Origin: Planoprotostelium fungivorum | Taxonomy: Eukaryota; Evosea; Variosea; Cavosteliida; Cavosteliaceae | Assembly (NCBI GenBank): GCA_003024175.1 | Contig: MDYQ01000002.1 | Coordinates: forward strand, 302,691-366,690 | Direction: 5' to 3' | DNA length: 64,000 nt | Part shown: positions 1-64,000 of the stretch, piece after piece | Layout of the letters: each line of letters opens with the position of its first letter | Numbering within the stretch: the first letter of the stretch is position 1 | Translations under genes and position numbers: made by a program | The notes under the pieces: generated by a model | The model's database searches: none | What the model saw: only the letters and a program-made list of their open reading frames with translations | Told to the model about the DNA's origin: nothing

Positions 1-6
1 CCTCAC

Positions 7-86
7 CAGTGCCAATTGTTAACATTCTTTCCATCTTCTCTCTGCTGAACAATCCAACGCGGATCGCCCTGACCTACTGCTGCCAT
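7..86 (-). CDS. AHSA1: AHSA1 (activator of Hsp90 ATPase), first coding exon only
   Basis: The minus strand reads an ATG at 86 followed by GDPRWIV and, a little further on, NVNNWHW, which is the highly conserved start of Aha1, the co-chaperone that binds the Hsp90 middle domain and stimulates its ATPase in the cytosol. The exon ends inside the last Trp codon at a gtgagg donor (positions 1 to 6), so the rest of the gene lies off the left edge. Only 26 residues are visible, but this N-terminal motif is specific to the family. An in-frame ATG closer to the donor is not present, which supports the start. The gene points leftward, away from the adenylyl cyclase. Confidence 0.85.
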
Positions 87-1749
87 GATGACTCTTCTGT
101 TGTAATCCTATGTAAGATCTCGAAAAATGGTGATGGCTAATTGTTCTTGTATTATGAAGTTTCGGTGATTCGTCACCATTAATTACCGTTGTAGATAGGG
201 TCGTTTGCATTACATCACATAAGCCAACCGAGATGATCAAGTTTAGACATACTGTGGGGATTTATATCTTCTTCATGGGTTCCATGTTGTGTGGGTCCAG
301 TGCTGTCGTCAGGTTCATGAAGCCCAGCATGGTGAGCGTCACGTTTTTGTGCTTCTCTCACCTTCACAGCGTTTACCTCTGGACACGTATTGCACCGAAC
401 AAGATTTGAATACCGTGAAACGACTGCAAACTGAGGTCGATCAGGAATTGAGACGTCCCGGCATCTTGCCTCGACCATACCAACGCCTGCATCCCAAGCT
501 GGAGAGTTCATAATGTATAGTGGCGAATACACGATAAATGACAAATTGTACAAGTGCCTCCACCATTAACAGGTTTTACATAGGACACACCATCGATTCA
601 ATGTACAGATGGACGCGTAAACGTCCATATGGTAGCAGTCATCTTGTTATCTGGCATACGTGAAGCACACTTTCTGTTTAATCTCTTCTTCACAATCTTC
701 TGAGATGTCACGAGACGTCGGTGACCATCGTGTGGAATGTCCTACGACCCAATATTAATACCGAGCGATCCATTGCATGTCGTTCATGTGCTGGTTGGTC
801 CTTCTAAAACCCCTAAATGTGTCTCCACAGATCAGGTAGATAGAAGTCTGGCGTTGGTGTGGAACTGAGAGGAGGGTGGTTGTACATATGACTCAGAGGT
901 GGATAATACTCAATGAGGAGTACCAATGCACCATTCTCTATTTATCTGGACATCACGAAAGCATCCATCATTGCCATTCAGGAACAATATTTGAAGATGG
1001 AAACCGCATGGTGACGTCGTTATCCCTATACATCACTATCACGGCCTGATCCGTCACAGATCGACTTCATCTTGACCTTCGCTCGTCATTATCTAAATGC
1101 ATAAAATCAATACTACAAACACCCCTCTGCACCCTTGGCATCGTTCCAGACAGCGGTATATTCATGGTCATGGAGTCTTTCGCAAGGCATCAACGCCCAC
1201 ATCAACTATGACCTCGGCATCACCGTCTACGAGCTCAGCTACATTTCTCCCTCTGAGATTGTGCTCTCCTCGAGTTGAATTCAAGGTCATGTGTGGTCAA
1301 CAGATGAGAGCTTCGTGGTTGACGTGAGATTTTGCAACGAACTCGATCGTATGATATTTAACGTATGAGCATCACATACTCTATTATTCTGTATAGGGAA
1401 CCTGAACTGTTTGTCATCTCGATTTCCGAATGAGTGTATGATATGCCCAAATTAATACGCAAAGGTTTCCAGAGCGATGAGCTCAGCGCGCCAGACATAA
1501 TGTGAGGAATGCGTCAAAAGTAAGTAAAACAAATACAAAGCTTCATCATGGACCATTCTCACAGCCAGTGTGCAAGTCTGACTTCCCTTGCTGTTCATAG
1601 AGGCCATAAATAGTTTAACAGCTTTTGAGCTACTCTGCGAGTCAATCTGAATTTTTTCCACTGTGGGGCATCCCGTGTCATCCTGCTTGTCATATCGGTC
1701 CCTTCGTACCGGTCCTATTATCAGCTTCGGCAGCCTTTCTTCAGGTATC
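87..1749. other. 1.6-kb intergenic stretch, no gene recognised
   Basis: Open frames of up to 112 codons occur on both strands (for example 215-553 on the minus strand), but none shows a known domain, a convincing exon chain or a plausible protein composition. The stretch separates two divergent genes (AHSA1 leftward, adenylyl cyclase rightward), so it should hold both promoters. It is unusually long for this window. I see no tRNA and no long repeat in it. Confidence 0.5.
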
Positions 1750-4320
1750 ATGGTGCAGAGCAAGGTCATGCCTTTTCAATTGGAGGCCAACCCCAGCTTT
1801 GTAGAGTCTGTGAGATCAGGAGCATCCAATGCCAGCACCGCTTCACTCCGATCGGGTCGTCGCAGAGGATGGAGAGATCGACTGGCCTCATTTCTGTCGA
1901 TCAGAAGCATGAGTGTGCTGTTGACCGTCTTTGTCATGGTCTTAGCGGCCACGATCACGTTAGTCGTAGGACAGGCAACACAGACCATCATCGTTAAAAC
2001 TTTGGTGCAGGATAGAGCACTGGGGAGTCTCTCTCTGACAAGTACCGCTTTGGCGTCTACGTCAAATTTTGGATCCATCGTGACTAATCTATGTGAGTTT
2101 CTAACGTCCAATCCCGTCTGAACTCTCATCATCTGATCTTTCCAGTCGGAACATTTGGTAAAACCTCGAACGTGTCTTCCCTCTCTGCTAACAGAGTTAC
2201 TCCATCCATCTGGCTGCACATGTTCGAGATGGCCCAAATTTACGGTCAACAGGTGAACACACATCATCCGATCCCACGCATCACATCGTCGTCATCTTCT
2301 CACACCGACAGCTGGGGACGAATTATTACTTCGCAGCCTACTCTCCCACCGGCAGATTCCTCTTCCGTGACCTGTACACGTATTATGACGTCTCTCCCGA
2401 AGGCAATTCCACCAGGCTATTGGCGTGGTCAGTCAACAACACCCTCCTCACCGAGTTCGACTTCAGCACCCCACCTTATTCAAATCGAACTATCTACCCC
2501 CTTGGCTTCTACGGTACTTTGGGTACGACGTTTCCCTGCCAGAGAGGATACCATCGATCGGACGTGATTCAGCAGTACGGATCCAATGGAATCTACGCCG
2601 CCACTTCATACATCTACGTGATATGTGATCAAAATGGTCTGCCACTGGCAGGATTAATTTCGGGTGCCAGTTTGAGCAGGTGAGACGAATTTTGCGCGTC
2701 ACGCTGACGCGATCAGCTTGGTTGATGCATTGAATACCACTCGGGACACCTTGTCCATCGTGATCAACGACAAGAGGATGTTAGTCTGCTCCTCTGATAG
2801 TTCCCCTCCCTTCATCAACCTGAACGCAGCGGGATTTGGTACTCGTGTCTACGCTCCGAATAGTACCGTAGATTGGATCGCCATGGCTTCTGCTAAGGTT
2901 CCCCTCACTGCACCCTTTCAACAGATCATCCAATACAACGGAGCATCTTATCTTCTCGTCTCAGACCAAGTCAGAGGTGTCGCTCTGTCTAATTGGACCC
3001 TGATTCAACTCCACTCTCTGTCGAAGCAAGATAGCATTAATGCCACTTATTTGGGGTGAGTCAAAGATGAAGATAGATCTGATGAAGATAAGATACACAG
3101 TATTGGCTCTGGCGGTCACCGTGGGCATCATGATTGTCCTTGTCTTCTTCGTCACGTACTTCTTAACGAAGCCACTGAAGGACATGACTGCCGATCTTTA
3201 CAAAGTATCACGCTTAGAGTTGGATCTCAAGGGAATATCCGATCCCATCTTCTACGAGGCAAAGAAATTATCGCACGCCTTCTCACAACTTCATTCTGCA
3301 ATCGTATCGTTCAAGAAATTTGTGCCGACACAAGTGAGAATGATGATCTGATCCTTCGGGTTAAACACCGTCAGGTCATCGTCAATATTCTCAAATACAA
3401 CCGAGAAGCTGTATCCCACCTCTCCCAAGCCAAAGTGACTGTGATGTTTCAAGACATCGAGGGTTTCACATCGATGGCGGAGACGATGAGTCCTCTTGAT
3501 CTGGCAGCACTCACGGAGGAATATCTCGAAGCGATGACCGAAATCATTTCTAGTCACGGAGGAACCATTGACAAGTACATCGGTGATTGTGTGTATTCTA
3601 AGCTCGAGATGTCAGAATGATGCGATCGCAGGCATCATGTCCATCTTTGGGAAGCCAGAAGTTCTACCGGAACACCCAGCTGCAGCTTGTCGCTGTGCTG
3701 TTGCCTGTCAAAACGCGCTGGTGGTGTTGAACAAGAGGTGAGGAAATGACAGATCTCTAAAGATCTCTTACATCCATAGTTGGAAGAGACGGTATGGTGT
3801 TGAGATTCACATTCGGATCGGCATCAACACTGGAGACGTCCTCGTCGGGAATATTGGTTCTGTGCATCGAATGAGCTACACTGTATTGGGAGATAACGTC
3901 AACCTCGCGTCACGTCTAGAAGGCATCAACAAGGTGAAACCCTAACGTGGACTTTCTTCATCTGATCGTGATCATCAGCTGTACGGAACCAACATCATCA
4001 TCTCGGAGGCCGTATTTCTCACAGTTCCAAAAGAATTCATGACCAGACGTTTATCGTCCGTAAGGGTTCCAGGGAAAGCCATTCAAACTAGCATCTATCA
4101 ATTATGCGAGAACGATGAACAAAAGTCGAGTTTATTCACGGCGTATGAGAAGGCTTTGACTCTCTTCGAGAACTATCGGATGGACGACGCCATGGCCGTT
4201 TTGAAACAGATCCCATCTCATTCAATGGATTCCTCAACTCTGAGGCTGATGAAGAGGATCGAGATGAGCCCCGATGAGAGACCACAAGGGTGGACAGCCA
4301 CTGAAATTTTGACAAAATAA
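1750..4320 (+). CDS. Transmembrane class III adenylyl cyclase with extracellular sensor-like region
   Basis: The chosen start (1750) gives a basic cytosolic N-terminus, a first membrane segment at about residues 54-74, an extracellular region of roughly 300 residues with several Asn-X-Ser/Thr sites, a second membrane segment near residue 395 ([20 protein letters not shown]), a HAMP-like linker and a C-terminal cyclase catalytic domain. The catalytic domain shows FQDIEGFT with the first metal Asp, DKYIGD with the second Asp, and [11 protein letters not shown] with the transition-state Asn and Arg. The Lys in DKYIGD and Thr in SYTVLGD favour ATP over GTP (family knowledge), so cAMP is the likely product. 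About 740 residues in nine or so exons. Introns at 2093-2145, 2253-2311 and 2680-2716 (37 nt) are well defined. The topology is that of a ligand-sensing receptor cyclase; the ligand is unknown. Confidence 0.88.
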
Positions 4321-4509
4321 TGATGAACGTTGTACATTGGATTGGTTAGACATTGTTTCGATGTGAATTGACTTTCAATTGTGACGAGCGGGCGTGTTAT
4401 GTGAAAAAGCAGAAGAAAATCTAATAAAAGTAGAGTCTATTGGCGCGTTGTTTTCGTGCTGCTTTCTGCCACACAATCACACCTTGATTGTCCTCATATT
4501 AGCCACAAC

Positions 4510-5121
4510 ATGCTGACTAGAATCGTAAGGCCCGCAGTCAACAAGGTGATTCATCACATTCTACATTCGATCGACATCCTGAACTGTGTTCTCCTTCTCT
4601 CGTCTAATGAACCCCTCTAGAGCTTTGGAACCTCTACTCGTTCGTACCATGTCTCTTCCTCTCTTCAGGCTGGTCCATCTGGTGAGAATCGAAATGATTG
4701 ATTATATCCTCGACCACATTGATTAGAGGCTCATCTTACCAATAGACCGTGCCAAGTTCGTCAGAACTAAGGAACACATGAACATTGGAACCATTGGTCA
4801 CGTCGATCACGGAAAGACGACATTGACCGCCGCCATCACACGTGTTCTGGCCGAGAAGGGTAAGTGAAGCCAGTGCGTAGGACCCCCTCTGATCTCCTTC
4901 AGGTCTGGCTCAGTTCACTTCTTACGATAAGATCGATAAGACACCCGAGGAGAGAGCTCGTGGTATCACCATCACAGCTTCTCATGTAGAGTACGAAACC
5001 GACAACAGACATTATGCACACATTGATTGCCCAGGTTCGAATCCATCCATTTCCATCTCCATCTCATCACATTCCACTCCTCACCATCTAATCTCCCGCA
5101 GGCCATCAGCATTACATCAAG

Positions 5122-5153
<32 letters not shown>

Positions 5154-6361
5154 AGGCATCCTCGTCGTCTCTGCACCCGATGGACCCCAAGAGCAGACCC
5201 GAGAGCATCTCATCTTGGCCAGAGAGGTCGGTATCCCCTCCCTCGTCGTCTTCATGAACAAGATGGACAACGTCTCTGACCCCGAGCTCGCCGAGTTGGT
5301 CGAAGAGGAGATCAGAGATCTCATCACTCAGTATGGATTCCCCGGAGCTAAGGTGAGGGGACCGTTGGGAGATTTAAATTGAGTTCGAGTGCAGATGCCC
5401 ATCACGAAGGGATCGGCCAAGACCGCCCTCGATGAGCCCGCAGACAAACCAACTGATCTCGGAAGAAGATCGATCGAGGCTTTGATGAAGACTGTTGATG
5501 AGTACATCCCCACTCCCCCAAGGTGGGACGCCCATACATCACGTGACATCATACGAGTCACGATGTCATACTTCAAGTCACGACATCGTACTTTGAGTCG
5601 TGACGTCGTACTTTGAGATACGATATCGCGGGGAGGTGATGGTGGAACTGATGTGATGCAGACCTCTCGACAAACCCTTCTTGATGCCCATTGAGGACGT
5701 CTACTCCATCGCCGGAAGAGGTACCGTCATCACCGGCCGTATCGAGCAGGGTGTCATCAAGGTGATGGACGTGCATGACCTCATCGTCTAAACGTCCGCA
5801 GGTAGGAGAGGATATCTCCGTCGTTGGAGGAGGAAAGGGAGTGCCTAAGGTGTCTGTCACTGGTCTCGAGATGTTCAGAAAGTCCATGGAGACGGCTCAG
5901 GCAGGAGACAACGTCGGTGCTCTCCTCAGAGGTGAACGTCTCGTTCGATTTCGGTTGGCTGATTGTAGATAGGTATCAAGAGAGACGAAGTGACCAGAGG
6001 AGGAGTGGCCTGCAAGCCAGGATCTCTCAAGGCCTTCCAGCGTTTCAAGGCTAAGGTGAATCTTCATCACCGTCACATCATCACGTTCTGATGGCGATGA
6101 CAGGTCTACATCTTGACCGAAGATGAGGGAGGCAGAAAGAAGCCCTTCAGCAATGCCTACCGACCTCAGTTCTTCTTCAGAACTGCCGACGTGACTGGAG
6201 CCGTCACCTTGCCAGAGGACAAGCCGATGTGCATGCCCGGAGACAACGTCGAGATGGACGTTCAGCTCATCACCGCCACGCCCATGAACGAAGGAATGAG
6301 ATTCGCCATGAGAGAAGGACAGCTCACCGTCGGTGCTGGTGTCGTCTCTAAGATCCAATAA
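4510..6361 (+). CDS. TUFM: Mitochondrial elongation factor Tu
   Basis: Delivers aminoacyl-tRNA to the mitochondrial ribosome with GTP. The first exons encode a basic, Ser/Arg-rich presequence ([12 protein letters not shown], then [11 protein letters not shown]), and the body begins [20 protein letters not shown] with the P-loop. Switch I (ERARGITI), DCPG, the NKMD base-recognition motif and a GSAK motif follow, then domains 2 ([13 protein letters not shown]) and 3 ending GAGVVSKIQ. Nine or so short introns interrupt it, including 4546-4620, 4682-4745, 4860-4902 and the repeat-bearing 5523-5661. Odd: switch II reads [11 protein letters not shown] where almost all EF-Tu proteins have DCPGHADYVKN, and the following loop reads PQEQTREH rather than PMPQTREH. 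Identity is certain from overall match. Confidence 0.96.
5550..5632 (+). repeat. 21-bp tandem repeat in an EF-Tu intron
   Basis: Within intron 5523-5661 about three diverged copies of a 21-nt unit based on gtcacgacatcgtactttga occur in a row, followed by a weaker half copy. The repeat lies between splice sites and leaves the exons intact. Confidence 0.75.
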
Positions 6362-6514
6362 ATAAATGACGTGTGCCTTACGTGAGTCCGTGGGGCTTTT
6401 CTTGGTGTCACGATCTTTGAGTCGCATGATGCATCACGTGATGGGATGGATGCAGAGACGATGGATGATTCTCGATGTGATGCATGGGAGTGATGGAGGG
6501 AGATGCAAGATTGT

Positions 6515-7435
6515 TTATAGACTTTCGGGTGAGAAACCCATCCATGTGCTGCCCCATCCACTCTTCCATCCCTCTAATTGTCCGAAAAATGATAGTCCCT
6601 TCTCATTGTCACACTCTGTGTCGACCCACATCCAATCGGCCGTCTCTGGTCTTTCCTCCAACTTCTGCATCATCACCCGCATGATGCAAGTGGCCAGACG
6701 TGACCTTCTGAACTCCTCCACCACGTTCAAAGTGCCGATACTTCCATCCACGTGGATGAAAGCCCATGCGGCCAGCTTCCCATCCGTAGATCGAATGGCG
6801 CCAGACCATCCCGCCTCGATCCTGGATGAAAGATACTCTTTACTCCGCACAATGTGTGATGCCGCCACGATGGCGTCGAGATCATCATCCACCAGTGGAG
6901 AGACGATGAAACCTTCGGGGACTTGCAACGGAGGTAGAGGGGATGGTGGTCGGATGAACTTGAAGCAGGGATTTGTCCATGTGGGTTGCAGGTGAGGCAC
7001 CCACTTGTGATGCACAGAGCCGACGACGAGACCTCTCGGGAGGCTGACGTCATTATTGTCTCCTCTTAAGGCACCAAGGGCGGAGGACAATCCGGCCCTG
7101 ACGAATTGTTGTACAAATGATACGTCTTCAGGAGAGGGTGGAATCTGCTCGCCGTCGATGGATGTGAAGAAGCGGCTCTGTTGATCGGTGATGCGACATC
7201 GTCTAGTGAGATCGGGTAGGGCCAAGATGTAGACACCGAATCGGTGTGGCCAGATAGATGAATCGATTGGCAGGCATTCTAAGGTAGTCCAGATGAGGAG
7301 AGCGTGATGCGATTGTTGGGCGATGTGACCCAATGCGGGGAGAGAATAAGGTAAAAAACTGTGGAGAAGGGAGGCCAATTGAAGATAAGACCTCTTGTCC
7401 ACTGGATATAATCGTGTGTCTGCTTGATCGATCAT
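6515..7435 (-). CDS. GNAT acetyltransferase, glycine N-acyltransferase/FR47-like
   Basis: A single-exon gene of 306 codons starting at the ATG at 7435 (MIDQADTRLY); longer in-frame starts upstream give a low-quality hydrophobic lead and were not used. The C-terminal half carries the GNAT core typical of GLYAT/FR47 proteins: AAWAFIHVDGSIGTLNVVEE is the beta4-beta5 region, followed by FRRSRLATCIMRVMM, which corresponds to the acyl-CoA pyrophosphate-binding loop and helix. Members transfer acyl or acetyl groups to small amines or amino acids; the substrate here cannot be predicted. The acyl-CoA loop is poorer in glycine than the classical Q/R-x-x-G-x-G/A. It lies tail to tail with EF-Tu, whose stop is about 150 bp away. 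Confidence 0.7.
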   Translation of the reverse strand: MIDQADTRLYPVDKRSYLQLASLLHSFLPYSLPALGHIAQQSHHALLIWTTLECLPIDSSIWPHRFGVYILALPDLTRRCRITDQQSRFFTSIDGEQIPPSPEDVSFVQQFVRAGLSSALGALRGDNNDVSLPRGLVVGSVHHKWVPHLQPTWTNPCFKFIRPPSPLPPLQVPEGFIVSPLVDDDLDAIVAASHIVRSKEYLSSRIEAGWSGAIRSTDGKLAAWAFIHVDGSIGTLNVVEEFRRSRLATCIMRVMMQKLEERPETADWMWVDTECDNEKGLSFFGQLEGWKSGWGSTWMGFSPESL

Positions 7436-7567
7436 CGCGATTGCGAAAAAACAGAAAATCAAATCAATAAAGGAGGGCACACAAAAGATCCAAGACGAGC
7501 TAGAGCTCTCGAAACTTCTGAATGGAATAATAGCACAATCTGACGACATGAAGCATAATGGCACAAT

Positions 7568-8970
7568 TTATTGATGAAGTCCTCCGGTACACTTGATGGA
7601 GATGGGAGATCCGTCATTGTCTAGGAAGGAGACCTCGTTACCCTTCATCAGACCACCTCCGTGAGAGAGAGCGTACTGATAGCTCACAACACGATAAGCA
7701 GTGTCACCGTATCCTTTCTTGTTCAAGGCATCTATGCGAACCTGGAACAAGTCATCATCATGAACGGTCACCCCCTCACCTGTAAGAATGTCTTCAGCCA
7801 GCGCTCCTGAGAGGCTTGGTCGTCAGAGGGTGCACCAACTTGGTTGTTTGTATTCTTTACCATACCACCGAGGGAGAACTGATCATCACCGTCTCCCTAT
7901 TCGAGTCAATCGTTGACGTAGTCATCATCGTCACCTGTTCGATGCAGGCGTCGTAGAGTTGAGCACGAGTGAGAGGCAGCCACAGTTTGTACTGCTCTGC
8001 GTATCTCTGAGAGGGGTTCCAGTAGTTCTCAGTGACGTAGTCCCATTGAATCGTGTTGAACGTCTGATTCTGGTGAGAAGCTTGAGCCCACAGGCCGCAG
8101 AGTGAATCTAGACCATCTACGTTGTCCGAATTGACTACCTGATGGACTCGTGAGATCACGCTTGTCATGGGATGAGTGTCGTCACCTGCTTTAGACGAGG
8201 CAGGAGCTTGCTGAGAGGAGACTGTGGATAGACTTGTACGAAATTCTTCACGACGTCGTAGAGGTCACCCGATGCGGTGTTGAATCCTGGGAATCCAGCC
8301 GTATAACCTGGAAACGTTCAGATCCATCACCATTAGCACATGTCTGCGTGAATCACCTCCACCATCATGGATGTTCTCGCAGTAATCAAACTTGAGCTCG
8401 ACTTGAGAGTTTTCGTAGACACTAGTGGCCCTGTAGGCAATCTCCTTCTGGCAGTCGGTGAATGTGTGACCGTCTCCTCCATTACCACTGCTGCTGCCCG
8501 TCGAGCTACCTCCCGTCGAACTTCCTCCAGAGGTTCCTGATCCAGAGGATCCAGATCCAGAGGTTCCTGATCCAGAGGTTCCTGATCCAGAGGTTCCTGA
8601 TCCAGAGGATCCAGATCCGGTAGAGGATGACGAGTTGTGGTTGACGATTCCGGACGCTCGACAATCGACTGGTGTGGAAGTTCCGACGGAGCTCTTCAAC
8701 CAACAAGAGCCTTGATTGTCTCCACAAGTGGCGAAAGCGAATGCGACGCATTTCCTGACGACATTCAGATCGGAAGGCGTGCAATGTGACGACTCACGCA
8801 TACTTGAAGCATTGGTTCTGGCATAGCTGAACGGACTGAGCCTTGACTTTCTTAAAGTCAGAACCGGGGCGGTCATAGCCGTCGTCGATGGGACCGTGAT
8901 CTCCCTGAGTGCCCTCACACAGAGCAGCTGTGACTAAGACGACAAGGATGAAGAAGAGGCTCTTGGTCAT
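7568..8970 (-). CDS. Secreted GH46 chitosanase with N-terminal PAN/apple domain
   Basis: Starts at 8970 with a signal peptide (MTKSLFFILVVLVTAALC). A PAN/apple-like Cys-rich segment follows (CQNQCF, KCVAFAF, GSCWLKS), then a Gly/Ser/Thr linker of about 50 residues, then a glycoside hydrolase family 46 domain. The chitosanase part shows FDYCENIHDG with the expected general-acid Glu, GYTAGFPGFNTASGD with the second catalytic Asp, GLDSLCGLW, YWNPSQRYAE, and AQLYDACIEQ. GH46 enzymes cut beta-1,4 bonds in chitosan, a fungal-wall polymer. Introns are at 8755-8797, after ENIHDGG, after LPRLKQ, after DACIEQ and after WLKTFLQ. Odd: the usual DGRG reads DGGG, spread over a splice site. GH46 is mainly bacterial and viral, so this may be acquired (inference). 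Confidence 0.88.
8524..8625. repeat. 15-bp coding repeat (Ser-Gly-Thr linker)
   Basis: Tandem near-identical units related to ccagaggttcctgat encode SGSGTSGSG on the minus strand, forming the flexible linker between the PAN and GH46 domains of the chitosanase. Copy number could vary between strains. Confidence 0.85.
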
Positions 8971-9364
8971 CGTTGTTCAATTTTGAAATAACCTTTGTCG
9001 CCCACCACATTCGACAGAGAAGTCGATCGAGTCTTCCGATTTGACCGGTTCCACCCGGAATTCAACTTTTCAAAGGTGATTTCTCATGTTGTGTGTTGTA
9101 CACCTGATGTGCATCCCTATCAGCTGATCAGAATGAGGCAACCATACTGACGAGGTTCATTTGAATTTCGATCTCAACTGACGGTGTACACTGGATTTTA
9201 CAGACATCTTTAGAGAAGGAAGATCATCTGTCCTAGAACAGATTGCAACGATGGACGAATGATGGTAGTGGATCGATGGGTTTAAGAGGCTCAGAGGTCT
9301 CGATGACATAGAGAGCGAGCCTGTGTGAAGCTCAGGCTGGCTCTACAAAGCGGAACGGAAAATT

Positions 9365-11540
9365 ATGAAATTCATTTTTCCGGGAACGTTTGGATTCCGC
9401 AACAACTACATATCACGCACATCAAGTATGAGTAAGACTTTCTCTCTTCAGGAGATCTCCTCCCACAACACCGAAAAGGACTGCTGGGTCGTCGTGGACG
9501 GCAACATCTATGATGTCACTTCTTTTCTCCCCGAGCATCCCGGAGGCAAGAAGGTGAGCCACCATTCCGTCTCTGTCACTCTCTCTCACATCTTCAACCC
9601 CTTCAATTTCATTCTGATTCGATAGGTCGTCATCGCCCAATCAGGAAAGGACGCCTCTGAGAAGTTCCATTCTCTTCACGGACCCGAAGTCCTCAAGGAA
9701 TGGGGACCCAAACTGTTGATTGGTCAGGTCTCCGGCTCATCTTCCCAACAAAAGGAACAGAAGCCCAAGCAAGAGGCCCCCAAGCAGAAGGTTGAGACCC
9801 CCAGAGCTCCTCCCTCCTCGGGTCACGGACAGCTCGTCGCCATTCGTCACCCCAAGTTCGGTCTTCAGGTACATCACATCATTATCATCCATCTCTGCAT
9901 CCATCTCAAACGAACAGGTTCCTTACGGAGACCCCGCCTGGTACAGCGGCGCACCCACCGCTTACTACAATGAATCTCACGTCAGATTCCGTGCCGCCAT
10001 GCGTGCATTCGTAGACAAGGAGATCGCCCCCAACTGCCACAAGTGGGACGAAGACAAACAGATCCCCCGCGAGATGTTCAGAAAGTGTTACGAAGGTGAG
10101 ATCCATATCTCCATACACATTTTCATCTTCTTCATCAGCCGGCTGGCTACCCGGTACCGTCGGACAGTGGCCTGTCCAATACGCCGGCACCTCCATCGCC
10201 GGTGGCGTCAAACCGGAAGAGTGGAACCACTTCCACGAGCTCATCCTCCTCGATGAGCTCAGCCGCGCTGGATCTGGTGGTGTCGTGTGGGGTCTGCAGG
10301 CTGGTCTATCCATCGGTCTACCCCCCGTGCTCCTCTTTGGAAGCAAATATCTTCAAGACAAGTGCGTCGCTCCCTGTCTGAAGGGAGAGAAGATCATCTG
10401 CTTGTGCATCACCGAACCTTACGCGGGAAGTGACGTGGCCAGTTTGAGGTGAGAGGAGTGGCTGGTTGTAGATTGACGGGGTAGGTGTGAGGCGAAGAAG
10501 AGTGAAGACGGAAAGCATTACATCGTCAACGGAGAGAAGAAGTGGATCACGAACGGAGTTTTCGCCGACTTCTTCACCGTGGCCGTACGTACCGGTACGT
10601 CCGAGCGTACTGTACGTACGTCTGACTCGTACAGGTGGTAAGGGTATGGGAGGTATCTCCATGATGCTCCTGGAGAAGGACATGCCCGGTATCACTTGCA
10701 GACAGATGAAGTGTTCAGGTGAAACTCGATGAAAACTCGCGGGAAACTCATCGTACAGGCGTGTGGCCCTCTGGTACTACCTACATCACCTTTGAAGACG
10801 TGAAGGTGCCCGTGGAAAATCTCATCGGTAAGGAGAACGAGGGATTCAAATACGTCATGTACAATTTCAACCACGAGAGGTGAGAGAGTTGTTCCGCATT
10901 CTTCCGTGACTCGTTGTAGATGGGGTATCGTCTGCCAGGCTTCCCGCTTCGCTCGCGTGTGCTACGAGGAATCTTTCTTGTACGCTCACAAGAGAAGAGC
11001 TTTCGGTCAGAGACTCATCGACCAGCCCGTTGTTCGCAACAAGCTCGCTCACATGGCCAGATTGGTACGATCTACATCACTTCACCTTCCTTTCCGTCAT
11101 GACGATGAGCTTTCTCATCATCATGACGATGAGCTTCCTCATCATCATGACGATCGTCCCGATCGATGTCTCACCCTCCATAGGTCGAGGCCACTCACAA
11201 CTGGCTCGAGCAGGTGACTTATCAGATGGACACTCTGTCCCATTCTGAGGCTATCTCCACCCTGGGTGGTACCACTGCCCTTCTCAAGGCACAGTGCACC
11301 GCCACCTTTGAGCTGTGCGCCAGAGAGGCCGTTCAGATCTTTGGTGGACTCGGCTACACTCGCGGAGGCCAGGGAGAGAAGGTGAAGAGAGGATGAGGAT
11401 GAAGAGGATGACGAGTGCAGGTGGAGAGACTGTACAGAGAAGTGAGGGCCTACTCTATTCCGGGTGGATCAGAGGAGATCATGCTGGATCTGGGAGTCAG
11501 ACAGGCCATGAAGAACTACTCTGCCGCCTCGAAGGTTTAG
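9365..11540 (+). CDS. Cytochrome b5-acyl-CoA dehydrogenase fusion
   Basis: The N-terminal domain is a cytochrome b5 fold with haem ligand motif FLPEHPGGKK and the second His in FHSLHGPE. A Lys/Pro/Gln-rich linker of about 45 residues follows, then a full acyl-CoA dehydrogenase: CITEPYAGSDVASL and GEKKWITNG (FAD and substrate binding), FNHERWGIVCQASRFARVC, RRAFGQ, EAVQIFGGLGYTRGG and YREVRAYSIPGGSEEIM. The latter two cover the usual catalytic Glu region. The family oxidises acyl-CoA at the alpha-beta bond using FAD. An attached b5 domain could accept or supply electrons directly (inference). Two in-frame starts exist, 9365 and 9428; the first would add 21 residues that could be a weak targeting segment. 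Introns include one at 11065-11183 with a tandem repeat. Stop TAG at 11538. Confidence 0.9.
11096..11154 (+). repeat. Tandem repeat in acyl-CoA dehydrogenase intron
   Basis: Two full and one partial copies of a 27-nt unit (cgtcatgacgatgagctttc, then tcatcat) sit inside intron 11065-11183. Confidence 0.8.
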
Positions 11541-11738
11541 AGATAAAATTTGTCTGTGCGAAAGAGTGGTGTCGTCACGATGAGCTCATCAGTGGACTCA
11601 TGATGTCAAGTGTTCGTATACTGATGCTACAATTCCAAGCCGTTATGGGTGTAGCCAAGTCGTTAACCACATGACAACTAATCGCATGGCGAACATGCTA
11701 CACAAATCTCCATCTACAACTCTCCCTGACTTGAATAG

Positions 11739-12056
11739 GCAAGAGGAGTCGCCGCAGCTGCCATCGCTTTCGTCTTCCCGCCACTCTTGTTCTTGAAGTT
11801 AGAGAAGGGAGGTATACTCGCCCCGAAGAAGATCGTCGCCGCCATCGTCCTCGTCATCGGCATCATCATCATGGTCACATCGACGACGTCGAGTCTATAC
11901 AATATCTATATCGATTGGAAGACTTCACGTCGGCTGGGATTTATGCACGTCGATCAGTGGAATCATAACGATAAAAATACTGCGTTATGTTATTTTCAAC
12001 CACGACGAAAAACACCTCTCCATGTGTCTGCTGCATCACAAATTGCAAATAGATGA
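11739..12056 (+). pseudogene. Orphan C-terminal exon of an amino-acid transporter (AAAP-like)
   Basis: After a plausible acceptor (ttgaatag at 11731-11738) an open frame reads FVFPPLLFLKLEKGGILAPK and then a long hydrophobic segment IVAAIVLVIGIIIMVTS. This pattern (last-but-one helix, short positively charged loop, final helix) is typical of the end of amino-acid/auxin permease family proteins. No preceding transporter exons are visible: the acyl-CoA dehydrogenase stop lies only about 200 bp upstream. The frame stays open to 12056 but the last 40 or so residues look non-coding. I read it as a relic of a partial duplication. A short membrane protein gene is the alternative. Confidence 0.5.
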
Positions 12057-12928
12057 AAGAAGTAAGAACGTATAGCAGAACAGTGATTCACGACCGCATG
12101 CTGAAAATGTCAAGTTTTTGCTGATTACACAGACAGTGACGAAGATGTTGAGATGGTGATATACAAACGGATCTAGACGATAAGATCAAACTTGTTGAAC
12201 GAAACAGAGACGGAACTATGTGAAACACTTTTGGATCACTACAATCAATTAGTGTGTTCATTGTTTCAGATACGTTAGACACGATTTGTGAGATCTAACG
12301 CCTTTGGCGAGTGATCCATACCTGGCTCTCGTTTTCTCGGTTGCGACGAGCTCACCTGAAACAGAATATGTATAGATCAAGTGATGTCTTATTCCAGGGA
12401 GAAGGATCAGAGTCTCAGAAAGAGATCCCATCCCAACTAGATAAGACATCGGCATCGGAATGCACCATCGGTCTGCCACCAAAAGGAACAAGGAGACCTG
12501 TACCCGTAGGGCGGATCGCCCGGTCACGTGACTTCGAAAATCCGCCGAATGGCTCAATTTTTACGGTTGTTAACGTCACAAACACGTTAAATTGCCGAAG
12601 AAGGAGGACTTATGCAAATCATTTTCTGCTTAGCACACAGAGGAACAAGCCAACAACAGCTTCACAGCCACAACGACCATGGAACATCCTCACTTGGATC
12701 TTCACTGAGACACAAACAAGAACACATGGGCTTAGATCTCTTCTGGTCAACACATGGGCTTACATCCTCTTTGGAACCTCACTGAGAGCCAAGCTCTTCA
12801 CTGCCCCACCGACTGTGACAAGATCAACACTGGAAACTTCCATCTGAGCACCACAACTACACAAGAGGAGCCTCACAAGTGCACGAGAGAAGACAAGAAC
12901 GTGTCCCCAGCCACCTTCAACGACCAAG
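12057..12928. other. Low-coding region with palindromes and a short direct repeat
   Basis: No gene is supported. The longest frame (12311-12847, plus) has an unnatural composition and no known domain. Near 12510-12535 two palindromes lie side by side, gggcggatcgccc and ggtcacgtgac (E-box like). A 13-nt direct repeat, acacatgggctta, occurs twice near 12722-12765. Confidence 0.5.
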
Positions 12929-13270
12929 TCAAACGACAGTGATCACAAGTAGCGTCAGCTCTCCTTTCGAGGATGAACACAGACTGTTGTCCCTGACTTG
13001 GCGATGTGAGGTGACGATGCTGCTATCAGGAGTCAGACCGACAACCGATGGATGATGTGCGGCTAGTATGCCTTCGGGCAGAAGAGCGTATGTTCTCGCA
13101 TCGACCGCACAGATGATGAAGTCACGAAAGTGAATGAATCTGGCCGGAGTGGAGCAACCCTTTCGAGGGTCTCTACGGTGAAGGCAGGCGAGTGTCTGAC
13201 GAGGCTGTGGTGTACGGAGTATGGCCGTACCCAGCCCAGGTAGAGCATCGGCGTTCCTACACTTTCTCAT
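12929..13270 (-). CDS. Hypothetical 113-codon ORF, doubtful
   Basis: An intact ATG-to-stop frame with mixed composition: Cys- and Arg-rich at the start, then ARFIHFRDFIICAVDARTYA and a hydrophobic end (LTLLVITVV). No domain is recognised and no intron is needed. A second frame on the same strand (13063-13248) is also open, which lowers confidence. Treat as a weak candidate only. Confidence 0.2.
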   Translation of the reverse strand: MRKCRNADALPGLGTAILRTPQPRQTLACLHRRDPRKGCSTPARFIHFRDFIICAVDARTYALLPEGILAAHHPSVVGLTPDSSIVTSHRQVRDNSLCSSSKGELTLLVITVV

Positions 13271-13561
13271 TGTGCCGTGAGACGATCACCGACACACACT
13301 CCGGACGAAGATGACGACTCTGAATAAATTGAACTGGGTCGGATCTGTTTTCCTTCATTTTGTCTTTTCTCTTTCCGTCTCAACTTTGTCTTTGAGATGA
13401 CGAAGGGTCGTACATCAGTCTTCGTCGTACCTAGAGGGAGTGGTGATATCGATAGAGCTGTAGAGGGATGTGCCCCCTATTCATCACCGAATGAAGCTGA
13501 CGCGTGCTAGCTCCCACCAGCGCATCGTGATTAACAAAGATATCTTCATCTTCCTTTGATT

Positions 13562-13777
13562 TCATCCGTAGAGGGAGGCGGCGATGGCCATCTGAAGTTG
13601 TTCGTCTTCGTCCATGTCCGCATGAGAAGATGACATTTGTGAGTCCGTCTCCAGTGTCCTCAGAGAAGCTTTGATCGCCTTCTGCATGTCAGAGACGTTG
13701 AAGGTGAGTGAGAGACCCGGAAGTTTGGGAGTCTGCCTGCCTTGACTCCAACAGGATGTGTATGTGCAATACAACAT
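13562..13777 (-). CDS. Small protein with two ubiquitin-interacting motifs
   Basis: The 71-codon frame ends with two matches to the UIM helix consensus (acidic cluster, hydrophobic, Ala, Ser): SDMQKAIKASLRTLE at about residues 29-43 and DEDEQLQMAIAASLYG at the C-terminus. UIMs bind mono- or polyubiquitin and occur in sorting and proteasome adaptors. It starts only 48 bp downstream of the stop of the preceding gene on the same strand, so it might instead be the last exon of a larger, unseen transcript. An internal Met (DMQKAI) could be the true start. Function beyond ubiquitin binding is unknown. Confidence 0.5.
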   Translation of the reverse strand: MLYCTYTSCWSQGRQTPKLPGLSLTFNVSDMQKAIKASLRTLETDSQMSSSHADMDEDEQLQMAIAASLYG

Positions 13778-13824
13778 AGATCAAAAAGTTACAATTTGAA
13801 TTTATTGTACAACGGATTTAGGGT

Positions 13825-14816
13825 TTACTCCAGCCTGGCTCTCTTGATCGGTTCAAAACTATCGCCACGGCTTCTCTTCGAAGAGGTGGATTTACGATCG
13901 TAGTTTCTGTGGAAGCATGAGTTCTCGATTCGACCAAATGCCATAGAACTTACCTCTTTCTGGCTTCCTTGACTTGTTCGGGAAAACGGTTTGGTTTAGC
14001 GGCGGTGAAGATGGTCTTGTGAGCGCTCTGTCTCTGTCCATCGCACAGCTGGACCGTCATGTAGGCATCCACTTCGGTGGCTCGGTTGTTCGACTTCATG
14101 TTGGGTGTCTTGAAGAGCTGGAACTTGGGCATCTTGTTTCCTTTGATTTGAAAAGACCCGTTGCATTGGATGTGAACGGGATACCAGGAGGTGTGCTCGA
14201 TGTTGTCCTTGGCCACCTTGAATGTGATGCCAAGTGTGGCTTGGGTGTCGCCGTAGACCACGTGATCGATTAACCGACCGAGTTGGAAGGTGGTGCGTGT
14301 CTCTCCTTCGGTGTTCAAGATGCATTTGTCCCAACACTGCCATCCCTCCATATCCGTCGACAATTTGACTTCCTCGGTGTCAAGATTGGCATCGTCCGTT
14401 GAGTCGTTGTGGAATCCATCTTGTTGAAATGCTGGGAAAGCTCTCTCCACCTGAGAAGGAGCTCCGGCCTCATCTTGTTCCCTCGACTCATCAGTGTAAT
14501 CGCCGTATAGTGCTTCGAAGACTGATAACTCCAAGAAGGTCTCGTCCAGTTGTTCCTCGGGGTTCGAGTGTTCAGTCATAGGTGTCGCTTTGTTTAAGAA
14601 AGAAGTGTCTGTTGTGTGTTCGGTCGATTGGATTATGACCGAAGAACCATCTTGGTGTGTGGGCGGCGATATTGACGGCGTGATAATTTCTCTCGCCCCA
14701 CTTCTCGCCGCCACTTTCAACTTGAAAGATCGACGCCGGCTTTCTGAAGAATGGGGGAAGGGTTTGCTTGGTGCCACGTAAATGGATGATTTGTTCTCTC
14801 TCGTTTTCACAACCAT
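13825..14816 (-). CDS. Unrecognised protein with basic NLS-like tail; paralogue at 40.9-41.5 kb
   Basis: The first exon (about 13953-14816) encodes roughly 288 residues. One intron at 13907-13953 or so joins it to a final exon ending in a Lys/Arg/Ser-rich tail with SSKRSRGDS and IKRARLE, which resembles a nuclear localisation signal. An acidic middle (LELSVFEALYGDYTDE) precedes a conserved block of about 120 residues with WQCWDKCILNT, TTFQLGRLIDHVVYGDTQAT, FQLFKTPNMKSNNRATEVDA and FTAAKPNRFPEQVKEARKR. The acidic motif plus basic tail fit a transcriptional or nuclear regulator (inference), but I recognise no family. The same block recurs in a frameshifted copy at 40923-41541 on the other strand, which shows it is under recognisable conservation in this genome. 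Confidence 0.8.
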
Positions 14817-14972
14817 TGTTGAGACGTATTAGCTCTGCAACCTTGAAAACTCTTATGTCTTCTTCCCTTCAAAGACGATAGTCTGATTCATGCGTCGATC
14901 CTCCACAAGGGCATGATTTATTTGCATTCACTCAATTGACGTGATATAGAGGAGAGAAGAAATAAATATCCT

Positions 14973-17572
14973 TTATAGCTCTGGTACAATGTCTCTCATG
15001 AAGCCCAGAAATCGTTCGGCATATTTCACTGGGTTGACCGCCGAGATGTCCTCCTGTTCTCTTTCAGACTCTTTCATTAATATATTTAGTTCTAGAGAGG
15101 ATATATGCAGTGTATATATGTCATACAATACTAAATATGCTATCCATATAAAGATGTATATAGAAATATAAGATTATAGATATATAGAACAGACAATTCT
15201 TCAATTCCTTCACTCACTGCTGAATAGAGAGTGGACTTGTAAAAATGCTCCATCTTCTTTCTGAAGGAATATAACATGAGGATATCGATGATACCGATGA
15301 AATATTGGAGGTTACCATCAGCACTCCACATGCCTCCCTCGTCCAGTTGGAACACGCACCCTCCGTCTACGTTCCTGCTGACGTCAGTATCGATCGTTGT
15401 GATGAAACGCACTGATATTGTTCGGGTAGAGGGTAATTGGTCTGTGCTATCGTCTTGCCTTCTGAGTGATTCACCTCTCGTCTCAATCTGATCATCGTCA
15501 ACATCATCATCATCGATCATCATCATATCATCATCATCGATCATCATCATCATCATCGATCATCGTGCAGATATTGTTCTCACTTTTCGTTCACGAAGCC
15601 ACCAGTCACAATCTCTTGCGTCTCCGGCCCAGTGTTCCTCCTCAGAGTAGAGAACGTGGAAATGACCCGAAATAATTTTCCGCTACCGCTGGTGCCCTCC
15701 TCTATGGTCGTGGTGGAGTGGAAGCTTCCGTTCGTGTTGCTGTGATCTCTTCCTCCCTTGACGCTATCAGAGAACCTAACATTCTTTGTCTCTTGCATCG
15801 TGGCGCTGGTTCCGTTTTCATTCGAATGCGTCGTTGTAGATCGAATCAGGGTGTTGCCCTCTGCGTCGGTGGTCGTCGTGTGTACAGTTGCTTCTTCGGT
15901 GGGCCCGTTCGTGGAGGATGCTCCGTGGAGCTGTGGAGCTTCGGCTCCGTTGGTGTGTGGAGCTGCAGCTCCATTGGTGTGTGAAGCTGCAGCTCCATTG
16001 GTCGCCGCGACCTTCTCCGATTCTCCTCGGGAGATCGGAATTTGACCCGTTGACTCGGGGTCTCCATCGGCGTTGACCAACTGCTCACGTGAGTCGAAAT
16101 TTCGATGAATAGTGTCACGTTGGGGTTGACCAGAGGGTGGTTGCTCTGTATGTTGTACGTTCTCTTTGCATACTTCCTCTTCTCACGGCAAGATGGAGCA
16201 CAATCGTTCTCAGGATCTACAGTACAGTCGTGGATTCCGACCAACATACTGTAATCCATGATGTCCCTCTGACTCAAAAACTGATGACGTCATCATGACG
16301 TCGCGCCACGTCACTCACCAGACAGTCCGAATCGAGTTGGTTGATGAACAGTTCGGAGAGCTCCCTGGGCAGCATGACAGTCTTCTTCTGTGCCCTCCAA
16401 TCAACGTCCTTGTAGGTGACGTTCTCCTTCTGAACTTCGACTTCTTCTTGTGTGGCCGCTCGCCCGAAGAGTGATCCCTTCATCAGCGTCACGACGATTT
16501 CCTCGAACGAAATAAAATGAAATAAAATACCTTCAGGTCGTATCTCTGGTGGATCTTCTTGTTGGTTTGAAAGACATTTCCCATGATCAAGAGACGAACG
16601 GGAGCTCCTCTGGATGATTTGACTCGATGGAGACCGTAGAACCTAGGAAGTAGCGTGTTCGTGTTCTGCATGACGTGCTGGTAGTAATACGGCAGGAGGT
16701 TGCGCAGCAGCTTCGCCTCGCTCTTGGGAATGGTCTTGATGATGTATTTTGTGTCTTGAGAGAAGAAGAACATACTCCCACTCTTTCCTGGTGTGGGCAA
16801 GATGCGGAGGGCGTTCGTTCCTTCGCGTCGATGAGAATCACATGAGAGATAGAGGTGGTCGCTCACCCGAGTCATCGACCGTGTTACACAGGGAGACCAT
16901 GTAATCACCGGGATCGACTCCAAATTTCTGTCGAAGATGACCGAAGGCGAGTGGACAGTAGTTTTTGAATTTGAATAATTCGGTCTTGTGAGGTTGTGTC
17001 ATGGTGGAGCCCTCTCTTTCGAATCGATGAGTGAATGACGGTGATTCGATGTTAGAAATGGAAGATGTGAGCGGGTTGGTGGAAATCGAAAGAAGATGGA
17101 GTGAGAGGAGACTCACGGAGGAAATGTGAGCTCGGGTGGTGTCGAGAAGAACTTGGCGTGTCGGGATAGGTTATCTTCAATGGCTTTTCTCTCGTCTTGA
17201 AAACTGAGCTCACCACTCCTACCTACAGATTGACGAAGGCCTGTCTGAATATCCATCATCAGCACCCAACCAGGATGTTCTGCGCGATCCGTCAGCGTCA
17301 AGAGGTGATAGAGTCAACGTACTCTTGTATATCGTCTCTCCGATCTCATTTCGCTTATGTTGCAATACGCTCCTGCTCTTTCTATCGTTCGCTCTGGCTC
17401 TCTCCCTCTGTTCCTCTTGGGAGTCAATGAAAGAAGCGGCCCTCTCTGAGAGTTTTCTACGCGATAGACGTTTTGACAATGGATTGTCCTGTCCATTGAA
17501 TAGACCAGGTGACTTCCCGACGGCTATCGATGGTGTGTTTGCATTGCTCTCGTTCAGATTCCTCTTTGACAT
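14973..17572 (-). CDS. Phosphatidylinositol phosphate kinase (PIP5K-like)
   Basis: Phosphorylates phosphatidylinositol phosphates, most likely making PI(4,5)P2 at membranes. Conserved blocks in order are FFFSQDTKYIIKTIPKSEAK (ATP-binding Lys), QRYDLKGS (across a splice site) with GRAA, IMDYSMLVGIHD (catalytic Asp region), YFIGIIDIL (the IID motif, metal-binding Asp) and the C-terminal SAVNPVKYAERFLGF ending at a stop at 14973. The N-terminus (MSKRNLNESNANTPSI) is about 90 residues of basic and Ser-rich sequence without a known domain. The catalytic domain is split by an insertion of about 200 residues of low complexity (repeated HTNGAAAP-like units) between the IGIHD and IID motifs. Introns include 15488-15583 with a CAT microsatellite and an AT-rich intron from 15217 to about 15071. 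Confidence 0.92.
15497..15566. repeat. CAT/ATG microsatellite in PIP kinase intron
   Basis: Interrupted catcatcat runs with recurring cgatcatcat blocks fill most of intron 15488-15583. Read on the minus strand they give an Asp/Met-rich open frame that is not part of the protein. Confidence 0.85.
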
Positions 17573-17955
17573 CTCTGCCTATAGGTTCCCGATGATGAGA
17601 TGTGGCCCAGCCGTTGAATCGAAAATTCAGTGAAGCACAGACCCTTAGACACAATATTTTTCTGCGAACATTGCACGGCAAGCACTCGACAGCTGATCAC
17701 GCGCAGCGATCGTCCGTTCGTGTGTGTCCAAAGAAAGGGCAGAGCCTTGAACGCTTGATGCACTCGTTTTCGCAGCGATGACGAATGATCTCTGTCGAAA
17801 GAAAGAGGAAGGAAGCGTGTTGGTGATCGGCAGCGGGCTGATCGTTAGAGATCAGATGAGATGCACTTTGTGAATTTGGCCGATGCAACGGAAAAAAGAT
17901 GCGGAGGTTTTTGTTTAGAGATCTATTACCAGGAGCGTTACGAAATAAAGGGATT

Positions 17956-18473
17956 TTAATCGGCCTTTCTTCTCAGCTTGCAACCCTCAGTGAGACGAGC
18001 ACGTCCACCAGTGGGCTGGCAGAGGACAGTGTTGCAGGAGCCGCAGACAACGACGGTTTGAGCCTATAGGCTCTATTTCAGTCTTTTTGTGTCTCACGTT
18101 TGTTGTATCGATTCGCAGAGACATCTCGATAAGAGTATGGAATGATATCGAGGAGTGATGTGAGAAGATTTGAAATCGATAGACTCACGTGGCTGAAGAC
18201 GGTTGTGATGTCGTAGCAACCGGGGCACTTGACGTCCATGAAGTAGCTGTTTGGGCTCTGCACTAAACGCTTGAGCTTGTGCTTCCTTCTCTCGCTATCC
18301 TCAGAGGGGTGCAGCAGATCGGTTTCAACCTTCAAGTTCCATCAACATCTGCAATGGAATGCATAACCAGATCACAATCATGCATCCATCATCGACACAG
18401 AAATCGTCCTTTAGACGATGGATGATGTCTATATGGATGATTCTCGAGCAGATGAGGTACTTACGTGACCCAT
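17956..18473 (-). CDS. RPS27: 40S ribosomal protein eS27
   Basis: Zinc-finger protein of the small subunit. Exon 1 is only nine bases (18465-18473, MGH), followed by intron 18330-18464; exon 2 (18189-18329) gives [38 protein letters not shown] and TTVFSH; intron 18064-18188; exon 3 (17956-18063) gives [20 protein letters not shown] and the basic end CKLRRKAD. Four zinc-binding Cys are present as CxxC pairs (CPGC, CGSC). The protein is about 85 residues, the usual length. The tiny first exon was chosen because it ends in a gtaagt donor and joins in frame; it places an intron a few codons after the start, common for ribosomal protein genes. Confidence 0.95.
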
Positions 18474-19368
18474 ATTGTCTTATTAAGAGTGGATGCTGGC
18501 TCTGGCAATGAATCCAAAAAGGTTTTCAATCCTTCTGTATTCGCAAAACCCTAAAACCTCCTTCTTCTTTGTTGTAGATCCCCCTGTCATCTTCAAGAAT
18601 TGTGCTTTTATTGCCATTTTTCAACATCAGCAGCCATCGAGGTGCTCTGTCGCCGATAGAAATTACCGTCCCATCAAATAGATGAGTATCATGCTTCCTC
18701 TCGCAAGTGGCGCTGGTAGTGATGATGGATCGTATGTTTGCACACTAACCCATTAAAATCGCACGGAGATCCTGCATTCGTGTCATAGAGTGCATCAAAA
18801 AGATCGAGTGATAGATCAAACCGATCTTTCGTTCCCACCGCTGATCAGAGGGATCAGAGCTGGCTAGTGTCAATCCTGATCCATCCATCTGGAAGACTTT
18901 CAAGCTAAACACATCTGGACACCCTTTTTCTTCTTTTGGTCCATCCTGGTGTCTATATGGCCGGCGAGTCCAAATGCATCAAGTGAGTCCGTTCATCACA
19001 CCGAGACGGACAGGGCCGATGGAACAGACGATCAGGATTTCTCTGTGACGATCGCATCAGACACGTGTTGAGTCGGTTCGGACGAGGAGAACGACGATTC
19101 TGTGCACGAAGTGGACGAGGTCTTTCGAAAGACTGATGGAGGATGATGCAATTGCTAGAGGGAGACGCATGTTGGGTGTTTGGTATTTCTATCATGCCTC
19201 AGTGCCTGGACGGTTCCATTGAATTACGAGGCACACTGCATGATAAGAGATAGCTGTGTTGGATAAAATGTTCGGTTGTCCACCGGAGACCACATACAAT
19301 ATTTACTGCAGTGCTTGAGAAGACTTGACCACAGAGAGACTTGACAACACGATAGACTTTATGAAAAA
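18474..19368. other. 0.9-kb stretch without a recognised gene
   Basis: It lies upstream of eS27 and downstream of the mucin-like gene. A possible short exon on the plus strand (ATG at 18958, MAGESKCIK, then gtgagt) has no supported continuation. Open frames on either strand are short and lack domains. The eS27 promoter should lie next to 18474. Confidence 0.4.
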
Positions 19369-22300
19369 TTACAAGAGGCAAAGGAGAGTGATAGCGGCCA
19401 CCGATGTGACGGATAGTTCAACCATCGACCCCCCGCTGCTGATGATATTGATCACAGATGTGTCTGAAGATGGTGTCGTGTCACTACCACTCTCAGGTGA
19501 TGACGTAGAACTGGTGGAGGGATCGACAGATATGGAGCCGATGGATGATATACTGGGGGTAGATACGGACGCGGTGGAAGATGTAGATTCAGAAATGGTA
19601 GAGGATGTGCTGGACGAAGAGCTGGTGTAGAGTCTGTCGGACCTCGAGTTGGTTCCCAAACTTGTAGAGGGTTCGCTTGATGTAGAGGATGAAATGGTAG
19701 CGGAGGTAGAGGTTGTGATCGGTGTAGAACTCGTAGAGGATGCGGTAGATGTAGAACTTACAGAGGTGGTGGATGTAGAGCTGGTAGAAGGTGTGGTGGA
19801 GGTAGAGCTCACAGAGGATGTGGTGGAGGTAGAGCTTACAGAGGATGTGGTAGATGTAGAGCTCACGGCGGATGTGGAGGATGTAGAGCTGGTAGAAGAC
19901 GTGGTAGAGTACGTCGAATGAGTAGATGATGTGGTGGACGTAGAGCTGGTGGACGATGTGGACGATGTGGAGAGGGTAGAGGATGTAGTACTTGTCGATG
20001 TGGTGTCTGAGGTCACCGTGGAACTTGCAGACGGCTCGGTGGATGTCGAGCTGGTAGAGGGTATCGATGACGAGGTGGAGGTCGTAGTAGTACTCTCTCC
20101 GGTGGATGATGTATATGAAGAGGTCGTGGAGCTCGTAGAGAGCTCACCAGATGTTGAGCTGGTGGAAGACTCGCTCGTGGCGGTATCTACCGAGGATGTA
20201 GACGATGTTGAGCTGGTGGTGGGTTCCATGGATGTAGAAGTGGTAGAGAGCACGCTGAAAGTAGAGCTGGTAGAGGTCTCGCTGTACGTTGTTGAGCTGG
20301 TGGAAGATTCAACCAATGTAGATGTTGTAGAAGTTGTGCTATCCATGGTTGAATCGGTAGAAATGATAGATGTGGAACTGAGGGAGGATGTGGTGGGATT
20401 GATCGCGTCACCTACATAATGGTCATCACAATGTCGAATGGTACATCACGCACCAGTACAGACGTTGGTTGTCATCTGACCTTGTCCTCTCACGATGACA
20501 AAAAACTGTGGGGACGTAGAACTGTTTGTCTTAAACTGGTTGTATAGAGGGGTGGAGGCCTTCATGAGTTGCTTTGAAGAGATGACGTTCAAAGGGACAA
20601 TCGATCCAGTGACATTCACGGACACAAGAGCGGCACCTACTGGTATAGGCGGGTACTGTAAGATCAACAGATCGTTGACATCGTAATTTTGCCCATACGA
20701 TCCCGGTCCGTTGATAGGCACTGTCATTCTATCAGCCGAATTGAATCGATGTATGTCGACTGACTCAGAGTGAAGCTGACTGTCATGGGTGATCGGGTAG
20801 GTAGTTGGACGTACAAGACATCGGAAGAGCAAGTGATCGTGAAGAGACTTGTGGTGCCATCTAGGTAATAGAAGGTAGACGATGAAGCTGTAGACATTGT
20901 AGTGGCCTTTGCCGGATCACTGGGGATACCATCACATCTCAGACAGTAACCTTGGGGTGGCTGAATGACGAATGCACTATTCCATGCAGGAACGTTGAAG
21001 ATAGAGTCATTCGTGACCGTGTAACACACTGAACAACCATGAGATAGGATGATCAGGAAGGTTTTCACTCACAGTCCACCAAAGGTGCATTTATAATCCC
21101 AAAATAGTTCACGGTTGTTGCAGTAGAACTGTTCGTGTCAGAAACATATCACATTGCGGGACGATTTCACCAGCTTTTCAATCCTTTTTGATAGAGGGGA
21201 CCCCCAGAATCTGCAATGACTCCAGAAGGAACATTGATTTGATATAGGTCTTTAGGAAGGTTGGGAAAGCTGGCTGAGATGGATCAATGCTGATGACTTG
21301 TGCTACAAGGAAGATCAGATGATGACTCCAACGAATGTCTCTTCATCGATCGATCATCTCTCACCGGGTTGATTCATCCTTATGGAGAGATTGATAGTAT
21401 TGCTGCTACCACAGTTGTACACGTAATCGAAGGCTCCCAACTGAGAGTCAACGGGTCGTCCATTGATAATTCCGCCTGGAGGATAGTAGGTGATGTTGAC
21501 CAATTTTACAAGAGCCCAATAGACAGAGGAGTTGCCAAAAGCCTGACAGGGAGCAGAATAAGTGCCCGTAGTAGATACAGTCAAGGTGGGTGGTGTCTGG
21601 GTGGAAATGAGCGTCCAACTGTTCTGCAAAACAGTACCAAAGCCTGAGCCCTTGCATGTGTGGGCATTATATAGCTGACATCTTGTGTTATTTATCCGTT
21701 GTAAGAGTTCGCTCCGATTCCTCACCACATAATGCTGCGATGTGTCCGAGTCCACCAGAAGAACGGAAGCTTGTGAAGTGCAGAGGTATGGTGTAGTGTC
21801 ATACACAACTCCCTGGTAGGCAAAGATGTAGGTGATGTTCTTTGGTGGAACTGGGATCAACTGCACTGAGAAGGTCTGAGGAAAGGAAGTGGCGTACAGT
21901 GGAAAAGCTGACCCAATGTGAATCATTTTATGGAGGTTCCATATCTCACCGTAGCCATCTATACTTGCAGTCGCATTCTCATTTACAGTCAATGAAGTTG
22001 AAAAGTCCACGGTGCTCGAATAGGTAGTGCCAGAATTCAGTTTCAATGCATAGGGTACATCCGAGGAGAAGACGTAGCGAGTAGAGTTTGGTGAGGTATA
22101 GTTCTGTCCGAGTGTGACCTGGACCACATCTGCTCTCGTCAGTAAATGAAGGAGATGACAGAGATGAGGAGAGGTATGATAGAAAGGCTCACCGTTCCAA
22201 AGTACGTTAAGCATGATTGGAGAGTTAAAGAAGACGGTCTGATTGAGAGGGGTCCATAGAATAATCTGATAGGAAGTACAAGGCTGGAGCTTGGGGCCTC

Positions 22301-22535
22301 GAGCGCCACCGTCACATATCTCGTTAAAGAATGCGCCAGGTGTATAGGAGTATGTGAAGGGATAGGGTGAGCTGGTTGTAAAGACGGGAGAGAAATAGCC
22401 GGTGGCATTAATTTGACTTCATAGATCTGAGAGAAGCTGAGTCGGGCGACGGTGAGAGAGGATGTGAGGTAAGTGACTCACGGTGGCTTGAGAGAGAGTG
22501 ACACAGAATAGGAAGAGAAAGAAGGTGCCTCCCAT
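19369..22535 (-). CDS. Mucin-like secreted surface protein, probably GPI-anchored
   Basis: The start at 22535 gives a signal peptide (MGGTFFLFLFCVTLSQA). A large ectodomain follows with many Asn-X-Ser/Thr sites and scattered Cys, spread over several exons (for example NATGYFSPVFTTSSPYPF, CSSDVLYVQLPTRSP and PINGPGSYGQNYDVND). The last exon (to 19369) encodes about 280 residues of almost pure Ser/Thr repeats of the type SSTSSTSTTSS, then ends in a hydrophobic tail LSVTSVAAITLLCLL directly before the stop. A Ser/Thr stalk with a terminal hydrophobic tail and no cytosolic end is the classic pattern of a GPI-anchored, heavily O-glycosylated coat or adhesion protein. The ectodomain family is not recognised. 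Exon borders in 21069-21350 are uncertain. Confidence 0.75.
19500..20345. repeat. Coding Ser/Thr repeat tract
   Basis: Degenerate repeats of about 24 to 30 nt (plus-strand core gtagagctggtagaggatgt) encode the Ser/Thr stalk of the mucin-like protein on the minus strand. They also leave long open frames rich in Glu and Val on the plus strand, which are shadows. Confidence 0.85.
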
Positions 22536-23056
22536 CTTGTGGTACGGATGAAAATGATGTGAGTGTGAAGCACCTGGAACATGGAAGGTGTCATTCGACG
22601 CCAAAAACCGTCCGGCACTCATACGATACAATGTGTCTTTTCGTGGAAGCTTTGGTAGTAATAGCACCTTAACGCTGAATGTAAGACAACTGATACTTGC
22701 TTAGATCTGTATACCGGCTGGAAATCGCACCAGTGTATTAGATCTGATGTAAAATACACCAGATCCGCGAACACCGTGACCAAATCCGTTGCCGGAAATT
22801 CTACCTGTGGTAAGCTGTAGTGTTTCGTAGACGATAAGGCCTTTCCTCTTTAGAAATTGAACCTTTTCGAATGAGGTCTTTGAAGACGTTTCACCGATCG
22901 GATGCAGCCGATCGAAAAAGATGACGATGATGTGATCTACACTCTTTGACTGATCTTAGAGGTCTGTTTGTAATTATGGAGGATACGGCACAGTTGTCTG
23001 CATGACCAAATCAATTCTCGAACACAACGAAAGAGAGAGTTCAAAGATCGACAAGT
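22536..23056. other. Intergenic, 0.5 kb
   Basis: Between the start of the mucin-like gene and the end of the USP gene, both on the minus strand. I see no coding exon, RNA gene or repeat; the mucin-like gene promoter is expected near 22536. Confidence 0.5.
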
Positions 23057-26000
23057 TTAATCGACAGAGTCCACCAAGCTGATCTGCGGCCCGAAAGTCT
23101 TCCAAGCCGAAGCGAAGAGTTGAGCGAACTTGGTCCAATCTTCTGGCTCTTTCGGTAGGGGCACCGAAGGAGGTAGCGGTGAAGAGTCATCCTGCAACAG
23201 CAGCTGTCTGGCTTCGATCATCTCCTCTTGTTCTGTTGACGTCAGATGTCTCTCTTCATTGCGTCCTTGACTCACTCCCTAGATATTCTTCCATCTCTCC
23301 CACGCTGACCAAGAGGGGTTCTGAGATCTCTGCGAAATCTGGGGAGGAACGAGGTACCACGATGGTGGTGAGGAGGACTAGATGTCGCACGCTCTCTGCG
23401 ATGGTGTCGGTGTCTACGTTACCCAACATCGTCAAGATGTTCGTCTTCTGTTCTCATCATCAGCTCATCATCTTCTCATGATGGCATCCTGATCGTGGAC
23501 ATGATGATGATGGACATGATGATGATGATGGTGATCACCTTGACGATCTTGACTGCCGTGTAGATGATACCCTCAACGTATTTACCATCCATCTCCTCGA
23601 TCTCTCTCATGGCCTTGTACGCTCCGAGGACATTCTTACACGCATCGATGACTGCCTCCTTTGTAAAGCTCTCCATGGCCTGATACCAGTACAGATACAT
23701 CCACCTCCATCGGTTCATCAGACCTTCGTACTTCTTGATGTCCGTGTCGTTCAGTACCACGTCCACCGCTGATTTCGTGACGTCATCACCCAGTACTTGT
23801 TGCATCCTCTCGTGAGATGAGAAGCCCATGTCTTCTACAATGCTTCGATTCATGATCTGAAGTCATCAGGATGGTATGTCTTTATAGATGTTGTATGTCT
23901 TCAGAGGATATCGTATTGTCACATGAATTGAAAAGATGTTCACCTCTTTGTAGATGGTGGATGCGACGTAACCTCCGTGCTTGACTGGGCCAGCGAAGGC
24001 AGCGAGGAAGGTGGATAAGTCTTTCATCCTCAGATCTGGCTCGTTGAGTGATCCACTGGCCTCCACCGCCTTCTCTTCTTCAACCAACTACATTTCATCT
24101 CAGTAGTCATCCTTTCATCTGTGGATGACACATATATTTGTACATATAAACTTGTACAAGAACATCCTCCATGTCTGAAGGTATGAATCACTCACCCTGG
24201 ATGTGAAACGATATTGGATCTGTTGGATCTTATCTCCCGAGTTCATCGCCTTCTTCTCCCACTCCTCCAGTTCCTTACTGAATTTCTTATTGCTCTCCTC
24301 CACTTCCTCCCTCAAACTCTTCTGCATGCCCTCCACCGTCTCTCTTCTGAACGTCTCCGAGAAGTCCGGGTCACCCTGTCTGTCTCTCACGTAGATCAGG
24401 AAATAGGCACTCGTTGCATTTCTCGATTGTCCCAGGCCATCCTTCATGACGTTCTCTTCTTCTTCTTCGTTCACTCTGACGTCGTTGTACTTTATCCACT
24501 TGTTGTTCTCTAAATCTCGAATGTGGGTCCAGTAGTGACCGCTGCCCGCCACACCCTGGTGGATGCAGGCGGCGAAGAGTTGATACTTTTCTCTCTGGTT
24601 GAGTTGGGAGTACAAGCCTTCGATCTCGTCCTCTAAGCCTTTGATCTTATCACGGATCTCTTGAATGTTGTTCCTCTCTCGTTGTAGATAGCCGTCCATC
24701 AGCTGGATGATAGAGGGATCGCTTTCGTTGTCCTTCAGGTAGTCTAGCGTAGATTCGATGGCTGAATCGATGGCGTGATCTCTACCCTGTCATTCATCAG
24801 ATGATCGTGGAGATGTCACGATGTCACACCTTGTAGCGTGTGTAGTTGAGGAGGTTCTGCTTCTGCTGTGCGAGATGTGCTTTCAACTCTACGCTCTCTC
24901 TTCTCTTCTGTGTGGTGATCGCTTGATTCTCCACGTAAAATCGGTCCATGAATAATTCTTTGGGAAAATGAATGGGTGTCTCTCTCTTCAGATACGTCTT
25001 GCTCTCTTTGTCATAATACACTCTCTGTTCGATCATCATTCTCGGTTATTTTGCATTCAAAACTCACGCTCTGCAGGAGAAAAACGACGTCGGGTAATTT
25101 TTTGAACCAGAGAGAACGATTGGCAACGCTCTGATAACCTTTGTCCGTCACGTAGTCCGATTCATCAGTCAGAGCCTCATCGATTCGCTCGTAGACATTG
25201 CTCGATTCTTCTCCGATGGGTAATATCTTGATGACGTCAATCATCGATGAAATTCTGAAATCGTCGATGTGTAGATCGGAATCATCGATGCGTTCGTGAC
25301 TCACCAATGTCGATATCTGTGCATCTTTCGTGGATTCTGTCGTCGTGCTGTCTTGCTCTTTCGCGCTGGAATACTGTACACCCGTTCCGTGAAACAATCT
25401 GAAGAAAAGAATGAGGGGAGGAGAATTCCATCATGCTGGGGACGTCAATCTACAACGCTATCGATGATGTCACTCACGCGAACAACTTTTGGAGTTCGTG
25501 CATGACTGCATCGAGATGAGAAGACGTGCTGGTGATGATGAAACTCACACTGGACGGATTGTTGTGATAAGAGAGGTGGTTCTTTGACTTCCAAATCCAT
25601 CTTGTCTGTATCTTCCTTCTTCGATGGTTCATCTTCCACTGGGTTGATGTCGGATGGCTCGACTTTTGTTGGGTAAGACAAAATGGCTCTCTTCAACTTC
25701 GGAATGTGAAAATAAGCTTGAAGCAGAGAATTGACGTAACAAGTCTGTCCGATGTTCTTGATGCCAACGGGTCTGCAGGAACGTTAATGTTGGGATGAAA
25801 TCATCAGACACTCACACATTATCTTCCCTCTTTCGAAACTGTGGATTCTCGTAATGATTGATGGTGGACATGCCGTCTGCGTTTGCCATGAGAGAATTCT
25901 CTACGGCGATGGCCATGTTGGTGTCTTCTGGTTTCGACAAGTCCACCATCTCTACTGGCTTCTCTCGAGTCTGTTGTTTCGAGAGTTCTATCGCCTTCTG

Positions 26001-26289
26001 TAACTCTTGATCCTCTTTTGAAGTGGCGAGAGTAGCAAGAGTGCCAGCCGCTCTTCACAATCGATGAGCCATGGTAGAAAGAGACTTTAGACACTCACGC
26101 TTCTTCACCAGAGGGATTAAAGACACGTTCGACCGCCGCATTGAGATCGCCTCGCGTCGTCTTCAAGAGACTGACCGCCCTCTCGCGTGCAACTTCTGTG
26201 ATATGCATGAGACTCTGAACCTTCTCTTCATCAATTGTTTCGTCCTTGTGGGTGTTAGCGGGGTTGGAATGGTATGGAAGTGCCACCAT
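23057..26289 (-). CDS. Ubiquitin-specific protease, USP25/USP28-like
   Basis: Removes ubiquitin from proteins. The N-terminus (start 26289) has a UBA-like helix set (SLLKTTRGDLNAAVERVF), then UIM-type segments (ELQKAIELS and MAIAVENSL), then the USP Cys box RPVGIKNIGQTCYVNSLLQA. A long helical insertion with coiled-coil character (RERNNIQEIRDKIKGLEDEI) precedes the His box YQLFAACIHQGVAGSGHYWT and the end of the fold with KYNDVRV and ATSAYFLIYV. The catalytic Cys and His are present. A C-terminal region of about 350 residues follows (for example YEGLMNRWRWMYLYWYQAME). UBA, UIMs, split USP domain and long C-terminus are the USP25/28 order. About ten introns; an exon at about 23281-23454 (LLTTIVVPRSSPDFAEISEP) is missed if only long frames are read. 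Confidence 0.88.
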
Positions 26290-26726
26290 CGTCAGATCTA
26301 TCTTCTGTCTCTTACTCCCGGGGCCCGTAATTCTTGTTCGTATGTTATGTTTGCCTGAAATCAGAAGACGATGTGATTTGGACCGATTGCCTCCTCACAA
26401 ATGGGTTACGTATCGTGACGAATTTCGTGTAACACGCACTACAACACATTTTGTATTCGCAGGATGGCTGCGACGCACACTGAATGCAGTCACAGGCGAT
26501 GCAAATTAAGGTATTGATAACCCTCGGAGTAGTACGACGACGAGAAGAGCGTGATGTTCATCATCAGAAGCCCATCTATAAAAGAGGCCAATGAGTAGTT
26601 GATAATCAAATATGCACGTGATCAAGAGGGCTCATCGAACAATTTCCACTGTTACATTTTGCATTCGAATAACATCCTCACCGTACAACGATCTCCTATT
26701 CGTTCTGAATTACTTGTTATAGAAGT
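26290..26726. other. Intergenic, 0.4 kb
   Basis: Separates the USP start from the 3' end of the membrane-protein gene on the same strand. Short open frames only; no feature supported apart from the expected USP promoter. Confidence 0.5.
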
Positions 26727-27446
26727 TCAATTGAATTTATACAGATGGCGAGTGGCAAACGATTTCCCTTGAATCATCCCCACAGTAAATAAAGTGATCA
26801 TCGGAAGAAAAGTTGCCATCAGCCACCACTGCTTCTCGATGTAGGCCATCACCACGACGGCAACCAGACCAGGACCCCAAGTGTATAAGAGAGTGTTGTA
26901 GCCCCATCTTAAACCGTGGGAGATGCCGTGTTCCGTGATGATCCTCGAATACAAGTAGAGGACGAGAGTCAATCCGAGATTGATGAGACCTAATCCGAAT
27001 AGATAGGCGTGCTCCTCGTGCGTGTAATAGTTGAAAGTGAGATAGAGCATCGTCACAAGTCCGACGATGCTGATGATGACTGCGGGGAGAGCTACGCGAG
27101 TTGCAGCCCATCTGATTAGGGTATAAATTGAAAGAATAGAACGTGTGTCTCACCTCTGTGATAGAATGTATGGATTTTTGACAAGAGCTCCGAGTGAAAT
27201 TAGAAACCATACGAGTAGGATGGCGAACATGTAACCGGCTGCTCGACACACATCGTGATCATCTTCGTGGTATCTTACATGATCACAAGTGTGGCGGTAG
27301 GGAAAGTGAAGATGGTCTGGTAGAACGCCGGGAAGAAGGTTGATGATGCCAAAGAGAGGGAGAAAGGCCTGACATAGATCTAAAGTGGTACTCTTGAATT
27401 GTCTCTGCTGTGTTCCTCTCTTGCCATCGTCATTGATCTCCTCCAT
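26727..27446 (-). CDS. Polytopic membrane protein of unknown function
   Basis: Two exons, joined at the donor near 27153 and an acceptor at about 27112. The protein is about 225 residues. After a hydrophilic start (MEEINDDGKRGTQQ) at least five hydrophobic segments follow, among them AGYMFAILLVWFLISLGALV, VALPAVIISIVGLVTMLYL, AYLFGLGLINLGLTLVLYLY, LLYTWGPGLVAVVVMAYI and a final WWLMATFLPMITLFTVGMI. The tail is short and basic. A His/Cys/Asp-rich loop (HFPYRHTCDHVRYHEDDHDV) lies before the first helix and could bind metal (inference). No family recognised. It is divergent from the Pls-like NRPS gene with about 330 bp between the starts, so the two could share a promoter. Confidence 0.7.
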
Positions 27447-27775
27447 TGCCCCGATGTGACCCGATCGTTGGCACTCTGCTTCAGAAATGGTTTTCGAAAT
27501 ATCCTTCCGAAGATTGACAGGAACTCTTTGTGGTCTCTTTCTCCTTCTCTCCTTCTTTGTCGAATCCAGTAAGAAGAGTAGGATACACGAGGCTCTCTTA
27601 TTTTATCTTCTGTGGATCACAGCAGGACAAGAAGCTGTCGAGGTGGGAAACAGAGAACAAGCCGAGAAACAACGCGCCAGACTCAAAGGGCAATTCGGAA
27701 CTATCAGAAATCCGAAACGCACCCGAAGGCTTGCGACAACAGTTGGATCTCTGCTACAAAGTCACAGAGGACACG

Positions 27776-30700
27776 ATGTACCAGAGTTTAGAGGACAACG
27801 AGAGGCGTCCCCTCCTGATCCCTTCGCACGACCATCGGGTTTCCAAGCGTCCTCCTTCCTATGTCGCTGAGCCACCCGAGGTCCCTCAGATAGGATGCAT
27901 CAGTCATCATCTGGCAGCTTTCGCTGTGGTTTACTTTAGACATTTCGCTGAGCATGATCCTGTCGAATTATCGGCTACCATTCAGGCCAGCACTGCGACG
28001 GTGAGCATTCTACTCCAGAGATTTGTGATGTTGATGCTTTTGCAGATGAGATTACCCGCTACCACCGTATCATTCCGAATCGATAGAGAAATGACACTCA
28101 GTGAAGTCAGGGAAGCCACCACACGCGCCGTACCCTTGGCCGTGGTTGGTGTGGCTGACGCATTACAGACCGACATCAGGTGGGTCCAATGTGATCCGAT
28201 ATGTAAATGAAAACAAACAGGTGTTGTTGCATCGTTTTCCCACCTTGTGAGGGAAATGGAGGGGACTGGGTTCTTCACATGGATTTCCGACACGCCACAG
28301 AAGATGAAGGTCCCAGTCTTCGATTCAAGTGTCAAGGAGGTGAGTCGAAACTCACAGTCATCGCCTTTGCACGATCCGATCGAGTGATCCATCTTCAGGT
28401 CACCTTGCCACGAGGAAGTTTGTGCCTCATCACGTCAAGAATGTCTGCGATCAGATCATCACACAGCACTCCCTCAAAGTTGGACAGACTTTCTTCTTGA
28501 ATCACGATGAGGTCAGTCTGCTGAAGAAATTTATGGACAGTCCCAAGTATTTAGAGCCAGAGGTGATGCACATCTTAACACCGAAAAGAACTAAGAGAGA
28601 CAGTACCCTGAGGGTCCCAAGTTGCTCCACCACTTTTTCGAAGAGAATGCCACACACCTACCCGGTAACAGCTGCCTCTACTGGAAGGGACAGAACCACA
28701 GCTACCAGAACATCAACTCGAAAGCAGAACAGATGGCGGGACACCTCCAGAAGATGGGTGAGAGACTCATCCACAGAGGATTTCTTGAATTAAACGATAT
28801 TCACGATCGTTTTATATTTTTACATATATTATACAATGACGATACCATTTATGAATTCCGCTCAGGAGTGGTCGCGGGTGGTTACGTCGGACTGTTCATG
28901 GCTAAATCAGTGGAATTATACATCGCCATGCTGGCTATATTGAAAACGGGAGCAGCTTACGTTCCCCTCGACTTGTCCTTCCCTCCCGATCGAGTCAAAT
29001 TCATCCTCGGTGACTGCGGTGCCCAACTCCTCTTGATCAACACCGAACCCTCCGAAGACCTACAACAGTGGGACGGACAGGTACTTCCACCTCATGACGT
29101 CATCTGACGTCACTCTAGCTCGTCGACGTTCCCGCCCTTTTGACCCAATGTACGCCTAACGATCACTTGTTCGTCGGTCCCAACATCAATTCGAGGTCAC
29201 CGGCTTACGTCATCTACACGAGTGGTACCACTGGACTTCCCAAGGGAGTGGTCATCACCCACGGCAACGTTAGACATCTCGTGAGGTCGGAGAAGATCTT
29301 GTTCGAGACGAAGAGTTCGGATCGTGTGGCGCAAGGATTTTCTGTCGCTTTCGATGCATCCCTCGAGGAACTGTGGATGGCTTGGGCTGCAGGAGGTATT
29401 TCATCACATCATGTTTGATATCACATCATGCCTGACATCACATCACATCACACTGCACATCATGTGTTGCATCACATCATGTCTGACATCACATCACGGT
29501 TCAAATCCATAACAAAATGACAGGCACGCTGGTACCTGTGCCAGAAGACACCATGAAGGCACCAGATGCCCTTCCCAGTGAGTCTCATCATCCATTCCAT
29601 CACACGGAGAGAATCGATTCCTCATCACATCAGGCTATCTCATCGAGAACGGTGTCAACGTCCTCTCAACCGTCCCCACTCTCCTCTCGCTCATCGAACA
29701 CGTCCCCACCTTACGTCTTCTCATCTTGGGAGGTGAGCTTCATGTGATGATCATCACTGAAGAGAATCAGGAGAGGTATGTCCTCCCGAACTCCTGACGA
29801 AATGGTACAGCCCATCCTGCCGCGTTGTCAACTCTTACGGCCCCACTGAAACGACCGTCGTTTCCACGGCTGCAGGTGGATTCGTTGAAATGTGGATGAA
29901 ATGTCGTCTCACTCGGATAGATTTCAACCCTAACGTCAAGCTGACCATCGGACACCCGTTACCGGGATACAAGATCTTGGTTCTAGATCAATCGGGTCAG
30001 ATCGTACCCCTGGGTGCCCCAGGTAAAGACTACACACACGAACGTCCATCCTTCTTACATCAACAATGTAACGAATATGTGCAGGTGAGCTGTGCATTGG
30101 AGGTCCTGCCGTCGCAGCCGGTTACCTCAACCGTCCCGAATTAACGGCGAGCAAATTCAACGACGTGTCACCCTTGGCAACCGGATTCTCCGGCAGATTG
30201 TACCGCACGGGAGATCTCGTCCGATTGACCGAATACGGTACCGTCGATTTCCTGGGCCGTATCGATACGCAGGTGAAGTCGATTCTTTCTGAAACATGTT
30301 GCTGAGAAGGAGAAAAGGTGAAGATCAGAGGATTCAGAGTGGAATTGGCCGAGATCGAGTCGTTGCTGCTGCAGAGTGGAGGCATTCGAAACTGCGCCGT
30401 AGCTCTAAAGCAGAAAGACGAGATCAAGAAGCTAGTGGCTTACGTGGTGCTCGATACTGGTACCACACTCAACACCGACAGCGTCAAGAGCTATTTGAGA
30501 CAGAGATTGGCACCTTACATGATTCCCAACAACTTTGTCGTCATGTCTTCCCTCCCCATCTTGACCAGTGGAAAGGTGATTCATCCATCTACAACGAGTC
30601 GAATGTGAACGACAACAGGTGGACCGTAAAGCACTTCCAGATCCTTCACACGATGACAACATCACTCGACCACTGGTCATGCCCGTGGGACACTTGGAGA

Positions 30701-33700
30701 GCATCGTCTACAATTCATTCAAGAAATATCTCGGAACTTCCGATCTGTGTACCAGCGATGACTTTTTCAACGCGGGAGGAAATTCTCTCTTGGCCTCGCT
30801 CGTCGTCTCTCACCTCAGGCAGAACCCAGAATTCATCGGTGAGTTGTAGATGCCACGTTCTATCTTTAGAGCGATCACGTGACGTGGTACAGGAGTGTCG
30901 GTGAAGGACGTCTACAAGATGAGAACGACGAGAGCTCTCACGCAGTACATCTCGGAGAATTCGATGGGATCTCCTTACATGACTTCACCGGGTGACATCA
31001 ACGGAGAGAACGGCAACCAACCCTCCAATGAGATCCCACACGTGCGTCTCTTCATCATTCTCCATTGATTCTCCATCATATCCACTGATTCTCCATGACA
31101 TCCACTGATTCTCCATCAGGTCAACGTCTTTGTCCGTTTCATCACGGGATTGATCCAGATCTTGTTTCTCACCGTCTTTGGTATCTTGGGAATGGGTTAC
31201 CTCCACCTGGCTCTCTACTGGCGTCTCGCTCTGGGAGATTGGTACTACGGTGTCATCATCACTGCTGCCGTTGTATTCATGATCATCTACATTCCCCTCT
31301 CCATATTCTTCTCTGTTCTCTTCAAATGGATTCTCATCGGAAGATTCAAACCGGGTAAACACAGAGTGTGGGGATTCTATTACCTCCGCTTCTGGCTCGT
31401 GGGAAAGGTACGTCTCATTTTCATCTCCATTTTATGACTACACACCTCGTGACTCGTTGTAGATGATCGGTGCTGCCCCCGTGGGCTTGATGTCAGCGAC
31501 ACCCTTCCTCCCCGTGTATTACTGGTTGATGGGTGCTAAGATTGGAAAGAATACGTACATCGGTACCACTCGTATCTCCTGTTACGATCTCATCACCATC
31601 GGAGACAACGCCAGTTTGGCCAGAGAGTCTGCTCTGTTGGGTTACAGGGTGAATCTCTCCTTCTATACATATTCATCTGATCGTGGTAGGTTGAGAACGG
31701 ATGGCTCATCATCGCTCCCGTCACCGTGGGAGCCAATGCGTGAGTGCAAAGTGATGTCGAGTGTCTCAATGTCGTACAGTTACGTCGGATTACGTAGCAT
31801 CTTGGAAGGAGATTCCGAATTAGGTGCCGGAAGTGAGTTGGGAGATTTATCCGTGGTCGCTGCGGGACAAAAGATTCCCGCCCTTCAAGCTTGGACTGGC
31901 TCTCCCAGTCAATTTGTTCGTAACGTGAGTGAACTCTTTCATCCTCGTGACGTTGAACTCTTTCCACGTCGAACTGACGAGGTTGCAGTTATCGCAAGAG
32001 GAGCACGTGTTCGTTCACACTCCAGGATATCTCGTCATGCAATTTGTAGCCTTCTGGACGGTCAGTTTCATCCCTGCCATCGGTTATGGAGCCGTGACAG
32101 CTCTCTTCTTTGTCGCTTACGATTACTTCGACAGTGAGTTTATTCATTCATCTCCACACATCCGTACGTCTTTATTTTTACTGATGGATGGAAGGTTTCT
32201 GGATCACACTGTCACTCATCTGGCCCCTTTCTTGTTTCTACGTTCTCTTCAGTATCTTCGCCTGCGTCTTCGTCAAGAGGTGACGTGTCATGATGTCATC
32301 TCAATCTGACCCCGAGCAGAGTGTTGGCGGGTAAAGTGGGAGGAATGGTGAGACTGTACAGCTTCGCTTACATCCGTCTGTGGATGGCAGACGCCTCCAT
32401 GTCCATGAGTTTGTCTCTTCTCAAATCCATGTACGCCACCATCTACACTCCCTCTTGGATCAGAATGTTGGGTGCCGACATCGGAAAGGGCGCTGAGATC
32501 TCCACCCTCAACCACATCTCGGCCGATCACCTCACCGTGCGTACATCTCCTTCTCCACTACATTTCCCACAGTTTCTCCACGACTGACAGACCACAGATC
32601 CGCTCCGGAGCTTTCTTGGCAGATTCCACGAGTATCGGTGCCCCCCGAGTACAACACGGCTTCGTCACCGTGGAGCCAACGATCATCGGAGAGAAGACTT
32701 TCATCGGTAACTCTGCCGTGATGGCGGGAGGTATCACCCTGGGAAGAAACAATCTCGTCGGTGCCCTCTCTTGCTCACCCTCCGTTACACCTCCCGACAA
32801 CACCTCCTGGGTGGGCTCACCCGCCTTCTTGATTCCCAGTCGAGCCATTTCCACTTCCTTCGGTTCGTCTCTGACGTACGATCCACCCGCCAGATTGGTC
32901 TGGGGACGTGGAGCGATGGAGATCTTCAAGATCACACTCCCCCACACCTTCGCCATCGGTACTGGAATGCCTCTCATCTACGCCATCATGTACCAATTGG
33001 ACGATCTTCACATTCCGTGGTGGAGGTGATAGACATGGATGTTACGTCAAACTCACAGGAGTAGATCTATCCTGCAGACTACGGCGGGCGGTTTGGGTCT
33101 CATCCTCGGATTCACCCTCCTGACTGTTCTGTCCAAGTGGGTCCTCATTGGAAAGTTCAAGAGGATGGAGAAGCCTCTCTACTCTTCCTTCGTGTGGAGG
33201 AACGAGCTGGTCAATTCTCTCTGCGAGAGTTACGTCTATCCGGTCCTAGTGGGTCCACTCCTGGGTACTCCTCTGGCCACACTCTTCTTCCAGATGATGG
33301 GAAGGTGATCGACTCATGAAAAGTGTAAACTCACTGCGGACAGTCACTTTGGTACGATGGTATACATGGACTCTACGGAGATCACAGAGTTCGACTTGGT
33401 CTGGGTGGCTGATCACGCCACCATCAACAACGGTGTCACGCTTCAGACTCACTTGTTTGAGGACAGAATCATGAAGATGTCAGATCTCCGTGTGGGAAGA
33501 GGTGCCACAGTGGGTGAGTGAGATGGAAGCGACCAAGAGTTGACATGTGAAGGAACTTCTTCTGTGGTGCTGTACGATTCGGTGGTGGGAGAGCACGTGA
33601 CGCTGAAGAGTCTGTCACTGTTGATGAAGGGAGAACAACTGCCGGCCAACACGCGATGGGCGGGTATCCCCACGGCCATGATCACGAACAGAACCATCGG

Positions 33701-33713
33701 TTACTCTCATTAA
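27776..33713 (+). CDS. NRPS-like adenylation-carrier-membrane protein of the Pls (poly-epsilon-lysine synthetase) type
   Basis: A multi-exon gene coding for roughly 1500 residues. An N-terminal region of about 215 residues is unrecognised (it includes FVPHHVKNVCDQIITQHSLK). The adenylation domain then shows A3 YVIYTSGTTGLPKGVV, A4 FDASLEELW, A5 NSYGPTETT, A7 YRTGDLVR, A8 QVKIRGFRVELAEIE and A10 LTSGKVDRKALP. A carrier domain follows with DDFFNAGGNSLLASL, the Ser being the phosphopantetheine site. No canonical condensation HHxxxDG or thioesterase motif is seen. The rest (about 750 residues) alternates membrane helices with left-handed-helix hexapeptide stretches (GAKIGKNTYIGTTRI, LGADIGKGAEISTLN, TIIGEKTFIGNSAVMAGG, VVLYDSVVGEHVTLKS). 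This A-T-membrane order is that of epsilon-poly-lysine synthetase and the NRPS terminal domain known as TIGR02353. The product is probably an isopeptide-linked or short amino-acid polymer (inference). Confidence 0.88.
29396..29523 (+). repeat. Repeat-filled intron of the Pls-like gene
   Basis: The intron (gtatttc to gacag) consists of imperfect copies of tgacatcacatcacatca-like units with catcatgt spacers. It splits the adenylation domain just after the A4 motif (WAAGG / TLVPVP). Confidence 0.8.
31042..31119 (+). repeat. 22-bp tandem repeat in Pls-like gene intron
   Basis: About three copies of a unit containing ccactgattctccat fill the intron between the carrier-domain exon and the first membrane-domain exon (EIPH / VNVFVR). 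Confidence 0.8.
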
Positions 33714-33923
33714 GAATAAAATGGTGCATAGTGTCGCGTTTGTCAGACGAGGATGATAGAGAAATTTCGGTGTAAACCGCGAAAACGACACCAACACAGA
33801 TGGGGTCGAACGCATTGGAGATCGAAGAGATGACAGAACTGAATATAGACGACGGTGGGGAATTCTGTATTGTCTTCGTAACGAGAGGTAGTGAATCCTC
33901 CTCGATCTTGGCGTGACCCGGGT

Positions 33924-34359
33924 ATGCAGTATGCAGGGTTGATTCTTCTCTTATATCTCTTGGCATTCGCGGGAGTGAATCCCTTTATGCCTTCGGTGAG
34001 CTGCCGATCTATCCATCTTGATTGATCATATCATATCACAACTGATTCTTTATTCTGATCGACACAGATCGTTGCATCGTTTTTCAGTAGAGCATCTCTG
34101 TATCTGGGATGGATGGTCAGTCTCAACAATGTCACCACTCTACTCACTGGTCCTCTGATCGGTGTCGTCTCTGATCGATACGGAAGAAAGCCTGTCCTCT
34201 TGTTTTCAGCGGTGAATTAGCTCTTCCTCTCCCCTGAATAACCTTGCATAGATTGGATTGGTAGTGAGCATATTGGGTTTATGGCTCGGGCTCCTCTTTG
34301 GCAGTGTGTGGCCTGCATTCATCTTGCACGTGGCTGCAGGAGGCTTTGGAGGCTTCTGA
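33924..34359 (+). pseudogene. Truncated major facilitator superfamily transporter
   Basis: From the ATG at 33924 (MQYAGLILLLYLLAFAGVNP) two introns, gtgagctg to cgacacag and gtgaatta to gcatag, join three exons in frame. The sequence contains the MFS motif A loop between helices 2 and 3, GPLIGVVSDRYGRKPVLL, then a helix IGLVVSILGLWLGLL and AGGFGGF before a stop at 34357. Only the first three or four of twelve helices exist, and no further transporter exons are found before the next gene at 34.67 kb. Splice sites and frame are intact, so the truncation may be recent or may reflect partial duplication. Confidence 0.7.
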
Positions 34360-34673
34360 CAGAGAGAAGACGAGAAACTATAGTTTCGTCGGTGCCACTT
34401 TTGGCGTGGCGGATTGAAGTACCAGCGCATGCGCTCGAGAGGTTAGACTTGGAAAGCCAATTGATACCTCTCCTTCCCTCAGAACTCATATATCCCCCGA
34501 AAAAGCACATATGGTGAGAATTCATCAAATCACTCAAATGTACATCAAAAATACCAGAAATTGATTTTGAAGTTATTGGATTGGTTGTACACCGTACAAG
34601 ACATATCAAAGATCAAAGATCTTCAGATCTTCAACAAGGCAATGCCACACAGTGGCCATTATGAAACGAGGTG

Positions 34674-36460
34674 ATGTCCAACCAACCAAGAGATCCTACA
34701 CTTTCCGAATCTATCATCTTCTCACACTTGCTCAGATGGCGTCAGGAATATCTACCCAACCTGGGTCAATTTTTCTCTCTGAATCAATTAGTCCACCCTG
34801 ATTCCGTCACCTTCGCGTGGACCGTCGTTCCTTGCATCTCGAGAGAAGTCATCGCCTCACAACCTCAGATCGAGCGTCATCTGCGGAAGATCACGGTTGA
34901 CGATGTCGTCCAGCATCTCACTCACTTGACCATCCGTGTGATCTCCAAATATGGAACTGATGATCGGATGTGTGAGACTCTTTATCGAGAGATCACCAAT
35001 AGCTTGGATTGGATCGTCAAGAATAGGAGACCCGCCGACTCGAACAAACTCCGATCGGTGAGACGAACAGATGAATCGTAGTGACATCTACAGTTGAGAT
35101 TCGTTCACAATGTCACGCACGGAATATGGATGACGCCCGATCAAATCGATTTCAACATCAACACAGAGGACGAAGACGCATTCGTCGTGAGACTACATCT
35201 CTCACATGGTCGTTACTCAATGGCGTAGGTGAGGCTACCAGAATACCTCGAACCATACAAATTGTTGATGGAACAATGCGGGGCATCTCGATCTAGCGCA
35301 TCGCTGAGCATAAAGATCTACCCGCCAGCCAGACCAAACCCGGCTGTCTACAACTTCTCTGAGTGAGGCGAACTAACATTAATGTAACGAACGACTCAAC
35401 CACTACAGATACTTTATGAAGAGAGAGATGGCCGACGCATTTTATGTCTGGGAGAACAGAGAGTTACCCGCGCACAAGATCATCCTGGCCAATCATTCGG
35501 CTGTATTCAAGAGGCAATTTGAATCTTTTAATGACCGACGTATGATGCTTGAATCGGAGGAACATTTTGTAGCCATGGAGAAGATCTTGAAGTGAGACGA
35601 TTCGACCGCGCAGGACTGACTGATCGATGATAGGTACCTATACACCGGCATAATGGATGACCCTCACCAGGAGTTTGGCGCCATCTTAGAGCTGAGCAGG
35701 AGATACATGCTTCAAGCAGTCCAGAAGGAAATGGAGATCGCGATGTTTCCTCGATGCGCTCAACTTAGCATCGATAATCTCCTTCACCTCTTTGGTTACG
35801 CGAGAGAATTCAAGATGGATGCATTGGGGAGGTGCCAATCCTTCATTGTCAAAATCAGATTGATGTCCCCAGGTACACCAGAGCTCTCCTGGATGCGAAG
35901 AAAGACGTCATCATGAGGAAGGATAAGGGAGAGTTAGTTTACGTAGAACACTCTACATTGGTCGAAATATTCGGCTCTCAATTCGCGAAAGAAGTGGAGG
36001 TTGTGGCGAAGAAAAAGGGACTCCAATGTGATCCTAAGAAATGCAATTTCAGAGTGGACGAAGAGCTGGCAGGGTTACCGAAGGAGGATCCACCTATGAG
36101 AGAGCTGAATATGGTGCCTTTAAAGACGGAAGCAAAGATGGAAGAGATTGCGCCGGCTCCCACTGTCAGAACTGCACCACGCAACTTTCATAATGACGCA
36201 AACGTACAGCCGAGACAACAGGTGGATGGAAAATTAGAAGAGGTGTCTTAATACTTCAGGTTCCTCAGCAGAAGGTGCCTGTGAAAAAGGCAGTAGCTCC
36301 AGCCGTGTTGTTTGAGTTTGCGGCTCGCAAGCAACAAGATGTTACACAAGTACGGGGATACAAAACCAAAAATTGTACCTACTTCCTCAAAGGAAAATGT
36401 GTCAGAGAAGATGACTGTACTTACATCCACGATAAGCAGAAGAAGAAGTTCTATAAATGA
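34674..36460 (+). CDS. BTB/POZ-domain protein with C-terminal CCCH zinc finger
   Basis: The N-terminal region (MSNQPRDPTLSES, about 230 residues over three exons) is unrecognised but resembles the MATH-like lead of some BTB proteins in position. The BTB domain reads ADAFYVWENRELPAHKIILA, then FKRQFESF and, after a splice, YLYTGIMDDP. A BACK-like helical part follows (LLHLFGYAREFKMDAL). The last exon ends with a CCCH finger, KTKNCTYFLKGKCVREDDCT followed by YIH, spaced C-x5-C-x5-C-x3-H, which normally binds RNA. BTB domains dimerise or recruit Cullin-3; the pairing with an RNA-binding finger is uncommon. The intron at 35187-35228 (42 nt) removes an apparent in-frame TAG. Confidence 0.82.
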
Positions 36461-36589
36461 TAAATGCTCATTTGCAGAAAACCACTCATCGTGACGTCTG
36501 TTCATAAACACCCTATTCAGTTAACTATATGACATACACGTTCACGATAGGTGAGAGACGTATACTAGTTCAGTGCCAACAGTCACAAT

Positions 36590-36841
36590 TTATAGATCTT
36601 TTGCCTTGCGTTCGCCGCCTCCAATGTTCCTGGTGAAGCCCTTCCAGTCCTTCTCGTCTCCGAAATATTCGTCGTTAATGATAATGATGCACTTTTCATC
36701 CGCGTTGAAGGTCACGTGGCATCTCCTGGCTTTTGCATCATCTGCATTGGCGACCCACTCTGAAGAGGATGAGTCATCGTCGGATGAGAAGATGGTTGTT
36801 CCGAAAGGGTGTTTTGAGAGAGTATCTCTGATGGCGACTAA
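36590..36841 (-). CDS. Partial small protein, unrecognised (5' exon not found)
   Basis: The minus strand carries a clean frame of about 83 codons ending in a stop at 36590, with natural composition: DTLSKHPFGTTIFSSDDDSS, then CHVTFNADEKCIIIINDEYF and DEKDWKGFTRNIGGGERKA. It begins at a possible acceptor (ccttag) near 36841 and has no in-frame ATG upstream, so a first exon must lie further right, before the MYCBPAP-like 3' end at 37085. No family recognised. It is convergent with the BTB gene, with about 130 bp between stops. Confidence 0.45.
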   Translation of the reverse strand, partial: LVAIRDTLSKHPFGTTIFSSDDDSSSSEWVANADDAKARRCHVTFNADEKCIIIINDEYFGDEKDWKGFTRNIGGGERKAKDL

Positions 36842-37084
36842 GGATTGTTCTTGTATTAGTCTGTGGTGATGCCCATGCTGCTATGGAGCCTAAGTGAGTG
36901 CCTCATTTATTCTAAACCACCACTCTTGGGTCGAACTCTCCTATAGATAGCATGATATACTGTGACTACTAGAGAGATCATCGAAAATTTACAACGAAAT
37001 CACAACATTTATTCTTTTGTTTCAGAATCAAACGGTTCCTCCTAAATTCGAGCCGTAGACGACAATAGTACACAGCCAACCACG

Positions 37085-40000
37085 TCACGTCTTTCTCTGT
37101 CCTCCCGCTTTTCTTGCCATTCTCCTCCTTCCTCGTTTCTTGGCGTTCTCTTCTTCCTTCTTTTCTACTTCTTCATCTGTATCGGCCTTCGTTTCCTCCG
37201 TCGTCTCTTGTGCGGGCTCATCTTTCGGCTGCGGCCGATCAGTCGTCATGCAATGCTCGTTCGTCGTCACCTCTGTCTGATCTGTCCTCACGATCTTCTC
37301 TTCCTTCTGAACTATTTTCTTTGGTAGATGTTGCGTCAAGAATTCGAATCGAATCAGCATATCCGCCACGACACCTCTGATCTGTTATCACTGTCAGTCA
37401 TCGTCGACATCATCCTGCCTTCTCACCGCGCCGTAGATATTTTTCCTGTACTCTCCGTCTAACCTCTTATCTTCCGCTGAGTTCTCTACAATCTGCACAG
37501 ATTCCTCGTGCGTCGGTGGAACGAGCTTCCGAATAGATTCCAGCTTTTGCAATTGGGGAGTGGAAGTTGTCAACAGTAGAGTGGATGACGCGTGATTTCC
37601 CTGGTGATGATCAGACGGTGAGCCGACGACTTGTGTTCATCTGATCGAGGAGAAATGTCTCACCCTCTTTGCACGTCTACGTCTGTTCGAGGCAGTGCTT
37701 CTGTCTCGATCTTTGACCGACACACCATCTTGCGTGCCCACCTCTTGTTCTTTCTCTTCCATATGCTGCGTGGCTACACCTTCTTCTTCGTGTGACACGA
37801 GGAATCGCTGGAGTCGTTCAACTCCCGGTCTTCTTCTCGTCTCACCTTGGGAGGTAGTTTCAGTCGATCCCTTTCTCTTCTAGATAAGTCAGGGATGCCA
37901 AAGACTAGCTCTAAGAGGAGAGCGTTTGCGATTCTCTTCATAAAGGTGGGCTCGACCGACGGCGGCGGTGGTACAGAACCCCTCGATACGATTTCATTCA
38001 ATTCTTCGTACAGATGAGCTTGTACGTTGATATCTTCGACCTTTTGAATTAGCTGAAACTCGATCAGCATTGTTATCTGCAAATGGATACAATACCTGTC
38101 CCAAAGTTAAGACAGATACTGTCGGTGTTGAAGTAATCTTGGAGGCAAGATCCACGATGGATGAGTACAAGTGTGGACTGTAAAATAATTGGATTTCCGT
38201 ATTCTGTGTGGCCAATTGTTCGCGTTGCCTCTCTTCATTGTTAAACGCCGTGATTTCCAATACTTCTTCGACTATTTTGTCCTTTCGGCTTCTTGCATCC
38301 AGCGTACGATTGAACACGTCTTCAATGATGGACTGCACGCCAGCGACGATTCTGGTCCCATCAGTGACATCGAGATCGATAGTCTCACTCTCTCTGGGCT
38401 AAACGTTGCTCTAAAGATTCCCTCTCTGCTGTAAATTCGTCTCTTCTGATCGCGACAGCTTTGACGTTGATGATCAACTCGTTCATGTTTGTCAATGTGG
38501 GCCGTGTTGTCAGTCTCCACGATTGGTTATATATCTGTTGTTATCAGATTGTTAATTCTCGATGATGTCATTCACTCCGTGAGTTGGCGAGCGGAACATG
38601 AAAATGAACGAGACCTCTTGTCCTGGAAGTATGACCCCGTTGTGTTGATCGAAATAAAATCTTTGCACGTCAGATGTGAGATCGTTTCGACCTCACCTTC
38701 TGATATCGTCTTTTGGAATAGAGAAGAAACTTTCCTTCTCAATTTGATTCCAAGAATAATAAACCGCAGTTGTTCCCGTATTTTTCAATACCACCCTCTC
38801 TTTCTTGAGACGATTTAACTCTACTTCCATGAAGATACTGTGATGGCACATCAGATCCATCTGATTATCATCCTCACTCGTTACGATCGAAAGCTGCAGC
38901 TGGGCCTTTGGACGAGGGGGAGCATTGATCCATATCTTCTGAGATGAACAACTCTCCTTCACCTTCTGAAAGGAAGGACTCGTCTTCTCTGACACCATAC
39001 GATCCTAAAGAAGATTGTACAGTACCCTGTCGAGTTGACGAAGCGCTGAGTGTCACTTGTAAACCGCGTCCAACGATTTCTAAGCCTTGTACGTCCTAAA
39101 CTTGCATCAACAATGACCAATGTATATGCGAATCACCATAGTACCCAGCGAGGGTTTCATTTGGTGAGCCAACAGCTCGTGACGTATCGCGTCTCCTGTG
39201 GTCGGCCTCGCCAGCTTTGGATTTCTTATGATTTCGACTCTGAGTAGAAGTGAGGAGGAATTACACGGTTTGTTGTCTCACGGCTCATCTGTCGGCTGTT
39301 TCTTGAAACTGAATATACCTCGAGAAGGGTTGCCGATGGGCTCGAATGAAGTCCACAGGTCATCCAGTGGTCTTCCCTTCGATGTTCTGATCTTCTGTTC
39401 TGCGATGTCACGGGATTCTTTCACGTAGCGGAACTCTTCACTTCGTGCGATGACCAGATCGCTCGCACGATTCTGCGAAATTCAGTTTGAGTCACATCAT
39501 CAGGCGATCACGAGCCTGACCTTATTCGATTTCAACATGAGATCCGTTTTGATGTCGTCCCACTCAGACAACATCTTGTTCCATCTTTCCAACGCTCTCT
39601 CCTGCCGCAAGAATTGCGTCTTCATGAACACTTGCATACTTTGCAGGTTCTTCGCTCGTTCTCGCTCTTCCTGCTGAGTGTCACGCGTGATGAACGAGCC
39701 ACCCCACCTTCTTCTTCTTCCGTTCGATTTTCTTGAGGAATTCTTCTTGTTGTGTCTGCTCTCGACTGTAGCTCTGACCCTCGTATCGGAGGTCATCGTC
39801 GGTCTTGCCGACGATCGACGATTTCATGTCTTGATAATCGGTCGGTTGACCCAACATGGATCTGTTTGGTATTTCTTCACACTCGTGAACGGATGACCGT
39901 ACACACCTCGACAGATAATTTCCGTCACCGTCGCGTCGAGGCTCCATTGATTTTGTCAACAAAACGCTCATCGGAACTTCACTCAACCCTGGATCCATCA

Positions 40001-40317
40001 CGATGTGGTCTGTGATCTGCGACGTTGAGTGTCTCACGTGCTTCAAAGGTTTTACCTTCTTCGCTACGATGATGTCCCTGCCACCACCTCGGCTCTCATT
40101 TGAAGCACTTCGGCGACCTCTCTCATTTGAGTTCGATTCCGTGTGATTGTCTTGCTGATCTGAAAGAGATTGAACACGGCGCGTCATGTGATGCATCACC
40201 TTTTTCTGAGGTTAAATCGGGTGACCTGTGTTCTGGCTGTTGGCTCCTTCTGCTTCTCTCACTTAGTGGACGCGGTTCAGTTTGAAATGAAAACGGCCCT
40301 CGTGTGTCTACCATCAT
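37085..40317 (-). CDS. MYCBP-associated protein-like (MYCBPAP), probable ciliary protein
   Basis: About 900 to 1000 residues in many exons from ATG 40317 (MMVDTRGPFSFQTEPRPLSE). The N-terminal third is polar with long charged helices (QQEEFLKKIERKKKKVGW, ALERWNKMLSEWDDIKTDLM). The middle carries the hallmark immunoglobulin-like part: RVVLKNTGTTAVYYSWNQI, then RFYFDQHNGVILPGQEVSF and FMFRSPTHGV, which matches MYCBPAP and related ASH-like domains. The C-terminal part contains helical segments (QSIIEDVFNRTLDARSRKDK) and ends in a Lys/Arg/Glu-rich tail. Vertebrate MYCBPAP is expressed in ciliated tissue and testis and belongs to the axonemal central apparatus (established knowledge as I recall it). 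Presence here suggests a flagellate stage. Exon borders are approximate. Confidence 0.7.
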
Positions 40318-40922
40318 CGAATTTGTTTGGCAGCCAGTGATGATTATAGAAGGGAACGAATGACGGCCTGTAACTCTGAACGTGTGATGATGGGCGTAAG
40401 ATCTCCGCTGCGTTCCACTGGGTACTAAAATTAGAGTGGTCCAAATGGTTGAGACTCTCAGATCAGCAACACATCGTCTTCGCGCTGACTTTTAAGGTGA
40501 TTAACCATAACATGAATCGGTGGACATTAGGTAGACGAAGAATGATTTCCTTCTTGGATCATCGGCGGATGCAAGAGACGGAAAAATCAAACAACACAAT
40601 CCAGGAGGGCTCAACTGAGAACATAAATATCGTTTTGAGGCATAGAGAATAATTTGATGAAATCAATGCTCGACCATTTGGATGTTCAATCACACAGACC
40701 GAAACAGAAATTCTTGGGTTAGTTAGAGGTCATAGAAATGACCTCTGATCTCCATACACTCCCATAGAAGCATTCTCGTTTTTGTTGCAAGTCACGTTCA
40801 AGGAGAAAATTGTCTGTCGTCGCCAAGCTCACGCCGCCCACGCCGCCGCCCTCAGTGCACCTTGTTTGCATTTTCATAATCTGGCCGAACCGACAACCAA
40901 CAAGCGCCTCTTCTTCCTATAT
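40318..40922. other. Intergenic, 0.6 kb
   Basis: Divergent region between the MYCBPAP-like gene and the frameshifted paralogue. It holds short open frames without domains. The promoter of the MYCBPAP-like gene is expected here. Confidence 0.45.
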
Positions 40923-41541
40923 ATGGGCAACAACATGGAAGACATTCTGGACATCGACTTGTTCGATGTTCTCTTTGGGGGATACACCGAACAGCCGACC
41001 CCCTTGAGCTCTGTGGACGCTGCCGACTTCTCATTTGGGCAAGTCAGGCTGTTCACCAATCTCGAACGTTAGCAATGCTGGGACAATCGCTTTCTGAACA
41101 CGGCTAAGGAGAAACGCGTCACATTCCAACTCTGTCCATTGGACACCATGTTATACAATCAAACACAAGCCACTCTCTTCATGACCTTCAGAGTAGACGA
41201 GATGGAACACACAGTCGATCAGCCCGTTGAGATCCAGAGTGACGGGACTTTTATCGAAGGAGAAAAGATGCCAAGATTCTCTCTCTTCAAGACTCCAAAT
41301 ATGAAGTCGAAGAATCAAGCCATTGATGTCCATGTTCATGATGGTCCAGATGAGCGACGATGAACGCAGAGCCGTCAACCAGAACATCATCACCGCAGCC
41401 AAGCCGGACAAGTTCCCCGAGAAAGTGAGGACAGCTAGAAAGAGGTCAATGCTTTCATGAAATGTTTCGTTGTACTGATGGATTGACTCACAAAGCGATA
41501 GTTCAAGCATCACTCCCGATCCTTCACATTATGACGAGTGA
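40923..41541 (+). pseudogene. Frameshifted paralogue of the 13825-14816 gene
   Basis: The copy starts MGNNMEDILDIDLFDVLFGG (compare VFEALYGDYTDE in the intact gene), then shows CWDNRFLNTAKEKRVTFQL, YNQTQATLFMTFRVDEMEH and MPRFSLFKTPNMKSKNQAID. A stop (TAG at 41070) sits just before the CWD block; removing it needs a 29-nt intron, shorter than any other here. A shift of one base near 41335 moves the reading frame, after which similarity continues as VQMSDDERRAV, ITAAKPDKFPEKVRTARKR. The equivalent of the last intron seems to follow, and then a short end without the basic tail. The parent lies about 26 kb away on the other strand. Two independent lesions suggest a decaying gene, though an unusual intron cannot be excluded for the first. 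Confidence 0.75.
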
Positions 41542-41803
41542 TTGAACATGATATAGGGAGACATCTCCAACCCTAAACGTCTCCTCCCTCGTAGACTCCA
41601 TCGGAGTGTCCCTTTTTCAGCGGTCATCGATGTTGATAATTCTTCACTTCATTCGATTGCAAGAGACGAGAGAGGATGATGTTAATCGTCACCTTCACTG
41701 CATCAGCCCTGATGTCTTCTGGCATTTTTGCAGAGTATTGATGCATGCTCTGAGTCAGGGGAATTGCAAAGGTAGTCACATGTTCCGTCTCGTCTAATAC
41801 CTG

Positions 41804-42400
41804 TCATGACCGATTAGACCATCGTCCGCTGAAGAGGATCACCTGCGTATCGAGCTTTTTATCCTCGTAAAACATGGCTCTTAATTTTCTCCTCGATAGT
41901 CCTGGAATCTTCTTATCGAAATAGAAAGTCTTGTATCCATCAGGGCTACATTTCTTGGCATTGTCCTGTAATTTGGGGGCAGACCGTTTAAAGTTCTCAT
42001 CCATTAGCTGATTGACCGTTTTGGAACATCTCTCGATGAGGATTTTGGGTCCGATGATGAAGACACCACTAGAGACGTCATCGACACGGTCGGCGTAATG
42101 TTCTGGCAGGGCTTCTTCCACTGTGTATGGATCTCGACTGGTTTCAAGCAGTGGGGTACGATTGGGATTATTTCTACTCTGTTGAGGAGCATCGTGTTTG
42201 AACTGACACGGATCATTGCGACAGGAATTAGTAGCAAAGAATTTGCAAGGCTGCTCAGACGGTTTGCTTCTCCCTCCACCTCTTCCACGAGAGGAATGTT
42301 GGTATCCACCTCTTCCGCGTGAAGACTGATATCCATCTCTTCCCCGCGTAGACTGATATCCATCTCCACGATAGTCACTGGGGCTGTAAGGATTGGACAT
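41804..42400 (-). CDS. RGG-repeat protein with CCCH zinc finger
   Basis: Single-exon gene of 198 codons from ATG 42400 (MSNPYSPSDYRGDGYQST). Residues 10-45 are repeats of GYQSSRGRG, giving an RGG/RG-type RNA-binding, arginine-methylation-prone tract. A CCCH finger follows, PCKFFATNSCRNDPCQFKH, spaced C-x7-C-x4-C-x3-H. The C-terminal 110 residues (VDDVSSGVFIIGPKILIERC, FYFDKKIPGLSRRKLRAMFY) are unrecognised. RNA binding is likely; its target is unknown. A second CCCH gene lies at 36.4 kb but has a different finger spacing. It is divergent from the BPNT1-like gene, with only about 65 bp between starts. Confidence 0.75.
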   Translation of the reverse strand: MSNPYSPSDYRGDGYQSTRGRDGYQSSRGRGGYQHSSRGRGGGRSKPSEQPCKFFATNSCRNDPCQFKHDAPQQSRNNPNRTPLLETSRDPYTVEEALPEHYADRVDDVSSGVFIIGPKILIERCSKTVNQLMDENFKRSAPKLQDNAKKCSPDGYKTFYFDKKIPGLSRRKLRAMFYEDKKLDTQVILFSGRWSNRS

Positions 42401-42465
42401 CTTCCACGGCGTCGATGTGATGCTGAATATAAACGGATGTTTTATTGATTTTCCACGCACATCGG
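42401..42465. promoter_or_regulatory. Minimal divergent promoter region
   Basis: Only 65 bp separate the ATG of the RGG/CCCH gene from the first ATG of the BPNT1-like gene, so the two 5' regions must overlap or transcription must start inside the leading codons of the longer BPNT1 form. Confidence 0.5.
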
Positions 42466-43911
42466 ATGAGCATTGCTCTGCGCGTCACACGCTCACTCAT
42501 CCCACGAAACAAAACATATCTCTACCGTCCCTTCTCTTCTACCCGTCCCTTCAGTATGTCAAACAACAGCGACAAAGTCAATCTGGGCTCCATCCTCTCT
42601 GTGGCCATCGATGCTTCACAGAAGGCAGGCACAGTGATCCGCCAGGTGTGGAAGTCAGGGTAAGCACTTGGATACGTTCGCATCACCGTTGAGAGCTCGC
42701 AGTAAACTGGGAGTCGAATGGAAGGGAGTCAATGATCCCATGACCGAAGCCGACGTACAAGCTCAGAAACTCATCTTTGGTCTCCTCTACAAAGTAATGT
42801 TGACCAGTGGATATTAGACTGATACGACTTCTAGGCTTTTGGGAAAGACCTTCCGATGGTTGGCGAAGAGGACACAGATGTTCCAGAGACTGAAGAGATC
42901 CCCAATCTCAATCTTTTGGATCAATTGAAGGTGATACCCAGATCAATCGTTCACCACATCTCACCCTGTATCAGATACCAGAGGAATACAAGAATGTAGA
43001 TAAGAAAGAGGTGATGTCTCGGACGTCCACACCATCCATCGACAATTGCAGACCACATCTGATCTATCGCAGGTGTGTGTATTTGTCGATCCATTGGATG
43101 CCACGAGAGAGTTCGTAGACGGTAACCTGCCCGCCGTCATGACTCTAATCGGCATCTCTTACCGAGGTGACGTTCCACGTCACATCATCCAACATCGTCT
43201 GAAAACATCATCGCAGGTGAGGCCATCGCCGGAGTGATGTTCCAGCCCTTCGTCGGAAATGATGACGACAGCAACGGCACCACCATCTACGGCATGTTGG
43301 GTGAGCCATCCTTCACTTGTCATCGTAATTCAACTGAATGTGGAGAAGGTATGGGAACCAACGTACCGGTTAAGGCTAGAGACGAGAAAGATTTCGTCAT
43401 CGCCACGACAAGATCGCATGCGACCGAGTTCTTAGAGAAGGCCACGCAGGCTGTGAAGGCGGATCGCGTAGTGAAAGTGGGAGGAGCAGGTTACAAGTGT
43501 CTTCTCGTCCTCAGAGGTCAGTGCGATCGAATGCCACATCAGATCGAGATCGTCACATCATCGTCCACATACGATCTGATGGTCGCTCTATGACACACAT
43601 CATCACAAGCTATCACCATGATCATCACATCTTCGAGATCACACGACTTCTCATCATCGCCTCGTTCGTCTGAATCTCCAACAGGAGAGATCGACGCTTA
43701 TTTCTTCCCTATCCCCGGCACGAAGAAGTGGGACACTTGTGGTCCGGAGGCCATCATCAAGAGTGCAGGTGGTTCTTTCACCGACGCTCACGGTAGAAGC
43801 ATTCGCTACACCATAGACACTCCTAAGCCAAACACCGACGGTCTCATCGTAACTTTGAAGGGACACGATGACATCTTGGCCAAAATTTCTTCTGTCCTTC
43901 CAAAGTTGTAA
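42466..43911 (+). CDS. BPNT1: 3'(2'),5'-bisphosphate nucleotidase / inositol monophosphatase family (BPNT1-like)
   Basis: Metal-dependent phosphatase expected to turn PAP into AMP, which is lithium-sensitive in the family. Metal and active-site motifs are MVGEEDT, FVDPLDATREF and KKWDTCGPEAII near the end. Other BPNT1-like blocks are NDPMTEADVQAQKL, GVMFQPF and KVGGAGYKCLLVLRG. Two in-frame starts exist: 42466 adds 30 residues rich in Arg and Ser and free of acidic residues (TRSLIPRNKTYLYRPFSSTR), a plausible mitochondrial presequence; 42556 (MSNNSDKVN) gives a cytosolic form. Odd: the normally invariant DPLDGT reads DPLDAT, Gly to Ala. About six introns. Confidence 0.88.
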
Positions 43912-43947
43912 AACTATAAATGTCGTTCATCATGTTTTATTCTGGGT

Positions 43948-46900
43948 TTACACTTGTCCCAAAGGTGTGGTGTAGTTGGTATTTTGAGATAGAGGCTCGT
44001 ACTCTGGTGCTGCTTGTGATATGTCGCTCTCATCGCTCGTGCTTCTCTGAAAGACTTGAACTTCATCTGACGCCGCCTCCTTTTCGGTGTTGCATGACAG
44101 CATCTGTGCGATGTTCTTAAAGTTGGGCCTCCTGTCTGGTTCTGCTTGCCAACATTCTGTCCACACGTGTCAACCGCACGTGATGGATCATGCGACGAGC
44201 TCACGTTCGATGAGATCGGCCATGCCTGGCTCGACTCCTTCAGGAATGGGCATTCGATCTCCCAGCGTCACAGCGATAGCGGCATCGACTCCACTCATCC
44301 CAGGCCAGGGGTCTTGAACTGTTGATGTCTTTAAAATGTGACGTGATGATGATCGGGGGAGGTGCACCTGTGATGATCTCCCACACTGTGACGGCGAAAC
44401 TGAAGACGTCTGATTTGGTGGAGTACTCTGATTTCTGTATGGCTTCGGGAGACATCCATTTGAGTGGTCCGACCAAACTCTATTTCGAGTCAGTTGATGA
44501 GATCATCATGAAGAAGACTGACCTGTGTGGTGCCTGCATCTTCTGTCTGCTGCTCCCTGTCATTCGGTCAATCGAATGTGATTGTGATGTACGATCATTC
44601 ACCTGCTCATACCGAAATCGGCCACCTTGGGCACCAGATGCTCGGTGAGGAGGATGTTTCTGACGGCGAGATCTCTGTGGATCACCTTCTCCATGTGAAG
44701 ATGGAGCATTCCTACAGCTGTGCTCTCCGTCAATTTTACATCGATTTCTGTCTATCGAATACAAAAATCAAAGAATAAAAATAGGATCTATCGTATTTTA
44801 ATCCTCACCGATGCCTTGAATGAATTTAAGCTTCGTTTCCCAGTTGACTTGGTTCTTTCTCAGATATTCGAAGAGACTGCCGCCGCCGCAAAATTCAGTG
44901 ATCATACTCAGAGGTTGAGGTGGAAAGGTAACACCTGTCGCATGTCAATCGCGTGTCACGCTAAGACGACACGTCGCATATTTCTACACACCCATGAAGA
45001 GGACGACGTTCTGTGGCGAGTCAAAAACTTGAAAACGAAATAAAATATGATTTTCGGACATATCGATGAAACTCACCGGGTGTGATCGTAAGCCCTGCAG
45101 TATGGCCACTTCGCTCAAGAAAGCTTTCAACTGTTCTTCTGTGATGTACTCCGCTTTGATCTGTCTCCATCACCCTCCGTCCACTTTTTCTTCTCACCTG
45201 CTTCACTGCCACGGAAATATCTCTCCACTTTGCCTTGAACACGACACCGAAAGCTCCGGAACCAATCATGTTCAAGTCCTTCAGCTCCGTGTGATCTACA
45301 ATGCTCTTCTTTGCCGCACCCAAATTGATCTGCGATAGATCGATCGCGATGAGACTGTTTCGATGCAATCTCGTCTTGTTCCTCTGCTGGATGATGATGG
45401 CACTGATGACGATGACCAATACAAGGAGGACAGTACAGCCCACGGCAATGCCAATGATGGCACCTGATGATATCTTTCCATCGCTGTTGCTCGATTGGGG
45501 GGCCGGGGCGGTGATATCATCGATGAGATCGATACCTTCCGTGGAGAATACGTCACGTGACGTCTGACTCAGGGTCGTGAGCTGCTGCGCCACTCGCATG
45601 GGAGATCCCTCGTTGATGGCATCGCTTGATGGAGGTGAAATCGACACTTGAGCGATGACGCTGCCGCTCTTCACATCGTCGATGCGAAATCGATTCGAGC
45701 TGCTGTTCGTGATGGCGGCGATTGATGCGAGGAATTTGATGCGGTCGAAAGATGACACTTGTCCTTCCATGTGAAAGACGACGGTGGCAGTGGTAGAGTT
45801 GCTGACGATGCAGCGGGGGACGTTGCATCGAGATAAGACGGACCAAGGCAAGGGACATTCGATGTGGTTGTTCGTGGAGAGATCACAGGTGGTGGTGGTT
45901 GGATAGACATCGAGAGAATCGACGATGGTGAAACTAAGTGTGTGAGATGTATGTGATGATGATCGTGATGATGATCGTGATGATGATCAGTCATGTTCCT
46001 CACCTGTTATAACTGGCATCGATCGTTTGAAGTGACGTCGACCCGATGGAAATCGATCCCGTCATATTGTTGTGACTGACGTTGACGTGAACGATCTGAC
46101 TCGAAAGTCCTACATCCAGCGATCCGTTGAACAAATTGTGTGACAAGTCCAGCGAGATCAACTTTGCATTTTTCGACAGCAAGCTGACGCTGCCACTGAA
46201 CGAATTGTTGTGTAAGTCTAAGACTCTCAATGCATCGAGGCTGTTGATGAAAGTGATGGATCCACTTAATCGATTGTTACTGACGTCGATCATCTGTGGA
46301 TTACTGCGTAGCGGTGGAACTTGTCCTTCGAATTGGTTCGAACTGTTTCGAGTGAGAAGTGTTCGATTCGATCGAATTCACCCCAAATCAATGTGGTTCA
46401 AATTAGTGAGGCCAGACAGAGCTGTGATGCGACCATTGAGTCGATTGTTCGACAAGTCCAAGTACGAGAGAGAGAATGCGTAGGCGATGTCGGCTGGTAT
46501 CTACATCGATTTGTTCAGTTTGGATCGACAGCATCGTCCTCACTTGGTCGGTGAACGAGTTGTCTGAGAGGTCCAGTAGATTGAGAGAAGTGAGAGAACA
46601 CAAATTACTGGGTATAGTGCCATCTAAACGGTTTCCCTTGACGCTGATCTGTTGTAGATTGCTCGACCACATCTCCGGTAGGCTTCCCTCTGTACGAATG
46701 AGAAAAAACTTTAAAATAGAATAAATCACCCAGGAGATTGTAAGACACGTCGATCGACGTCAGTTGAGGCGTGATGATGGACGGAAAATATCCTGACCTA
46801 TTCAATCTACAACGCGCCAACTTTCTCACCTGAGAATGAGTTCCGGCTGAGGTTGACGTAAGTCAGTTCTTTGCACTGAGACAGACCGAATGAAACACTT

Positions 46901-49446
46901 CCACTCAACAGGTTGTTCGACACCTTCCATCCATCAATTCCATCCACAAACTCCAACTCACATCGAGATATTCTAATCCCAATAGATAATCTCTGAAGTT
47001 CGCTCCCGTCACCAGCCATCCGTAGATGAGATTGTTACTGATCTTGAGCGTCTACAACGAGTCAAAATCTTCCTCTCCAAGAATTTTCACCTGAAGTTTC
47101 TTCGTTGCCGACCCAAATGGCATGGTAGAAGATATCCTGTTGTAAGAGATATCGAGATAAGTCAACTGATAATTGCTCTCGTAACATCGAACATCCATGG
47201 AGGTCAGATCATTGTGTGACACATCGAGATAAGCCAGGCTGGATCCAAAACAAGGTACGTAGCCTGTGAACGTCAGACGTCACTAGTCACATGTCACATG
47301 TCACCCGTCAGCTCATTGTTGGACAGGATCAATTTCTGTAGGGGGATCGATCCCAATTGGGCCGTTGGAATTCTTCCGGTCAATTTGTTGTCGTTCAAAT
47401 TGAGTTGCGTCAGGCCTTTCAGTTTCTCCACGGTGGAAGGTATGACACCACTGAACCCATTCGAAGACAGATCGACGACCTACGATAGAACGTGAGATGA
47501 ACAGCGACATCCTTAAGAGGTGGGTCACCTGCAGTGAGGGGAGGCTGAATACGGTGGATAGATCTCCCGTGAAATTGTTGTTCGTGAGAGTCAGAGTGGT
47601 CAAGCTGCTCAAGTTGGCCAGCGAATGAACGTTTCCAGAGAAAGAATTGAACCCCAATTTGAGCGAAGTCAATCTCTGAAGTCTTCCCATACATTGAGGT
47701 AAATTGGAAGACAAGTTATTTGATGTGGCGATGATAGAGGATAAGATGAAGAGGTTGCACATGGAATCAGGAATGGAACCTGTGATGGTGTGAGGAGAGA
47801 GAGGAGATAGAAGGTCACCGGAGAAGGAGTTGTAATCTATCTCTACGATCCTCGTTCGGGGTGGCCAGATTTGAGGTAGAGGTCCAGTGTGGAAGTTACT
47901 TGACACGTAAAACTCCTGATTTCGTTAGTTTCAATTCTTCTTTCATGTCTCAAATGTATGTATATCAATGGATGTGTATAAATCCATTTAAATTCGAATA
48001 AACTATGAGATGAGATATTCACCTGTAGAGAAGAGAGAGAAGAGAGATCAGATGGTAGCTCTCCCGTCAATCGATTGGCTCCCGTTACAAAGACAATCAT
48101 GCTCTTCAGTTGAAACATGGAGGGTGGAATCGTCCCGTTAAATTGACAAGTGCCCAGACTCAATATCAGAAGAGAAGATGCATTCCAATAATAAGGTAGA
48201 GGTCCTCCCAACAGATTGAATGGCAAGACCAACACTTGTAACTGTAACCGAGCGTGAGAAAAAATTGCTTCGAGAGGGTATCGAGGTGTGGACGTTCACC
48301 TTCTGATGGATGGCGATGTTATCAGGCAGAGGACCAGACAGTTGATTCGAAGCCATGTCAAAGACGGTGAGGTTCTGTAGATTTCCAACAAAGTTGGGGA
48401 TGATGCCGTCGATGAGATTACTGCTGCAACGGATGAACTGGATGGACACCAGACGTTCTAGATAGTGGAGGTTGCCGACAATCCTGTTGCCTCCCAGATC
48501 GATGACTTGAAGATATCTGCGACGTTCATGAGTATCACTTGGACGTGATACGACATCGTGATGTAAGATGTTCACATGTTGAAAGAGAGGGCGGTAAGAT
48601 TTCCAGGCGCTGCATTGCGAGAGAAGTTTAAGAAGGCGAGAAAGGAGAGTGAGGATGCATCCGAGAAGAATGCAGTGGCGTAATTGTTCGAAGCGTCCAA
48701 TTTTCTGATTGTAATGTTGGCATGTCTTCAAAGGAACGAGAAGATGAAGATGTGTGTCTCACCTCAGATTCTTCAGTGAGCTCAATGCGTCCATCTGTCC
48801 CGTCAAATGACAGAATGAGATGTTGAGACTGAAGAGGGAAGAGGGAAGCAGAGGAGCTACGGAGTCGAAGGTTGCATTATAGAAGGCATTGTTAGCCACA
48901 TCGAGCGATGACAGGCGAAGAGAAGATATATTACAGATACTCTGAAATCGGTTGTCTGAGATGTCCAACGATCTGTGTCGTTTATCAGCCGACGGCATAT
49001 CATGTAGCTCACTTGAGAGATGTCAGCTGATTGATCTCCGATGGTAGAGACCCTTGCAACTGGTTCAAAGAGAGATCTAGAGCTGACACATTGGCGATGG
49101 CCGCGAACCATGTCGGGTCTATGGAGCCCGTCAAATTGTTTCCTGACAGAGATATCTACAAGTCTTCAGGGGTTATAGAGGCGTGCTCGTCTCTCACCGC
49201 GACGACTCCCGCCGGAGAGCATGTTACACCGAAGAAGTTGCACACATTATTGTCGCTGTCCCATCCAGTATGATTCAACCAATGAGATCCTGCACATCCG
49301 ACGTTAGAACTAGCAGGGTGTGGCTGATGGAGAACTTCACCTCCTGTGGAATTATAGAAGGACTGATAAGCGCTGAGCACAGCAGGATCTGTCTGCACTG
49401 CGCTGAAATAGACGAAGAAGAGGACCAGTAGCCACCGGAAATCCAT
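43948..49446 (-). CDS. LRR receptor protein kinase (TKL/tyrosine-kinase-like)
   Basis: The start at 49446 gives a signal peptide ([19 protein letters not shown]) and an LRR N-terminal cap with [15 protein letters not shown]. More than 20 leucine-rich repeats of the plant-type LxxLxLxxNxLxGxIP form follow over many exons (for example [26 protein letters not shown]). A single membrane segment, [20 protein letters not shown], precedes a cytosolic kinase with an intact glycine loop [12 protein letters not shown], catalytic Lys in VAVKQ, catalytic loop [14 protein letters not shown] and [15 protein letters not shown] is closer to tyrosine kinases than to Ser/Thr kinases, so dual specificity is possible. 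The C-terminal tail of about 50 residues has Tyr sites ([12 protein letters not shown]). Likely a cell-surface receptor; ligand unknown. Confidence 0.9.
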
Positions 49447-49770
49447 GCTGTGCGTTTATCTTGTTGTGTCTGAGAAGCTTCTTGTCAGCTCACTTGTCTG
49501 CTTAGGGAACATGTCCGCCTGGCATCCTTTTTTTTTGTCATTTTGTTGGTTCATGTCTGCCCCGGAGTATTTAACTGTCAGGACCTTTTGTTAGGATGCG
49601 GTAACTTAGCGTGCACAAACGATCTTCTAACTTGAGAATAATTTTGATCCCGCCGGAAATAAAAGAGGATTTCCATCGTTTTTAGGTTGGTTAAGTGGAG
49701 CACTCTGTGTAACCACCGAATGAGCTGACAATTTCATCCGGTACCGCTGACTGGCAGAAGTGTACCTGAT
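49447..49770. promoter_or_regulatory. Divergent upstream region of the two kinase genes
   Basis: About 320 bp between the LRR kinase start and the kinase fragment, with a T9 run at 49529-49537. It should hold the receptor promoter. No glycine-loop exon for the rightward kinase is visible here. Confidence 0.4.
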
Positions 49771-49879
49771 GTGCGAGCAGCAGGTGACTGGATTCAGCGG
49801 TTTATAGCTGAAGCCTCTGTAGATAATTTAAGCAACCGGTACGATCTTTCCATTGATTCTCTCTCACGATGGATACAGG

Positions 49880-50876
49880 TGAAGCAATTGTTATCTCAGG
49901 CTGTCAGCACGGAACAACTGAAAGAGTTCTTGGCTGAAGTGACACTCATTCAACAACTTCAATCCCATCCCGTGAGTCCATTGCTGGTGGGTTCATTTGA
50001 CACTCTTGAGAATGTGGTCATGTTCTTGGGCACGACCATTCCACCTCAACCGCTCCCTCTGATCACAGAGTTCTGTGCTGGAGGTTCATTGGACGTCTAC
50101 CTCCGTGACAACTACTCTGTCATCTGTTTTGATTTAAAGAAGAAGTTCATCCTCGGTATCGATAGGTCCTTCTCATCCATCGATCATCCATACAGAGAAG
50201 TCCCTTCCATAGTTGACTCTCGGTAGCTCTGGGAATGCGCCATCTCCACGCTGAGAAGATCTGTCACAGAGATCTCGCCGCCAGAAATGTGAGATGACGT
50301 GACACGATTGAAGCTGACTCCACCAGATCTTATTATCGGGTAACTTGGATCCCAAGATCTCCGATTTCGGTATGAGCAGGTGAAGAGAGAAGAGGAGAGG
50401 AGGAAATTAACGACAACAGACAACAAGACAGCAACGAACAAGAATCGAAGACGAGGAGTAACGTGGGACCTCTCAAGTGGATGGCCCCCGAGGCCATTCG
50501 TGACCGTGTGTACTCGACCAAATCGGATATCTGGTCTTACGGTGTGGTCGTCTGGGAGGTGGGAAGCTCCATCGATCGTGGAGACTCACTGGGACAGATC
50601 CTCATGTGCATGGAGCCTTCTTTCGCTGAATTGTCTGCCCTCCAGGCGGGTATGGACATTCTGGGTGGAAGAAGGTTGGAGATCGATCCATCTTGGGGAG
50701 AGTACGCCTCTCTCATGAGAAGCTGCTGGAACATCGTGAGAGCTACCACCACCCTCAGAATCACTCACAATCGACAGGAACCTGCCTTCCGTCCAGATCA
50801 TCGCCATGTTGATGAAAGATCAGATCATCGCTTTCAAGCTCAGATGAAGCAGCATAATCGTCTTCAAGCTCAATGA
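49880..50876 (+). pseudogene. Protein kinase fragment related to the neighbouring receptor kinase
   Basis: The exon after acceptor gatacag reads VKQLLSQAVSTEQLKEFLAE, matching the Lys strand and helix C of the LRR kinase next door; then [58 protein letters not shown] and [13 protein letters not shown]. The C-lobe is complete, but no glycine-rich loop, membrane segment or LRR is found upstream. Near the end RQEPAFRP is followed in a different frame by [14 protein letters not shown], the usual helix I region, implying a small deletion or frameshift at about 50790. Best read as a partial duplicate of a receptor kinase that is now decaying. An unseen upstream exon is the main alternative. Confidence 0.65.
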
Positions 50877-51013
50877 TGGAGTATCAGGAGTAGTGCTCAT
50901 GCCCGAGAAAGCTGATATCCTTTGCATCGTGTTGATGTGCAGTTTCTGGTTTAATCACGTGACCTTTCCCGCCCGAACATCCCGCGCGAACGTGATTATT
51001 GCAAAGATCCACG

Positions 51014-53712
51014 ATGGTTATGGAGATGACGAACGAATGGATCAACCAACCATTACAAATCACACAAAAATTGTTCGAAAAGTCCCACTCGTCTTCTACG
51101 ATATCGTCTGCAGATGATCCTTGGAACGTGAAGAAATCATTTGAAGAAGCGTTCGGAGACAATTGGACGCAAGTGAGGCGACATCATCGTCTTCTCAGAG
51201 GCCTGAAGATGATGATAGATTCCCCTCTTAAGTCAAGCGAGCTCGGGTAAACTCTCTAATGGCTCTCTAGTTCGAGTCCGTGCGATGATTCAAGACACAT
51301 TCGATCCTGAATTCTTCTTGGAGAGTGTATATGCCTCCAATGATCAAGGACACAAAGTAAAACGAACATGATGAATGCAATCATTGACATGGATAACAGT
51401 GTTTATGCACTTCGAAATATCGAGATGGATTAGACGTACAGGTGAGCCATTTATTCCATCGTCTCAATCAACCATCTACAGGATGATTACGAATTGGACG
51501 AAACAAGCCAGAAATTTGGAGAGAGATATCCCCTGTGCGTACCACTCCATCCCATCAATCATTCACACATTACAGTCTGTGCGTGTCACCTCCAGGTCTC
51601 AACTCGTGGGCGGACGAGAACGTCACACCCCCGACGCCGATCACGACGTCATCCGTCTCATCGTCATCCATCCCATCGTCCGATGTGATGGAGTCCAGAG
51701 GAAACAAGAGGAGAGCACCCGAAGAGCCCTCCGACATGGAAGATTCCATCGATCTCCAACGTCCGAGGGTGATCATCATCTTCATCATCGACACGAGAGG
51801 GCTGATCCTAGAAGGTCCAAGAACATTCCGAGAACATTTTGGCGGGAAATTCTGATCCCAGCGTCTATCCCATACAGAAGGGAAAGGCCAGCCTCAGCCC
51901 TCCCTGCTTGGTTCGCGTATACGATGCGAGTTCAGATTCCTTCAAGTTGAATCACACCTTCGAGTTCGTTGGAATCCTCCACTATTCTGGACCCCAGGAA
52001 GAGGCGTGAGCGAAAGAATGTCGACTATGGAAACGTTAACGTAGACAGTCAAATGGATGTCGACGATTTCGAGACGGTCATACCGGGTCAGAGTGCCATG
52101 CCCAGGTTAGAATGCATACAGTACAGGAGAGTGGATGATCGTAGATTGGTCGAAGGTGAATCTCTTTCACATTTTGCTCGCCTCTGTTATCCTTCTTCAT
52201 CTCTTTTTTCCGTGAAAAGTCTCGGAATATTCTTCCATTTTTCTCGGAATATTCTCTCATTCTACACTCAAATTTCTCCCATTTTTCACGGAAACTTCTC
52301 TGAATCATTCCATTTCTCAAGAATACAGGCTCGAACGCACAGATGGAAGTGGAACAAGTGAGAGAGACCAGACGACTCATCATCGATTGGCTGGCCAGCA
52401 CCTTACACGGAGACAAATTGGCTGCCGAATACGTCCTCCTCAACCTCTTATCGAAGATGTGAGTCGCACTACAACTCGTCACGATATCGCGACAAATCGT
52501 CATGACATCATCCCAGTCACCACCGAGCCGAGGCATTACCTTTGGGCAGTCTCTCACTGAATGTAAAGTACGCACCACAGTCCACATTCACTGCAGCCCC
52601 ACTCTCCCACGTCATTTCACAAGTGAATGACACTAAGCCTTCCCATTCATTTCAACTCACCCGTTCAGATCGTAACACGCGACGTCCTCTTGAATTTAAC
52701 GGTCGAACACTTAAACGAGACGACGTTCGTTCCAAAGAAAGACATCGACACGAATCGATTGCACGCTGGCGTCCTGCAGGTGATCGAAATGTCTCATCTA
52801 CAACGATCAAGTGACACGGTGGAGGTATCAGAGGGCACGATCATGGTCATCGATGAAGGCAAGTTGCGGGCGGGACAGCTGACTGCACACGGAACATCCA
52901 ATGTAACGGCTCTGGGGAATATGATGACGTGGCAGAGGGTGGAATACGACTTTCAGTATCAGAGGATTCCGTTTCCGGTGGATGTTCCGGCCATCACTCT
53001 GTCTCACGGTAATTCTCTCATCAAGGTGAGATCGTGGATGATGACATCACATGGACATCGTCATGGACATCACACTACATCACATCACTCATCATGTGTC
53101 ATCATCACATCATCCATCATCATCCCATCCATCATGATCATCTTCCAATCAACCTCCTTCATCAGCGATATCTTCAATCACCTCCTCAAATGATCACCAG
53201 GCCATGATCAGCGTTTCCGTTCGAGAAGAAGAAACCCCAACTGTCTCCCCCACCCCCGATCAGCTGCACATGATGAGAAGGTGTCATCACATTCTCTTCT
53301 AATTCTCACTCACTGACAGATACATCGCACACTGTCGTTATCTAAACATGGACATCGATGAAGCCACGAGCGCGGTGAGGGGAGAATTCGTGGAGCATCC
53401 GTGGAGAATGTGTGGGAACTGATGGGAACAGGTGATGCAGAACACGTTCGTTCACGCGAGGAAGACGGACAGCGAAGTACGACAAGACACACTTCACCTC
53501 TGGTTAACGCTAGCAAGGTGTCCACACGATCATCATCATCTATATCATCAAGCAGATCACCATCATCAGCAGCATCATCATCATGCTGATCAAGACGATG
53601 GTAGCTGATGAAGAACAGATTACAGTGTAAGAGCTTCGGAGAATCACAGCTGAGTGAAGAGAGGTGGAACTACACCTTAGACGTTGAGAAGAGGAGGGTC
53701 GCTCGCTCTTGA
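51014..53712 (+). CDS. MCMBP: MCM-binding protein (MCMBP/ETG1)
   Basis: Nuclear partner of MCM2-7 that takes part in loading or unloading of the replicative helicase and in sister-chromatid cohesion. Family blocks in order are MTNEWINQPLQITQKLFE, MIQDTFDPEFFLESVY, CLVRVYDASSDSFKLNHTFE with FVGILHYSG, GDKLAAEYVLLNLLS, PLGSLSLNV, LHAGVLQVIE, MVIDEGKLRAGQL, NVTALGNMMTWQRVEYDF and the C-terminal RYIAHCRYLNMDIDEATSAV with WLTLAR. About a dozen introns interrupt it, including two repeat-bearing ones near 52165-52328 and 53027-53203. The start could be 51014, 51020 or 51026, which are all in frame; the last matches the family start best. Essential housekeeping gene in most lineages. Confidence 0.93.
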
Positions 53713-53999
53713 ATAAACGAAACGTTCGTTAGATCAATATTCTACTATCTATTTAGCACATAAAGAGTGGTACTATTCTCACTCGCTACCTCTTAGGATG
53801 TCTACTTCTGTTACGACAAGTCTGACGCTTTCAGATGAACGTCTGTTATAGAGTAGACAACGTAAGAGGTCAAGTCGTGCAGTCTCTTGGCAACACATGG
53901 TTCATCTTCTTTGAGTGATTGGCAGAATGACCATCAGTCATCTTCAAGTGATTGGCATGCGATGATTGATGGTTGAGATGTGAGACGTAAGATATGATT

Positions 54000-54963
54000 C
54001 TATGACTTTATGTCTCGCTGGTCGAGAGTGATGTTCGGCAGTCCCCCATCTCCTTCTGATGAGAAGTTTCGGACGACGTCTAAGACATCATCAAACTTGA
54101 AGGTGCTGGGTTCATGGTTAAATTTTCTCATCAGCTCGTAATTCTTATCGCTGAGAACGAACATTTGCCATAACTGTATCAACTGATGCAAGTGTTAGAG
54201 AAAGAGTGATGGTCCAATGAGATGGATCACCTGTTGACATTGCGTCGGTGTGAGATCGCTCGAAGTGAAACCGTATTCTCCCTTCATGAGGACGATGTCT
54301 TTAGCAGCTATAATTCCGTCAGTCGACTCCATCTCTTCATCTTGGAAACTTTGGTTTCAATTGCACCTTGAAAATCAGTGAAGAAGAAGAGGTTCAAGAT
54401 GGGTTGTGCGGCTGATCCTTCCTTCTGATACATCTCCAGACGAGTGAAATGGATGGCGATTGTGTTGTCATTGTATTTCACATCAGCCTGTAGTAAGATG
54501 CTGAGGAAGCCTCCGTTGAATGGCATCGGAACCACAAAGAGGGGGCTGTATGATGTGTCAAGGATGAACTTGCGATTTTTGTCTGCACCTCTCTGTTGAA
54601 CGAGAAGAGATCTTTTGGAACGTCTCTGATGGAACTACAGCACCGAGAGCGTCTTTGTCTCTGAGGTGAGTGATCCACACCTTCTTCACCTGTCGAACAG
54701 ATTGAGAATGACATCAGATGATCGTCTACCTCATCGGCTGGTAACGATTGAAGCAAATCGACCTTCGCCATCGAACCCAGACTCTTCTTTGTCGGTGAAA
54801 AAGTGGACAGAGCTCGAGAAAGAGGATGTCGGACCACAGATCGATTGAATTGGATGGAAGGACAGAGCCTACCATTTCGACCCATCAGGGCGGGTTTACT
54901 CAGCTGAATTGAACGGTTTAGGACCGCATGGTGAGTTAGACGACTGGTGAATGCGGCTGCCAT
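54000..54963 (-). CDS. ATPAF1: ATP synthase F1 assembly factor 1 (ATPAF1/Atp11)
   Basis: Mitochondrial chaperone that binds the F1 beta subunit during assembly. The start at 54963 gives a presequence rich in Arg, Ser and Leu (MAAAFTSRLTHHAVLNRSIQ and LSRALSTFSPTKKSLGSMAK). The mature part includes PLFVVPMPFNGGFLSILLQA, FTRLEMYQKEGSAAQPIL, IVLMKGEYGFTSSDLTPTQC, and LMRKFNHEPSTFKFDDVLDV at the C-terminus, the conserved Atp11 order. Introns lie at about 54659-54735, 54317-54370 and 54191-54230. It is about 260 residues, shorter than vertebrate homologues. Its start is 71 bp from the ABC transporter start on the other strand. Confidence 0.8.
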
Positions 54964-55034
54964 TTCGTGATTGTTGTTTGGTGTCACATCACATCAAAAA
55001 AATCGACATCACATCACATCATCGTATCGACAAG
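54964..55034. promoter_or_regulatory. 71-bp divergent promoter region
   Basis: The whole space between the ATPAF1 and ABC transporter start codons. It contains two tcacatcacatca elements about 25 bp apart and an A7 run, so core promoters of both genes must be compressed into this space or extend into the coding regions. Confidence 0.5.
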
Positions 55035-57774
55035 ATGCAACAGGTGAAGAGTGGTTTCGAGAATGCCAAGAAACTCTTCAGTTTAGTCAAACCCTTTTTC
55101 AGAGAACGAGTAAGAGTGACATCGATGGATGATGATGTCAGCTGAGCGAGAACAGCCAAAACAGGCCTACTTTCATTTGACATGTCTATTGATCCTAGGG
55201 ACTACGCAGTCGAGTGTGGTTGTCTATCTAAGGTAATCTCGTACGATATAATGGTTCACCTCTTTCAGTTACGCTCAGAGGATGTTGACAGATACCTTAC
55301 AGTCGAAAGATGAAGGCGGTGCATTTCAAGCCGCAATCAACAACTTTTTGGTAACGATCCATGTCCTATCACGATCTCACTCTCGTAGTACCTCTTAATT
55401 TTTGCTATTCCCGTCTTTGGATTGAACGATTTCATTTCATCAGGGGCTTACGTCAGTTGGAGGTGCTCATCTTCACGATTCATCTTACGTAATGTTCATC
55501 TTGCACTGTTCAACATCATCCAGAGATTTTGTATCGAAGGAGATGATATCTCTCTACCTTCGTAATCGAAACTATTACAAGATGTACCTGCGATCACAGG
55601 AATCCGGCAAATTAGACACCGATGAGGTCCGTCACTGGATTTCATTTCCTTTTATTTCTTTTTCATCTCCCGACATATGATGACTCGAACGATAGATAGA
55701 CAACCCAGATCAGAGAATCTGTGTCGATGTCGCCACCTTCTGTAGATCATTCATAGACCTCTTCATGTTGTTCTTCAACTCCTTCGTTAAGATGGTATCC
55801 TTCGTGGCTATCTTATGGACGATCGAGCCCTGGCTGGTTGTCTTTTTGGGTCTGTACAGTCTCGCCGGCTCATCAGTCGTGGGACACATTTTTGGCGGGA
55901 AAATGATTCCGCTGCAAGACAATTTGAGGAGAAAAGAAGCCGATACGCGTTTCTCCATGGTTCGAGGTGACGTTCGAAATTTGAATCGTCGAATCGGGCG
56001 GGAAACTGAATCGTGCAGTGAGAGAAAATGCAGAAGCAATCGCCTTCTACTCTGGCGAAGATTTAGAGGAGAAAGAGGTAGACGAGACACATCATGCATC
56101 ACGCTCATGATGTCTTCAGATCCTCCGTCGCCTGCAGCAGACGATGGAACTGCAACGCACAAAGAGGGGAAGCAAATCGATCTTGAACTTGTTCCAAAAC
56201 AGTTACTCTTATCTCACTTGGTTGATACCTGTCTTGGTTCTTTATCCTCGTTTCTTCCAAGGTAAGATGGAATACGGTGCCATCTTTCAAGCCCAAGTGA
56301 GTCACCATCAATGTGTCATTCTCAACGTATGTCGACATACATATGTCAGAGTAAACGTTTCCATTATAAATATGGATGAATCTCAATTCATCACGTGATT
56401 TCAAGACATCCGACCATCCATCTATGAATGTCTTCACCTTTTTTGTCTATAAATGAATCAAAGAGTTGAACGAAAGACAGATCGCATTCAACACCATCCT
56501 GTCCAGCTTGTCCCTCGTCATCTCTCAATTCGACAGCATCTCCTTTCTCTTGGGAGCAGGCAATCGCATCTACCAATTCGATCGCGAACTACAACGCATC
56601 GAAAATGATTATCGGTTCAATGATGGTCCAAATCAAGATCACGTGACCGAAGAAACGACGCAAGAGGGGACGCTGCACAGGAGGTGACGGAAATTCCGTG
56701 AAATTTCACCGACTCGCGCAGATTCGCGGCCGATCGATCGCAGAAAAAAGACGGAGGGCAGACCCAGACGGACCGTATACGTTTCGTTACGTCTGAGAGG
56801 GTGAAACTGATTGGGGTGACAGTGATGGCACCTTCCTCTCTGAAGAGGACGATCATTCTGTCGGATGTGAATCTGGAACTGCAGGGGAAGCAGAGGTTGC
56901 TCATCGTGGGTCGCAGTGGTATCGGTGAGTGATACGATGATGCATTGATGCGATATGATGTGATATGATGTGATGTGATGTAATAAGATGTGATGTGATG
57001 TGATGTGATTAGATGTAATGTGCTGTGATTGGATGTAATGTGCTGTGATTGGATGTAATGTGCTGTGATTAGATGTCATGATGTGATGTCATCGAGCTGA
57101 AAGATGTCCCAGGTAAGAGTTCGCTGTTGAGAGTCCTCTGTGGATTGTGGAATCACGGCAGAGGAACCGTAGAGAGGCCCGAACTGGGAGACATGTTGTT
57201 CTTACCCCAGAAGCCTTACATGCCCATCGGTTCTTTACGACAACAGTTACTCTATCCAAGAGAAGACAAGAACGGTGAAGTTTGAATCCGTTTCAATCAT
57301 TTTTGTTCGATTTTAATCTTCTCTCAGAGGAGCATTACGATGATCAAGTGTTGGAGAAGGTGTTAGAAAGAGTCGGGCTCAGTCAATTGGTCACACGTCA
57401 CGGTTTACGCACGCAAGATTTGGACTTTTCAAAGATCTTATCGGTGGGGGAACAACAGAGACTCGCCATCGGCAGGTTAGTATGCGTTCATCATCATGAT
57501 GATCTGATCGCGATGATACAGGGTCTTGGTTATTAAACCTTCCGTCGTAGTCATGGACGAAGCCACGAGCGCCATGGACATCGCCAACGAGAAGAACGTC
57601 TACGAGATCATCGGATCACTCCGTGATGGAGAGACCTCCATCATCAGCGTCGGTCACCGAAAGACTCTGGTTCAGTTTCACACGCACGTTTTGGATTTAG
57701 ACAGACACGAGAAGGGTGGAGAGGCACTGAGAACGATGGAAGACTATCTGAAGGAACATCCCATGCAACAATAG
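55035..57774 (+). CDS. ABC half-transporter, ABCD/SbmA-YddA-like (ABC_membrane_2 type)
   Basis: One membrane domain followed by one nucleotide-binding domain. The membrane domain shows the family signature [17 protein letters not shown], helices such as [20 protein letters not shown], and [20 protein letters not shown] across a splice, as in bacterial YddA/SbmA and plant plastid ABCD-type proteins. The NBD has Walker A GRSGIGKSS (split by intron 56925-57112), Q-loop [18 protein letters not shown], signature [13 protein letters not shown], Walker [13 protein letters not shown] and H-loop SVGHR; all catalytic parts are intact. Likely works as a homodimer; substrate perhaps acyl chains or peptides (inference). 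No clear targeting signal is seen, so the membrane is unknown. About 640 residues. The last 115 bp have a degraded copy at 60885-60998. Confidence 0.9.
57010..57076 (+). repeat. 20-bp minisatellite inside the Walker A intron
   Basis: Three to four nearly identical units of gattggatgtaatgtgctgt follow a tgatgtgatatgat-like stretch; all lie within intron 56925-57112. Confidence 0.9.
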
Positions 57775-58208
57775 ATGAACAACGATCGGATTCGTCTTGT
57801 TTTCATTACGTGTGTCTATGGAGGTCAGGAGAGGCTCCATCCTTATTGGAGTAAAGTAGAAATTCTGGTGGCATCTAGGAAAGAGCAGCAATCACTACTG
57901 CTCTCGAGCGTGCGAAGTCTTCATAGACGCCATTCAAGAATCTAGTGGGACAAAGGGCATAAACCCATGGACGGAATAATCAAATATTGCAATTATCCGT
58001 CTCTCGTCAGCTCCAGTCGCTGACATAAGGGCATGGCCCATAGTAAAATGCATTGGGACCTCCTATGCCCAAAAGGGGAACCAAAATATTTTCCGGGCAT
58101 GCTACACAGTAACTCCAGAGAGATTAGCCCTGGAGGTATTGAAAGCGATGGACGCTGCCATTGTGATCCGACGATCTACTGAAGGGACATACAGCGTAGT
58201 CTTCACCA
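57775..58208. other. 3' region of the ABC gene and unassigned sequence
   Basis: The first 40 bp look like the ABC transporter 3' UTR (shared with the copy near 60.96 kb). From about 58110 a frame of some 50 codons is open on the plus strand (TPERLALEVLKAMDAAIVIR) and may be an exon of the next gene, but I cannot join it with confidence. Confidence 0.35.
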
Positions 58209-59838
58209 GTGATAGAGCGAGAGGGATTATACCCCATTTTATCGCAGACATACGTTAGCAAGACTCATCTTCAGATGATGCTACGCGCTTTTGGAGGACG
58301 GTCCGTTCAGTGGCGGTCACAGGTGTCTCGACAAAAACAAACATTAATTCAGAGAGCACCATCACCGCAAAGTGGGCAATGCTTTTTCATGTCCGACATT
58401 GTTGACAAACTCAGGTTTCAAAGAATCGTAGTTCTCGACCAAACGTACGTCGTCGTCATCTTGAAGCAAACAAAGGAGGAAAACCAAATTGTTCCACTCC
58501 TGAATCATGGTGATTGTCCATTGGTATACCCACTGAAAACAAAAGGCCCAATGGATGAACATCTCGTGACCCTACCTCTGTGACGCCATCGAGAACGATA
58601 TCATCGGTCTGACCCTCGGCATAGACTGTCTCTACTTGCAACTTGCTTCGAACGTGATCTTGTTAATCTCACCTATCGCTCACACTCCTCAGATGTGGGG
58701 GCCAGGCGTCGTCACCTGTTATGCCGTTAATCCAAATACAGCCAGGACGTGTGGCGTCGCCCCACCTTTGGCGAGAGGAAATACGTCAGGTGCACAAGAT
58801 GATGATGCCCCTTTACCTGAAGATCTCACAGCCGAATTAAACCGATCGAGAACTGAACTCATCCGTGCCGCGACCCTGTCAGACGAGACATTAGATCCCA
58901 CCACGCAGCGATCCAGTTTCAGCATGGACACAGGAAGTGATGCAACACTATTCGTGGAGACGAAACGGGTATGTCTAGATGTCTCTGGCCCAGATCGTGA
59001 CGTGCATGCAGATCACACCAGAGCTCTTTCTAAACATCACGATCGTGCGAAGGGGTCAGACCAACAAGAGACCACAGCCTGTCACGGATAAGAGAGGAGT
59101 CGTAGCACAGAGTTATAAGAAACATCGGTGGGAGACACTGCTGGAAGACATCTTACTGTTCGTCAGCGAGAACGTCCAATATGCATCGACGACGAAACTT
59201 CAGATTCCAGGTCAACGATCGCACCATCACCAACGTGACTGACGCCACACAGATGAGTTCTTCGCAAATTCGCCTATTATCTTCTGTTACATCCACCACG
59301 GCTCCTTCCTCCCCTCTCGCTCGGCCGATGGTTTTCAGTGGAAGTCCAGCTTCTGTGCGCCTTCTCAAGGTACCGAGCAATCGCTTACACGCTTGAACTG
59401 ATCGAGAGCAGGTCACCTACAGAAGAGGTAATTCTATCACAAGACGGAAGGGCGTAGAATGAGGCGTCCTATCATGTGATCGAATCGTTACCACAATTTC
59501 AAATCATAGAATACAGACACCTCGATTATAATGGAGAAGTCGTGACGGGTCACCTGATCGGACCGGAGATGATGAGATCGTGGCCCTTCATCACCTCACG
59601 TGACACACAGAGAGGATTACAAGCTACGGAACGCTATGGAAGAGATTGTGAGAAGAAGAGAGAAGGAAGAGGTTGATGAGAGAGCAGGATAAGGAATTTG
59701 ATATGGGAGCGTTGAGAGGGGAGGTGCCCTACCAGGAGATAGAAGAGTCTACGCACGTGTTGTCGTATGTGAGCGGCATTCTGAACAATTGGGCCAGTAG
59801 TCATCGAAGTAACCCAACTTCTTTACCTTTGCATTAGA
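58209..59838 (+). CDS. Unrecognised multi-exon gene, structure uncertain
   Basis: Several adjoining stretches on the plus strand look coding: QRIVVLDQTYVVVILKQTKE (about 58419-58478), CLYLQLASNVILLISPIAHT (58627-58686), an acidic and Ser/Thr-rich part (PLPEDLTAELNRSRTELIRA), then LFLNITIVRRGQTNKRP and HRWETLLEDILLFVSENVQ. Next come DRTITNVTDATQMSSSQIRL, LPQFQIIEYRHLDYNGEVVT and a final exon ending GALRGEVPYQEIEESTHVLS with a stop at 59838. The stretch with RGQTNKRP to FVSENVQ and the C-terminal helix look like a folded, conserved protein. Exon links before 58620 are not convincing, so the 5' end is unknown. I do not recognise a family. Confidence 0.4.
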
Positions 59839-60219
59839 GACGTGGCATCGGCGCATATATATACATAATATGTGAAGGAAGATAAATGGTATAGTGATTC
59901 ACAGCCTCCCTCCTCTCTTTGTCACATGGTTTATTCGACATCTTCACTCACACTCAACGTTGCGGTCCATCTTTGAGGCTCGTTGCTATATTCGGCGTCC
60001 CATTGCTCTCTCATTTTACCAAGTGTCGCTTCGCTAGCTGGAGCAACAAGAAAAAAATGGCGTTGAAGGTGTACGTGTCATCCATCTCACGTTGTGGCCT
60101 CCCTCTTCACATTCGTTGTCTATCTACTCCTTCTCCCCAGTGCCGTCTAAAATACACTGCAAGTAAGCCATTGTAGATGTTTAGTAAGTCTCGTTCGAAG
60201 GATCATCTGTCAGAGTTTT

Positions 60220-60890
60220 CAACATGACTACGAACGGGCTCATCTCTGGCTACGATGTCACAAGGGAGATCTTAAGATGATGCTGGTGGATACAGGGGAC
60301 AGCCCAAAACGGCAGCAAGAAGAACCAGAAGGACTCGGTTTGCGTCGCACGTTTCAAGTTATGGAAAGAGATCGGTGAGCAGCACCACTTCAACGTGAGG
60401 GCCATCACAAGAGCCATCTCTAACGTACATCCCGAAATCGTGGAGATGTTACTGTGCCACCCTAAGGTCGATCTATTAGCAAATGACAACTCAATCTTTC
60501 GACGAGCCTGTCGTAGCTTGTCCCACGTTGGGCCCGAAATGAACAGTCAGGTCAAAGCCATCTTAGAATTTGCAAAGTCTGACAAAACCCTCGCGTGGAT
60601 CCATCGGCTAGAAACAACGAGGCCATCTTGAGAGCGTGCAACAGCCAAAAGCGCTTCAATCACATCAAGATTCTCCTGGAGGATCCACGTGTGGATCCTT
60701 CTGTCGACAACAATGAGGCTCTGAGAGCAGCGGCTGAGAGGGGGAACCTATCGATTGTAAGGCTACTCTTGACTAGCCCACTTGTGGACCCATCCTCTCG
60801 GCTTATCCTGATATCGCTCTGTCGCTCGGTCTGCCGAGTGCAGAGAGTTGTGAGGGGAGATCACGATGAAGAGGGGAGATTGTATATGTA
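60220..60890 (+). pseudogene. Ankyrin-repeat gene remnant, frameshifted
   Basis: Two frames encode consecutive short ankyrin repeats: HPEIVEMLLCHPKVDLLAND in the first, and ILLEDPRVDPSVDNNEALRA with LSIVRLLLTSPLVDPSS in the second. The switch falls at about 60595, where TLAWIHRL in one frame overlaps VDPSARNNEAI in the next, as expected from a one-base indel rather than an intron. An upstream in-frame stop near 60275 and loss of similarity after 60800 add to the picture of decay. The repeat type (PxVDPSxxNNEA) is common in amoeba and giant-virus ankyrin families. Confidence 0.7.
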
Positions 60891-60998
60891 GACAGATACG
60901 AGGGGGAGCAGACGCTCTGAGAAAGATGATACACCATCTGAAGGGACATTGATTGCAAGAATAGATAAACAACGATGGATTCCTCTCGTTTTATTGTG
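60885..60998 (+). pseudogene. Relic 3' end of an ABC transporter paralogue
   Basis: This stretch aligns base by base with 57694-57810, the last codons and 3' UTR start of the ABC half-transporter. Shared blocks include tagacaga-acgag, ctgagaa-gatg, atctgaagg-acat and tagat-aacaacgat-ggattc; identity is about 75% over 115 bp by eye, with small indels. The equivalent of the stop codon (TAG) is retained. No Walker, signature or membrane exons precede it; ankyrin debris does. It is therefore the tail of a lost paralogue. Confidence 0.8.
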
Positions 60999-61388
60999 GA
61001 AGAAGCACATCATGAGATGGGCACGCTTGATGGATGATGGCTATATATAGGATCTGATCATATTTTTTTTGAGTCATATCTCGGCAGAAACCTGACGTCG
61101 GAAGAATTCGCGTCGATGTTTCTCTCTTCATCGTCATTTCCCGGGAGTAGTTCGGGTGTCACACTTCTTAAAATTCCGAGAATGATTGTCTGTGCTTGAT
61201 GAAGTTAGCTGAAAAGACTTTCCGATTTCAAACGTCACGAGGAAAAAAACAGTTCCCCCTCGCTGTATTTTGACAAATGACACTGGTATAACCTCCGACG
61301 CTGCTATATTCAATGAATACTGGGATTGTGTTTTCATTCAAATCGCACGTAGCACGGAGGGAGAGGCAGCCATTCAACAACAAATCAG
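60999..61388. other. Intergenic, 0.4 kb
   Basis: Upstream region of the carboxylesterase gene, with a T9 run at 61063-61071. No exon or repeat recognised. Confidence 0.45.
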
Positions 61389-63641
61389 ATGAAGATAACC
61401 ACAATCCTCTTCACGTGTTTGACTCTGTCAGCCGCTCAATTATTCAACGTAACCATCAATGGCAATAACACGTTCGTAGGTCAGAAGAATGTCACTCTGC
61501 CCGATGTCATTCAGTACCTCAACATTCCATTCGCTCGGCCACCTCTGGGACCGCTTCGGTTTCGCGTGAGATCATTCACCATCACCACATCATCACACCG
61601 CCACCATCACAACTGACCAGTATATAAGCCGCCAGTGCCTCTCAACGTCACAAACACGTTGACAGTGTGCAACAACACTCAACCTGCCTGCGTACAGCCA
61701 GACGGTAGCGGCCAAGAGGACTGTCTGTACCTCGCCGTATTCGTACCTGCAACGGCCAATGCCTCCTCTAACCTTCCTGTTCGCATCTTCATCCACGTAA
61801 GCATCATGTCGTCTCATCTTCTGAATCATACTAGGGTGGAGCCTTCATCAGCGCCTCGTATGACAGTATATCGGGTGCAGCTCTCGCCGCACAGACGAAC
61901 ACCATTGTTGTAGAAGGAAACTATCGTCTGGGACTGTTCGGCTTCATGGTATCGTCCGGCATTGTCGATGGAAATTCGACAGGTAATTATGGAATCCTAG
62001 ATCAACAGCTGAGCCTCAAATGGGTCCATCAGAACATCCGCAATTTTGGAGGTGAAGTGAAATCACGGATTCATCGAATCACATCGTGATGCATCTCACA
62101 GGTAACCCCGATGACATCACGATCGATGGGGGCTCGGCCGGAAGTGCCAGCGTGTATTGGCACACGCTCATGCCCAAATCGTGGCCTTACTACAACAGAG
62201 TCATCGTCTCTTCTGCAGGTTACTGGAGGTACAGCACGCTCGAGGTGAAACATTACTCTCCGATGCATCAGTTGAAATCGGTAGGATAAAGTGGCCTTGA
62301 CGGACAAACATCTACGGTCTCTGAACATCAACTGCAGTGATATTGTCTGCTTACAGAATCTGAACGTTTCTACCTTGTCGCAGGTAGCTTCACCTTGACA
62401 TCATCATGATTACCATTGTCGCGAAAACATCATCATCTCGTCGGTTAACAACGTATTGAAATGTTACAGGTTCCAGCTATTGTTTATGGTCTTCCCGTCA
62501 TCGATGGAGTCAATCTATTGGATCAGCCTCTCTTACTTTTCGATGCCGGAAGATACAAAGTGAGAACTGTGATGGTATACCACTGAATCGAGACAGCCCA
62601 ACACTTCATTCATCATCGGAATCAACAAAGACGAAGGAACGAACCTAAGCGAAGGCTTCTACGATGGCATCACAGCTCTTCTTCCCACGCTCACGACGTC
62701 AGTCATCCTGCAGGAGCTCGCTGTCATTCTGAATTACAACGCCTCCCTTGTTCCGAACGTCGTGTCCGCTTATAACTTCCCGCAAACTTATACTACAGCC
62801 GTTTTTAACGTCAGGTGACATCGATTCTATGAGCTTTAATTCGACTGACATGATGAACAGCTCGGCTGAATTTCGCTCTTGGATCGATTTTGTCGGAGAA
62901 TTAATCATCGATTGTGGAAGCATAGCTGCCATCAAATCCCTGGCCTCTCAAGGCACCCCCGTTCACGCTTACTACTTTGATTATGTGAACGATGATCCTT
63001 ATTCCCGATTGTACGGCGCCTACCACTCTTCAGAAGTGGAATACAAGTACAATCTTACTGGGTGAAAATCGAAATATCAATCGAGTTTTGATGAATTGAC
63101 AGGAATGGAAATGCCGATCAACAGAAAATATCAGCCACTTTCGTGAATTATTTTGAGCAGTATCAGCTGAATTCCGATCCAAATCCCGTGGTGAGCCGTG
63201 ATATACCGCGCGCTTGGTCTAATGTTGGACAGAACGGTCTGTACTGGCCGCTATACAACACGTCGACCAACAGCACCTTGATCGTCAATGTGACATCCAC
63301 TATCAGTCCCTTCCCCTCCTATCCGAGGTGGTCACCTTCTACATCATCACCGTGTCTCACGGGCGTGATAGATGTTCCTCGTTCATCGATCTCATTCTGA
63401 GAAATCAATACATCGATGTGGCCAGCACTGCAACTGTTTCATCGTCCAACACCACGTCCGGCCAAATTTCCACTCATGCGAATACAACAAACGTTCGTAC
63501 GACTACACCACGAACGACCTCCTCAACCACTTCTACCGCCAGCTGTGAGACGGTTGTATATTGTCGAATTACTTACGTTCGGTAGATTTGAGCAGTAGTC
63601 TAGCGTTCTGCATCTTGAGCTTCTGGCTGTTCTCTCTTTGA
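61389..63641 (+). CDS. Secreted type B carboxylesterase, probably GPI-anchored
   Basis: Signal peptide MKITTILFTCLTLSAAQ, then an alpha/beta-hydrolase of the carboxylesterase/cholinesterase family: NIPFARPPLGPLRF, EDCLYLAVF, the oxyanion loop IHGGAFISA (across a splice), NYRLGLFGF, NYGILDQQLSLKWVHQNI, nucleophile elbow DGGSAGSAS, acid in INKDEGTN and His in YGAYHSSEV, so the Ser-Glu-His triad is complete. The elbow is GGSAG instead of the usual GESAG. After a Thr/Ser-rich stalk (NTTNVRTTTPRTTSSTTSTA) the last intron leads to a hydrophobic end SSSLAFCILSFWLFSL before the stop at 63639, a likely GPI signal. About ten Asn-glycosylation sites. Cleaves ester bonds outside the cell; substrate unknown. 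Confidence 0.9.
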
Positions 63642-63752
63642 AAGCGAACAATAAATCGATTCAATCGTCAAACTTGTATATTTATTTGTGACGAATCAAG
63701 GATGACTCTAATCATCGTGCGCGATGAGTAACAAGCATGCAATTTATCGTCA

Positions 63753-64000
63753 TCAGCACTTCTGAGGATTAAAGTCAAACTTTGGGTTGTTGTTTCCATC
63801 TAAAAGTCCCAGCGGTCCCTCTCCATTATCGGACCATGCATGCATGAACCATCCTACACGGTTGTCCTTCCAGTATTGGCAGTTGTCGGTGAACAGCTTC
63901 CAATAGAAGATGAAGTTGTCCATGTTGTCAACGTCGCCTCCTCTGTAAGCGTGGCCACCACCAGAAGAAGGCCAGCAAGATTGAGAGATGATGTGAGGTT
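63753..64000 (-). CDS. GH17-like beta-1,3-glucanase, C-terminal part (runs off the right edge)
   Basis: The minus strand ends a frame with IISQSCWPSSGGG, then VDNMDNFIFYWKLFTDNCQY, FMHAWSDNGEGPLGLLDGNN and FDFNPQKC before the stop at 63753. This fits the last beta strands of family 17 glucan hydrolases, where the nucleophile strand normally reads ISE(S/T)GWPS and an aromatic-rich end with a Trp/Asp motif and GLF/GLL follows. Only about 80 residues are in the window. Odd: the nucleophile Glu position holds Gln, and Gly before Trp is Cys. If the alignment is right, hydrolysis would be impaired. A related TIM-barrel family is the alternative. Confidence 0.6.
   Translation of the reverse strand, partial: PHIISQSCWPSSGGGHAYRGGDVDNMDNFIFYWKLFTDNCQYWKDNRVGWFMHAWSDNGEGPLGLLDGNNNPKFDFNPQKC

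What the first reader, a model, noticed from the sequence alone, without database searches (positions are those of the whole stretch)
27776..33713. Pls-type amino-acid polymer synthetase in a protist
A single gene joins an NRPS adenylation domain, a carrier domain and a terminal module of membrane helices alternating with hexapeptide-repeat helices, without a canonical condensation or thioesterase motif. This is the order of bacterial epsilon-poly-lysine synthetase. In a eukaryote with spliceosomal introns throughout it would represent an unusual route to an amino-acid homopolymer or acylated amine, possibly a surface or antimicrobial product. The N-terminal 215 residues have no counterpart I recognise and may be a new accessory domain.
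Basis: partly seen in the sequence, partly recalled or inferred. Interest (0 to 1): 0.82.

Follow-up and report, generated by a model that had tools for sequence, protein, structure and literature searches.

The report
Bacterial polylysine-type synthetase inside a protist
A single-celled eukaryote carries a gene, apparently taken over from Hymenobacter-like bacteria and since filled with introns, for an enzyme that most likely strings lysines into a positively charged, probably antimicrobial polymer; the kind of enzyme is known, but its origin and its extra half domain are worth a look.

Summary
Window 27776-33713 (+) reads as one gene of 26 exons encoding 1525 aa. Its C-terminal half matches TIGR02353, the Pls/PosA polymer-synthetase module, over the cut-off (552 vs 423 bits), after an NRPS adenylation and a carrier domain. 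The adenylation pocket reads DAESIGSVVK, one residue from a Kitasatospora Pls-type enzyme, so lysine is the likeliest substrate. The 'unknown' N-terminal ~215 residues look like the C-terminal lobe of an NRPS condensation domain without the catalytic lobe, by profile and by fold of a Hymenobacter relative. In trees the protein and two EukProt transcript proteins form one clade beside or within Hymenobacter: most likely one bacterium-to-eukaryote transfer. Introns and eukaryotic neighbours argue against contamination. Family members in fungi and Amoebozoa are already in print (PMC7179176, PMC10522769). New against what I could search are the Hymenobacter-like origin and the half condensation domain. 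Substrate, product, localisation and host species are untested or unknown.

The parts
27776..33713 (+). whole gene, 26 exons, 25 GT-AG introns, 1525-aa Pls/PosA-family synthetase
27776..27886 (+). N-terminal tail (about 37 aa), poorly alignable with bacterial relatives; contains ERRPLL, which fits an acidic dileucine pattern (weak lead)
27887..28615 (+). half condensation domain (C-terminal lobe only, residues ~38-218, over 5 exons); no HHxxxDG motif
   Evidence: fold from the Hymenobacter relative
28616..30639 (+). NRPS adenylation domain (residues ~219-705); pocket DAESIGSVVK at residues 416, 417, 420, 459, 478, 480, 502, 510, 511, 698
30640..30930 (+). carrier (thiolation) domain, limits approximate; attachment Ser754 in GGNSL at 30784-30786
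   Evidence: (Pfam match of one reading frame, 17.5 bits, under the 20.8 cut-off)
31120..33680 (+). TIGR02353 terminal polymerisation module; by the model of the Hymenobacter relative three repeats of a helix pair plus left-handed beta-helix; conserved QTHLFEDR with His1452 at 33450-33452

Best explanation
This is a working, horizontally acquired Pls/PosA-family synthetase of the lysine type. Inferred mechanism, from the family: a phosphopantetheinyl transferase arms Ser754 of the carrier domain. The adenylation domain activates L-lysine with ATP and loads it on the carrier as a thioester. The membrane-embedded module of three fused beta-helices then repeatedly joins side-chain amine to carboxyl, giving free epsilon-poly-L-lysine without a thioesterase. 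The N-terminal half condensation domain lacks the catalytic lobe, so it probably serves only as a platform packed on the adenylation domain. The gene entered eukaryotes once, from a Hymenobacter-like Bacteroidota donor, and then gained introns. Its polycation is most likely used against bacterial or fungal prey or rivals. Shown by sequence: gene structure, family, pocket residues, half domain, position in the tree, eukaryotic neighbourhood. Inferred: lysine, polymer, mechanism, direction of transfer, use.
For: TIGR02353 at 552 bits vs cut-off 423 and adenylation model TIGR01733 at 399 vs 317 (first model). Pocket DAESIGSVVK against DAESIGTVVK in a Kitasatospora homologue that has an M1 metallopeptidase next door; PMC8117764 reports a peptidase gene in the pls operon (Results read; that it is of the M1 family is recalled). 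Against it, DFECLSAVTK in a Streptomyces homologue beside diaminobutyrate aminotransferase and aspartate kinase. Patel and Gulick report Asp and Glu at pocket positions 1 and 3 conserved and Ala at position 2 for lysine (PMC10522769). 150 of 153 near-invariant columns kept. Three eukaryotic proteins form one clade, 100/100, and join the main Hymenobacter group, 100/100. Of 20 neighbouring reading frames scanned, 4 have a Pfam match over the cut-off, among them a ubiquitin hydrolase 3 kb upstream and an MCM-binding protein 19 kb downstream. One PPTase-type match was found in the genome.
Against: No expression or product data for this organism. Pocket position 7 is Ser, not the Thr of most relatives; it keeps the hydroxyl, and 7 of 120 listed relatives read DAESIGSVI. 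Pocket codes do not fix substrates. Patel and Gulick place homologues from eukaryotes other than fungi, with unknown substrates, in their group 4, near diaminopropionate and diaminobutyrate enzymes; whether those include this clade I could not check. The AU test does not reject the named group of 12 Hymenobacter and Hymenobacter-like rows as a clade without the eukaryotes (p 0.064), so 'nested within' is not firm. Several rows of that group carry no species name, and three listed close relatives are labelled as Janthinobacterium MAGs.
Confidence: 0.75

Rival explanations
1. Same kind of enzyme, but the monomer is another diamino acid (ornithine, beta-lysine, diaminobutyrate), giving a different cationic polymer.
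For: The code differs by one residue from the common lysine-type code. Patel and Gulick show that one pocket change (M218A) shifts preference from ornithine towards lysine (PMC10522769) and put other eukaryotic homologues, substrates unknown, in the group of diaminopropionate and diaminobutyrate enzymes.
Against: Ornithine type has Met and diaminobutyrate/diaminopropionate types Phe at position 2 (PMC10522769); here it is Ala, as in lysine enzymes. The code given there for a beta-lysine enzyme is DGESISVVNK.
Confidence: 0.17
2. The module no longer polymerises: it transfers one lysyl or aminoacyl group to another acceptor (lipid, polyamine, peptide), perhaps with the half condensation lobe taking part.
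For: The terminal module resembles single-transfer acyltransferases of the hexapeptide class. No product is described for the Hymenobacter-type subfamily in the papers I saw.
Against: Near-invariant family positions are kept, 150 of 153. The half lobe lacks HHxxxDG (sequence).
Confidence: 0.1
3. The direction was reverse, or the family is old in eukaryotes: Hymenobacter took it from a protist, or eukaryotes inherited it vertically.
For: The AU test leaves the Hymenobacter-like rows as a clade without eukaryotes possible (p 0.064). Other eukaryotic lineages have family members (PMC10522769).
Against: In the 62-row tree all other rows are bacterial or of unnamed source, with other Bacteroidota groups nearest outside (the root there is only a midpoint). 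Only 2 of the 120 listed best hits are marked EukProt, and 0 of 120 in a search with the C-terminal 393 aa (one row, P0199, has an unclear source mark).
Confidence: 0.06
4. Bacterial contamination or a pseudogene.
For: Most of the closest listed proteins are bacterial.
Against: 25 introns with frame kept, eukaryotic neighbours, eukaryotic 18S and 5.8S in the assembly, an identical second copy, transcript-derived relatives in two EukProt entries.
Confidence: 0.01

Closest known systems
Hymenobacter Pls/PosA-family synthetases (e.g. L009, P0003)
   Same: Same domain order including the half condensation lobe; 54% identity over 1491 aligned columns with L009; pocket differs at one position
   Different: Bacterial, intron-free; L009 has a PPTase gene directly downstream; pocket position 7 is Thr instead of Ser
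epsilon-Poly-L-lysine synthetase Pls (Streptomyces/Kitasatospora; here L092 as stand-in, picked by its pocket and M1 peptidase neighbour)
   Same: A-T-terminal module; pocket DAESIGTVVK vs DAESIGSVVK
   Different: 31% identity over 1310 aligned columns, no half condensation lobe (A3 motif at residue 211), distant in the tree on a long branch whose place is unsure
Fungal Epls of Epichloe festucae (PMC7179176; title, start of abstract, passages and section 2.2 seen)
   Same: A eukaryotic member of the family, reported there as the epsilon-polylysine synthetase gene of the fungus
   Different: 51% identical to S. albulus Pls by that paper, so close to Pls proper; not compared here by sequence
PosA, delta-poly-L-ornithine synthetase (PMC10522769)
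   Same: Same family and architecture by that paper
   Different: Pocket DMEHNGTVSK; ornithine as substrate; sequence not fetched here
NRPS condensation domain (C-terminal lobe), e.g. RzmA starter C domain 7c1h
   Different: The N-terminal lobe with HHxxxDG is missing

Membership tests
Pls/PosA isopeptide homopolymer synthetases | terminal domain over the TIGR02353 cut-off | tested here: met
Pls/PosA isopeptide homopolymer synthetases | NRPS adenylation domain followed by a carrier domain with attachment Ser | tested here: met
   TIGR01733 399.1 vs 317.4 bits; GGNSL with Ser754; Pfam carrier match of the single reading frame is weak, 17.5 vs 20.8 bits
Pls/PosA isopeptide homopolymer synthetases | three tandem units with paired membrane helices and hexapeptide beta-helices | tested here: met
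Pls/PosA isopeptide homopolymer synthetases | pocket with Asp and Glu at positions 1 and 3 | tested here: met
   D416 and E420
epsilon-poly-L-lysine synthetase (Pls) | lysine-type pocket, Ala at position 2 | tested here: met
   DAESIGSVVK vs DAESIGTVVK in L092
epsilon-poly-L-lysine synthetase (Pls) | product is epsilon-linked poly-L-lysine | not testable with these tools
   needs enzyme assay and mass spectrometry
epsilon-poly-L-lysine synthetase (Pls) | belongs to the Streptomyces/Kitasatospora Pls branch | tested here: not met
   groups with Hymenobacter at 99-100% support; the only stand-in for that branch, L092, was alone, on a long branch
NRPS condensation domain | fold of the C-terminal lobe | tested here: met
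NRPS condensation domain | catalytic motif HHxxxDG in the N-terminal lobe | tested here: not met
   no such motif in residues 1-230, read by eye in the sequence; the profile match covers only the C-terminal lobe

The most novel reading that the evidence does not exclude
The protist and the two transcript-derived relatives make epsilon-polylysine at endolysosomal or phagosomal membranes as a digestive or defensive weapon: a bacterial killing polymer re-targeted by a eukaryotic N-terminal tail. The tails of the window protein (ERRPLL) and of P0007 (EKSSLL) fit an acidic dileucine sorting pattern (pattern recalled), found in the first 40 residues of only 4 of 126 other relatives with a long N-terminal part. 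Against: P0012 lacks it, and shuffled tails show it in 4% (window) and 16% (P0007) of 5000 trials.
Probability: 0.15. Interest if true: 0.8.

Novelty: new variant of a known kind. Interest (0 to 1): 0.5.

Why it matters
It adds an apparently Bacteroidota-derived entry of an antimicrobial-polymer enzyme into eukaryotes, which looks separate from the Pls-like fungal one, and shows that the gene was kept and filled with introns. It also explains a domain that hmmscan against Pfam-A did not name in the relatives I tested as half of a condensation domain. That suggests this branch arose from an ordinary condensation-adenylation module that lost its catalytic lobe when the polymerising module took over, a testable account of how some homopolymer synthetases came from NRPSs.

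Tried and rejected
Bacterial contamination and pseudogene were rejected (introns, neighbours, conserved sites). A new accessory domain at the N-terminus was rejected: it looks like a condensation C-terminal lobe. The first 25-exon model was replaced after alignment; searches ran with it. Searching the N-terminal region alone found nothing at E <= 1e-3 among 475 candidates. hmmscan against Pfam-A lists no condensation family for 8 full-length relatives at E up to 10. Foldseek alone gave no match at E <= 0.001 for that domain, and the profile comparison has a probability of only 48%, so the identity rests on score against shuffles plus the second look, which can only re-rank Foldseek's picks.

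Host identity: not resolved. The assembly has eukaryotic 18S and 5.8S, but no tool I used names the species; paper searches on one guess gave nothing usable. Which species P0007 and P0012 come from is not shown. Fungal family members were not compared by sequence; none was named in the lists I received. tRNA and Rfam scans of the window were empty. The AU test did not reject the Hymenobacter-like rows as a clade without the eukaryotes (p 0.064); that group of 12 rows, named after I had seen the tree, includes unnamed rows (P0001, P0004, P0021, P0044, P0047, P0057, P0058).

Rows and selection: one search used 62 rows and one search used 27 rows that I chose from the 86 extracted loci and the 120 listed proteins. 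In one search, 13 of 86 loci gave no strict A3-motif match, two of them because the open frame was short (L017, L070); some others are cut by contig ends. One search left out rows under 1200 aa and kept 201, of which 198 are other than the three eukaryotic ones. In one search only the 7995 candidates sharing most words were scored and 120 of 2727 listed. 'Not in print' for the half lobe and for a Bacteroidota-to-protist transfer rests on searches only; the held library lacks most subscription journals, and the supplementary tables of PMC10522769 were not open to me.

Full report
What is there. The window is part of a 36.9-Mb assembly in 471 contigs (G000, contig C90) with eukaryotic 18S and 5.8S genes. 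On the + strand, 27776-33713 reads as one gene. A first model of 25 exons was corrected after alignment with six relatives: an in-frame 45-nt GT-AG intron lies at 28001-28045, and the exon after 33025 starts at 33065. The corrected gene has 26 exons, 25 GT-AG introns of 38-128 nt, and 1525 codons before the stop. At 20 of 25 junctions the protein aligns without gaps to both EukProt transcript proteins P0007 and P0012.

Substrate. Read by alignment, the ten pocket residues are DAESIGSVVK. A Kitasatospora homologue (L092) reads DAESIGTVVK; the gene next to it is an M1 metallopeptidase, and PMC8117764 describes a peptidase gene in the pls operon (Results read). A Streptomyces homologue (L090) beside diaminobutyrate aminotransferase and aspartate kinase reads DFECLSAVTK. 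Patel and Gulick assign Ala at position 2 to lysine, Met to ornithine, Phe to diaminopropionate and diaminobutyrate (PMC10522769). Of 120 listed relatives, 99 gave a readable nine-residue code: 45 DAESIGTVI, 44 DAESIGTVV, 7 DAESIGSVI, 1 DAESVGTVV and 2 DAESIGSVV, the last two being the EukProt proteins. Against this, the same paper places most fungal members in its ornithine branch and other eukaryotic members, substrates unknown, in its group 4 with diaminopropionate and diaminobutyrate enzymes; I could not see whether this clade is among them. Lysine is the likeliest monomer; this is inference.

Origin. The best 120 of 2727 relatives include two EukProt proteins near the top; the named ones of the closest group are Hymenobacter, apart from three MAG entries labelled Janthinobacterium lividum. 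In a 62-row tree without the N-terminal domain and a careful 27-row tree, the window protein, P0007 and P0012 form one clade (100/100). This joins the main Hymenobacter group (100/100), and a second group with Hymenobacter siberiensis lies outside (97/97). The AU test did not reject the Hymenobacter-like rows as a group without the eukaryotes (p 0.064), so 'next to or within Hymenobacter' is the safe wording. Of 20 neighbouring reading frames scanned, 7 have a Pfam match at E <= 0.01 and 4 pass a cut-off: a ubiquitin hydrolase (24118-24789), an MCM-binding protein (52627-53190), leucine-rich repeats (48141-48758) and an FR47-like acetyltransferase (6518-7567); the first two are eukaryotic families (recalled). 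I read this as one transfer from a Hymenobacter-like bacterium followed by intron gain. The fungal enzyme Epls is 51% identical to S. albulus Pls (PMC7179176, section 2.2 read), while this protein is only 31% identical to the Kitasatospora Pls-type enzyme, so these two look like separate acquisitions. No fungal sequence was in my trees.

Second copy. Contig C115 carries the gene again. Window 27700-34033 is identical there, introns included. Matching pieces around it are 98-99.6% alike, with two at 90% and 94%, and the match ends near window 34.4 kb. Alternative haplotype and recent duplication are both possible.

How it works. Known for the family, from the papers cited: adenylation, loading on the carrier, and polymerisation by the membrane module through side-chain amines without a canonical condensation or thioesterase domain. 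Inferred here: the conserved QTHLFEDR of the third repeat (His1452) is a candidate catalytic histidine by analogy with hexapeptide acyltransferases (recalled); the half lobe is a platform on the adenylation domain, as the C-terminal lobe is in condensation-adenylation pairs (recalled). One PPTase-type match was found in the genome. A PPTase gene follows the synthetase in Hymenobacter L009, the only one of four loci whose scanned neighbours (ten in all) included one, and in the Rhizobium and Sphingomonas records. Use against microbes is the proposal of PMC10522769 (Discussion read).

Novelty. Family, mechanism and even amoebozoan, metazoan and alveolate members are in print (PMC10522769). New against what I could search are the half condensation lobe as the identity of the N-terminal domain, and the Hymenobacter-like origin of a protist clade of these genes. 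I therefore call it a new variant of a known kind, of moderate interest.

Noticed in passing
G000 contig C115, about 44.4-59.4 kb (L095, L096): Second copy of the gene and upstream flank; gene identical incl. introns, flanks diverged, match ends near window 34.36-34.41 kb
   Followed up: partly
window 18670-22362: About 3.7 kb with no counterpart at that place in C115, where only about 100 bases separate the flanking matches; an insertion or deletion between the copies
   Followed up: no
window 34119-34213 (+): By eye, a stretch reading GVVSDRYGRKPVLL, the usual loop of major-facilitator transporters (recalled), directly downstream of the gene; one search translated another frame and no profile was run
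   Followed up: no
N-terminal tails of the window protein and P0007: ERRPLL and EKSSLL fit an acidic dileucine sorting pattern; 4 of 126 other relatives with a long N-terminal part have it in the first 40 residues, P0012 does not
   Followed up: partly
L037, L062, L075 (Holophagaceae): Family members with long N-terminal parts and open frames of 1664-1678 aa, i.e. extra sequence also elsewhere; not examined
   Followed up: no
G000:C175:26289-26486: Weak TIGR02353 match (27 bits) away from the gene, perhaps another hexapeptide protein
   Followed up: no
L009:10587-11264: Phosphopantetheinyl transferase gene directly downstream of the Hymenobacter synthetase
   Followed up: yes
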